The translations under genes and the position numbers were made by a program. From Planctomycetota bacterium (GTDB lineage Bacteria; Planctomycetota; Phycisphaerae; Phycisphaerales; SM1A02), in the NCBI GenBank assembly GCA_022563315.1, contig JADFNO010000016.1, positions 1 through 37,731 on the forward strand: a stretch of 37,731 nucleotides of DNA, in the 5' to 3' direction. Of this stretch, positions 1 through 37,731 are shown piece by piece. Every line of letters begins with the position of its first letter. Within the stretch, counting starts at the first letter, position 1. The notes under the pieces are model-generated. The model made no database searches, was not told the DNA's origin, and saw nothing but the letters and a program-made list of their open reading frames with translations.

Positions 1-126
1 GAGCAACCCAATAGCCAAATCGATAGCTGACATCGGGTTACTACCGAACAGTGGCATGATGTTTGGGCTCAAGGAGGGTACCAGGGCGGCGATTGTCACC
101 GTGTCATCGGTTAACGGTGTGACAGT

Positions 127-939
127 ATGGGCATCGCCGGCGTACACCACCAGAGCGGTCTGCCCTTCGTCCCGCAAATCGAGGATATCCCGCAGTTTGC
201 GCTTGGCCAGATCGAGTCGGTTGGGTACGTGGTCTGGTGCGACGGGACTGGGGAGGCGGTGATCGTCGATCCCGGCGCAGCCACCGACCAGATGCTGTCT
301 GCCGTCGCCGAGTGGGCCAGCCCCGTGGCCGCCGTGCTCCTGACCCACGCCCACCTGGACCACGTGGAGGGACTCGGTCTCGTCCGGGACTACACGGACG
401 CTCCCATCTACCTGCATGCCGAGGATCGGCCGCTCCTGGATGCTCTCCCGGCCCAAGCCGCCATGTTCGGCCTCACGGTCCCGGAGGTACCACCGCCCGA
501 CGAGGAGCTTTCGGACGGCGACCACTTCCGTTTCGGGGAGTCGACCTTCGAGGTCGTGCACACACCCGGGCACTCCCCGGGCCACGTGATACTCCGGGCC
601 GTGGAGGACGGGTTCGTGCTGGTCGGGGACCTGGTCTTTGCCGGGTCGATCGGAAGGACCGATCTTCCCGGTGGCGACTATCGAGCCCTGTTCGAGAGCA
701 TCCGCAAGCACGTCCTCACCCTGCCCGATGACACGCGTCTCTACAGCGGGCACGGGCCGGAGACGACGGTGGGCCACGAGCGCATCGGCAACCCGTTCCT
801 GATCCACATGGAAGGTGAGCGTTCAGAGAAAGCAGTTGCTCATCGGCAGCGATCAGGACTGACGGCCTTTCGGGGTGTGGTCCGGTCAGCGAGCCCTGCT
901 TGCGCCAGCAACCACGTGTCACGATCGATCAGCGGCTGA
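127..939 (+). CDS. MBL-fold metallo-hydrolase (glyoxalase II-like), ends probably not native
   Basis: Metallo-beta-lactamase-fold hydrolase of the small glyoxalase II/YcbL-like type, likely a cytosolic thioester hydrolase; the substrate cannot be told from sequence. The zinc ligands are visible: THAHLDHVEG at residues 73-82, the HTPGH histidine at about 149, GDLVF aspartate at about 168 and the SGHGPETT histidine at about 209. Family similarity stops at about residue 225 (NPFL, near base 801). The remaining 45 residues are low-complexity and lie antisense over the end of the recombinase gene, so the native stop appears to be lost. The first 20 or so residues also look non-native, since family members begin close to the QFALGQIESVGYVV strand. 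Base composition is much more GC-rich than downstream (47 of 60 bases in 301-360). Fold confident; start, end and origin uncertain. Confidence 0.75.
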   Translation: MGIAGVHHQSGLPFVPQIEDIPQFALGQIESVGYVVWCDGTGEAVIVDPGAATDQMLSAVAEWASPVAAVLLTHAHLDHVEGLGLVRDYTDAPIYLHAEDRPLLDALPAQAAMFGLTVPEVPPPDEELSDGDHFRFGESTFEVVHTPGHSPGHVILRAVEDGFVLVGDLVFAGSIGRTDLPGGDYRALFESIRKHVLTLPDDTRLYSGHGPETTVGHERIGNPFLIHMEGERSEKAVAHRQRSGLTAFRGVVRSASPACASNHVSRSISG

Positions 940-1964
940 TGACTGTCTCGCACGACGATCCAGTCCTTCTCCGGATTGGGCGTCGTCCGCCGTATATCAG
1001 CATCGACCCGTACGGACGGACCGCCGTCGGCAATTCGGAAGAACCTCGCGAGCGTGCGCCGATTCCAGGCAAGATCGCCGACGTATGCTGGGTTCCGGAG
1101 GATGTTCTCGATGGTGACGGCTCGCCACAGTCCGCTACAGCGAGCGGACCATTCAGGCCCTCGGCTCGTGGGGACGCTATCGCCATTCAAGCGACGAGCG
1201 ATAAAAGTGGGAGCCCAGCGGCTCTTCACGAAAAGCGAGAAGATCCGTTGGATGGTCTGGACCCGCACTTCTTCGCTCGGCGTGAGGAAGCATCGATCGC
1301 GCTTGGAGACAATGTGTGGCTCACGACGCGGGCGCCGTCCAGTCTCTGCGCCTCGTTCGTCGAGGAGCAACTTGGTGCCGTCGCGCAAGTAGCGAACGAC
1401 AAACCGGAACCGGTCGTCCGCTGTGTGGTACCGGAGGTCATAGCCGTGAGGTGGAAACCCGCCCAGCCAGGCGCCCCGGGGGAGGTCTCGGCGGACTTTG
1501 CTCAAGAGCCCGCGGATCGTCACCCGCGACAGATCACGAGACTCCTCCCGAGCCTGCCACTGCTTGACCGGCCGAATGAGGTCATCGAGCGTATCGCCGA
1601 CGAAGTGCTCGGCCACATAGGCCACCCGGACACCGTGCTGGCGGAGGATCCAGCGGTAGTGACCGGCCTCGTCGTTGTCGATCCGGCCGAACCGTTTGAT
1701 GTCATACACGACGATCGTACTGAAGAGGCAATCCTCTTTCTGGGCGTCTGCGATCATCGCTTGAAACGCTTTGCGAGAGGCGGATCGAGTGCCGCTGATC
1801 GCGTCATCGGTGTACCAGCGAAGGATGTGCAGGCCGTGTTCCTGAGCGTACTGCTGGATCGCAGAGCGTTGATCGTCGAGGGACTGTTCCTGCTGGTCAG
1901 TTGAGCGGCGGAGATACCCGACGGCCGCGAGTTGTCGATCACCCTCAGCCTGCTGCGCATCCAT
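840..1964 (-). CDS. Large serine recombinase, C-terminally truncated
   Basis: Site-specific recombinase of the large serine (resolvase/invertase) family, 374 residues as started here. The N-terminal catalytic domain is clear: GYLRRSTDQQEQSLDDQR contains the nucleophilic serine at residue 21, and a DIKRFGR motif follows near 88-94. A Recombinase (PF07508-like) region with RNPAYVGDLAWNR and a DSHQPLIDRDTW segment completes what is present. Family members usually continue with a zinc ribbon and coiled coil, but here only about a dozen unrelated residues follow before the stop, so the protein is probably non-functional or altered in targeting. The start is the ATG at 1964, preceded by GGAGA about 10 nt upstream; the reading frame is open further upstream but that translation is not protein-like. 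It converges on the metallo-hydrolase with about 100 bp of overlap, consistent with a rearrangement junction near 805-840. Confidence 0.8.
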   Translation of the reverse strand: MDAQQAEGDRQLAAVGYLRRSTDQQEQSLDDQRSAIQQYAQEHGLHILRWYTDDAISGTRSASRKAFQAMIADAQKEDCLFSTIVVYDIKRFGRIDNDEAGHYRWILRQHGVRVAYVAEHFVGDTLDDLIRPVKQWQAREESRDLSRVTIRGLLSKVRRDLPRGAWLGGFPPHGYDLRYHTADDRFRFVVRYLRDGTKLLLDERGAETGRRPRREPHIVSKRDRCFLTPSEEVRVQTIQRIFSLFVKSRWAPTFIARRLNGDSVPTSRGPEWSARCSGLWRAVTIENILRNPAYVGDLAWNRRTLARFFRIADGGPSVRVDADIRRTTPNPEKDWIVVRDSHQPLIDRDTWLLAQAGLADRTTPRKAVSPDRCR

Positions 1965-2927
1965 GCTGTGCCGTTCTCCACGAATCGCCGATTTCCGGAG
2001 TCGACACATACGGCCATGAAGACGGCCAGATAGCAAGGGCAATCCGGCCGGAATCTGAGCAATTTCCAGCGTCGGCCAGAGCCGAATGACGCTCCACGAG
2101 GCACACCCAGCCACGGTGTTCGCGGATGTCGGCAGTGAAACGATAACCCTAACTGATAGCGAACAACTCCTGGCGAGCGCGGCTGTCATGGTCAGGCTGG
2201 GTGACAAGCTGTAACCTGCTATCCCACAAAGGTTTACGGGATATCCTCCCCTTCCAGGGGTGACAGATCGGCCACTATTTTGGGGCTCAATCGCCTCTCC
2301 AGCTCCTCCTATGGTGCCCCCGCTATTTGACGTAATTCGATTGCGGCCAGCCACTCACGGTTGGCCTTTTCCATGCCCAGTTGGGTCGAAATCGACGCCC
2401 GGGGCTTGTCCTGAGCTTGGCGGCGCGCCCCGATTTGCCGCGTTCTGCCGCATTCTGCCGCGCTACAGATTCGGTGTATCTCTCTACCTGTTATGGACGT
2501 AGCCGTTTACGTCGATTCCCGCTCACGCTCTCATAATACGGAGGTCGGCGTTTGGAACCTGCCGATGCACAAGCACTTACAATTGACCTCCATCTGCCTA
2601 ACTATGGAGGTCAACTGTAGCTCCCGATGTACGAGCGTTTCCGTAGCACCGACCACGTACCGGCACGCCTATACAAGCCCAGACACGCTCCGATGTGCGA
2701 TTCGATTCCTGAAAGCATTGCAGCCTAACCGGTTACGTTGGAGTGACCTCCGGTTATTTCATGCGGCGGGCGCGCATTCTCATCCTCGGAACGGCCAGAT
2801 CACCCCAGACCAAGTGGTCGAAGCAGCAACGCGCAAGGAAGCGAGCATCATCGGAGTTGATGATGCCCGCTGGCTATTCTCGGCATGGGTGCCGAAAAGG
2901 AGGAAGAAGGAGCGTATCAATGTGCGA
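1965..2927. other. Gene-poor stretch upstream of the recombinase
   Basis: No convincing gene is seen in these 960 bases; the open frames are short or low-quality and none resembles a known family. It holds a short tandem array (three imperfect copies of TGCCGCGTTC at 2436-2465) and a nested set of inverted repeats around 2538-2753, listed separately. It is probably non-coding mobile-element flank or decayed sequence. Confidence 0.5.
2583..2614. repeat. Perfect 11-bp inverted repeat inside a larger nested one
   Basis: TTGACCTCCAT (2583-2593) and ATGGAGGTCAA (2604-2614) form a perfect inverted repeat with a 10-nt spacer. An outer pair with the same core, CGGAGGTC at 2539-2546 and GACCTCCG at 2745-2752, encloses it. 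The 7-mer GACCTCC thus occurs four times, alternating in orientation, within 215 bp. It could be a protein-binding site, a recombination site for the neighbouring recombinase, or a chance hairpin. The sequence alone does not decide. Confidence 0.6.
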
Positions 2928-4250
2928 TCATGGGCACGGTCCCCAGTTGGCGAGCAAGAAGAGCATATCTTTCACGCCAACAGTGCCGTCGCCGTCGAAG
3001 TCGGGTGGTCCGCCGGGATCGGTGCCCCATGCGCCGAGCAACGCCAGCAGATCAGGCACACCGACCGAGCCGTCGCCGTCGATATCCCAGGGACACTGCT
3101 TGGCCGGTTCGCATGATTGGTTGATGAGCACCGATAGATTGTTCGAGTCACGATTAGCCACAGCAATGTCCGGATCGCCGTCGCCGTCTACATCAGCCGT
3201 GGTGATTGCGCCCGGCCGCGTTCCGGCTCCCATGAGCGTTGGAGGTGCGAAGACTCCGCCGCCGAGGTTCTCCAGGAAGGAGACGTTGTTCGAATCCTGG
3301 TTCGTAACCGCGATGTCGATCGCACCGTCGCAATCGAAGTCGGCCGCCGTGACCTTGTTGGTTCCCTGACCGCCTGTATCGAAGCTGAAGGGCCCGGTGA
3401 ATCCTTTGCCGGTATTGATCAGGACGGCTATCTGATTGATGTTGAACGTCTGATCGTCAACCGCGACCGCCAAGTCATCGGCACCATCTCCATCCAGATC
3501 GGCGGCGACAATGCCGTCCGGCCGTACGAATGGACCAAGCGAGTAGATCGTCGAAGGAGCGAACACACCGCCGTTGTTGGTGAATGTCGCTACCGTCCGA
3601 TCATCGTGAATTGTGACTGCCAAGTCGCGGTCGCCATCGTTGTCGAAATCGACGAAGGCGGTCGCTCGGGGCTCGTTACCGGCAAAGAAGGTTGAGACGG
3701 TGAATAACCCTCCGCCGGTGTTCGTCAGAACGCTGACCGTGTTGGCGTCGCGGTTGGCGACGGCCAGATCGAAGTCGCCGTCATTGTCCATATCAGCGAT
3801 GGCCAAGCCGCGCGGGCGGTTACCGACAATGATGCTCCCGCTCATCATGAACGATCCACCGCCGGTATTGAGCATGATCAGCACTAATCCTTGCGGGTCA
3901 CGGACAGCCACGGCCAGGTCAACGCCGCCCTTTCCGTCCAGGTCGCCGGCAACAAGATCCTGTGGCGAAGACGAGTTGGGCAGGAATGTGGTGGGGCCGA
4001 GCGTATACTGTCCCGAACCATTATTGAGAAGGACGATAATGCGATCAGGATCATCGACGGTCGTAGCAAGATCTATATCGCCGTCGTTGTCGAAATCCCC
4101 GGCAGCCACACCACTTGGCCGGTTGCCAACTGGATAGTTTGTCGCCGGATCGATTAGGATTTGGGCGTGGGCCGAGGGAACCGTGAGCTGGAGGCTTGCG
4201 ACCACCGCCAATCCGGCAAGATGAAGGATTGTTTTCGTTTGCGTATGCAT
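2928..4250 (-). CDS. Secreted FG-GAP/VCBS-repeat protein with dockerin-like tail
   Basis: Secreted, 440 residues. A signal peptide (residues 1-29, hydrophobic core LHLAGLAVVASLQL, cleavage after AHA) is followed by about seven FG-GAP/VCBS-type repeats of roughly 50 residues. Each repeat has a calcium-binding loop such as DFDNDGDIDLA, DMDNDGDFDLAVA or DVDGDGDPDIAVA, which together should fold into a seven-bladed beta-propeller. The C-terminus has two dockerin-like repeats (DIDGDGSVGVPDLLALLGAWG and DFDGDGTVGVKDMLFLLANWG). No catalytic residues are recognised, so it is probably an adhesion, binding or surface-scaffold protein. It stands alone: the upstream operon on the same strand is closed by a hairpin at 4406-4435. 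The ribosome-binding site is weak (AAAGAGAA). Confidence 0.85.
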   Translation of the reverse strand: MHTQTKTILHLAGLAVVASLQLTVPSAHAQILIDPATNYPVGNRPSGVAAGDFDNDGDIDLATTVDDPDRIIVLLNNGSGQYTLGPTTFLPNSSSPQDLVAGDLDGKGGVDLAVAVRDPQGLVLIMLNTGGGSFMMSGSIIVGNRPRGLAIADMDNDGDFDLAVANRDANTVSVLTNTGGGLFTVSTFFAGNEPRATAFVDFDNDGDRDLAVTIHDDRTVATFTNNGGVFAPSTIYSLGPFVRPDGIVAADLDGDGADDLAVAVDDQTFNINQIAVLINTGKGFTGPFSFDTGGQGTNKVTAADFDCDGAIDIAVTNQDSNNVSFLENLGGGVFAPPTLMGAGTRPGAITTADVDGDGDPDIAVANRDSNNLSVLINQSCEPAKQCPWDIDGDGSVGVPDLLALLGAWGTDPGGPPDFDGDGTVGVKDMLFLLANWGPCP

Positions 4251-4405
4251 CGTTGATTCTCTTTGTTGAGGTGACGAACTTCCAGGGGGAGGACAAAGTC
4301 AAACCGAATGACTTTTTCCACTCAATTGAGGGATGCAACGACCCACGCGATACAAATAAACGAGAGATTTTAGCTACGATTCTCTGCCCCTTAGCGCAAC
4401 AAACG

Positions 4406-4435
4406 GGCCGACGCATTTCGGACAATGCGTCGGCC
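4406..4435 (-). terminator. Hairpin terminator closing the sigma/CHAT/subtilisin operon
   Basis: A perfect 12-bp stem (GGCCGACGCATT at 4406-4417 pairs with 4424-4435) with a 6-nt loop lies 30 nt beyond the subtilisin stop codon on the minus strand. A modestly T-rich stretch follows in that direction. This fits an intrinsic terminator separating the operon from the FG-GAP gene. Confidence 0.65.
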
Positions 4436-4465
4436 AATGAGGGTGATCTCGTAGTTGTTGGTTGG

Positions 4466-5980
4466 TTAGCCCCAGTTCCCCAGAAGGATCAGTAGATCAG
4501 GGACGCCGACTAGGCAATCGCCATCGAGGTCTGCCGGGCAGAAGTGGCAACTGTCACAGGGGCCCCAATTACCGAGCAAGGCAAGTAGATCACTGACGCC
4601 AACAGTGCCGTCGATGTCGATATCGCCCAACGTGGGAGCCACAGGACCAAGCAAGACCGCAGCACCGATGTCAATGCGCCCTGCCCCGAGCATTCCCTTG
4701 AAGCCAGGGTTCTGCGCGTCAATGTTGACCGCTGTACTTACCAAGGCATCCTCGACGGTGTTGTAGATGAACTCGAAATCCTGCTTCGGCGGATGCTCGG
4801 GATCCCACTCCGGATGCTGCGCTCGAATGAGCGCGATAGCGCCGGAGACAAACGGTGTGGCCATGCTCGTGCCTTCCCAATAGGCAAAGCCGCCACCCGG
4901 AATGGTGCTGGCGATCGATCGGGCCGGATCGAACTGTCCCGGCTTACCGCCCAGCAGCGTACTGTCGCCGGGAGCGCTGATGAACGTGTTGGCATGGTAG
5001 TTACTGAAGTCGGCCTTGACATCCTCATCGTCAGTGGCGACCACACCGAACGCTTGGCTGATCTGGGCGGGATGTTCTCGACATTCGGCAGCCTCGTTGC
5101 CCGCAGCGCCGACGACCACAATGCCCAGCGCCTTGGCCTCGTCAATCGCGGCCTCGAAGGCGTTGGGGCGATACGTTGTGCCGACACTCGCGTTGATCAC
5201 CTCGGCACCTTTGTCGATGGCGTAGTAGATGCCTTTGGTTATGATCCAGATGTCACTGCGGCCATCGGGATTGAGCACAACCACCGGCAGGATTCTGACA
5301 TCCGGCGCGACAAGGCTGACAAGACCGGCGACGTAGGTTCCGTGTCCAACCTGCTCGTCGATAAGCCCGTCGCCATCGTTATCCAGACCGTCGCCCACAT
5401 CATCCGTGTTGGTGGTGTTGTTGATGAAGTTGAAGCCGTTGCCCAACACGCGACCCGAAAGCGCAGGATGCGAGGCATCGACACCGGTATCGAGCACCGC
5501 CACCACTACGCCAGCACCCGTTGACAGCTTCTGCGCAGGCAGAATCCCCATCAATTCAACCGGATACTGATTGGCGTAGATCACACCACCACCGCCGATG
5601 ATGTTGAACCAGAGGCTTCCTGATCCGCCTTCGGCCGTTTCGACCTCGTAACCAAAATCGGACCAGTCAGTCAGGCCAGGGTAGTTCGGGAGGTCCTCTT
5701 CTAACAGGTCGAGCACCGCAGGCGGCAGGCCGGGCGGCCCGAGCAGAAGAAGATAAGCGTCACGCGATTCGATCGAGTCGACGACCTTGAGCGTAATTTC
5801 GTGCTCGATGTGAGTTGCCTCAAAAGCGGCGATGAACTGCTCGATGGAGGCCCCATCCGACACACCGACCATGATCCGGTCGGGCACCCGCGGGTCGTCT
5901 TGTGGGCAGTCACCGGCCGACGCAAGTTGTACCAGGCAGAGACAAGAAAGAGCGGCGATAAGGATGGGTAAAGTCTTCAT
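4466..5980 (-). CDS. Secreted S8 (subtilisin-like) serine protease with dockerin-like tail
   Basis: Secreted serine endopeptidase of 504 residues. The signal peptide covers residues 1-22 (cleavage after ASA). An N-terminal extension of about 130 residues, plausibly an inhibitory propeptide, precedes the S8 domain. The catalytic triad and oxyanion residue are intact: Asp164 in AVLDTGVD, His213 in GHGTYVAGL, Asn295 in GAAGNEA and Ser372 in GTSMATPFVSG. A calcium-loop-like insert (DGLDNDGDGLIDE, about 198-209) sits just before the catalytic His. The C-terminus (about 452-504) has two dockerin-like repeats joined by a CDSCHFC linker. Its ATG overlaps the stop of the CHAT gene (ATGA), so it is the translationally coupled last gene of the sigma/anti-sigma/CHAT operon and is likely one of that operon's effectors. 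Family assignment is firm; the substrate is unknown. Confidence 0.93.
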   Translation of the reverse strand: MKTLPILIAALSCLCLVQLASAGDCPQDDPRVPDRIMVGVSDGASIEQFIAAFEATHIEHEITLKVVDSIESRDAYLLLLGPPGLPPAVLDLLEEDLPNYPGLTDWSDFGYEVETAEGGSGSLWFNIIGGGGVIYANQYPVELMGILPAQKLSTGAGVVVAVLDTGVDASHPALSGRVLGNGFNFINNTTNTDDVGDGLDNDGDGLIDEQVGHGTYVAGLVSLVAPDVRILPVVVLNPDGRSDIWIITKGIYYAIDKGAEVINASVGTTYRPNAFEAAIDEAKALGIVVVGAAGNEAAECREHPAQISQAFGVVATDDEDVKADFSNYHANTFISAPGDSTLLGGKPGQFDPARSIASTIPGGGFAYWEGTSMATPFVSGAIALIRAQHPEWDPEHPPKQDFEFIYNTVEDALVSTAVNIDAQNPGFKGMLGAGRIDIGAAVLLGPVAPTLGDIDIDGTVGVSDLLALLGNWGPCDSCHFCPADLDGDCLVGVPDLLILLGNWG

Positions 5981-8838
5981 GGTTTTCCCACCAAGATAAA
6001 TGGAGCCCAGAATGCCGGATGAGCGTGTCGCTTTCGAAGGGAAAGCTGAGCCTCGCGCAAAGCTGCGGCAATGGGCATCCCCTTCGATGTTGAATCATGC
6101 CACAGGCTATAGAACTCAGCCATAAAATTCGCTGTACTTTCGTCATTTACTCGCCAGAGGCTGACCAGCAGCGACCGAGCGCCTGCGGCGAGGAAGCCGC
6201 GAACTAGGCCCATCAATTCGTCGCCGGCGCTAATCAGGTTCCGCCCAGTTTCACATCCGCTGAGCGTGACAAGCTCGGCACGCAGCCGCATCGAGTAGAT
6301 ATCCCGAACGGTCAGCCAACGGTCCGCAAGCTTGAGCCCCGAACCCAATGGAGTATCAGCGGAGAAATGGCCATGACAGGCGAGATGGAGCACTCGAGCC
6401 GACTGGGCGGCTTCCAACAGACGATTCACGGTCGCGTCGTTCCCGAGGATGGGTTCATGACAACCCAAGGCAGTCGCAACGGCTCGTGCCTCAGCGGCGA
6501 TAAGCGGCGCGGCTTCGTCAGCGACACCCATCACGACCGAAGCGTCCGATAGCTCATCGTCAGGTCTCGCTTGTGCGGCGTGTTCCAGCAGGCTCGCGCT
6601 GGGAACCGTCACCACCTCGTGGGTCTCGATGAGATGTTGTCGTCCATCCCAGAGCGCACCAAATGGGACCAAATGCATCGGACCGTGAGGAACAACGATG
6701 ATCTGTTGAGCGTCCCCAAGCGCATCGCGCATCGGCGCCATGATCGATGTGTGTATGGCCTCCAATTCGCGCAGCACATCGGCCACCAGGCGATCGCCGC
6801 GACTTCCCTCTGTTGCTCCGCGCCGCAACGCACGATTGATTTGGAATTGGAAGCGGCGAACCTGCTCCGTGAGTTGCTGTGCAGTAGTGAGCCTGCGGTA
6901 CACGGTCGCGTCATCAGACCGCACGACAAACGCTAAGACTTCGTCGCCGGCCATGAAGTATTCGAGCAGGGCTGTATTTGACGGAAGGAGTGCCTGCGCA
7001 CCAGCGAGATCTATTGGCGGCGCATAAAGACCGGCTACGCCGCGTGTGCTGGCCAGGCGATTCTCCAAACGTTGCAGATCCCGCTCGCGCTGATGCAGGG
7101 CTTGACGCCATTGATCGGTGATCCGTTTGGAATCTCCGAGACTCCCGGTTCCGCCCAGTTGACTATAAAGGGCGTTGATCTCAGCACGGAGTCGCCCAGA
7201 CTGTCGAACGATCTCGTTTTCACCCGGCGTGGTGGTCTCATGTTCGTCAGGTTCAACCAGTTCAACCGCGCCGCGCACGGTGTCCAATAGCGCTCGACTC
7301 TTGGCCTGCTCTGCACCGAGGAACGCACGTGCAATGGCAGTATCGTCATTCAACTCCAAGACGGTCGTGACGAGATCGTGATACGCGCCCAGACGATTGG
7401 TCAAGTAGGCGGCGCGGAACTGCTCGGCCTGGAGCGACCCTCTGACGCGCTCAATCTGATCGATGGCGGACTCAAAGTCGGCGGCGGCACCATCGACGTT
7501 GTTTTGTGCCTTGCGCAACAAGCCGCGCAGATGGAACAGATCAGCCAACAGCGGTGCGACATCGAGCAGCTTCGCTGCTGACATGGCTCGTTCGAGCTCG
7601 TTTTGGACGGTCTCGAGGTCTCCGTTCTGCAGCGCCTGCTTGGCGAGGTGATATCGAGCGATCGCCGCTTCGGCTGGTCGATTGCTCAATACATCCAAAG
7701 CGTTTCTCGTGAGAACATACGCATCTTCGACACGACCCATCGATCCGGCCAGTTCGCCGCGAATAACGTCGACCCGCGCGCGGGCCGTCGCATGGCCAAG
7801 TTCGTCGAACGCCTTGGCACTCGCAGCAAGTGATGTTTCAGCTTGGGCGTGCCGACCGAGTTGCAGCAGCACCGTTCCCATGCCGGCCCTTGCTCGCGCA
7901 GCTTCGAGCGCCAATCCACATTGATCCAACTCCTCGAGCGCCGCGCTGTAACCGCTTAGGGCGTCTTCCAATAGACCGAGCATCGCCATCGCATCAGCCT
8001 GCTCAGCCAGCAGGCGCGCCAGGTGCCCTCGAGCGCAATCTGATTCGAGATGTCTGCGCGCACGCTCGAAGTAATACAGCGCCCGCTCCAGCCGCCCCTG
8101 ACGCGCGGCGAGTTCCGCAAGATTTCCTTCAACAATTGCCGTGGCCAAAGCGACATCAGCACCCTCCAGCGCTTGCAGCGCCAAGAGGTACGCTTCTTCA
8201 GCTCCCGCAAAATCGTTGAGGGCCACCAGCGCTTCGCCACGATTGCTGTCAAGTTTTCCAACTGCGACCGGCTCTTTGATCAGAGCAGATCGTGCACGAT
8301 CAAAATGGAACAGCGCCTTGGTCGGATCGTCACGACGGTGATAGACGATTCCGAGGTTCGCATCGGTTCGTGCCGCAAGATCAGCCTCATCATTGGCGAC
8401 AAACGCACATCGGGCAGCGTTACCCTCAGCGATCGCGTCATCAAATCGCCCCAACTCGCCCAAAGCCTGCATCGAAGCGAGGCGTGATTTGGCTTCTTCG
8501 ACCGGCTCATCAGATTCGCTTGCGATGGAGACGGCCCGACGCCACGAGTCCAGCGCCTGCTCGAACTGCCCTGCATAGGCCAATGCCCGTGCCCGCGCAC
8601 GGAGCGCTCGGGCTAACGCCAGTTGATTGCCAACGACCTCGGCCAAGGACACGACCAATTCGCTTGCTTCAAGGGCGCGATTGACCTCAACAACCGTCAG
8701 TTGCTCAGCTTCATCCCCAAGAGCCAGGAGGATCTCGGCTGGATCACCGAACGATTGTAATTGAGTCACCCGTCGATCCGGCGCGGTAGCTGCGAGCGTT
8801 TCCAGGAGTGCTGCACAATCTGGAAGCGAGGCGTTCAT
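5977..8838 (-). CDS. TPR-CHAT protein (caspase-like cysteine protease)
   Basis: Large cytosolic protein of 953 residues without a signal peptide or membrane segment. Roughly residues 50-480 are tetratricopeptide repeats (for example ALARALRARARALAYAGQFE and ALYYFERARRHLE), forming a sensor or scaffold solenoid. A helical linker follows, then a CHAT domain from about 620 to the end. The CHAT (caspase HetF associated with TPRs) catalytic dyad is visible: His822 in HLACHGHF and Cys862 in TLSGCETG. CHAT domains are caspase-fold cysteine proteases. In type III-E CRISPR systems a TPR-CHAT protein cleaves a partner to release a sigma factor. Here it lies between an ECF sigma/anti-sigma pair upstream and a subtilisin downstream, with ATGA overlaps on both sides. 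That it cleaves the anti-sigma partner is inference; the fold and dyad are directly readable. Confidence 0.92.
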   Translation of the reverse strand: MNASLPDCAALLETLAATAPDRRVTQLQSFGDPAEILLALGDEAEQLTVVEVNRALEASELVVSLAEVVGNQLALARALRARARALAYAGQFEQALDSWRRAVSIASESDEPVEEAKSRLASMQALGELGRFDDAIAEGNAARCAFVANDEADLAARTDANLGIVYHRRDDPTKALFHFDRARSALIKEPVAVGKLDSNRGEALVALNDFAGAEEAYLLALQALEGADVALATAIVEGNLAELAARQGRLERALYYFERARRHLESDCARGHLARLLAEQADAMAMLGLLEDALSGYSAALEELDQCGLALEAARARAGMGTVLLQLGRHAQAETSLAASAKAFDELGHATARARVDVIRGELAGSMGRVEDAYVLTRNALDVLSNRPAEAAIARYHLAKQALQNGDLETVQNELERAMSAAKLLDVAPLLADLFHLRGLLRKAQNNVDGAAADFESAIDQIERVRGSLQAEQFRAAYLTNRLGAYHDLVTTVLELNDDTAIARAFLGAEQAKSRALLDTVRGAVELVEPDEHETTTPGENEIVRQSGRLRAEINALYSQLGGTGSLGDSKRITDQWRQALHQRERDLQRLENRLASTRGVAGLYAPPIDLAGAQALLPSNTALLEYFMAGDEVLAFVVRSDDATVYRRLTTAQQLTEQVRRFQFQINRALRRGATEGSRGDRLVADVLRELEAIHTSIMAPMRDALGDAQQIIVVPHGPMHLVPFGALWDGRQHLIETHEVVTVPSASLLEHAAQARPDDELSDASVVMGVADEAAPLIAAEARAVATALGCHEPILGNDATVNRLLEAAQSARVLHLACHGHFSADTPLGSGLKLADRWLTVRDIYSMRLRAELVTLSGCETGRNLISAGDELMGLVRGFLAAGARSLLVSLWRVNDESTANFMAEFYSLWHDSTSKGMPIAAALREAQLSLRKRHAHPAFWAPFILVGKP

Positions 8839-9470
8839 TGAATCTCAATGTTTCGCAGTACAATCACTTTGTCGTCCACCTGGAGCAACACGTCGAAACA
8901 CCCGGCAGGGACCTGGACATCAAACATGCCGTGCTCATCAGCGATCGCTTCGGCTACGGGGTTCTCGGTGCCCGGCTCGACCACTGCGATCTGGACCGGT
9001 GACGATGCCTCTTGCCAATCGACCTGGCCCATGATGCGCCATCGCATCTGGTCCGGCGTTGTAGCGCCGGCGTTCGTTATCGGCTCGGCTTCCAGGTCGA
9101 TGTTCGCGGCGTCACACTCAAATGACAGTTGGAACGTCGTTGCGGGCCCACGGTAGCCGGCCTGTGCAGGCTGCGCTCGACTGTCAAACACCAGATCGGC
9201 GATGAGCTGCTGAAGATGGTCAAGCCAACTTGCGGCGGGCTCCGACGGGCTGGAGGCGAAGATCGCTTTGGCCTTCGCAACCAACTCGGCCGGAGGCGCC
9301 GCACTTTGGTCGGCTTGCAGGGCTGCCTGAGCGTGCCTGTACATTGCAATCGGCTCCGCTGCTTCCGGATTTGCGGCCAGATACGCTTGAACCCGTGCAG
9401 CTTGCTCCGGCGACAATTCCCCAGCTGCGTAGGCGATGAGCTGTTCGTAATTGACTTTGCCGCTACTCAT
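8835..9470 (-). CDS. Soluble anti-sigma-factor-like protein with C-terminal beta-sandwich
   Basis: Protein of 211 residues. The first 50 residues (YEQLIAYAAGELSPEQAARV, then AYLAANPEA) match the helical start of anti-sigma factors that bind ECF sigma factors, though without the HxxxCxxC zinc motif. No transmembrane helix is seen, so it should be cytosolic. The last 75 or so residues (VQIAVVEPGTENPV, then DEHGMFDVQVPAGCFDVLLQ) look like a small beta-sandwich of the carboxypeptidase-regulatory type. The start is the ATG at 9470, preceded by a strong GGGAGGA 8 nt upstream; an in-frame extension upstream is not protein-like. Its stop overlaps the CHAT start as ATGA, and the sigma gene ends 106 nt upstream. 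It is the best candidate for the sigma inhibitor and possible CHAT substrate. The role is inferred mainly from position. Confidence 0.65.
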   Translation of the reverse strand: MSSGKVNYEQLIAYAAGELSPEQAARVQAYLAANPEAAEPIAMYRHAQAALQADQSAAPPAELVAKAKAIFASSPSEPAASWLDHLQQLIADLVFDSRAQPAQAGYRGPATTFQLSFECDAANIDLEAEPITNAGATTPDQMRWRIMGQVDWQEASSPVQIAVVEPGTENPVAEAIADEHGMFDVQVPAGCFDVLLQVDDKVIVLRNIEIQ

Positions 9471-9576
9471 ATCACGAGTCCTCCCACATCTACCCATCGG
9501 AGCCCGTTCGGCCCTCGAGTGATACCGGTTGAATCCCGAATTTGTGACAATTTCACGAGCCGGGCCACATACACCC

Positions 9577-10155
9577 CTATTCCGGCTCCGAGGCCTGCTC
9601 CAGCTCAGGCTCGGGGTCCAGTCCCATTTTTCGCAGAATCTTCTCCATCTTCTCAAAACAGCGAGCCCGCGTCGGGCCGATGCTCCCAACCTTCATTCCC
9701 AACTGGTCGGCCATCGCCTCGTAGTTGGGCGTCCCTGTGGCTAGGAAAAGAGCGGTCAACAGCTGCTGGCATCGGCCTCCAAGCTCCTCGAGCGCCTGCC
9801 GAACGATCTGCTGGCGTTCCCACAGCCCAGCGTCATGCTCAGATGGCTCGCCCACATCATGGATCATCTCATCCAGCTGAACATACCGGCCGGACTGCTT
9901 GCCAACCCGGTAGCACTCTCGATGGGTTGTCCGAATCAGCCACCCAGCGAGCCGTTCGTGATCGCGGACCGTATCGAGTTTCCGGTACAGGATGATGAAG
10001 ACGTTTTGGAAGACATCATCCGCGTCCGCGTCGGAAAAGCCGTAGCGGCGCGGGATCGAATAGACCAGCCGCTTGAAACGATCTACGAGCTCGTCCCAGG
10101 CATCGTGCCGCCCAGCGAGGCACGCTTGGATAAGTTGAAGATCATTGCGGGGCAC
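9577..10155 (-). CDS. ECF-family RNA polymerase sigma factor
   Basis: Alternative sigma factor of 192 residues. Region 2 is clear (WDELVDRFKRLVYSIPRRYG followed by DADADDVFQNVFI and LAGWLIRTTHREC), and region 4 carries a helix-turn-helix (YEAMADQLGMKVGSIGPTRA, then RCFEKMEKIL). No region 3 is present, as expected for extracytoplasmic-function sigma factors. I chose the GTG at 10155 because GAGG lies about 9 nt upstream and the protein then begins PRNDLQLIQACLAG, typical of the family; an ATG at 10230 would add 25 residues that look non-native. It is the first gene of the operon with the anti-sigma-like protein, TPR-CHAT protease and subtilisin, and diverges from the large secreted protein gene at 10417. 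It probably autoregulates the operon, though no clear ECF promoter was identified in the intergenic space. Confidence 0.88.
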   Translation of the reverse strand: MPRNDLQLIQACLAGRHDAWDELVDRFKRLVYSIPRRYGFSDADADDVFQNVFIILYRKLDTVRDHERLAGWLIRTTHRECYRVGKQSGRYVQLDEMIHDVGEPSEHDAGLWERQQIVRQALEELGGRCQQLLTALFLATGTPNYEAMADQLGMKVGSIGPTRARCFEKMEKILRKMGLDPEPELEQASEPE

Positions 10156-10373
10156 AGGCGTGGACCTCAAATGCTGACACAACCCGGGCCGGTACTTTAG
10201 CCTTCCGAGCCACGGTAGGGTCCAAGGCATGGCCAGTACCTCGTTCCTGCGGCTCTTTCCGGCTTTACTTGCCGAGTGTTGTATTTCAATAGCCGCTGGC
10301 CGCCTCTACAGCTCAGTTGACCCCGCTACCGGCAGCATGCCGTCGAGGCGTGTGGGGTGAGCGGTGAATTCGC

Positions 10374-10392
10374 ATGCACTTTGGGAGTGCAT
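10374..10392. repeat. Small inverted repeat in the leader of the secreted-protein gene
   Basis: ATGCACT (10374-10380) and AGTGCAT (10386-10392) flank a 5-nt spacer, 24 nt before the ATG at 10417 and within the divergent intergenic region. It could be an operator or an mRNA hairpin near the ribosome-binding site. Confidence 0.35.
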
Positions 10393-10416
10393 TCGTGTAC
10401 GAAGAGGAGTCGATCA

Positions 10417-12624
10417 ATGCGTTACATCAGTCATTTGCACGGTATTTCTGCACTCGTCGCTATCGTGTTCACCTGCGCTATCGCCCTGGCCCAAACCGAC
10501 CCGAATAGTCCAGGCATCATCGAGCCATGCCTCACAGCAACCATGGGATTCGAGGTGCGCATTCCCAATACAGATCAAGCACAAGGCGACGAATTGCTCA
10601 ACGTCGTTGGCAAGATCGTTACAACCGATGCGCAGGGTGCATTGAGCCTGACTGGCCACGTGATCAAGCATGTGGAAAGTCCTAACCGCGATCTTCAAGA
10701 TGCACTGCAAGCACTTGTGGATGCTGCCGACCGCGCTGACCAAGAAGCGATGACTGCGCGGGCAGATGAGATCATGGCGATACTGCTTGGCGCCACCCAA
10801 GGTCGAATCTACGATGGATTCGCAATGTTGAATTTTAATCGCGGCGCTTACGTAGCAGACCACGTTCCAAACGAATACAAAATGAAGTTGATCACCGATA
10901 CCGGGCTTACTGCACCGGGGATCGATGGCGAGCCTCGTCGAATCTGGGAGGTCACCGTCAATTACCTTTGGTACGACGGGCAGTTTGATAGCGATACGTT
11001 CCTGATTCGTGTGCCGGTAGAGGCCCACCAGTACGATACGCTACGGGTGCATTATCGCATTTATTCATTGGAGACGGAAGATTTCTCGCCGACCACTGTG
11101 CTTCTGGATAATCGTCTAGCCGGGAGCGTGCAGTTTCCATACAAGGGTTTCGACAGCGTTTGGACGAGCGTTCAGAATGATCGTATTACCGAAATCACTG
11201 TAGATCATCCACCCTTGAGTCTGCTACGTGGAATTTACACCTGGGGATGGAGAGTCCATCCGCCGCGCATCCAGTTCCTTCAGCCGATCTTTGAGATGGT
11301 CAACGCCCATACAGGCGAGGTGCAGCTCGAGCCACAGGGCCAGAGCTATGCGTACCGAAACCGTCAGCTCTCTATTGACGGCATCGGTAGCGCAGCGCCC
11401 GAAAAGAAGATGTACGACGTTGCCCAAGCGGTGACGAACGGCGCTTCGCCCAATGAAGTGTTGGCGATGTTGACCGAGTCCAAAACAGCACCGTCCGGCA
11501 CCTGGCAGGATTGGTCTGATCTGATCGAGGACCAAGTTCAATTACCGCCCGAAGCATGGGACATTCTTGCTCAAGAGGGGATCTCGCCCGGCGACTTCGG
11601 GCCGTACAAGTTCGTCACGGTTTACATGAACAACGAAATGTATGGCCAGGGTCCCAATGGCGAGAAGATCGAGGGTTGGTTCCAAGGCGATCAAATCACG
11701 GTCAAACTCATCAACCTCGACAACCACACGCATTACTTCCGCAACGTCGATTTCGGCCCGAAGCTGCACGATGACATCAGTAACTTCTCATCCGGCTCGC
11801 ACAGTTTCGAGATTATGAACTTCAAGCCGACCTATGGTGCGCCAAAGGTGGCGGAAATGCAGTGGCGTGCTGGATGGGGATTTCGGCCGCACTTTGACAT
11901 CATCCATCAAGACGATCTGTTCCCTCGGCCATCCGATCAGGCGCTCACAAAGACGTTCTACGGCGGGGACGGCAGTCCACACCCCGGCTGGCAGTACTCA
12001 GCGGCAAACAGACAAGGCGACTTCCGTTTCAATCCACCGCCATTCATCATCGGAACTGTAGACGAGCCTGCTGAATTCCCACTTCGAGAAGAGGACGGCA
12101 CTGACGGGCTGCTGATCGGCCAACTCACTGAAGGGTACGGCACCGCCAAGATGTGTTCGCACAAAGACCATCCGCTCGGCGGGTTCTGCGAAACGGATAT
12201 CAGTGCGTTCAATCCACATGGGGTGATGAACATCGATACGGATAGAGATGGTGTGCCCGATGTCTTGTGGTTCCCGCCGTTCCTACGCAATCCGAATCCG
12301 GAAGCGGGCGGTGATATCATTCCACCAACAAAAGCATGGAAGCCGTTCCTGTGGATCAATCCAAATAACGGCACACTGCTGATTGATCCTGACGATCCGA
12401 GCCAGGGCTATTGGGCGGATCTAACATACTCACACGGCCAGCCAGTTCCGATGGGCGCGTCAATAACAGCGAACATCGAAGCACCGCGCGCTTCCGCTCA
12501 GGTTTTTTATCAGTTCGACGACCTGTTCCATGACAACGCAATCTTCTCACCGCACCCAACATTCGCCCCGGACGATCCCCCATCTGTACCCGCGATCTCG
12601 ACGGCGACGGGAGCGTCGGCGTAA
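10417..12624 (+). CDS. Large secreted protein, frameshifted before its dockerin-like tail
   Basis: As read, 735 residues. The signal peptide is residues 1-25 (ISALVAIVFTCAIALAQ). The start is the ATG at 10417, with GAGGAG 7 nt upstream; the frame is open further upstream but without protein character. The body has no family I can name. One segment (GDQITVKLINLDNHTHYF) reads like a beta-sandwich strand pair of cupredoxin type, and several histidines follow (SHKDHPLGG, RPHFDIIHQDD). The product has a calcium-loop-like DTDRDGVPDVLWFPP. The frame ends in AISTATGASA, a wrong-frame reading of the dockerin-like tail; one added base in the C5 run at 12577-12581 would restore it through to 12752. It diverges from the ECF operon and may belong to its regulon. 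Whether the frameshift is real or a sequencing error cannot be decided here. Confidence 0.75.
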   Translation: MRYISHLHGISALVAIVFTCAIALAQTDPNSPGIIEPCLTATMGFEVRIPNTDQAQGDELLNVVGKIVTTDAQGALSLTGHVIKHVESPNRDLQDALQALVDAADRADQEAMTARADEIMAILLGATQGRIYDGFAMLNFNRGAYVADHVPNEYKMKLITDTGLTAPGIDGEPRRIWEVTVNYLWYDGQFDSDTFLIRVPVEAHQYDTLRVHYRIYSLETEDFSPTTVLLDNRLAGSVQFPYKGFDSVWTSVQNDRITEITVDHPPLSLLRGIYTWGWRVHPPRIQFLQPIFEMVNAHTGEVQLEPQGQSYAYRNRQLSIDGIGSAAPEKKMYDVAQAVTNGASPNEVLAMLTESKTAPSGTWQDWSDLIEDQVQLPPEAWDILAQEGISPGDFGPYKFVTVYMNNEMYGQGPNGEKIEGWFQGDQITVKLINLDNHTHYFRNVDFGPKLHDDISNFSSGSHSFEIMNFKPTYGAPKVAEMQWRAGWGFRPHFDIIHQDDLFPRPSDQALTKTFYGGDGSPHPGWQYSAANRQGDFRFNPPPFIIGTVDEPAEFPLREEDGTDGLLIGQLTEGYGTAKMCSHKDHPLGGFCETDISAFNPHGVMNIDTDRDGVPDVLWFPPFLRNPNPEAGGDIIPPTKAWKPFLWINPNNGTLLIDPDDPSQGYWADLTYSHGQPVPMGASITANIEAPRASAQVFYQFDDLFHDNAIFSPHPTFAPDDPPSVPAISTATGASA

Positions 12625-12752
12625 GCGACTTGCTTATCTTGCTCGGCAGCTGGGGGCCGTGTGGCAACTGCGACGCGTGCATAGCAGATCTCAATGGTGA
12701 TTGCCTTGTCGGGGTACCGGACCTGCTCTTCCTGCTGGGCAACTGGGGCTAG
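12577..12752 (+). pseudogene. Out-of-frame dockerin-like tail of the preceding gene
   Basis: In the -1 frame relative to the upstream gene, these bases encode RDLDGDGSVGVSDLLILLG then SWGPCGNCDACIADLNGDC then LVGVPDLLFLLGNWG and a TAG stop at 12750-12752. This is the same two-repeat, Cys-linked module as on the subtilisin and the M36-like protease. It lies directly downstream of the 735-residue secreted protein without its own start or ribosome-binding site, so it is the displaced C-terminus of that protein. Confidence 0.85.
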
Positions 12753-12865
12753 CAGGTAGATGTGAGATGTGGACACTTCGGGATCCATATCGGCAACGAT
12801 ACCAGAGATCCTCCCCACAAACTGAATGCGTGGCGGGTCTGACACACGGCGAGTCGCCTTTGGAG

Positions 12866-13318
12866 TCATAGCGTTCTCCCACCGCCGCCCCCGGAAAGGG
12901 GAGAGGGGACAAGAAATGAGCCCGACGATCGTATCGGTTGGGTGGAGTTCAGTGCGGCGAGACGGCGCAGAATGTTCTCCGTCATAATCACCGCGCCGTC
13001 CACGATGATACCGAAGTCGATCGCGCCCAGACTCATCAAGTTGCCCGGCACATCGTAAAATACCATTGCAGTGATCGCAAACATCATCGCGAACGGAATC
13101 ACGAGCGCTACAATGCACGCAGCGCGAAGATTCCCTAAGAAGATGAACAGGATGATGAGTAGGAGGACTGCACCGAGTGTGAGATTTTCGCGAACCGTTC
13201 CCAGCGTGGCGTCAACGAGATACGTGCGGTCATAGAGTGTTCGCGCAACAATGTTGGTCGGCAGGGTCTTGTTGATTTCTCTCATACGCTCATCAACCGC
13301 AGTGGCGACCGTTCGGCT
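12866..13318 (-). pseudogene. Internal fragment of a CusA/CzcA-type RND heavy-metal efflux pump
   Basis: About 120 residues match the middle of the inner-membrane RND transporter of CusA/CzcA type. They run from VATAVDERMREINKTLP through a transmembrane helix (AVLLLIILFIFLGNLRA) and a second helix to the highly conserved LMSLGAIDFGIIVDGAVIM and ENILRRLA. The full-length protein has about 1,000 residues, so both ends are missing. Similarity stops near 12950 on one side; on the other side, near 13310, the reading runs straight into the transposase-like remnant. It is non-functional debris from a metal-resistance locus, possibly imported with the mobile element. Confidence 0.85.
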
Positions 13319-13469
13319 GATTGCGCACCCCTTGGTGGAATCGCTCTCCGTTGTAGGATTCGATGTACTCGCTGATCACCCGACGTAAAGATCGTTCGCT
13401 GAAGAGCAGCAGTAGATTCGTGCACTTGTGCTTGATCGATCGAACGAAGCACTCTGCGTAGGCGTTCAA
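13293..13469 (-). pseudogene. Transposase (rve integrase core) C-terminal remnant
   Basis: Residues LNAYAECFVRSIKHKCTNLL then FSERSLRRVISEYIESYNGE then RFHQGVRN match the end of the integrase-core (rve) domain of IS3/IS481-type transposases, including the final catalytic glutamate region (N.YAE.FVRSIK). The upstream DDE portion is absent; the frame upstream of 13469 is not transposase-like. It abuts the efflux-pump fragment near 13310 on the same strand, with no terminal inverted repeat recognised. Confidence 0.8.
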
Positions 13470-13890
13470 AGGTGCTCGCTGATCACGTGATGGCAGCATC
13501 GGGGCCGAACGCCACGCGGGCTCTCGGCAGGCCAGCGGGCCGAATGGCCCAAAACCACGTCGTAGCGGAAGTTTGCGGCCGGGAGCTTCGGACGCCAGCG
13601 CTCTCGGTTCCGAAGCCGACATCTCGCCGCCCGTGGCCAAACCTCTCGAACTCTCACGCTATCTGGTTGACAGACCCCGCGGATGTAACAGCAGAGTCGC
13701 GCTCAGGGTGGTGTTTGCCGCCCCACTTCGCGGACGATCGATGCCACCGAGATCAGCAACAGGAGTAGTGGTAGATGATCGTGGACAGGCGCGCAACAGA
13801 ATAGCAATGGTCCGATGCGATTGACGTGACTGTTGGGAATTGGAGGAACGGAGCGCTAGCTCATACGGACAAATGCGCTGCAACCTCAGA
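13470..13890. other. Non-coding or decayed stretch
   Basis: Nothing convincing is seen: open frames exist on both strands but none has protein-like composition or recognisable motifs. It lies between the transposase remnant and the end of the NPD-type flavoenzyme gene, and probably belongs to the same decayed insertion region. Confidence 0.45.
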
Positions 13891-15363
13891 CTACGAAGCG
13901 GCGTACGCCTTCTGCGCAGGGTGGACCGTCGCCACTTTCGTATCGCGCAACAGATACTCGAGGACATCGACGGCGCTGTACGAGTTAGCGCCTGGCTTGA
14001 GGAACCGTGCGACGTTTGCGACATCATCGCCCGACGTAATCAACGGTTTCTCGAGTTCACCGCGGCGGGTCTGAGCGAGGCCGATGTTCGCCAACAATCC
14101 ATTGCAGACGCACTTGCGACCGTGCGTATCCTCCTCCTTGCCGCCTTTGCGCAGATAATCCTCTACGGGCTCGGACGGGCATCGCCAGCCGAGCGTACCG
14201 TCCGGCTTCTTGTACGCATGGCGCAAGTAACTCAGGTCGCAGATGCGCGATCTGTTCTCGTAGGTCGCGGCGTCAGAATGGGTATCCTCCATTAGCACGA
14301 CCTTGAACGGGAAACCGGTCGGTGACGCGATCGGATCGGTGTAGACTCTGGCGTCACCGGTGCGGCTCATGGCCAACACCTTCGCCTTCAACTCATGCTC
14401 GAGCCCGGATTCCTCGCAATAGGCGAAGGCGGTCCCGATCTGGACGCCGGTCGCCCCCTGTCGCAGCGCCTCGGCTATGCGCTCCGGCTCGGCGTAGGAA
14501 CCGGCGAGCCAGAATGGAAGCCCCAACGCTTTGACCGCATCGAGATCGACAACGTCGCGTTCACCGTACACCGGTTCCCCCTCGACGCTCAACTGCAGCC
14601 TCCCGCGCGGCGGCGCGTTGTGGCCACCCGCGGTCGGGCCTTCGATCACGAACCCGTTCACCTTACCGCTGGCCTTGCGGGCGAGCATGTTCGCGAGCGT
14701 CGAGGACGCAACGATGGCAAGGAAGTCGGGGCGAACGACATCTGGCGCTTCGCCGCCGCAAAACGAGTTGGGATCGAAACGGGTCATGAACACTTCACCG
14801 TTGTCGGCGCCCTGAACATCCAGGCGCAACTCAACGGGCTGTCGCTGGGCCAGGCGATCAAGGATGCCGGGGATCGCTCGCGGGATGCCCGCCCCCATGA
14901 GGACGTACGTCACGCCGGCGAGCATCGCGCCGTAGATGGAAGGCAGATTCGGAAGCTGGATCTTCTCAAGGAAGTTGATCCCGACCGGCCCATCGTGACC
15001 TTCCTTCGCAAGATCTACCTCCACGAAGTTGGAGGCCACCAGCAATTCCTCCAGGCGACTCGATGGATTTTCGTTCGGGACCGGTTTGGCCTTGAACGGC
15101 TTATCCTCGGGCTTGCCGCCGGGGACGAAGTAGCGATCGAGGATTCGTTGCGCAACACCGGGGATGGGGAAGCGCTCAAGTGCCCGGCGCATGTGACCGC
15201 CCACATCTCCAACTTGCAGGCGTCTGGCCAGGATCACGTCCATCGCGGTTCCGGACACCACGCCGAGCTGGCCCGCTTTGGACACGGCCTGGGCGAGCGA
15301 CCAACTGGAGACGCCTGCCCCCATGCCGCCTTGGATGATTGTTGGCAGTGGTTTGTTGCGCAT
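13891..15363 (-). CDS. NPD/nitronate monooxygenase-family FMN enzyme
   Basis: FMN-dependent TIM-barrel protein of the 2-nitropropane dioxygenase (NPD) family, 490 residues, longer than ordinary nitronate monooxygenases (about 320-350). Visible family features are the opening PTIIQGGMGAGVSSWSLAQA, GFVIEGPTAGGHNAPPRG in the phosphate-binding half, FWLAGSYAEPERIAEAL, and GATGVQIGTAFAYCEESGL. A Cys-containing C-terminal segment (HGRKCVCNGLLANIGLAQ) is outside the usual core. I chose the ATG at 15363, 5 nt after the stop of the cytidylyltransferase gene; the ATG at 15399 would overlap that gene by 31 nt. It is the last gene of the inositol operon. Its substrate and its relation to inositol chemistry are unknown; it could equally be an unrelated enoyl reductase or nitronate oxidase. 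Confidence 0.85.
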   Translation of the reverse strand: MRNKPLPTIIQGGMGAGVSSWSLAQAVSKAGQLGVVSGTAMDVILARRLQVGDVGGHMRRALERFPIPGVAQRILDRYFVPGGKPEDKPFKAKPVPNENPSSRLEELLVASNFVEVDLAKEGHDGPVGINFLEKIQLPNLPSIYGAMLAGVTYVLMGAGIPRAIPGILDRLAQRQPVELRLDVQGADNGEVFMTRFDPNSFCGGEAPDVVRPDFLAIVASSTLANMLARKASGKVNGFVIEGPTAGGHNAPPRGRLQLSVEGEPVYGERDVVDLDAVKALGLPFWLAGSYAEPERIAEALRQGATGVQIGTAFAYCEESGLEHELKAKVLAMSRTGDARVYTDPIASPTGFPFKVVLMEDTHSDAATYENRSRICDLSYLRHAYKKPDGTLGWRCPSEPVEDYLRKGGKEEDTHGRKCVCNGLLANIGLAQTRRGELEKPLITSGDDVANVARFLKPGANSYSAVDVLEYLLRDTKVATVHPAQKAYAAS

Positions 15364-15368
15364 GTGAG

Positions 15369-16703
15369 TTACCGTTCCAGTATAGCGCTTCTCTTCCATC
15401 CTCTAATAAGCACGCCGATCACGCAGAGGTGGGTCAACGCACCCGCGATGGCGAGTGCTTCGAATGGTCGGGCGACCAAGGCTCCGAGGCAAATGATGAA
15501 GATTCTCAGATCGCGGCGCTTCAGGCGGTTCAGGACATCGTTCGGGTAGGGTTCGCCGGTCCGGATGCCGAACTCCTTCGTCACGTAGCTGGACAGGATG
15601 AATCCGAAGGCCGCCAGGAATCCGATGATCCATGGGAGCGGGCCGGGATGCACACTAGCATAGGCATACGTAACCGCAAGGGCTACGGCCATGTCCGCGT
15701 ACCGATCCAGAACTGTGTCCAGCCAGGCCCCTCGGGGTGAACTCAGGTGCTTGAGGCGCGCGACCTCGCCGTCACAACCGTCAATAACCGATGCGGCTTG
15801 AACCAAGAGCCCTCCGACAACACCGGTGGCGAACATTCCTACTGCCAGCAGACCTGCTCCCGTCAGAGAGATCAGAAAGCTGATGACGGTGATCTGATTC
15901 GGTGTGATTCGGGTCGCCGCCAGGTGGGCGGAAAGACGCGTGGAAAGAGGGCGATTCAGTCGCAGGGAGATATAGCCGTCCTCGCGACCCTTGGTGAGCG
16001 ATGCCAGCAGCCGCCGTCTCGCCTCGCCGAACGCCTCGGGTGTATCAACATCGATCCAGTCTTCGCCAGTCACATCAACGGCATTGACCTTGCCGGCTTC
16101 CGCAAGATCGCGCACGCCGTCAGTCAGCGAATGCTTCGCTTGTTCATGTGCTCGCCTCAAAGCGCTGAACAGGGCATCGGTGCAGAAGAATACCCCGGTG
16201 TCCGCGGCATCCCATACTTCAAGGTTCTTGCCGATGCTCACAATGCGACCATCGGACGTCGCAACCTTGGTCACGTCCTCGACATCGAATACCTCTGTCT
16301 TGTCGCGATCCACGGCAAGAGATATCTCACCCTGCTCCGGGCGGGCCTGGAGGATTCGCTCGATAAGCGATGGTGTGAGCAAGTGATCGGACATCGTAAG
16401 TAGGAAGGGAACGCTGTCCAGCTTGGCTGCGGCGGCCAAGGCGCTGGCACCGTTGCCAAGCTTCCAATCCTCAGCAATAACAAAATCGATGTCACAATGG
16501 CGGCGGATGGCAATCTGTTCGTAGTGTGCCCGGACTTGACCGGCTTCATGACCGAGAACCACGAGGAATCGATGAATGCCCGCGGCGCTAAAGCTCGTGA
16601 TTGTCCGCTCGGCAAGAGATAAACCAAGCAGTTTCAAAGCAGGCTTTGGTGTACCGTTTCGGATTTGCTTCAGGCGCGAACCTTCGCCGGCCGCGAGGAT
16701 CAC
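15369..16703 (-). CDS. Bifunctional inositol-1-P cytidylyltransferase / CDP-inositol phosphotransferase
   Basis: Two-domain protein of about 444 residues matching the IPCT-DIPPS enzymes of di-myo-inositol phosphate synthesis. Residues 1-232 form a nucleotidyltransferase: VILAAGEGSRL, TPKPALKLLG, NGASALAA, MSDH and the run VEDVTKV..IVSIGKNLE.WDAADTGVF. Residues 245-444 are a membrane-embedded CDP-alcohol phosphatidyltransferase domain with the complete signature DGCDGEVAR-x8-GAWLDTVLD at about 308-333 and several transmembrane helices. The first half would make CDP-inositol, and the second would transfer inositol phosphate to an inositol-phosphate or alcohol acceptor at the membrane. The start is uncertain: GTG at 16703 opens directly at VILAAG, whereas the upstream open frame overlaps the phosphatase gene and is not protein-like. 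The two flanking genes supply inositol phosphate. A lipid or other acceptor cannot be excluded. Confidence 0.82.
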   Translation of the reverse strand: MILAAGEGSRLKQIRNGTPKPALKLLGLSLAERTITSFSAAGIHRFLVVLGHEAGQVRAHYEQIAIRRHCDIDFVIAEDWKLGNGASALAAAAKLDSVPFLLTMSDHLLTPSLIERILQARPEQGEISLAVDRDKTEVFDVEDVTKVATSDGRIVSIGKNLEVWDAADTGVFFCTDALFSALRRAHEQAKHSLTDGVRDLAEAGKVNAVDVTGEDWIDVDTPEAFGEARRRLLASLTKGREDGYISLRLNRPLSTRLSAHLAATRITPNQITVISFLISLTGAGLLAVGMFATGVVGGLLVQAASVIDGCDGEVARLKHLSSPRGAWLDTVLDRYADMAVALAVTYAYASVHPGPLPWIIGFLAAFGFILSSYVTKEFGIRTGEPYPNDVLNRLKRRDLRIFIICLGALVARPFEALAIAGALTHLCVIGVLIRGWKRSAILER

Positions 16704-16731
16704 GGCAAGCGGCGGGATGTTCGCCCCCGTA

Positions 16732-17562
16732 TCAGGTGTTGGTGTTGGTGAGCGCTTCAATGATCTCTTGGGCCAATTCTTCGGTGGCCGCGGCGACGAT
16801 GGTCGTCCTCTGGCGGAGGTCGGTGAACGCCGGGAGCGGGTTGCCTTGGGCGTCGAGCACACAGCCGCCGGCCTCCTGAAGGATTGTGGCCGCGGCGAGA
16901 AAGCTCTCGGGCGTCAAACGCCCACGTACATCAATGTGCGCATCCAGCGAGCCGTCGGCCACCAGAGCAATCGCGCGGGAGGCACATCCATAAGAGCGCA
17001 CCGCACGAGCGCTGGCGAACAAGGCGCCCAGCGGGGAGGTCGGCGCAAAGTGGTTGAGCTCGCAGGAGACGAACGCGTCCTTGATCTTTCGGGTGCTCGC
17101 GGTCCGGATCTGATTGGTTCCGCGGTGGACTCCGCCGCCCCGGATGCAGATCAAGGGATCTTCCTCTCCGAGATCGCCCGTCAGGGCCGCGATCACCCGG
17201 TCAAGAGCGATCGGAGCTTCGGCCGGAAGCACGGCGATCGCGACCGACGACAGCGGCAGGCACCGTGACCAGTTGTCCGAGCCGTCCACGGGATCGACGA
17301 CGAAGCGGTAGGCGGGCTCGGCCCTTCCGAAACGGTGCTCTTCTGATTCCTCAGAGAGAATGATCCCGCTGTCGAGTTCTCCCTCGAGGATTCGCCGCAC
17401 GGCCGCGTCAGCCGCGAGATCGAAGGCTCGCTGGCGGTCCCCTTTGGGGTTCGTGCCATGGGTCTCCTGTGCATGGCTGGTGGACAAGCCTGCGAGGGCT
17501 TCTCGGACACCGCCGTGGAGACGTCTGAGCACTGTCGCCAGGTCGGTCTGGAGGACGGTCAT
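16732..17562 (-). CDS. Inositol-monophosphatase-family protein
   Basis: Member of the IMPase/FBPase metal-dependent phosphatase family, about 276 residues. The glutamate motif LSEESEE and the core DPVDGSDNW (DPxDGSxN), which bind Mg2+, are intact. The C-terminal family motif WDxAAG is not: the aligned stretch reads PESFLAAATILQEAGG, so the usual third metal-binding Asp appears replaced by Ser. It lies between inositol-3-phosphate synthase (13 nt upstream) and the cytidylyltransferase fusion. It is therefore a candidate inositol-phosphate phosphatase or the phosphatase for di-inositol phosphate phosphate. A GTG at 17565 immediately precedes the ATG at 17562; GAGAG lies about 12 nt upstream. 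The family is clear; activity with the altered motif is uncertain. Confidence 0.85.
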   Translation of the reverse strand: MTVLQTDLATVLRRLHGGVREALAGLSTSHAQETHGTNPKGDRQRAFDLAADAAVRRILEGELDSGIILSEESEEHRFGRAEPAYRFVVDPVDGSDNWSRCLPLSSVAIAVLPAEAPIALDRVIAALTGDLGEEDPLICIRGGGVHRGTNQIRTASTRKIKDAFVSCELNHFAPTSPLGALFASARAVRSYGCASRAIALVADGSLDAHIDVRGRLTPESFLAAATILQEAGGCVLDAQGNPLPAFTDLRQRTTIVAAATEELAQEIIEALTNTNT

Positions 17563-17575
17563 CACACCGACGCTC

Positions 17576-18712
17576 TCACGCTCCGGCTGCCGCCAGCATC
17601 TCGTGGCTGGTCAGGATCGGGATCTCGTGATCGTCCTCGATCCATTGCTCCAGCAGATCCCGGGCCTCCGAATCACGGAACTGCTTCGGCGGGTGCTTCA
17701 TGCAGACCGCTGAGATCTCCCGAAGTGGTCCGCCGATCTCCCGATCAAGCGCCAGCTTGGCGCATCGAATCGCGTCGATGACGATGCCGGCGCTGTTCGG
17801 GGAATCCTCCACGCTGAGTCGCAGTTCCAGGTTCATGGGAACGTCGCCGAAGCCATCCCATTCCATCCGCACGAAGCAAATCTTGTTGTCTTTCTGCCAC
17901 GGAACATAGTCGGAGGGACCGATGTGGATGTTCTCCGGGGCGAGTGGCTCATCGAGCTGCGACTGCACGGATTCGGTCTTGGAGATCCGCTTTGACTTGA
18001 GGCGGTGCTGCTCAATCATGTTGAGGAAGTCGGTGTTGCCGCCGGTGTTGAGCTGGTAGGTCCGTCTGAGCTTCACGCCCCGGTCGCCCATGAGGCGGGC
18101 CAGCATCCGGTGTACGATCGTCGCGCCAAACTGACTCTTGATGTCGTCACCGACGATCGGAATGTTCCTCTCGCGGAATCGCTTGCCCCACTGTAGATCG
18201 GAGGCGATGAAGACCGGCACACAGTTGACGAAGGCGACGCCTGTATCCAGGCAGGCCTGGGCATAGTGGTGGACGGCCACCTCAGAACCCACCGGCATGT
18301 AACACACGAGGACTTCCGCCCCGGTTTCCCGCAGCACCTCGGCCACGTCGCACGGTTCCTCGTCTGCGACCCGAAACGCCTGGGCCTCGGGATACTCGTT
18401 CATGTGGGCGGCGACGCCATCCAGAACCGGGCCCATCTGTACGGTAACCCCGTATGCCGGAAGATCGCGCTGAAAGATCGTTGTACACTGAGGCGGGGCA
18501 AAGATCGCCTCCTCAAGCGGCTCGCCGACCTTCCGCCGATCGACATCAAAGGCCGCAACAGCGCGAACGTCCTCAAGGCGGTAGCCGCCGAGGGTTGTAT
18601 GCATCAGCCCGGTAGTTTCAGCGGAAGTATGGGTGCGGTAGTACTCGATTCCCTGTAGAAGCGAGCTGGCGCAATTGCCCACACCCGCCACGGCAAGCCG
18701 AATGGTCTTCAC
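17576..18712 (-). CDS. ino1: Inositol-3-phosphate synthase
   Basis: NAD-dependent cyclase converting glucose-6-phosphate to myo-inositol-3-phosphate, cytosolic, 378 residues, the size of the short bacterial/archaeal form. Visible family features are the N-terminal Rossmann motif RLAVAGVGNCASSLLQG, the core VNCVPVFIAS, GDDIKSQFGATIVHR, QLNTGGNTDFLNM and KRISKTESVQSQL, and PSDYVPWQKDNK. I chose the GTG at 18712 because a strong AGGAG lies 8 nt upstream; the longer in-frame extension is not protein-like. It is the first gene of a minus-strand operon with the phosphatase, the cytidylyltransferase/CDP-alcohol transferase and an NPD flavoenzyme, and supplies their inositol phosphate. A promoter-like pair lies about 120 bp upstream. 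Confidence 0.93.
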   Translation of the reverse strand: MKTIRLAVAGVGNCASSLLQGIEYYRTHTSAETTGLMHTTLGGYRLEDVRAVAAFDVDRRKVGEPLEEAIFAPPQCTTIFQRDLPAYGVTVQMGPVLDGVAAHMNEYPEAQAFRVADEEPCDVAEVLRETGAEVLVCYMPVGSEVAVHHYAQACLDTGVAFVNCVPVFIASDLQWGKRFRERNIPIVGDDIKSQFGATIVHRMLARLMGDRGVKLRRTYQLNTGGNTDFLNMIEQHRLKSKRISKTESVQSQLDEPLAPENIHIGPSDYVPWQKDNKICFVRMEWDGFGDVPMNLELRLSVEDSPNSAGIVIDAIRCAKLALDREIGGPLREISAVCMKHPPKQFRDSEARDLLEQWIEDDHEIPILTSHEMLAAAGA

Positions 18713-19317
18713 GAGGTGATCTCCTTTGACGTGACACGCCACGTCAAGCGGCTTCGGGGACGCAGGTTGGAAAGCCCGGTTGCCTGCCCGCAGCCATCTG
18801 GCCGGGCGGCGTTCTCCCAAGCCCCGCCAGTATACGGTATTCCACCGCAACCGTCAGGAAATGGCACGGGAGTTGCTCCCGCCGGTCCAGAAGCGGGATA
18901 TCGCTCCTCAAAGACATCTTCGTACCTCGGATCCAGGTGCGACAACCTCGCGCCTGCTCGGATAGAGTTGCGCGACCCGACCGCTCCCACAACTGACGGA
19001 GGCGGACGGACATGATCTCGAACTTCGCCCGTCGTGACTGTCTTGATACTGCTATCGCTGCTGGAACCGGAGTCGCGTCTGGAATCAAGAGTCGCTGGTC
19101 GCGGGGCGCTTTCTCGATGACCTGGCCGGTGGTGACGATTCGGCTCTTGGTCAAAGGCCGGCCCGGCGCTAGGGACGGCAAGGCCCCGCCGTACGGCGAC
19201 ACCGAGACCGCGTACATGAACATGCGTGGATCTCTTGGTGCGTCCAACGCCGCTACTGCATCGCCGACCGGCGGGAGAATGATTGCCGACAACAGGAGCG
19301 CCCCCCGCCATAGCTGG
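18713..19317. other. Intergenic region between greA and the inositol operon
   Basis: About 600 bases without a recognised gene. Two minus-strand frames are open through most of it, which in GC-rich DNA carries little weight. One contains a hydrophobic stretch (ALLLSAIILPPVGDAVAAL) just after the greA stop, but no start codon with a ribosome-binding site was found. The candidate promoter of the inositol operon lies at 18829-18857. Confidence 0.45.
18829..18857 (-). promoter_or_regulatory. Candidate promoter of the inositol operon
   Basis: On the minus strand, CTGACG (18857-18852) and TATACT (18834-18829) are separated by 17 bp. That would place the transcript start near 18822 and give a leader of about 110 nt before the GTG at 18712. 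Matches are 4 of 6 and 5 of 6 to the housekeeping consensus. This is prediction only. Confidence 0.4.
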
Positions 19318-19782
19318 TCACTGAATCTCGATGATCTCGAAGCGCTTCGCGCCGTGGGGAAGATCGGCGCGGATGGTGCTTCCAACTTCCGCCTTCATCA
19401 AGGCCATACCCATTGGTGAGTTGGGCGTGACCTCGATGTAGTCAGCGTCCATCGACCCGCTCGTCTCACCGACCAGTCGATAGAGATCCTCTTCGCCCGT
19501 TTTTACATCACGGAGACGAACGGTAGCGCCAATGAACACCATCCCCGCCGGGACGTTCGTATCGTCAACGACGACGGCGGTCGCGAGCTTCGCTTTCAGG
19601 TCGCGGATTTTGCGCTCGTCATGGCCTTGATCTTCCTTGGCCGTGTGATACTCAGCGTTCTCCTTGAGATCACCATGCTTGCGGGCCCGGCCGATGCGGT
19701 CTGACAGCTCGACCCGCCGGTCGATAAGCGCCTTGAGTTGCTCCTCCAAACGGGCCTTTTCTTCTGCGGTCATGTAGTTCAT
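19318..19782 (-). CDS. greA: Transcription elongation factor GreA
   Basis: Rescues backtracked RNA polymerase by stimulating transcript cleavage. At 154 residues it matches the family length. The N-terminal antiparallel coiled coil (residues 1-75: YMTAEEKARLEEQLKALI, then GDLKENAEYHTAKEDQ with the acidic tip) is followed by the FKBP-like C-terminal domain (IGATVRLRDVKTGEED, then VTPNSPMGMALMKAEVG). No Shine-Dalgarno is seen. A TAGAAT hexamer ends 10 nt before the ATG, consistent with a leaderless or near-leaderless transcript. Confidence 0.95.
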   Translation of the reverse strand: MNYMTAEEKARLEEQLKALIDRRVELSDRIGRARKHGDLKENAEYHTAKEDQGHDERKIRDLKAKLATAVVVDDTNVPAGMVFIGATVRLRDVKTGEEDLYRLVGETSGSMDADYIEVTPNSPMGMALMKAEVGSTIRADLPHGAKRFEIIEIQ

Positions 19783-19843
19783 AGCTACGGTTATTCTAAC
19801 GCAAATGACTTGATCGCCGCAAACTGAATCTCACCGAGCTTCT

Positions 19844-21103
19844 TTAGCCCCCCGCCGCGATCATCTTCGCCAGCCGATCGAGGCCGATCTGAACTTGGGC
19901 TTTCGGCGGCCCGAACGAAAAACGCACAAAATTGGTCAATGGCGATGGACCGGGTCGCTGTCGATTGGGGTTCACGTCGAAATACTCACCCGGCACGGTC
20001 AGAACCTGATGTTTGAAGGCTTCATTCATAAAACCCTCGCCGGTGTTCAGCGGTTCAGGGAGGTTTCGCACGGATCCGAAAACGTAGAACGTCCCCTGGG
20101 GATTCCCGGGAAACTCGACGCCCATGTCGCGCAAGCGCGCCAGTGCGACACGCTGCTTGTCGGCAAAGACGGTGCGCACCGCATTGGTTTCTTGATCCGC
20201 CCGGCCAGGTTCAAGGACATCAACCGCAGCTCGCTGAATTGGGCGCGAGGCTCCGCCATCCAGGAAGCTACCCGCTGCGGTCAGCTCGCGAATGATCGCC
20301 CGAGGCGCGACCACCCAACCCACGCGCCAACCGGGATACCGAAAGCATTTCGTCAGCCCGTCGAAGATCACTACCGGGTCGCGATCCACCTCCTCAACAA
20401 ACGCGGCGCTACTCACCGGCCCCGTCGCCCCAGGCGTGTAGATGTAGTGGGAATAGAACTCATCCATCAGCAGAGTGCAGTTGCGAGTTCGGGCCATCCC
20501 GACCCATGCCCTCAATTCGTCACCTTGAATTATCATCCCAGTCGGGTTGCACGGATTACTGATCAAGAGCGCGCCGATATTGTCACGGCCGATGCGCTCA
20601 TCTAATTCCTCAGGGTCAATCCGGAAGCCAACCTCCTCGGAAAGTTCGATCCATGCAGGATCGATCCGATGAAACGTCGTCATCAAATCTTCGTAGGCGG
20701 TATAGTCGGGCGTGAAATACCCTAAGCGCACATGATCCAGCGCCGCGCCGCAGCGCGACAACGCCAGGCGACCACCGGCTGATATCGCGACATTATCCGC
20801 AGCGTATTGCGACGCATGACCTTGACGAAACAGCCGGTTGTAGTGCGCCGCCACAGCTTCGCGCAGTTCATCAATACCCTCAACTGCGCCGTAGGCGTGA
20901 TCGTCGAGGGCCAAGTCAATACGATCCGGACGCGGCGGCGCCCCTTCAAGCTCGCCGACCTCCGGCTGACCCTGACCCAGATTGATCCAATCCGGGTCGC
21001 CCATGCGAAAGCCGACTTCCATCGCCTGCACGTTGACGCGGATCACCCCCATGAACGGCAGGTGTCGAAAGGCCATGGTCGAATCCATTTGGTCGCTGAG
21101 CAT
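19844..21103 (-). CDS. PLP-dependent class I/II aminotransferase
   Basis: Fold-type I aminotransferase of 419 residues, close to the family norm of about 390-420. The PLP-binding lysine is Lys252 in FDGLTKCFRYPGWRVGW. The cofactor-contacting NPCNPTG (183-189) and MDEFYSHY (Asp214, Tyr217) are intact, as is the C-terminal FVRFSFGPP with its substrate-carboxylate arginine. The opening NLGQGQPEVG also fits. The amino-donor and keto-acid specificity cannot be told. It stands alone between greA and the RNA methyltransferase gene, about 60 nt from each. A TAGAAT hexamer ends 9 nt before the ATG, while the possible ribosome-binding site (GGGTGG) is poor. Confidence 0.9.
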   Translation of the reverse strand: MLSDQMDSTMAFRHLPFMGVIRVNVQAMEVGFRMGDPDWINLGQGQPEVGELEGAPPRPDRIDLALDDHAYGAVEGIDELREAVAAHYNRLFRQGHASQYAADNVAISAGGRLALSRCGAALDHVRLGYFTPDYTAYEDLMTTFHRIDPAWIELSEEVGFRIDPEELDERIGRDNIGALLISNPCNPTGMIIQGDELRAWVGMARTRNCTLLMDEFYSHYIYTPGATGPVSSAAFVEEVDRDPVVIFDGLTKCFRYPGWRVGWVVAPRAIIRELTAAGSFLDGGASRPIQRAAVDVLEPGRADQETNAVRTVFADKQRVALARLRDMGVEFPGNPQGTFYVFGSVRNLPEPLNTGEGFMNEAFKHQVLTVPGEYFDVNPNRQRPGPSPLTNFVRFSFGPPKAQVQIGLDRLAKMIAAGG

Positions 21104-21163
21104 TGTCCACCCATTCTACATCAAGGGTGGATTGTGCCGAAGGGACGGGCTCGGCAATCTCGC

Positions 21164-22330
21164 TCAGCGTTCCAGCGAGCCCTGGTATAGCTCGTACTCT
21201 AGCAGCCGACACTCAATCTTGGCATTCATGAACAGAATCCGCCGGCTGGCGCGCAGGCCGATGCGCTTGCTCAGATCGCGATTACCCGTGAATACGTAGC
21301 CCTTCCAGCCCCGGCAGCGCTGTTTGAGAAAGTCGCCGATGCGCGCGTAGACCGGCTCGAGGGTGGCTCGTTCTCCCAACCGTTCGCCGTATTCGGGATT
21401 CAGAATGACAACTCCGGGCTGCTCCGGCATTGGTGTCTCGGCGAAATCGCATTCGACAAACTCGATAAGTTGTTCGACGCCGGCCGTCAAGGCGTTCTTG
21501 CGAGCGGCAACCAGCGCGCGTGGATCGATGTCCGAGGCCACAATCGGCGGAGGCGGCTGCGATCGGCCCTGCTTGCGCGTTTCGTTGCGGATCGTCCGCC
21601 AGGCATCCTCATCGTGCAGCTTCGTGTGCATGAAGCTGTAGTTTGTTCGTAGTAACCCCGGAGCTCGACCCGTGGCGATGAGCGCGGCTTCGATGGCGAG
21701 CGTGCCGCTTCCACACATCGGATTCACCAACGGCAACCCGCCGTCATATCCCGCCGCCATCACAACGGCGGCCGCGAGTGTTTCCTGCATCGGCGCGGTG
21801 TGCGGCATCTTGCGGTAGCCGCGATCGGCAAGCCGCCGGCCGTTCGTGTTCAGGTATATCCACGCGCGATCATCCGCCCAGTACAGATGAATCACGACCC
21901 CGGAACGGTCCGATCCGCTGTCCGGCCGAGCGCCGGTCCGCTTTGCAATGCGATCGACGATGGCATCTTTCAACACGAGATTCGGATACATCGAGTTGGT
22001 GATCTTGGGATGATCGACATTCGAGGTTACGGTGAAGTACGAATCGTTCGGGATCAATTCCTCCCACGCAAAGGATGCGGTGTGACGATACAACGCCTTG
22101 GGCGAAGGGCAGCGGAAGCGTTTCAGCAGCCACATCACATGCAAAGCCGTACGAAGATGCAGATTCAGGCGCATGCAGTCGGGCAATGTCGCGCCGATGT
22201 GTACGCCTGCATAGTCTTCATCCTGAATCTCGAATCCAAGGGCAGCGACCTCTTCGCGCAGGTAGGGCGTGACGTGCTGCGAGCACATGATGCGCGTCAG
22301 GCGTTTCTTGTTGATGTCAATCGTCAGCAT
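21164..22330 (-). CDS. THUMP-domain RNA methyltransferase (RlmL/Trm14 type)
   Basis: SAM-dependent N2-guanine RNA methyltransferase of the RlmL N-terminal/Trm14 (UPF0020) family, 388 residues. An N-terminal ferredoxin-like and THUMP RNA-binding region (about 1-165, YLREEVAALGFEI and later IYLNTNGRRLADRGYR) precedes the catalytic domain. That domain has motif I in NPMCGSGTLAIEAA (about 203-216), an ASDIDPRAL strand (about 265-273) and the catalytic loop NPEYGERLG at 311-319. The last is usually NPPYGERL, so the second proline is replaced by Glu. The target (23S rRNA or tRNA) is unresolved. I chose the ATG at 22330 (MLTIDINKKR); upstream sequence is not protein-like. It diverges from typA. Confidence 0.88.
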   Translation of the reverse strand: MLTIDINKKRLTRIMCSQHVTPYLREEVAALGFEIQDEDYAGVHIGATLPDCMRLNLHLRTALHVMWLLKRFRCPSPKALYRHTASFAWEELIPNDSYFTVTSNVDHPKITNSMYPNLVLKDAIVDRIAKRTGARPDSGSDRSGVVIHLYWADDRAWIYLNTNGRRLADRGYRKMPHTAPMQETLAAAVVMAAGYDGGLPLVNPMCGSGTLAIEAALIATGRAPGLLRTNYSFMHTKLHDEDAWRTIRNETRKQGRSQPPPPIVASDIDPRALVAARKNALTAGVEQLIEFVECDFAETPMPEQPGVVILNPEYGERLGERATLEPVYARIGDFLKQRCRGWKGYVFTGNRDLSKRIGLRASRRILFMNAKIECRLLEYELYQGSLER

Positions 22331-22508
22331 GAACAATACGAAGCGACGTCGGTGATAACAGGTTGGAGTCTTCAGTCGTAAGCCCAATGCCGAGCCTGGG
22401 TTTGGACACAGGGAGACCCTAGGAGATGCCATCGCTTGCGACCAGTACGAGACGCAATTGCATTCTGTCTATGGCGTTGTCCGTATTCGGCGCTATGATC
22501 TTCGCCTC

Positions 22509-24383
22509 ATGCTCCACCCAGCCGACCCAAACCTGCGGAACGTGGCCATCATTGCCCACGTCGATCATGGCAAGACCACCCTCGTGGACGCGCTGCTTGC
22601 GTGCTGCGGCTCCCTTGATGCTCGACAGGAAGCGACTGATTGCGTGCTCGATTCGGACCCCCTGGAGCGCGAGCGCGGAATCACGATCTTCTCCAAAAAT
22701 TGCGCAATCACCTTTCGTCCCACCGATGGTGAGCACGCAGGCGAGACGTTTCGCATCAATCTGATCGATACGCCGGGCCATGCAGATTTCGGAGGCGAGG
22801 TTGAGCGCGTGCTCAAGATGGCGGATGGTGTGCTGTTACTTGTTGACGCCTTCGAAGGGCCGATGCCGCAGACCCGGTTTGTGCTTGGTAAAGCGTTAGA
22901 GCTCGATCATCCGCTTATCGTGGTTGTCAATAAATGCGATCGGCGTGATGCTCGACCTGATGACGTGCTCACCGAGGTCTTTGATTTACTAGTCGCACTG
23001 AAAGCAAGTGACGAGCGACTGGACTTTCCCGTGATCTACGCATCCGGCCGAGATGGTTGGGCATCAGCCGATGTTGACAAACCCACCGATGACATAGAAC
23101 CCCTACTTCACGCGATTATAAAGCACCTTCCCGCGCCGGTGGGATACTCGGATGTGCCGCTTCAGATGCTCATTACCACCCAGGACTATTCATCGTATGT
23201 GGGACGTATTGCGATTGGTCGCGTCTTTGCCGGCGCCATAAGCGCCGGGCAAGCGGTCAATATATGCCAAGCAGATGGGACGAATCGGCCGGCAAAGGTG
23301 CAAAGGCTCTATCGCTTCGAGGATCTGGGGCGAACGCCGACTGATGTCATTCAAGTCGGGGATCTTTGTGCAGTTGAGGGACTTGGTGAGTTTGAGATCG
23401 GCGACACGATCGCGTGTCCTGATCTGCCGAACCCTATCGCGCGTGTTTCGGTAGATGAGCCGACGCTCCACATGCTCTTTCGCATTAACGACTCGCCCTT
23501 TTCAGGGAGAGAAGGAAAATACCTGACGTCCAGGCAATTGTCAGAAAGGCTTGATCGTGAACTGCGGTCAAACTTAGCCCTTCGGGTTGAGCCCGGTTCG
23601 ACATCCGAAGAGTTCCGCGTGTCAGGGAGAGGCCTACTCCACCTTGGCATACTGCTGGAAAACATGCGCCGCGAGGGATACGAGCTGTCCGTTGGTCGAC
23701 CCGAGGTCATTGAGAAGGAAATCGATGGCTTGCGCTGTGAGCCGATCGAATTGCTTACGGTTGACGTTGATCAAGAGAACATTGGGCCGGTGCTCGAACT
23801 GTTAGGATCGCGCGGCGGTGAGATTCGATCTTTGGACCCGCGTGGCGAACGAATGCACGTGGAATGTGAAATCCCCGCCCGTGGATTGATCGGTATGCGA
23901 AGCAGGATGCTCACCGCAACGTCGGGACAGGCGGTCATGTATCACAGCTTTCAACGCTACGCGCCGATTCGCAATATCGATCAACATCGGGCCAACGGCG
24001 TGATGGTTGCGACCGAAACGGGCACGGCGACGGCCTATGCACTGCTGAATCTGTCGGAGCGCGGCGTGATGTTTGTCAAACCGCAGGACCCTGTTTACGA
24101 GGGACAAATCGTCGGCGAAAACAGTCGAGAGAACGACCTCGGTGTGAATGTCGCAAAGGGCAAGGCGTTTTCCAATGTTCGTGAATCGACCAAAGAGGCG
24201 ACGGTCGTGCTCAAGGCTGCGCGAACGATATCGCTGGAAGCTGCGTTGGAATATATCGAGTCCGATGAACTGGTCGAGATTACGCCGGAGTCGATTCGAC
24301 TTCGCAAGAAGCTGCTGAGTGAGTCGCAGCGCAAACGCGCGGATCGCCATCACAAGACCGCCGCCGCGGGGCGTCGCAACTAA
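22509..24383 (+). CDS. typA: Ribosome-associated GTPase TypA/BipA
   Basis: Translational GTPase acting on 50S assembly and stress adaptation, 624 residues, slightly longer than the usual 605-615. G1 is AHVDHGKTT (about 16-24); the switch and G3 region is DTPGHADFGGEVERVL, and the G4 motif is NKCDR. The distinguishing C-terminal BipA region includes EIPARGLIGMRSRMLTATSG and NVRESTKEATVVLKAARTIS. I chose the ATG at 22509, because family members begin NPNLRNVAIIAHVDHG. There is no Shine-Dalgarno, and a TATGAT hexamer ends 9 nt before the ATG, suggesting a near-leaderless message. The last residues (RKKLLSESQRKRADRHHKT) are a normal basic tail. Confidence 0.95.
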   Translation: MLHPADPNLRNVAIIAHVDHGKTTLVDALLACCGSLDARQEATDCVLDSDPLERERGITIFSKNCAITFRPTDGEHAGETFRINLIDTPGHADFGGEVERVLKMADGVLLLVDAFEGPMPQTRFVLGKALELDHPLIVVVNKCDRRDARPDDVLTEVFDLLVALKASDERLDFPVIYASGRDGWASADVDKPTDDIEPLLHAIIKHLPAPVGYSDVPLQMLITTQDYSSYVGRIAIGRVFAGAISAGQAVNICQADGTNRPAKVQRLYRFEDLGRTPTDVIQVGDLCAVEGLGEFEIGDTIACPDLPNPIARVSVDEPTLHMLFRINDSPFSGREGKYLTSRQLSERLDRELRSNLALRVEPGSTSEEFRVSGRGLLHLGILLENMRREGYELSVGRPEVIEKEIDGLRCEPIELLTVDVDQENIGPVLELLGSRGGEIRSLDPRGERMHVECEIPARGLIGMRSRMLTATSGQAVMYHSFQRYAPIRNIDQHRANGVMVATETGTATAYALLNLSERGVMFVKPQDPVYEGQIVGENSRENDLGVNVAKGKAFSNVRESTKEATVVLKAARTISLEAALEYIESDELVEITPESIRLRKKLLSESQRKRADRHHKTAAAGRRN

Positions 24384-24554
24384 TCGGTAGGCGGGCCTTG
24401 GGCTTGGCGCACGCAATGCTGTAAGCATGGTCCTGAACGCCAACTCGGGTAACGTCGGCGAGGGCGACTCGAACCGCTCGTTCATTCGCGGTAGCGCGGA
24501 TGTTTTGCCGGGCCGGACGGTGACAAACCCGAGCATCTGTGGTATCGAAGTGCT

Positions 24555-25934
24555 ATGGCCAGCGAAAGTGAGCACCGCAGCGGCACCGATCAGGGCTTGA
24601 AGCGCATTCTGGGGCCGGTGGATGCCACGTGCATCGTCATCGGCGCCATCATCGGCGTGGGAATCTTCTCCACACCGAGTCAGGTCGCCCAGGTCGCGGG
24701 GTCAGGGAGCATGGCGCTTACGGCGTGGGCGATCGGCGGCGCCATCGCCTTGATGGGCGCGCTCACCTTTGCCGAACTAGGCGGTCTGTATCCACGCACG
24801 GGTGGGCAGTACGAGATCCTGCGCGATGCCTACAGCCCTTTGCCAGCCTTTCTATTCGTGTTCTGTAACGCGACGGCTATCCAGGCGGGAGCGATCGCGG
24901 TCATTGCCATCATTTGCGCGAAGCACTTGGGTCTTGCGATAGGAAACGAAATTACCGGCACGTTCGCCATGACGTTGAGTGCGGCGGGACTAATTGTCGG
25001 GCTTACGGCGGCCAACGCTTTGGGCGTTCGTTGGGGATCGCGAATCCAGAATCTGACCGTCTATGCCAAGGTGTTGACGCTGATTGTCGTGACGATTCTC
25101 GCGATCATGACCGAGTCGCCGGTGACGGAAGTGGTTGCAACGGAGAGCACCGAACAAAGTGATTCAGGCAGGGCCCCCATCGTTCTCATCTTTGCCGCGC
25201 TCGTGCCGGCCTTCTTTGCCTTTGGCGGTTGGCAATCTGCACTGTGGATGGCGGGCGAAATTCGCCAGCCGAAGCGCAACGTCCCATTGGCCATCGTGGG
25301 CGGCGTGCTCGTCGTCGTGACGATTTATCTCCTCGTGAACTGGGCGTACCTACGACTCTTGGGATACGACGGCGTTGTCGGAAGTCAGACAATTGCTGCG
25401 GACGCGGTCGCCAAAGCGTGGCCGAACATAGGGAGGCGCGTCGCGGGCGCTGCGGTTGCCGTCTCTGCCTTCGGTGTTCTCAACGCTCAGCTTCTCGGCG
25501 GGCCACGCCTCATCTACAGCATGGCGAACGATGGTCGCTTCTTTCGACTGTTCGCCCATGTAAACACACGATTCAAGACGCCCGTGGCCGCGATCGTTCT
25601 GCTCGGATTGATGGCGCTAGTGCTCTTGATTGTGGCCGGACAACACGCCGTTGAAAAACTCACCACCGGCGTGGTGTTCATCGACAGTGTGTTCTTCGCG
25701 CTGACCGGCCTCGCGCTGATCGTGCTTCGAAAGAGGCGCCCGCGGGCCGAACGCCCCATGCGCGTTCCGGGGTACCCGGTCGTTCCACTCTTGTTTGTGT
25801 TGGGCGAGCTGTGCATCCTCGCGGGCGCGTTGTTCTATTCCGAGCAACGCATCACAGTGCTGATCGGCGTCGGCTGGATCCTTGGCGCGACGCTGTTGTA
25901 TTTCCTCTTCTTCTATGGGTCACGACGCCAATGA
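24555..25934 (+). CDS. APC-family amino acid permease
   Basis: Inner-membrane amino acid/polyamine/organocation transporter, 459 residues with about twelve hydrophobic helices. Helix 1 carries the substrate-binding unwound segment VIGAIIGVGIFSTPSQVAQ. The family motif FAELGGLYPRTGGQYEILRDAYSP follows helix 2, and GGWQSALWMAGEIRQPKRNVP lies at about helix 6. The C-terminus ends in a hydrophobic helix, LGATLLYFLFFYG. The amino acid transported cannot be told from sequence. It lies 171 nt after typA on the same strand. The start ATG has no strong ribosome-binding site; TATCGA lies 6 nt upstream. Confidence 0.92.
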   Translation: MASESEHRSGTDQGLKRILGPVDATCIVIGAIIGVGIFSTPSQVAQVAGSGSMALTAWAIGGAIALMGALTFAELGGLYPRTGGQYEILRDAYSPLPAFLFVFCNATAIQAGAIAVIAIICAKHLGLAIGNEITGTFAMTLSAAGLIVGLTAANALGVRWGSRIQNLTVYAKVLTLIVVTILAIMTESPVTEVVATESTEQSDSGRAPIVLIFAALVPAFFAFGGWQSALWMAGEIRQPKRNVPLAIVGGVLVVVTIYLLVNWAYLRLLGYDGVVGSQTIAADAVAKAWPNIGRRVAGAAVAVSAFGVLNAQLLGGPRLIYSMANDGRFFRLFAHVNTRFKTPVAAIVLLGLMALVLLIVAGQHAVEKLTTGVVFIDSVFFALTGLALIVLRKRRPRAERPMRVPGYPVVPLLFVLGELCILAGALFYSEQRITVLIGVGWILGATLLYFLFFYGSRRQ

Positions 25935-26087
25935 ACGAAACCAGGAAGGCTCGTTGGATCTCCATGAGCACTTGAATCGCGCTCGCCGCCAGGTCGAGCC
26001 GCGTGTCGAATTGGTCGCGCCTGAGTGCGCCCTTCTCGCCCGTCGATTGCGGTATAATGCCCGTGACCGAACTCAAGGAGCGACACA

Positions 26088-26813
26088 ATGGCGAACGTTG
26101 CGAACGATGAACAGAACATTCATCTCTACGATGACGACGGCGACCTTCTGCTGGAGGCCGATACTCGCTCGGATCGCGTGATCCTGCTGCCATCCGGTGA
26201 CCCTCGGGCCGCCGGTCAAGACCACGATCGAATTCGCATTCAATGGGGACAGCACTTGCTGGCCGATCTCGTCGCCGGGCGCTATCGAACGGCAATCTGC
26301 GCCGTCAACGACGTCGATAACTCGCACGGCATCATTGGAGAACTGTTAGAGCTCGTCCCCACAAGCCAATGGAACGTCGATTCCGCCACTTCGTTCGCGC
26401 GCATGTTCCATGGCTCGGTCGCCGTTCATGCCGCCGAAGATCATGAGCCATATATCCTGAAGTTCGATCTGGACCGGATTCTGATCATGGGGATTTTGAG
26501 GCCAAAAGATCAGGATCATTTCACGCTCGATGAACTTTCACGCGGATTCCAGACCGTCGCCAAGATGTTGCACGGACGGCGCGAACGCTGGCCGGTCGCC
26601 AGCGTCTCGTTCCTCGGCGCAAAATCAAACAAGCTCACGGATCCCGATGGACAGGAGCCGTCGTTCGAAGCGGTTCTGCGCACCATGTTCGACGCGGGGT
26701 ACCGCGGCGACGTCTATCCCTCGCTGGGCATGTGGGAGCTTGCCCCCACCGGCGCGTTTGCCAGCTATCCATTCCCCGAGAGCCTCAAAGTCATGCGCTC
26801 CGGCGGATCCTAG
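26088..26813 (+). CDS. Unrecognised cytosolic protein
   Basis: Protein of 241 residues that I do not recognise. It has no signal peptide or membrane segment and looks soluble and acidic at its N-terminus (NIHLYDDDGDLLLEADTRSD). A short His/Asp-rich segment follows (NDVDNSHGIIGELLE), then AEDHEPYILKFDLDRILIMG and a helical part (LDELSRGFQTVAKMLHG). The C-terminus has aromatic/Pro motifs (DVYPSLGMWELAP). An AAGGAG 7 nt before the ATG gives a good start. It is surely a gene: coding-like composition, single clean frame, clear ribosome-binding site. It follows the permease by 153 nt on the same strand; palindromic repeats follow it. No function is proposed. Confidence 0.75.
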   Translation: MANVANDEQNIHLYDDDGDLLLEADTRSDRVILLPSGDPRAAGQDHDRIRIQWGQHLLADLVAGRYRTAICAVNDVDNSHGIIGELLELVPTSQWNVDSATSFARMFHGSVAVHAAEDHEPYILKFDLDRILIMGILRPKDQDHFTLDELSRGFQTVAKMLHGRRERWPVASVSFLGAKSNKLTDPDGQEPSFEAVLRTMFDAGYRGDVYPSLGMWELAPTGAFASYPFPESLKVMRSGGS

Positions 26814-26830
26814 GCTCTGTCTGATGAGAA

Positions 26831-26891
26831 GTGGGACGGGCATCTTGCCCGTCTGTAAGAGTGAAAACAACGGGCTGGAAGCCCGTCCCAC
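26831..26891. repeat. Palindromic repeat element A
   Basis: GTGGGACGGGC at 26831-26841 and its exact complement at 26881-26891 flank a 39-nt middle that itself contains complementary GGGC/GCCC blocks (ATCTTGCCCGTC and GGGCTGGAAGCCCG). It folds as a long cruciform or hairpin just after the unrecognised gene at 26088-26813. It resembles the GC-rich intergenic palindromes common in planctomycetes and could also terminate transcription. Confidence 0.75.
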
Positions 26892-27029
26892 TAAGAAACT
26901 ATCTCGAAACCGGTGGCACGGGCGTCTCGCCCGTGCAAACGACTCGCCGTGCGAACGTAGCGCCATGATCAAGCGTACGGGCGAGACGCCCGTACCACCA
27001 CAACTGGGGTTGTGAGATATTTTCTAAGA
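26892..27029. repeat. Palindromic repeat element B (MITE-like)
   Basis: A 23-nt arm at 26912-26934 and its complement at 26977-26999 match at 22 of 23 positions. Each arm is itself near-palindromic (ACGGGC..GCCCGT). Outside these, TAAGAAACTATCTC (from 26893) and the complement of the 27015-27028 end (TTAGAAAATATCTC) form imperfect outer ends. Together they bound an element of about 135 bp with no coding content. It looks like a non-autonomous mobile repeat adjacent to element A. Confidence 0.65.
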
Positions 27030-27105
27030 TTGAAGAGCACTCTTTTGATCCATCAGACGGAACCTAGCCCAGCGCGGTATTGCAGGCCCAACCATTGGGC
27101 CGCCG

Positions 27106-28842
27106 CTAATACCGCCAGCTTGTCAGATCAGCACCGTCAGGCGCAGCCGCTTCGATGCGCTTGAGAATCGTATCGACATACATCTGGTGGTAGCGCAATC
27201 GCGAAGTCGCGTTGGGGCGATCCTGGTCGCCGTTCCAACAGTGCTCGGCGCCGTGGCCGTAATCCACCTCTCCCGCGTAGTAGGGATCAGTCGTACTTTC
27301 GAGGAACTCTTCCGTCAAGACGACGGCGTTGTTCAGGTAATAGTTGTCCATCGTGCCGCAGTAGATGTGGATCTTGCCTATGAGCTTCGGGCCAAGCGTT
27401 GTCCAATCTCGTTGCATGATGTACCGAAGGTCGTAGTTTTCTCGCCAGTATTCAGCCACGTCGTGATCGATCTCGCCGGTGCGCTTGTCCCAGATGCGTT
27501 TTGGGTACCCATCGTCGCCGACCGGAGAGTAGACCGCCTCCCAGATATCCCATTGTGCTCCTGAGCGTGAGTGGGTGCCAAGGACAAGTTCACGCAGATT
27601 GGTCTGCTCGAGGGTGGAGCTGACGTGACCGAGGTGGTTGCGCTGCCCGGGTCGCGGCGTGCGCTTCCACTGTTCATCCACGTAATACGCGTTCTTGTCT
27701 TGGTAGATGTTGACGACGGTGTAGGCGCGAAAATCGATCGGATCGGGACACGCGGCAAAGCAACCGTTGAAGTCGTCGGGGTACATCACTTGCACCGCCA
27801 GCGCTTCCCACCCACCGGTCGAGCCGCCATAGGTGAAACGCGCCCAGCCCTCGCCGATACAGCGAAACATCTCCTCCACGTACGGCACGAGCTCGTGCAT
27901 GATGGCGTCGCCGTAAGGCCCGAGATTCGCCGAATTGACCGCATACGAATCGTCATAGAACGGATTGGCGTGCTGCACCTTGATGATCACGAACCGCGGA
28001 AAGTCGGGGCCGGTCCATTCCTGATAGAACTCGTAGGCGTGCGCCTGCTGGATGCGGTTGTAGCCTTCGAGGCGGAACCGCGCGCTGTACTGGGGCTCGA
28101 GGTCGGGGTCCGGCGGGGTTTCTCTGAAACCGCCGAAGGTGCTGGGGAAATGGCCGTGGTTGACGATGAGCGGGTAGCGCGCCTCGGGATGCTCATCGAA
28201 GCCGTATGGAAGCAGTACGACTGCGCCGAGGTGCATCGGGCGACCCCAGAACTCCGTCAGCAACTTGCTCTGAATCTTCACGTGCTTGATGTACTTGGTG
28301 TCCGTCGGCGGCGAGATTGCCCCAATCTCCTGATTCAACAGAATGCTGATCGTCTTGTCTGATGCCGGATCGATGTAGATTTTCTGCGGAGCGCTATAGA
28401 TATTTCCGGGGGCGCGGTTCCAGTGCTGGCCCTCGCCGCGATCCATCGGCAGCTTGACGACGTGCCCGTCCGCGCGATGAAATGTCTCGTAGCGATGAAG
28501 CAATCCCTGCACCCAATACTCACCCGGCGGAATCTCAGCCAAACTCTCCAACGGATAGCCGAACACGTCGGCATCGATCATTGCCTCATCTCCGGGGGCC
28601 AGACCATCGACGTCGATCCCGAAGATCAATTGCGTATTAGCGCCATCATTGATCTGGAAGCGCGGCTCACGATCGTTGTTGTTGGAGATCATCAGCAGCA
28701 TTCGGCCATCAAGTGGCGCTTCACTTCGCTCCGGTGAGAACGACAAGCCGAAACGAAGCGGCGATTGGGCCTGCGCGAACTGAATTGGCCACAGGCTCCC
28801 AAGGACGACAACGAGAAGATTCATTCTCATGATGGATCGCAT
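27106..28842 (-). CDS. Secreted alpha/beta-hydrolase (esterase-like)
   Basis: Exported hydrolase of about 578 residues. A signal peptide (MNLLVVVLGSLWPIQFAQAQ) follows a short basic start. The N-terminal 190 or so residues form a beta-rich region (FGLSFSPERSEAPLDGRML) ahead of the hydrolase. In the alpha/beta-hydrolase part the nucleophile elbow is YGGSTGGWEALAVQ, a likely acid is in CGTMDNYYLNN and the likely base is in YGHGAEHCWNGD, in the expected Ser-Asp-His order. YPLIVNHGHFP is the usual strand and oxyanion region. The closest general type is the esterase/PHB-depolymerase-like group; the substrate is unknown. The start is ambiguous among ATGs at 28842, 28830 and 28824, with only weak ribosome-binding sites. 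It lies downstream of nuoC across a 21-bp inverted repeat. Confidence 0.8.
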   Translation of the reverse strand: MRSIMRMNLLVVVLGSLWPIQFAQAQSPLRFGLSFSPERSEAPLDGRMLLMISNNNDREPRFQINDGANTQLIFGIDVDGLAPGDEAMIDADVFGYPLESLAEIPPGEYWVQGLLHRYETFHRADGHVVKLPMDRGEGQHWNRAPGNIYSAPQKIYIDPASDKTISILLNQEIGAISPPTDTKYIKHVKIQSKLLTEFWGRPMHLGAVVLLPYGFDEHPEARYPLIVNHGHFPSTFGGFRETPPDPDLEPQYSARFRLEGYNRIQQAHAYEFYQEWTGPDFPRFVIIKVQHANPFYDDSYAVNSANLGPYGDAIMHELVPYVEEMFRCIGEGWARFTYGGSTGGWEALAVQVMYPDDFNGCFAACPDPIDFRAYTVVNIYQDKNAYYVDEQWKRTPRPGQRNHLGHVSSTLEQTNLRELVLGTHSRSGAQWDIWEAVYSPVGDDGYPKRIWDKRTGEIDHDVAEYWRENYDLRYIMQRDWTTLGPKLIGKIHIYCGTMDNYYLNNAVVLTEEFLESTTDPYYAGEVDYGHGAEHCWNGDQDRPNATSRLRYHQMYVDTILKRIEAAAPDGADLTSWRY

Positions 28843-28867
28843 AGCTGATCTCGCAGGGTTGCAAAAT

Positions 28868-28949
28868 AAAGGGGTCGGGAGTCTTTTCGCCAAATCGTGG
28901 CTGAAAGGGCAATAAACACGGTTTTCGAGAAAAGACTCCCGACCCCTTT
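28868..28949. repeat. Perfect 21-bp inverted repeat (REP-like), possible terminator
   Basis: The 21 bases at 28868-28888 (core GGGGTCGGGAGTCTTTT) are exactly complementary to 28929-28949, separated by 40 nt. The right arm is followed by T residues to 28952. It lies between the nuoC stop and the hydrolase start, both on the minus strand, so it may terminate the nuoC transcript. Its length and form resemble intergenic REP-type palindromes. Confidence 0.75.
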
Positions 28950-28957
28950 TTTCGTTC

Positions 28958-29512
28958 TCATGTCGATTTGCGATCGAGGACCTTGTACGTCTCGCGCTCG
29001 CCGCGGCCGCGAAGCGGATAGTCCTTGCGCAACGGGTGGGCGGGGAAATCTTCCCATGTCAGGATTCGCCGCAGATCAGGATGATTGGTAAACCGAATCC
29101 CGTACATGTCGAACACTTCGCGCTCCGGCCACTCCGCGCCGGGCCAAAGGTCCGTCACCGAGTCGAGCTGAAGCGCCGGGTCCGGCTCGATGCCGCTGGT
29201 ATCGACACTGGGGTCGAGAAAGACCTTCACCGCCAGCCGCCGGTTGTGGGCATAACTCACGAGCAGATACACAACAGCGAATCGGCCCGGCGTCTGAGCT
29301 GGGTAGTTCAGATAGTCCACCCCCATCACGTCGCTCAAGAAGTTGTAGTCGCAGCCCGAATCGTCGCGCAGGTGCTGCATCACAGCGTGCAGATCACTCG
29401 CGGGGACGATCAGCGTGGTTTGGCCGCGAAACTCCGTCGCCTGGAGACTTACCCCGGGGAACGCCCCCTTGACATTCGCCAGGCTTGGATGATCGGTGGT
29501 CGGTACAGCCAT
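28958..29512 (-). CDS. nuoC: NADH-quinone oxidoreductase subunit C
   Basis: Peripheral-arm subunit (30-kDa type) of respiratory complex I, 184 residues, in the normal range. The family signature is present in full: WPGAEWPEREVFDMYGIRF then HPDLRRILTWEDFPAHPLRKDYPLRG. The N-terminal half (NFLSDVMGVDYLNYP and VYLLVSYAHNRRLAVKVFL) also fits. No other nuo gene is in the window, so complex I is encoded in pieces or this gene has moved from its usual cluster between nuoB and nuoD. AGGAG lies 12 nt before the ATG. A long inverted repeat follows the stop. Confidence 0.93.
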   Translation of the reverse strand: MAVPTTDHPSLANVKGAFPGVSLQATEFRGQTTLIVPASDLHAVMQHLRDDSGCDYNFLSDVMGVDYLNYPAQTPGRFAVVYLLVSYAHNRRLAVKVFLDPSVDTSGIEPDPALQLDSVTDLWPGAEWPEREVFDMYGIRFTNHPDLRRILTWEDFPAHPLRKDYPLRGRGERETYKVLDRKST

Positions 29513-29599
29513 ATCGAGATTCAGCTCCTAAGCGTCGCGGTCGGACGTATTCAACACGATTTGCCCGCCAACGACAACTACCTCGTATCAGCGACGGGA

Positions 29600-29983
29600 T
29601 CAGTCACCGGCGTCGTCGTTCGCCGGTCCACGGTATTCGCACCGGGCCGAGCACGTCTCGTGGACGACGATCTGGGTGAGCATTGGAAGCCCCGGCTTGA
29701 CCCGATCCCATATCCATCCCGCCAGCACCTCGCTCGTGGGGTTCTCCAGGCCTTGGATTTCGTTGAGGCAGTAGTGATCGAGCTGCTTGCGGATCGGCTC
29801 CAGGGCAGCCTTGATCTCGCCATAATCAATGAGGTACCCCTGCTCGGGCGACACCAGGCCCTCGACCACCACGTCCACGCGGAACGAATGGCCGTGCATC
29901 CGCCGACACTTATGCCCTTGCGGGAACGTCGGCAGCCAGTGCGCCGCCTCGAACCCAAACGATTTGACGAGCCGCACATGCAT
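29600..29983 (-). CDS. queD: 6-carboxytetrahydropterin synthase QueD
   Basis: Second step of the queuosine/7-deazaguanine pathway: converts dihydroneopterin triphosphate to 6-carboxy-5,6,7,8-tetrahydropterin. At 127 residues it is the normal length. Zinc-binding histidines are His15 (FEAAHWLP) and His30/His32 in the CRRMHGHSF motif, whose Cys26 is the catalytic cysteine (CxxxHGH) of the QueD rather than the eukaryotic pyruvoyl-tetrahydropterin type. Asp/His in LDHYCLNE and Glu in IVVHETCSARCEY complete the site. It follows an EamA-type transporter by 69 nt and queE lies beyond. A TATCAT hexamer ends 8 nt before the ATG, the same arrangement as queE. Confidence 0.93.
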   Translation of the reverse strand: MHVRLVKSFGFEAAHWLPTFPQGHKCRRMHGHSFRVDVVVEGLVSPEQGYLIDYGEIKAALEPIRKQLDHYCLNEIQGLENPTSEVLAGWIWDRVKPGLPMLTQIVVHETCSARCEYRGPANDDAGD

Positions 29984-30052
29984 CGGCGTGGATGATAGGT
30001 GCCAACCACCGTGTAATGGAAGTAACCGCTGCCTCAGCCCGGCCCAACGCCG

Positions 30053-30988
30053 TCAGCCCGCCCGCCCTCTCATCCGGCTCACCCTCCCCTGTACGCTCAG
30101 CATCATCATTGCTCCAAGGATCGCGACGCCGCCGCTGATCCACTGCGCCATGGTCAGCACCTCGCCGAAGAGAAGCAACGATGCGACCCCAACCATGAAC
30201 GGATGAAGCTGCAAGACCCCCGCGGAGACCGCAACCCCCAGCCGGGCGATGCTCATGTAATACAGCACGTGCCCCAGCGCGATCCCGATGACCGCAGACA
30301 ACAGCAGCAACAGAAACTCTGATCGCTCAAGCTCGATCGCTTCGACCCCGGACCGCCGACCGAACAACAGCATCAGCACCAACATCGCCGCCGCCGTGTA
30401 TTGACTGATCACCGCAAACGCGACGACCGAGTTCGTACCGCGCATATATTTGCGAACCGCCAAGGCATATAACGCAAAGAGTAACCCGCTGGCGATCGCA
30501 AGAAGTATCCCCAACGTCGCCGCCGCGTCGGGGCGCTCCTTGCCCATCAAGAGCGCCCCACTTGTGCCGCCGATGACCACGATGACGCCAAGCACGTATG
30601 ACCACGAGCGAATGACCCGCCGTTCGTCCGGAAACAACAGATACGCGCCGACCGCAGCAAAGATGATCTGACTGCGCAATCCAAAGCTCAGGAGTCCCGG
30701 CTCAATCTGGTAATGTGCGCAGACGAACGTGACCTGTCCGATCGCATTGACGATGCTGGGAATAATCGCCGCCTTCCACAACCCGGGCCGCAGCCGACCG
30801 CGGAGCAATCCGATCACCAGCACCGGCGCCCACAGCGCGGCGGCGAACCCATACCGCCACCCGTTGGATGTCCACGGATCGATCAGATCAACGAAGTGCC
30901 GCAGAAACAGCGGAACGCTGGACCAGGCCACAAGCGTGAGCACGATAGTCAAGGTTCCGATCGCGGCAGGCTTGGAGTCGTGGGTCAT
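30053..30988 (-). CDS. EamA/DMT-family transporter between queE and queD
   Basis: Inner-membrane transporter of the drug/metabolite (EamA) superfamily, 311 residues, with about ten hydrophobic helices in two homologous halves. Examples are IGTLTIVLTLVAWSSVPLFL at the start and ISGGVAILGAMMMLSVQG at the end. The second half carries the usual ALYALAVRKYM and YYMSIARLGVAVSAGVLQL features. I chose the ATG at 30988, because the in-frame extension upstream is not protein-like. It lies 53 nt after queE and 69 nt before queD, all on the minus strand. Transport of a queuosine precursor (preQ0, preQ1 or queuine) is an inference from position only; EamA proteins carry many substrates. Confidence 0.85.
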   Translation of the reverse strand: MTHDSKPAAIGTLTIVLTLVAWSSVPLFLRHFVDLIDPWTSNGWRYGFAAALWAPVLVIGLLRGRLRPGLWKAAIIPSIVNAIGQVTFVCAHYQIEPGLLSFGLRSQIIFAAVGAYLLFPDERRVIRSWSYVLGVIVVIGGTSGALLMGKERPDAAATLGILLAIASGLLFALYALAVRKYMRGTNSVVAFAVISQYTAAAMLVLMLLFGRRSGVEAIELERSEFLLLLLSAVIGIALGHVLYYMSIARLGVAVSAGVLQLHPFMVGVASLLLFGEVLTMAQWISGGVAILGAMMMLSVQGRVSRMRGRAG

Positions 30989-31041
30989 GCGGTTCGGTAA
31001 TTTGCGGTGATGTGCTGACTGAATGATAACGGCCGGGCGGG

Positions 31042-31737
31042 TTATACGCCGCGGGTTTGGGCGCACCAAATGAACTTGTGCAACTGCATCTGGAGGCGAA
31101 CGGTCCCACCCAGCCACGGATCGGCCAGCATCCATTGCGCCAGCGCTTGTGGATCCAGCCCCGGGCAACCGGCGATCTCCTCGCCCGGGGGTTGCTCGAA
31201 TACCGGCGACATGAGCACCGCCCCGCACCGCTCGGCCAGTCGGCGCCGTTGAATCACGGATTTCGCCCAGTCATAATCCGCCCGATCGGTGATGACGAAC
31301 TTCACCTCGTCGCGCTGCGTGAGATGATCCAGGTTCGACCACAGGTTGCGATCCGCTTCGCCACTGCCCGGGGTCTTGATATCGACAATCCGAATCGCCC
31401 GAGGGTCACATCGGCTGATGTCACACGCGCCCGAGGTTTCGATCAACACTTCCTTGCCAAGATTACACAGCGCCGCCGTCAGGGGATGCACGGCCTTTTG
31501 CAGCAACGGCTCACCGCCGGTGATCTCCACCAACCCAACCGAGTGGGAGCACACCTCCTGAACCACCTCGTCCACCGTCCGCCCATCGCCTTCGGTGAAT
31601 GCGTACGCCGTGTCGCAGTAGCTGCACCGAAGATGACACCCGGCCAGTCGAACAAAAACACACGGACAACCGGCGCGCGTGGATTCGCCCTGTATCGAAA
31701 GGAATATCTCGTTGATGCGCAGGCGGTCGGCGGACAT
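31042..31737 (-). CDS. queE: 7-carboxy-7-deazaguanine synthase QueE (radical SAM)
   Basis: Radical-SAM enzyme converting 6-carboxy-5,6,7,8-tetrahydropterin to 7-carboxy-7-deazaguanine in queuosine synthesis; 231 residues, normal length. The [4Fe-4S] motif is Cys34, Cys38 and Cys41 in LAGCHLRCSYCDTAYAF. EIFLSIQGESTRAG and VEITGGEPLLQ are characteristic, and VDIKTPGSGE and KFVITDRADYDWA complete the family pattern. I chose the ATG at 31737 (MSADRLRINE); the upstream extension is not protein-like. A TATCAT hexamer ends 8 nt before this ATG, with no Shine-Dalgarno. Followed by an EamA transporter and queD. Confidence 0.94.
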   Translation of the reverse strand: MSADRLRINEIFLSIQGESTRAGCPCVFVRLAGCHLRCSYCDTAYAFTEGDGRTVDEVVQEVCSHSVGLVEITGGEPLLQKAVHPLTAALCNLGKEVLIETSGACDISRCDPRAIRIVDIKTPGSGEADRNLWSNLDHLTQRDEVKFVITDRADYDWAKSVIQRRRLAERCGAVLMSPVFEQPPGEEIAGCPGLDPQALAQWMLADPWLGGTVRLQMQLHKFIWCAQTRGV

Positions 31738-31842
31738 GGTCGAACATGATAGGCCTAGGCCCGGGCGACGAGTCATCGGCGGTGCTCGACCAGCGCCGCG
31801 ACGGCACTATACTTGGCGGCTCGCGGCCACGACCCGCAACGA

Positions 31843-31928
31843 GCCCAGGTGGCGGAATTGGCAGACGCGCCAGCTTGAGGTGCTGGTGGGAGTAATCTCC
31901 CGTGGAGGTTCGAGTCCTCTCCTGGGCA
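31843..31928 (+). tRNA. tRNA-Leu (GAG)
   Basis: An 86-nt class II tRNA. The acceptor stem GCCCAGG pairs with CCTGGGC at the 3' end, with discriminator A. The D arm (GGCGGAATTGGCAGAC), an anticodon arm with loop TTGAGGT giving anticodon GAG, and the long variable arm TGGGAGTAATCTCCCGT typical of leucine tRNAs are present, plus the T loop GGTTCGAGTCC. CCA is not encoded. It diverges from queE. Confidence 0.96.
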
Positions 31929-31980
31929 TTGAAGTGAAGCTGCCGATTCACTAAGACCGCCGACCGATCGCAACAGAAAA

Positions 31981-32005
31981 CGCCCACGGGCCAAACCCGT
32001 GGGCG
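31981..32005. terminator. Bidirectional hairpin terminator
   Basis: A perfect 10-bp stem (CGCCCACGGG at 31981-31990 with CCCGTGGGCG at 31996-32005) and 5-nt loop. It is preceded by AAAA and followed by TATCTTTT, so it fits termination both of tRNA-Leu on the plus strand and of the converging metalloprotease gene on the minus strand. Confidence 0.75.
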
Positions 32006-32050
32006 TATCTTTTGCCGAATGCCTGGCGCCTATCGCCAAGTCACTTCTTC

Positions 32051-34837
32051 TTACCCCCAATTTCCAAGAAGGATAAGAAGATCTTTCACGCCGACGGTGC
32101 AATCGTCGTCAAGATCAGCCAGGCAGTTATCGCAATCGTCACATGGGCCCCATAGGCCGAGCAGGATCAGCAGATCCTTCACACCGACCGTTCCGTCGCC
32201 GTCCAGGTCGCCCAGCGCGCCGCACACGATCGTACTCAGACGGACCCCGTCGATCGCCGCCTCAACGATGGATTGAGGATTAGTATCCGAGGCAATGAAG
32301 CGAATGCGGAACTGATCGGTCTCATCAACGAAGTCAGCCACGGCAAACTGCTTCTCGAACCAACCGCCACTGACTTCCGGTCCGCTCGGCCCGACGATTT
32401 CCAGGTTGACCCAGCTTGAACCGTTATTGTCCGAGACCTCGACCACGAAGATGTCCTGGAACGGCGAGCTGCCTTCGACATTGGAGTACCAGCGCCAGTA
32501 TGAGATCACGGTCCCCTTAGCGGAGGCGTCCAGGGTCGGCGAGGTCAGAGTGACCGAGCCGTCGTCAACGTCGCTGTTGCAGCCATTGGCGCTACTGTTA
32601 TCAGTAAGATAGCACTGACCTGAACCATCCGCATCGGTCGGCGGGTCGCCGCGATTACATGCGACGGGGATGCCTCGTCCCCATTGACCATCACCAGCGT
32701 TGCTGGTCGCGGACCAGCCGAGGTTGGCCTCAAAGTCGTCTTGGAACGTCACGACGAGTTCGACCGCGCTCAGGGCCGTGAACGATCCTGTGGACGGTTC
32801 GTTGACCTGCAAGCCGTCGGTCGTTTCGGCGCTGAAGAAGTAGTCGACTTCCGTGCCGCAATCGGAGGCGGGGAAGACCGCGACGTAGACGTTGGGCTCG
32901 CTCTGATCCATGGGGATCTCGACAAACCCGCCCCCGGTGTTCACGTGCAGCACACCGGTCCCGGGCTCGGGATCCTGCGTGTTCGCGAGGACCTCGACCG
33001 ACACGGTGGTTCCGCCGCCTGGCGCCACCATCTCCGGCAACCCGTCGGGAAACACGAAGGACAACAACCCAAGCGCCGGCGCGTCCATGTTGTGAGCGCC
33101 GAAACCGGCCGCGATCTCAGGGTAGTGCGGCGTGCCGTTGAGGATGTCATCATCGTCGTCGTCGAGCGTCAAGTAATCGATCGTGATGCTCGGAGCGATG
33201 CCCGAGCCGTTGTGCAGCAATATCGCGTTGACGGCCAGGTTCGAGAGGATCTCCAGGTAGGTATCGGGATTGGTCGCCAGCAGCTCGTTGCGGGTGCTCC
33301 AAACGCAACCGGAGAGCAACTGGCCACAAGCGTGAATCTCGCTTCCGCAGGAGGAGCAGCCGACCTGCTGATACTGACAGTTGTTATTCGCGTTTCGCAA
33401 CGGCGAGTTGCAGTTGCCGAAGAAGCCGAGAGCGAGCAACGGCTGATCGGTGATGAGAACGCCCATGACGTCGCCCATGCCTTCGCCGTACGCCCCTTGG
33501 CCGCTGCCGCCCACGTTCACCAGATGGTGCGCGTACTCGTGGTGGACGATCGTCGAGTTGGCGGTGTTGGGGCATCCGCCCCCCGCCCGGAAGAAGTTGA
33601 TCGACGTGCCGTTGTAGAATGCGTTGCACGTGCTGCTGATGTTCACGTTGACGGTGAAACTGGCCTGGTTGGCGATCACCGGATAAGCCGGGTTGAAGCC
33701 GAGCGTGAAATCGCGAATGATGTTCGACTCGACGTACGCATTCACTTCGGCCCGTATGAACTCGCTGGCGTTGCTCGCATTGTGCACGAAGTCCGCCGGA
33801 CCGGGCGGGATCACGTTCTGGCTCAGCACGGTGTCGGCGCCGGCTTCGTTAAAGACGCGAAACCATTGACCCCATACGCGCGACTCTACTGTGACTGACC
33901 CGCTGCCCCCGTTGGGAATAACGAAGTCGCCGTTCTCGTCGGCGAACACGGTGTTGCCGCCGACGATATTCACTCGAGCATACGGCATGGCCTCAAGCGC
34001 TTCGGGATCACAAATGTCCGCGCCAAACCCCTGGGTCGCTAGGCCGCTGACGTTCCCCTCCACGTCTATATCGAGAATCTGATCCTCCTGATAGAGAATC
34101 TCACCGGTCTCGGCATCAACCAAGAACAACCATTTCTGGTACGTCTGCGGATCCGCCGTAGTACCGGTCGAGGCGATGTACTGAACCGCCAGCCTCGGCT
34201 GGACCACCATGTCGTCGACACCGGCCCAGATCACCAATGCCGGGTCAGTCAACTCGGCCTCATCCCCAAGCTGGGCTTGAGCCGGCCGTTGAGCGATGTC
34301 CATGTTCACGCGCGCCGCCGCCTTCGCGTTGACGGCAAAACCACCCAAGTCGCGCAGGTCCGCCCCCGCCAACACCAACGGATAGCCTGCCTCGTTGCGA
34401 ACCAGCAGCGTCAACCGTGACCGGAAAACCCGAATCCCGCCTTCGGTCTGCGTGTAGTACACGCCCGTGAACTTGTACGTATCCGTTTCACGGTCGTACA
34501 TGATCGGCTGAACGTGCCGACCATCCGGGAACGGGCCCACCGGAATCAGGTTCGCCGGCGCCACCCCGAACATTCGCGCATGATTCTGCACGAACTGCTC
34601 GGCGCTATCGATCGCATCCACGCCGTGCGAGAACGCCTGGCCGTACACGCGCGTGATTCGACTCCCCCGCTCATAGAAAGCCGTCCGGGGGTTGGCCGCG
34701 GTGAATAGGCTGATCGCCTCAGCCTCAGTGAGCGCTTGGTCCAGCGGACCGGGGGCCGTGAAGGGAAAAGCGGCCGCAGCCACCGCAAAGAGAAATACCC
34801 CCCCCACGCCGATAACGGCAGATCTGGGGTAAGTCAT
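32051..34837 (-). CDS. Secreted M36-like zinc metalloprotease with dockerin-like tail
   Basis: Exported metallopeptidase of 928 residues. A signal peptide (VIGVGGVFLFAVAAAAF) precedes an FTP-like propeptide region (about 30-260, AEQFVQNHARMFGV and VDAETGEILYQED). The catalytic zinc site is HEYAHH at 433-438 with GEGMGD (Glu452) as the third ligand, arranged as in fungalysin (M36) peptidases. A Cys-rich segment (CQYQQVGCSSCGSE) and beta-sandwich domains follow, including a jelly-roll-like region (DDFEANLGWSATSNAGDGQW). The C-terminus carries two dockerin-like repeats linked by CDDCDNC (about 875-928). It is probably processed from a zymogen outside the cytoplasm and anchored through its tail. 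It stands alone between tRNA-Leu and smpB, ending at a bidirectional hairpin. Confidence 0.9.
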   Translation of the reverse strand: MTYPRSAVIGVGGVFLFAVAAAAFPFTAPGPLDQALTEAEAISLFTAANPRTAFYERGSRITRVYGQAFSHGVDAIDSAEQFVQNHARMFGVAPANLIPVGPFPDGRHVQPIMYDRETDTYKFTGVYYTQTEGGIRVFRSRLTLLVRNEAGYPLVLAGADLRDLGGFAVNAKAAARVNMDIAQRPAQAQLGDEAELTDPALVIWAGVDDMVVQPRLAVQYIASTGTTADPQTYQKWLFLVDAETGEILYQEDQILDIDVEGNVSGLATQGFGADICDPEALEAMPYARVNIVGGNTVFADENGDFVIPNGGSGSVTVESRVWGQWFRVFNEAGADTVLSQNVIPPGPADFVHNASNASEFIRAEVNAYVESNIIRDFTLGFNPAYPVIANQASFTVNVNISSTCNAFYNGTSINFFRAGGGCPNTANSTIVHHEYAHHLVNVGGSGQGAYGEGMGDVMGVLITDQPLLALGFFGNCNSPLRNANNNCQYQQVGCSSCGSEIHACGQLLSGCVWSTRNELLATNPDTYLEILSNLAVNAILLHNGSGIAPSITIDYLTLDDDDDDILNGTPHYPEIAAGFGAHNMDAPALGLLSFVFPDGLPEMVAPGGGTTVSVEVLANTQDPEPGTGVLHVNTGGGFVEIPMDQSEPNVYVAVFPASDCGTEVDYFFSAETTDGLQVNEPSTGSFTALSAVELVVTFQDDFEANLGWSATSNAGDGQWGRGIPVACNRGDPPTDADGSGQCYLTDNSSANGCNSDVDDGSVTLTSPTLDASAKGTVISYWRWYSNVEGSSPFQDIFVVEVSDNNGSSWVNLEIVGPSGPEVSGGWFEKQFAVADFVDETDQFRIRFIASDTNPQSIVEAAIDGVRLSTIVCGALGDLDGDGTVGVKDLLILLGLWGPCDDCDNCLADLDDDCTVGVKDLLILLGNWG

Positions 34838-35150
34838 CGTGTTCTCAACCTCGTTGTTGTGTGATTTAGGGCCCGAACTCCGTCATGGGCGCCGAACCAA
34901 CGCGGTCCGACGTCCGTCCTTCGCTATCCGTCAAAACAGCATTTCGTCTATGATGGTCGAAAATCCGGCCCAGCACAAGGCCTGATGGCGAAAAAGGACA
35001 TGTAAGGCGACCAGATCAGGGTGGCCGCCCCCCCAATCACGCTGGATTCCGCGCCGTTGCGCTGCGATCCGCCGTCGGCGGCCAGTAGTTGTCGCCCACT
35101 CATGAGCACCCTATGTTCACAGTTCTCCCAGATACCCGCCGGGCCCGACG
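34838..35150. other. Divergent intergenic region before smpB
   Basis: About 310 bases between the metalloprotease start and smpB, without a gene. It should hold promoters for both. For smpB a candidate is TTGTCG at 35089-35094 and TATGTT at 35112-35117 with a 17-bp spacer. No structured RNA is recognised. Confidence 0.45.
35089..35117 (+). promoter_or_regulatory. Candidate smpB promoter
   Basis: TTGTCG and TATGTT are separated by exactly 17 bp and lie 33 nt before the smpB ATG. Each matches 4 of 6 consensus positions, so this is a weak prediction. Confidence 0.3.
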
Positions 35151-35642
35151 ATGGCTTCCCACAAACCTAAACAATCCAGCGAAGCCAAAATCGAGAATCG
35201 CAAGGCTCGGTATCAATACCACATCCAGGACACGCTCGAATGTGGCATCAAGCTCATCGGCACCGAAGTCCGCTCCGTCCGCAACGGGCAGGTGAGCCTG
35301 GCCGAGGGATATATCCGAGCCACCGAGGTTCCGCCCACCCTGACGCTGCACGGCGTTCACATCGCTGAGTATGCCCCCGCCGGCCCGCTCCAGCACAACC
35401 CCACTCGGGTTCGAACCTTGCTCGCCCACCGCCGGGAGATCCGAAAGCTCGCCGACCGGACGCGCGAAAAAGGCGTGACGATCCTCCCGCTCAAGATGTA
35501 CTTCCTCCGCGGTCGCGCCAAGCTCTTGATCGGGATCGCCCGGGGCAAGCGCCGCGCCGACAAGCGAGACGATCTCGCCAAGCGACAGGCCAAACGCGAT
35601 ATCGACCGCGCCATGTCCCAACGACTCCGCAAACGCGGATAA
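35151..35642 (+). CDS. smpB: SsrA-binding protein SmpB
   Basis: Binds tmRNA and delivers it to stalled ribosomes for trans-translation. At 163 residues it matches the family. The conserved core is intact: KARYQYHIQDTLECGIKLIGTEVRSVRNGQVSLAEGY-like block at about 18-54 (key residues Y22, E30, G37, E39, S42, R44), HIAEYAPAG, RTLLAHRREIRKL and a basic tail (GKRRADKRDDLAKRQAKRD) that enters the mRNA channel. No ssrA gene is seen in the window. Converges on recQ across a palindrome flanked by direct repeats. Confidence 0.95.
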   Translation: MASHKPKQSSEAKIENRKARYQYHIQDTLECGIKLIGTEVRSVRNGQVSLAEGYIRATEVPPTLTLHGVHIAEYAPAGPLQHNPTRVRTLLAHRREIRKLADRTREKGVTILPLKMYFLRGRAKLLIGIARGKRRADKRDDLAKRQAKRDIDRAMSQRLRKRG

Positions 35643-35653
35643 CGTAGCCGCCA

Positions 35654-35791
35654 TTCTCAACTTTCGGCGGCGCAGGGAAAAGAAAAAAAAGAAAAGGAAA
35701 AAAGAAAAAAAAGAAAAGGGGACAGGCTACTTTACTAGTAAAGTAGCCTGTCCCCTTTTTCTCACCTTTTTCTCAACTTTCGGCGGCGCAG
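35654..35791. repeat. 22-bp direct repeat bracketing an inserted palindrome
   Basis: The 22 bases at 35654-35675 (beginning TTCTCAACTTTCGG) recur exactly at 35770-35791. The second copy encodes the last residues and stop of recQ. Between them lie 94 bases made of a purine-rich A/G tract and a 46-bp perfect palindrome. The layout resembles an insertion with target duplication or a slippage product. Confidence 0.8.
35714..35759. terminator. 46-bp perfect palindrome between convergent smpB and recQ
   Basis: Each 23-nt half (core GGGGACAGGCTACTTTAC) is the exact complement of the other, centred on ACTAGT. A T run follows on the plus strand and an A-rich tract precedes it, so the structure could terminate transcription from both sides. 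It also has the look of an REP-type element. Confidence 0.75.
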
Positions 35792-37731
35792 CGCACGCGC
35801 AGATGCGCTGCGACGATGCGGATGGTCTCGTATGAAACCTGCTCGTCCAGATGCTCGAAGATCGGGCGCAACGCGTCCATCCCCACCGCATCGATCGCCG
35901 CCGAGACTGTGTCATACGTTCGTTGATCGACCCACGTCGCAACACTAGACGGTTTGTGCACCTCGATGTATTGCTCGAGATAGCCGGACACCGTGCTTTG
36001 GGCTCGCTTGGTCGCCGCCGCCGCCACGTCAATCGTCGCACCGTCGCTGAACATCTTCATCGCCTTGTCCCGCTGCGGGTTCGGCCGGCTGTTCTTGGGC
36101 ACCACAATGGCCGGTCCGCTTAGACCGGTCCCCGCCTGATCCATCTCCAATTCATTTTCCGCGCAGTAGGTAACGATCGCGGCCAGGAATCGCGGCCCCA
36201 GATCAGCGAGCTTCTTCTCACCCACGCCGTGAACGTCTCGAAAGGTCTGCGGTGTGCTTGGACGAATACGCGCCATTGATCGAAGCGTCGCATCGCCGAA
36301 AATCACATAGGCCGGCACCGCGCGCTCCTGCGCGATCTCTTTTCGTACATTCCGCAACGCTTCAAACAATCCACGATCAACCCCCTCCCACGAATCCCCC
36401 GCCGCTTGCGGCTTCGCGCCTCCCCCCACCTGCGGATCAACCAACTGCACTTCCTCTTCACCCCGCAGCACCGCCCCTGCGGATTTGCTCGGCGCAAGCA
36501 CCGGACGGTCGCCGCCCGTACGATCAATCAGCTCCAAATCAATGAGCTGATACACGAGATTCAGAACAACCTTCTCTCCAAGGTCTTTGAGCAATCCATA
36601 CGTGCTCAGTTGATCGTGCCTCCACTTGCGGATCGCTTCGGTGTTCGCGCCCCGCAAGATGCCGGCAGTATGTACGACACCCATGCGCTGATCCATCAAA
36701 TCCAGCCGCGCGACACACGAGAGTATCTTGCGGGCGATCGCGGTCGAATCGGCCATGGACTCGACCTCGCCCAGGCACACATCGCACGCTTTGCAGTCGG
36801 GCGATTCGTACGCCTGTCCGAAATATTGCGACAGCGCTCGATGGCGACATTGCAACGTGCTGCACAATCCCTGCATGTGACCCAGTAGCTCCGATTGGGC
36901 GGCGACGATCGCTTGGGAATCCGCGTCCTCAGCTTCTTCGGCACTGCGCTCAAACAGGCGCGTCCATTTCAGGAAATCGGCTGCGGAATACAACATCACA
37001 CACTCAGCCTCCAGGCCGTCACGTCCGGCCCGCCCCGTCTCCTGTTGATAGTGCTCGACCGACTTGGGCATCGCTGCGTGAATAACGCAGCGCACGTTCG
37101 AGCGATCGATCCCCATGCCGAAGGCGACGGTGGCGACGATCACGTCGAGCCGGTCGGCCGCAAACTCGTCCTGTGTGTTGCGCCGTTGATTCCTGTCCAT
37201 TCCCGCGTGGTAGGCCGCCGCGTTGATCCCGTTGGCATTCAACACCGACGCCAAGGTCTCCGTGTCGTTGCGCGAGATGCAATACACGATCACCGCTTCC
37301 TGCGGATGCCTGCGGATCACCTCGATGACTTGCGCGTATAAATCGACCCGAGGCAGGATTCGATAGCTCAGGTTCGCCCGATCGAAGTTCCCCACCAACA
37401 CCTCGGGGTCGTCGAGCTTCAGTTGCTCGATGATGTCGCTGCGGACGCGCGGCGTCGCGGTGGCGGTGTAGGCATGAACACTCACGGCGCCGAAGCGCTG
37501 CTTGAGCATGGCCAGTTGGCGATACTCCGGGCGAAAGTCGTGCCCCCAGTGGCTGATGCAGTGCGCCTCGTCGATGGCGAACGCCGTCACGCCCAGCCGT
37601 TTGACCAGGTCGATGAACGATGCCGTGACCAGGCGCTCCGGCGAAACGAACAGCAACCGCACTTCCCCTGCGTTGAGTCGATCGAAGACGACACGTTTTT
37701 CGGATGCGTCAAGATTGCTGTGGATCGCCTC
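35773..37731 (-). CDS. recQ: ATP-dependent DNA helicase RecQ, 5' part outside the window
   Basis: DNA helicase in recombinational repair; 652 C-terminal residues are present and the N-terminus with the Walker A motif lies beyond the right edge (the frame is open to 37731). Visible helicase motifs are AIDEAHCISHWGHDFRPEY (motif II and aromatic loop), SVHAYTATATPRVRSDI (III), VIVYCISRNDTE (IV), VIVATVAFGMGIDRSNVRCV (V) and QETGRAGRDGLEAEC (VI). The RecQ-C-terminal zinc site uses the Cys residues in CRHRALSQYFG and CKACDVC. An HRDC domain (EIAQERAVPAYVIFGDATLR then FRDVHGVGEKKLADLG) follows. After it a helix-turn-helix extension (about the last 100 residues, TIDVAAAATKRAQSTVSGYL) is present, as in some bacterial RecQ proteins. 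The stop lies within the second copy of the 22-bp direct repeat. Confidence 0.95.
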   Translation of the reverse strand, partial: EAIHSNLDASEKRVVFDRLNAGEVRLLFVSPERLVTASFIDLVKRLGVTAFAIDEAHCISHWGHDFRPEYRQLAMLKQRFGAVSVHAYTATATPRVRSDIIEQLKLDDPEVLVGNFDRANLSYRILPRVDLYAQVIEVIRRHPQEAVIVYCISRNDTETLASVLNANGINAAAYHAGMDRNQRRNTQDEFAADRLDVIVATVAFGMGIDRSNVRCVIHAAMPKSVEHYQQETGRAGRDGLEAECVMLYSAADFLKWTRLFERSAEEAEDADSQAIVAAQSELLGHMQGLCSTLQCRHRALSQYFGQAYESPDCKACDVCLGEVESMADSTAIARKILSCVARLDLMDQRMGVVHTAGILRGANTEAIRKWRHDQLSTYGLLKDLGEKVVLNLVYQLIDLELIDRTGGDRPVLAPSKSAGAVLRGEEEVQLVDPQVGGGAKPQAAGDSWEGVDRGLFEALRNVRKEIAQERAVPAYVIFGDATLRSMARIRPSTPQTFRDVHGVGEKKLADLGPRFLAAIVTYCAENELEMDQAGTGLSGPAIVVPKNSRPNPQRDKAMKMFSDGATIDVAAAATKRAQSTVSGYLEQYIEVHKPSSVATWVDQRTYDTVSAAIDAVGMDALRPIFEHLDEQVSYETIRIVAAHLRVRCAAES

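Follow-up and report, generated by a model that had tools for sequence, protein, structure and literature searches.

Long direct repeats around a TIR dimer at the 3' end of a recQ-like gene in a Planctomycetota bacterium

The junction of smpB and a recQ-like gene

We analysed a window of 37,731 bp from a Planctomycetota bacterium (GCA_022563315.1, contig JADFNO010000016.1; contig C260 within assembly G000). Here smpB on the plus strand and a recQ-like gene on the minus strand converge on a small element with the following features.

35151-35642, plus strand: smpB (Pfam SmpB, 164 bits; NCBIfam PRK05422/smpB), convergent, ending 11 bp before repeat copy 1
35654-35675: direct repeat, copy 1 (distal), 22/22 identity
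35674-35717, plus strand: unbroken 44-nt purine tract reaching the GGGGACAG tip
35678-35719, plus strand: tandem copy inside the purine tract, AAAAGAAAAAAAAGAAAAGG at 35678 and 35700, period 22
35714-35759: 46-bp perfect palindrome, formed by two TIRs joined at their tips (AAAAGGGGACAGGCTACTTTACT and its complement), matching the TIRs of the C75 Y1 element
35718-35730, plus strand: TIR core GGGGACAGGCTAC, left arm
35743-35755, minus strand: TIR core GGGGACAGGCTAC, right arm
35756-35775: short tandem copy at the right tip, TTTTTCTCA at 35756-35764 and 35767-35775
35770-35791: direct repeat, copy 2 (gene-proximal), holding the recQ stop
35773-37662, minus strand: recQ-like helicase (Pfam Helicase_C, RQC, HRDC and HTH_40), reading towards the element; start uncertain, 5' end perhaps cut by the window

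An earlier note on this DNA had described a perfect 22-bp repeat enclosing a purine tract and a 46-bp palindrome, with the recQ stop inside the second repeat copy, and our analysis bears out this description. The two copies of the 22-mer TTCTCAACTTTCGGCGGCGCAG are identical at 22 of 22 positions and lie 116 bp apart, start to start. Of the 94 bp separating them, the purine tract takes up about 38, the palindrome 46, and other sequence 10. Both arms of the palindrome are 23 nt long, without a spacer and with 100% complementarity, and the recQ stop is the TCA (plus strand) at 35773-35775.

Exact direct repeats of at least 18 nt numbered three in the 37.7-kb window. The 22-mer pair was the longest, the others being a distant 18-mer and a 20-mer with a 22-bp period within the purine tract. 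A whole-window scan likewise placed the palindrome first among perfect hairpins (arm 23 nt; runner-up arm 12 nt). RNA folding of the hairpin gave -39.9 kcal/mol, whereas shuffled sequences averaged -17.3 (z = -6.9) and none of 200 was as good. Together, these scans place the repeat and palindrome well beyond chance.

On the recQ strand the purine tract reads as a pyrimidine- and T-rich tail, such that hairpin and tail plausibly form a putative recQ transcription terminator. A terminator scan returned two matches against a shuffle mean of 1.0, a weak signal when taken alone. Palindromes of this kind favoured convergent gene pairs (45 of 101 classified sites vs 95 of 397 gaps of at least 40 bp; p = 6.7e-5), with 25 of 126 surveyed sites left out as lying at a locus edge or inside an ORF. 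The ORF caller was crude and labelled the window site 'tandem', as a longer overlapping reverse ORF displaced smpB. This label was ruled out by the Pfam matches, which give convergent genes.

The palindrome and related transposase elements

To place the palindrome within its genome, 251 bp around the window site were used to search G000, a 3.76-Mb draft of 298 contigs. Related sequence was found at two further places, on contigs C147 and C75. The C147 site is a second palindrome without a gene. On C75, inverted copies (AAGGGGACAGGCTACTTTAT and its complement) lie 693 bp apart and flank a 220-aa Y1_Tnp protein (54.9 bits); these TIRs are 20 bp long and perfect. The sole NCBIfam match of this protein was REP_Tyr_transpos, at 75.4 bits just below the cutoff of 80. 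Residues N59-H60 and Y120 were invariant across seven aligned proteins, while the second H of the HUH motif was present in the C75 protein and replaced in one homologue. A C-terminal extension of about 95 residues follows, and beyond Y1_Tnp no Pfam match was obtained at E <= 5.

In G000 there are six exact copies of the core GGGGACAGGCTAC, two each at the window site, C147, and C75. As its arms match the TIRs of the C75 Y1 element, the window palindrome is, on sequence grounds, a pair of TIRs of a C75-type element joined tip to tip without the gene. Gene-less dimers with the exact core are few in G000: two (C260 and C147), besides the C75 element.

A genome_contigs scan covering 84,980 species, one genome per species, recovered short palindromes with the same core in at least 118 genome stretches, which span many phyla. 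Record titles among the matches listed included Elusimicrobia, Omnitrophota, Planctomycetota, relatives of Geobacter, Sulfurospirillum, Desulfotomaculum, Aminicenantes, and others. A literature search with the 13-mer core returned nothing relevant, only unrelated human-genetics papers.

Among known systems, the closest likeness is to RAYT-like genes flanked by long TIRs. Di Nocera et al. 2013 term these genes 'TIRYT' and the units 'TIRtrons', give the TIR motif as GGGGWSAS, and note TIR dimers and clusters (PMC3733652). The C75 element is such a Y1_Tnp gene between long TIRs, and the window site is the dimer form without the gene. GGGGACAG in both window arms agrees with GGGGWSAS, and gene-less TIR dimers are likewise dispersed in the genome, albeit few in G000. 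Quentin et al. 2018 assign most TIRYTs to subclass 2.1 (PMC6006769). A helix-turn-helix/DnaA_C-like C-terminal extension is expected for this subclass; the extension of the C75 protein gave no Pfam match at the threshold above.

REP/REPIN sequences with RAYT (TnpA-REP) share small intergenic palindromic dimers, a related Y1 transposase, and a terminator-like character with our elements. They differ in that here two TIRs pair with each other. Relative to REPs of the GTAG type, the window unit lacks an unpaired GTAG foot with its own hairpin, and GTAG instead lies inside the paired stem. IS200/IS605 members share the Y1/HUH transposase domain and hairpin-forming ends, but the elements described here have long TIRs.

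A sister insertion with an empty counterpart

The C75 site has the layout of the window at an unrelated gene: a repeat copy, a purine tract, the element (here full-length), and a second repeat copy at the 3' end of a minus-strand gene. Its purine tract, 59 nt long, lies against the left TIR, and its flanking direct repeat is 24 nt when exact or 33 nt at 91% identity. The right copy forms the 3' terminus of a gene of the arginase family. In G000 the left copy runs on as the unbroken end of this gene does in the congener G066, and the right copy runs on into new sequence. This is the layout expected for insertion with target duplication.

In G066 the C75 flanks abut with a 28-bp overlap, leaving a single copy with neither tract nor element. 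This empty site indicates that about 28 bp were duplicated at C75. The two C75 copies differ from each other at one base, and both carry a C where G066 and a second congener, G037, have T, a pattern that copying of one from the other within the G000 lineage would produce.

The history of the site is not simple. At this arginase-gene end G037 also carries the element (92% over 2.5 kb), without the tract and with another left neighbour, which leaves the order of events unfixed. Identity between G000 and G066 was about 97-98% to the left of the C75 site, 92% to the right, and 82% in the right-hand stretch 4200-4400. This step in identity hints at recombination nearby. For the empty site of the C147 copy, only the left flank was matched in G066.

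The recQ junction itself could not be followed in the same way. Neither congener gave an smpB match, G066 gave no recQ match, and the G037 recQ match ends after residue 331. With the smpB-recQ junction absent from both congeners, the recQ empty site was not seen. In tblastn searches of other family members, recQ adjoined smpB at none of 29 smpB loci (L048-L076), out of 91 other genomes with a match. The earlier note had proposed either an insertion at recQ that duplicated its target or slippage driven by the palindrome. The palindrome is the product of a mobile element, and C75, with the same layout and a single-copy empty site in G066, lends indirect but good support to an insertion with target duplication.

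At the G037 recQ locus (L260; G037:C169, around 2557), RecQ identity was 98% up to residue 331, after which the frame continues as a protein that we take to be NuoE-like. This join may be a true gene fusion, but a misjoined contig is more likely.

Origin of the repeat and purine tract

We surveyed 126 distinct palindrome sites in loci L100-L217, 110 of which had full 200-nt flanks. Flanking exact repeats were at most 12 nt at all sites except L184 (Geomonas paludis), where a 26-nt repeat is part of paired 110-nt dispersed repeats. At that locus (4529-4848), the two copies of this other dispersed repeat, 110 nt each and 93% identical, enclose a TIR dimer. Purine runs against the tip reached at most 16 nt at the 126 sites, compared with 44 nt at the window and 59 nt at C75. 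Seven other palindromes in G000, G037, and G066, representing five loci when judged by their flanks and excluding the window, had repeats of 6 to 8 nt. Across 30 Y1 loci, C75 included, a flanking repeat longer than 13 nt was present at C75 only, with TIR boundaries set by a simple script and uncertain in several cases. Long direct repeats as a general feature of these elements were therefore rejected by both surveys.

The purine tract was similarly restricted. A search pattern of 25 purines ahead of the core matched one of 181 family genomes, namely G000, at exactly the window and C75. Purine runs of at least 32 nt numbered three in G000: the window, C75, and one in an acid-rich reading frame. 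The combination of tract, repeat, and element is thus present at two sites in one genome and rare elsewhere.

We hold it to be probable, with moderate confidence, that a gene-less TIR dimer, moved by a C75-type transposase, inserted at the recQ 3' end and duplicated about 22 bp. The C75-type Y1 transposase of the same genome would mobilise the dimer, and roughly 22 bp of target would be duplicated as it inserts. The recQ gene would retain its own end, and the second 22-bp copy would stay on the far side. The purine tract by the left tip would have arisen at or after insertion, as short units of tip and flank were copied in tandem. Y1 enzymes act by cutting and joining single strands. Since no larger duplications are known for IS200/IS605 members, duplication would need an added step. 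This might be strand transfer into a gap with staggered nicks, which is then filled, or alternatively primed synthesis that would also build the purine tract. Weighing against an insertion with duplication are the rarity of repeats longer than 13 nt in the element family (126 sites and 30 Y1 loci) and the hint of recombination at C75.

Such a duplication would set these two sites apart from related systems. One account states that IS200/IS605 members make no larger target duplications (PMC2817692); the 22 bp at recQ and about 28 bp at C75 differ from this only if the repeats arose at insertion. Relative to TIRYTs and TIRtrons, the difference lies in a 22 to 28-bp flanking duplication together with a long purine tract at two sites. 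The main text of PMC3733652 contains neither 'target site' nor 'duplicat', and no report of such duplications for TIRYT/TIRtron was found in searches of the open-licence literature. The element at recQ adds a copy to a known kind, its unusual trait being a long target duplication that is probably linked to insertion.

Alternatively, the dimer may have inserted without duplication, as is usual for Y1 elements, and its hairpin may later have caused replication to switch template or slip, copying the gene end to the far side and lengthening the purine tract. We regard this as rather unlikely, although several observations fit it. The 20-mer tandem copy lies within the purine tract, and nearly all of the other palindrome sites are without a long direct repeat. 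Short tandem copies whose start coincides with a TIR tip were found at 5 of 249 ends elsewhere, compared with 0 of 409 T-run control starts (p = 0.0076), suggesting that copying of this sort takes place close to the tips. With a looser criterion, tandem copies near tips were not enriched (7 of 228 ends vs 0 to 8 of 228 at five control offsets). General enrichment near tips was accordingly rejected, and the test passed only for exact-tip starts. Short tandem copies similar to TTTTTCTCA at the right tip of the window were also present at C147 and G066:C231. Against template switching, a simple tandem duplication would copy the element too, such that a second step would be needed, for example loss of one palindrome. 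A further argument against it is that two unrelated genes share one layout, their 3' ends coinciding with the repeats (22 and about 28 bp).

An assembly or binning fault, in which the C75 and C260 contigs were misjoined at low-complexity purines and the repeats are join artefacts, appears improbable. G000 is a 298-contig draft and alone among the 181 family genomes yielded tract and core in the pattern search. The one-frame join of recQ to a NuoE-like sequence in G037 indicates that faulty joins may occur in the genus, and the unequal divergence of G066 on the two sides of C75 would also fit. Yet the two C75 copies differ at one base while sharing a base absent from both congeners, the tract sequences differ between the window and C75, and flanking genes run on sensibly on both sides. 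That the palindrome is an ordinary intrinsic terminator beside a coincidental 22-mer is scarcely credible: it is terminator-like on the recQ strand, but its core recurs in at least 118 stretches of other genomes and forms the TIRs of a Y1 element in G000, the 22-mer is the longest exact direct repeat of the window, and the sister insertion at C75 contradicts this reading.

In the most far-reaching reading, a Y1/HUH (RAYT-like) family would, in at least one planctomycete-type lineage, insert with 22 to 28-bp target duplications and build a purine tract at one end. We consider this reading doubtful. If true, single-strand insertion would be completed via a long staggered gap or by primed tandem-copying synthesis, a completion step not known for this transposase superfamily. 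If the site is instead ordinary, it offers a clear case of a TIR dimer positioned as a terminator-like hairpin behind a gene. To our knowledge, few mapped empty sites exist for RAYT-type insertions. Two insertions with matching long duplications, one of them with an empty site, provide a concrete junction for working out the mechanism. The spread of REP-like palindromes is described in PMC8266576 as still poorly understood.

Several further arrangements of TIR sequence were observed. Several Y1 genes (L294, L299, L280, and L282) have arrays beyond their TIRs in which TIR-tip sequence is repeated along with a few site-specific bases. Similar palindromes at L093, L095, and L096 (G037 and G066) are built from a second TIR subtype, GGGGACATTCTAC; the same variant of this subtype is present on both arms in L093 and L095, with one mismatch in L096. 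A Y1 gene with GGGGACATTCTAC-type TIR occurs at L275. At L261 (G000:C147, 12157-12244), a ACCACAGATGAACACAGATGGACACTGATGG-type sequence lies beside the C147 palindrome; G037 and G066 contain many dispersed copies of this repeat. Finally, close to contig ends, one sequence beginning GAATGCCATGTAGTTAAGCGGCAAGTTGC starts within or immediately behind the TIRs of two distinct Y1 elements, at L079 (G000:C151, about 3937-4089) and at L301 (G000:C78, after the right TIR). It probably represents another mobile element, one with TIR palindromes as its target.
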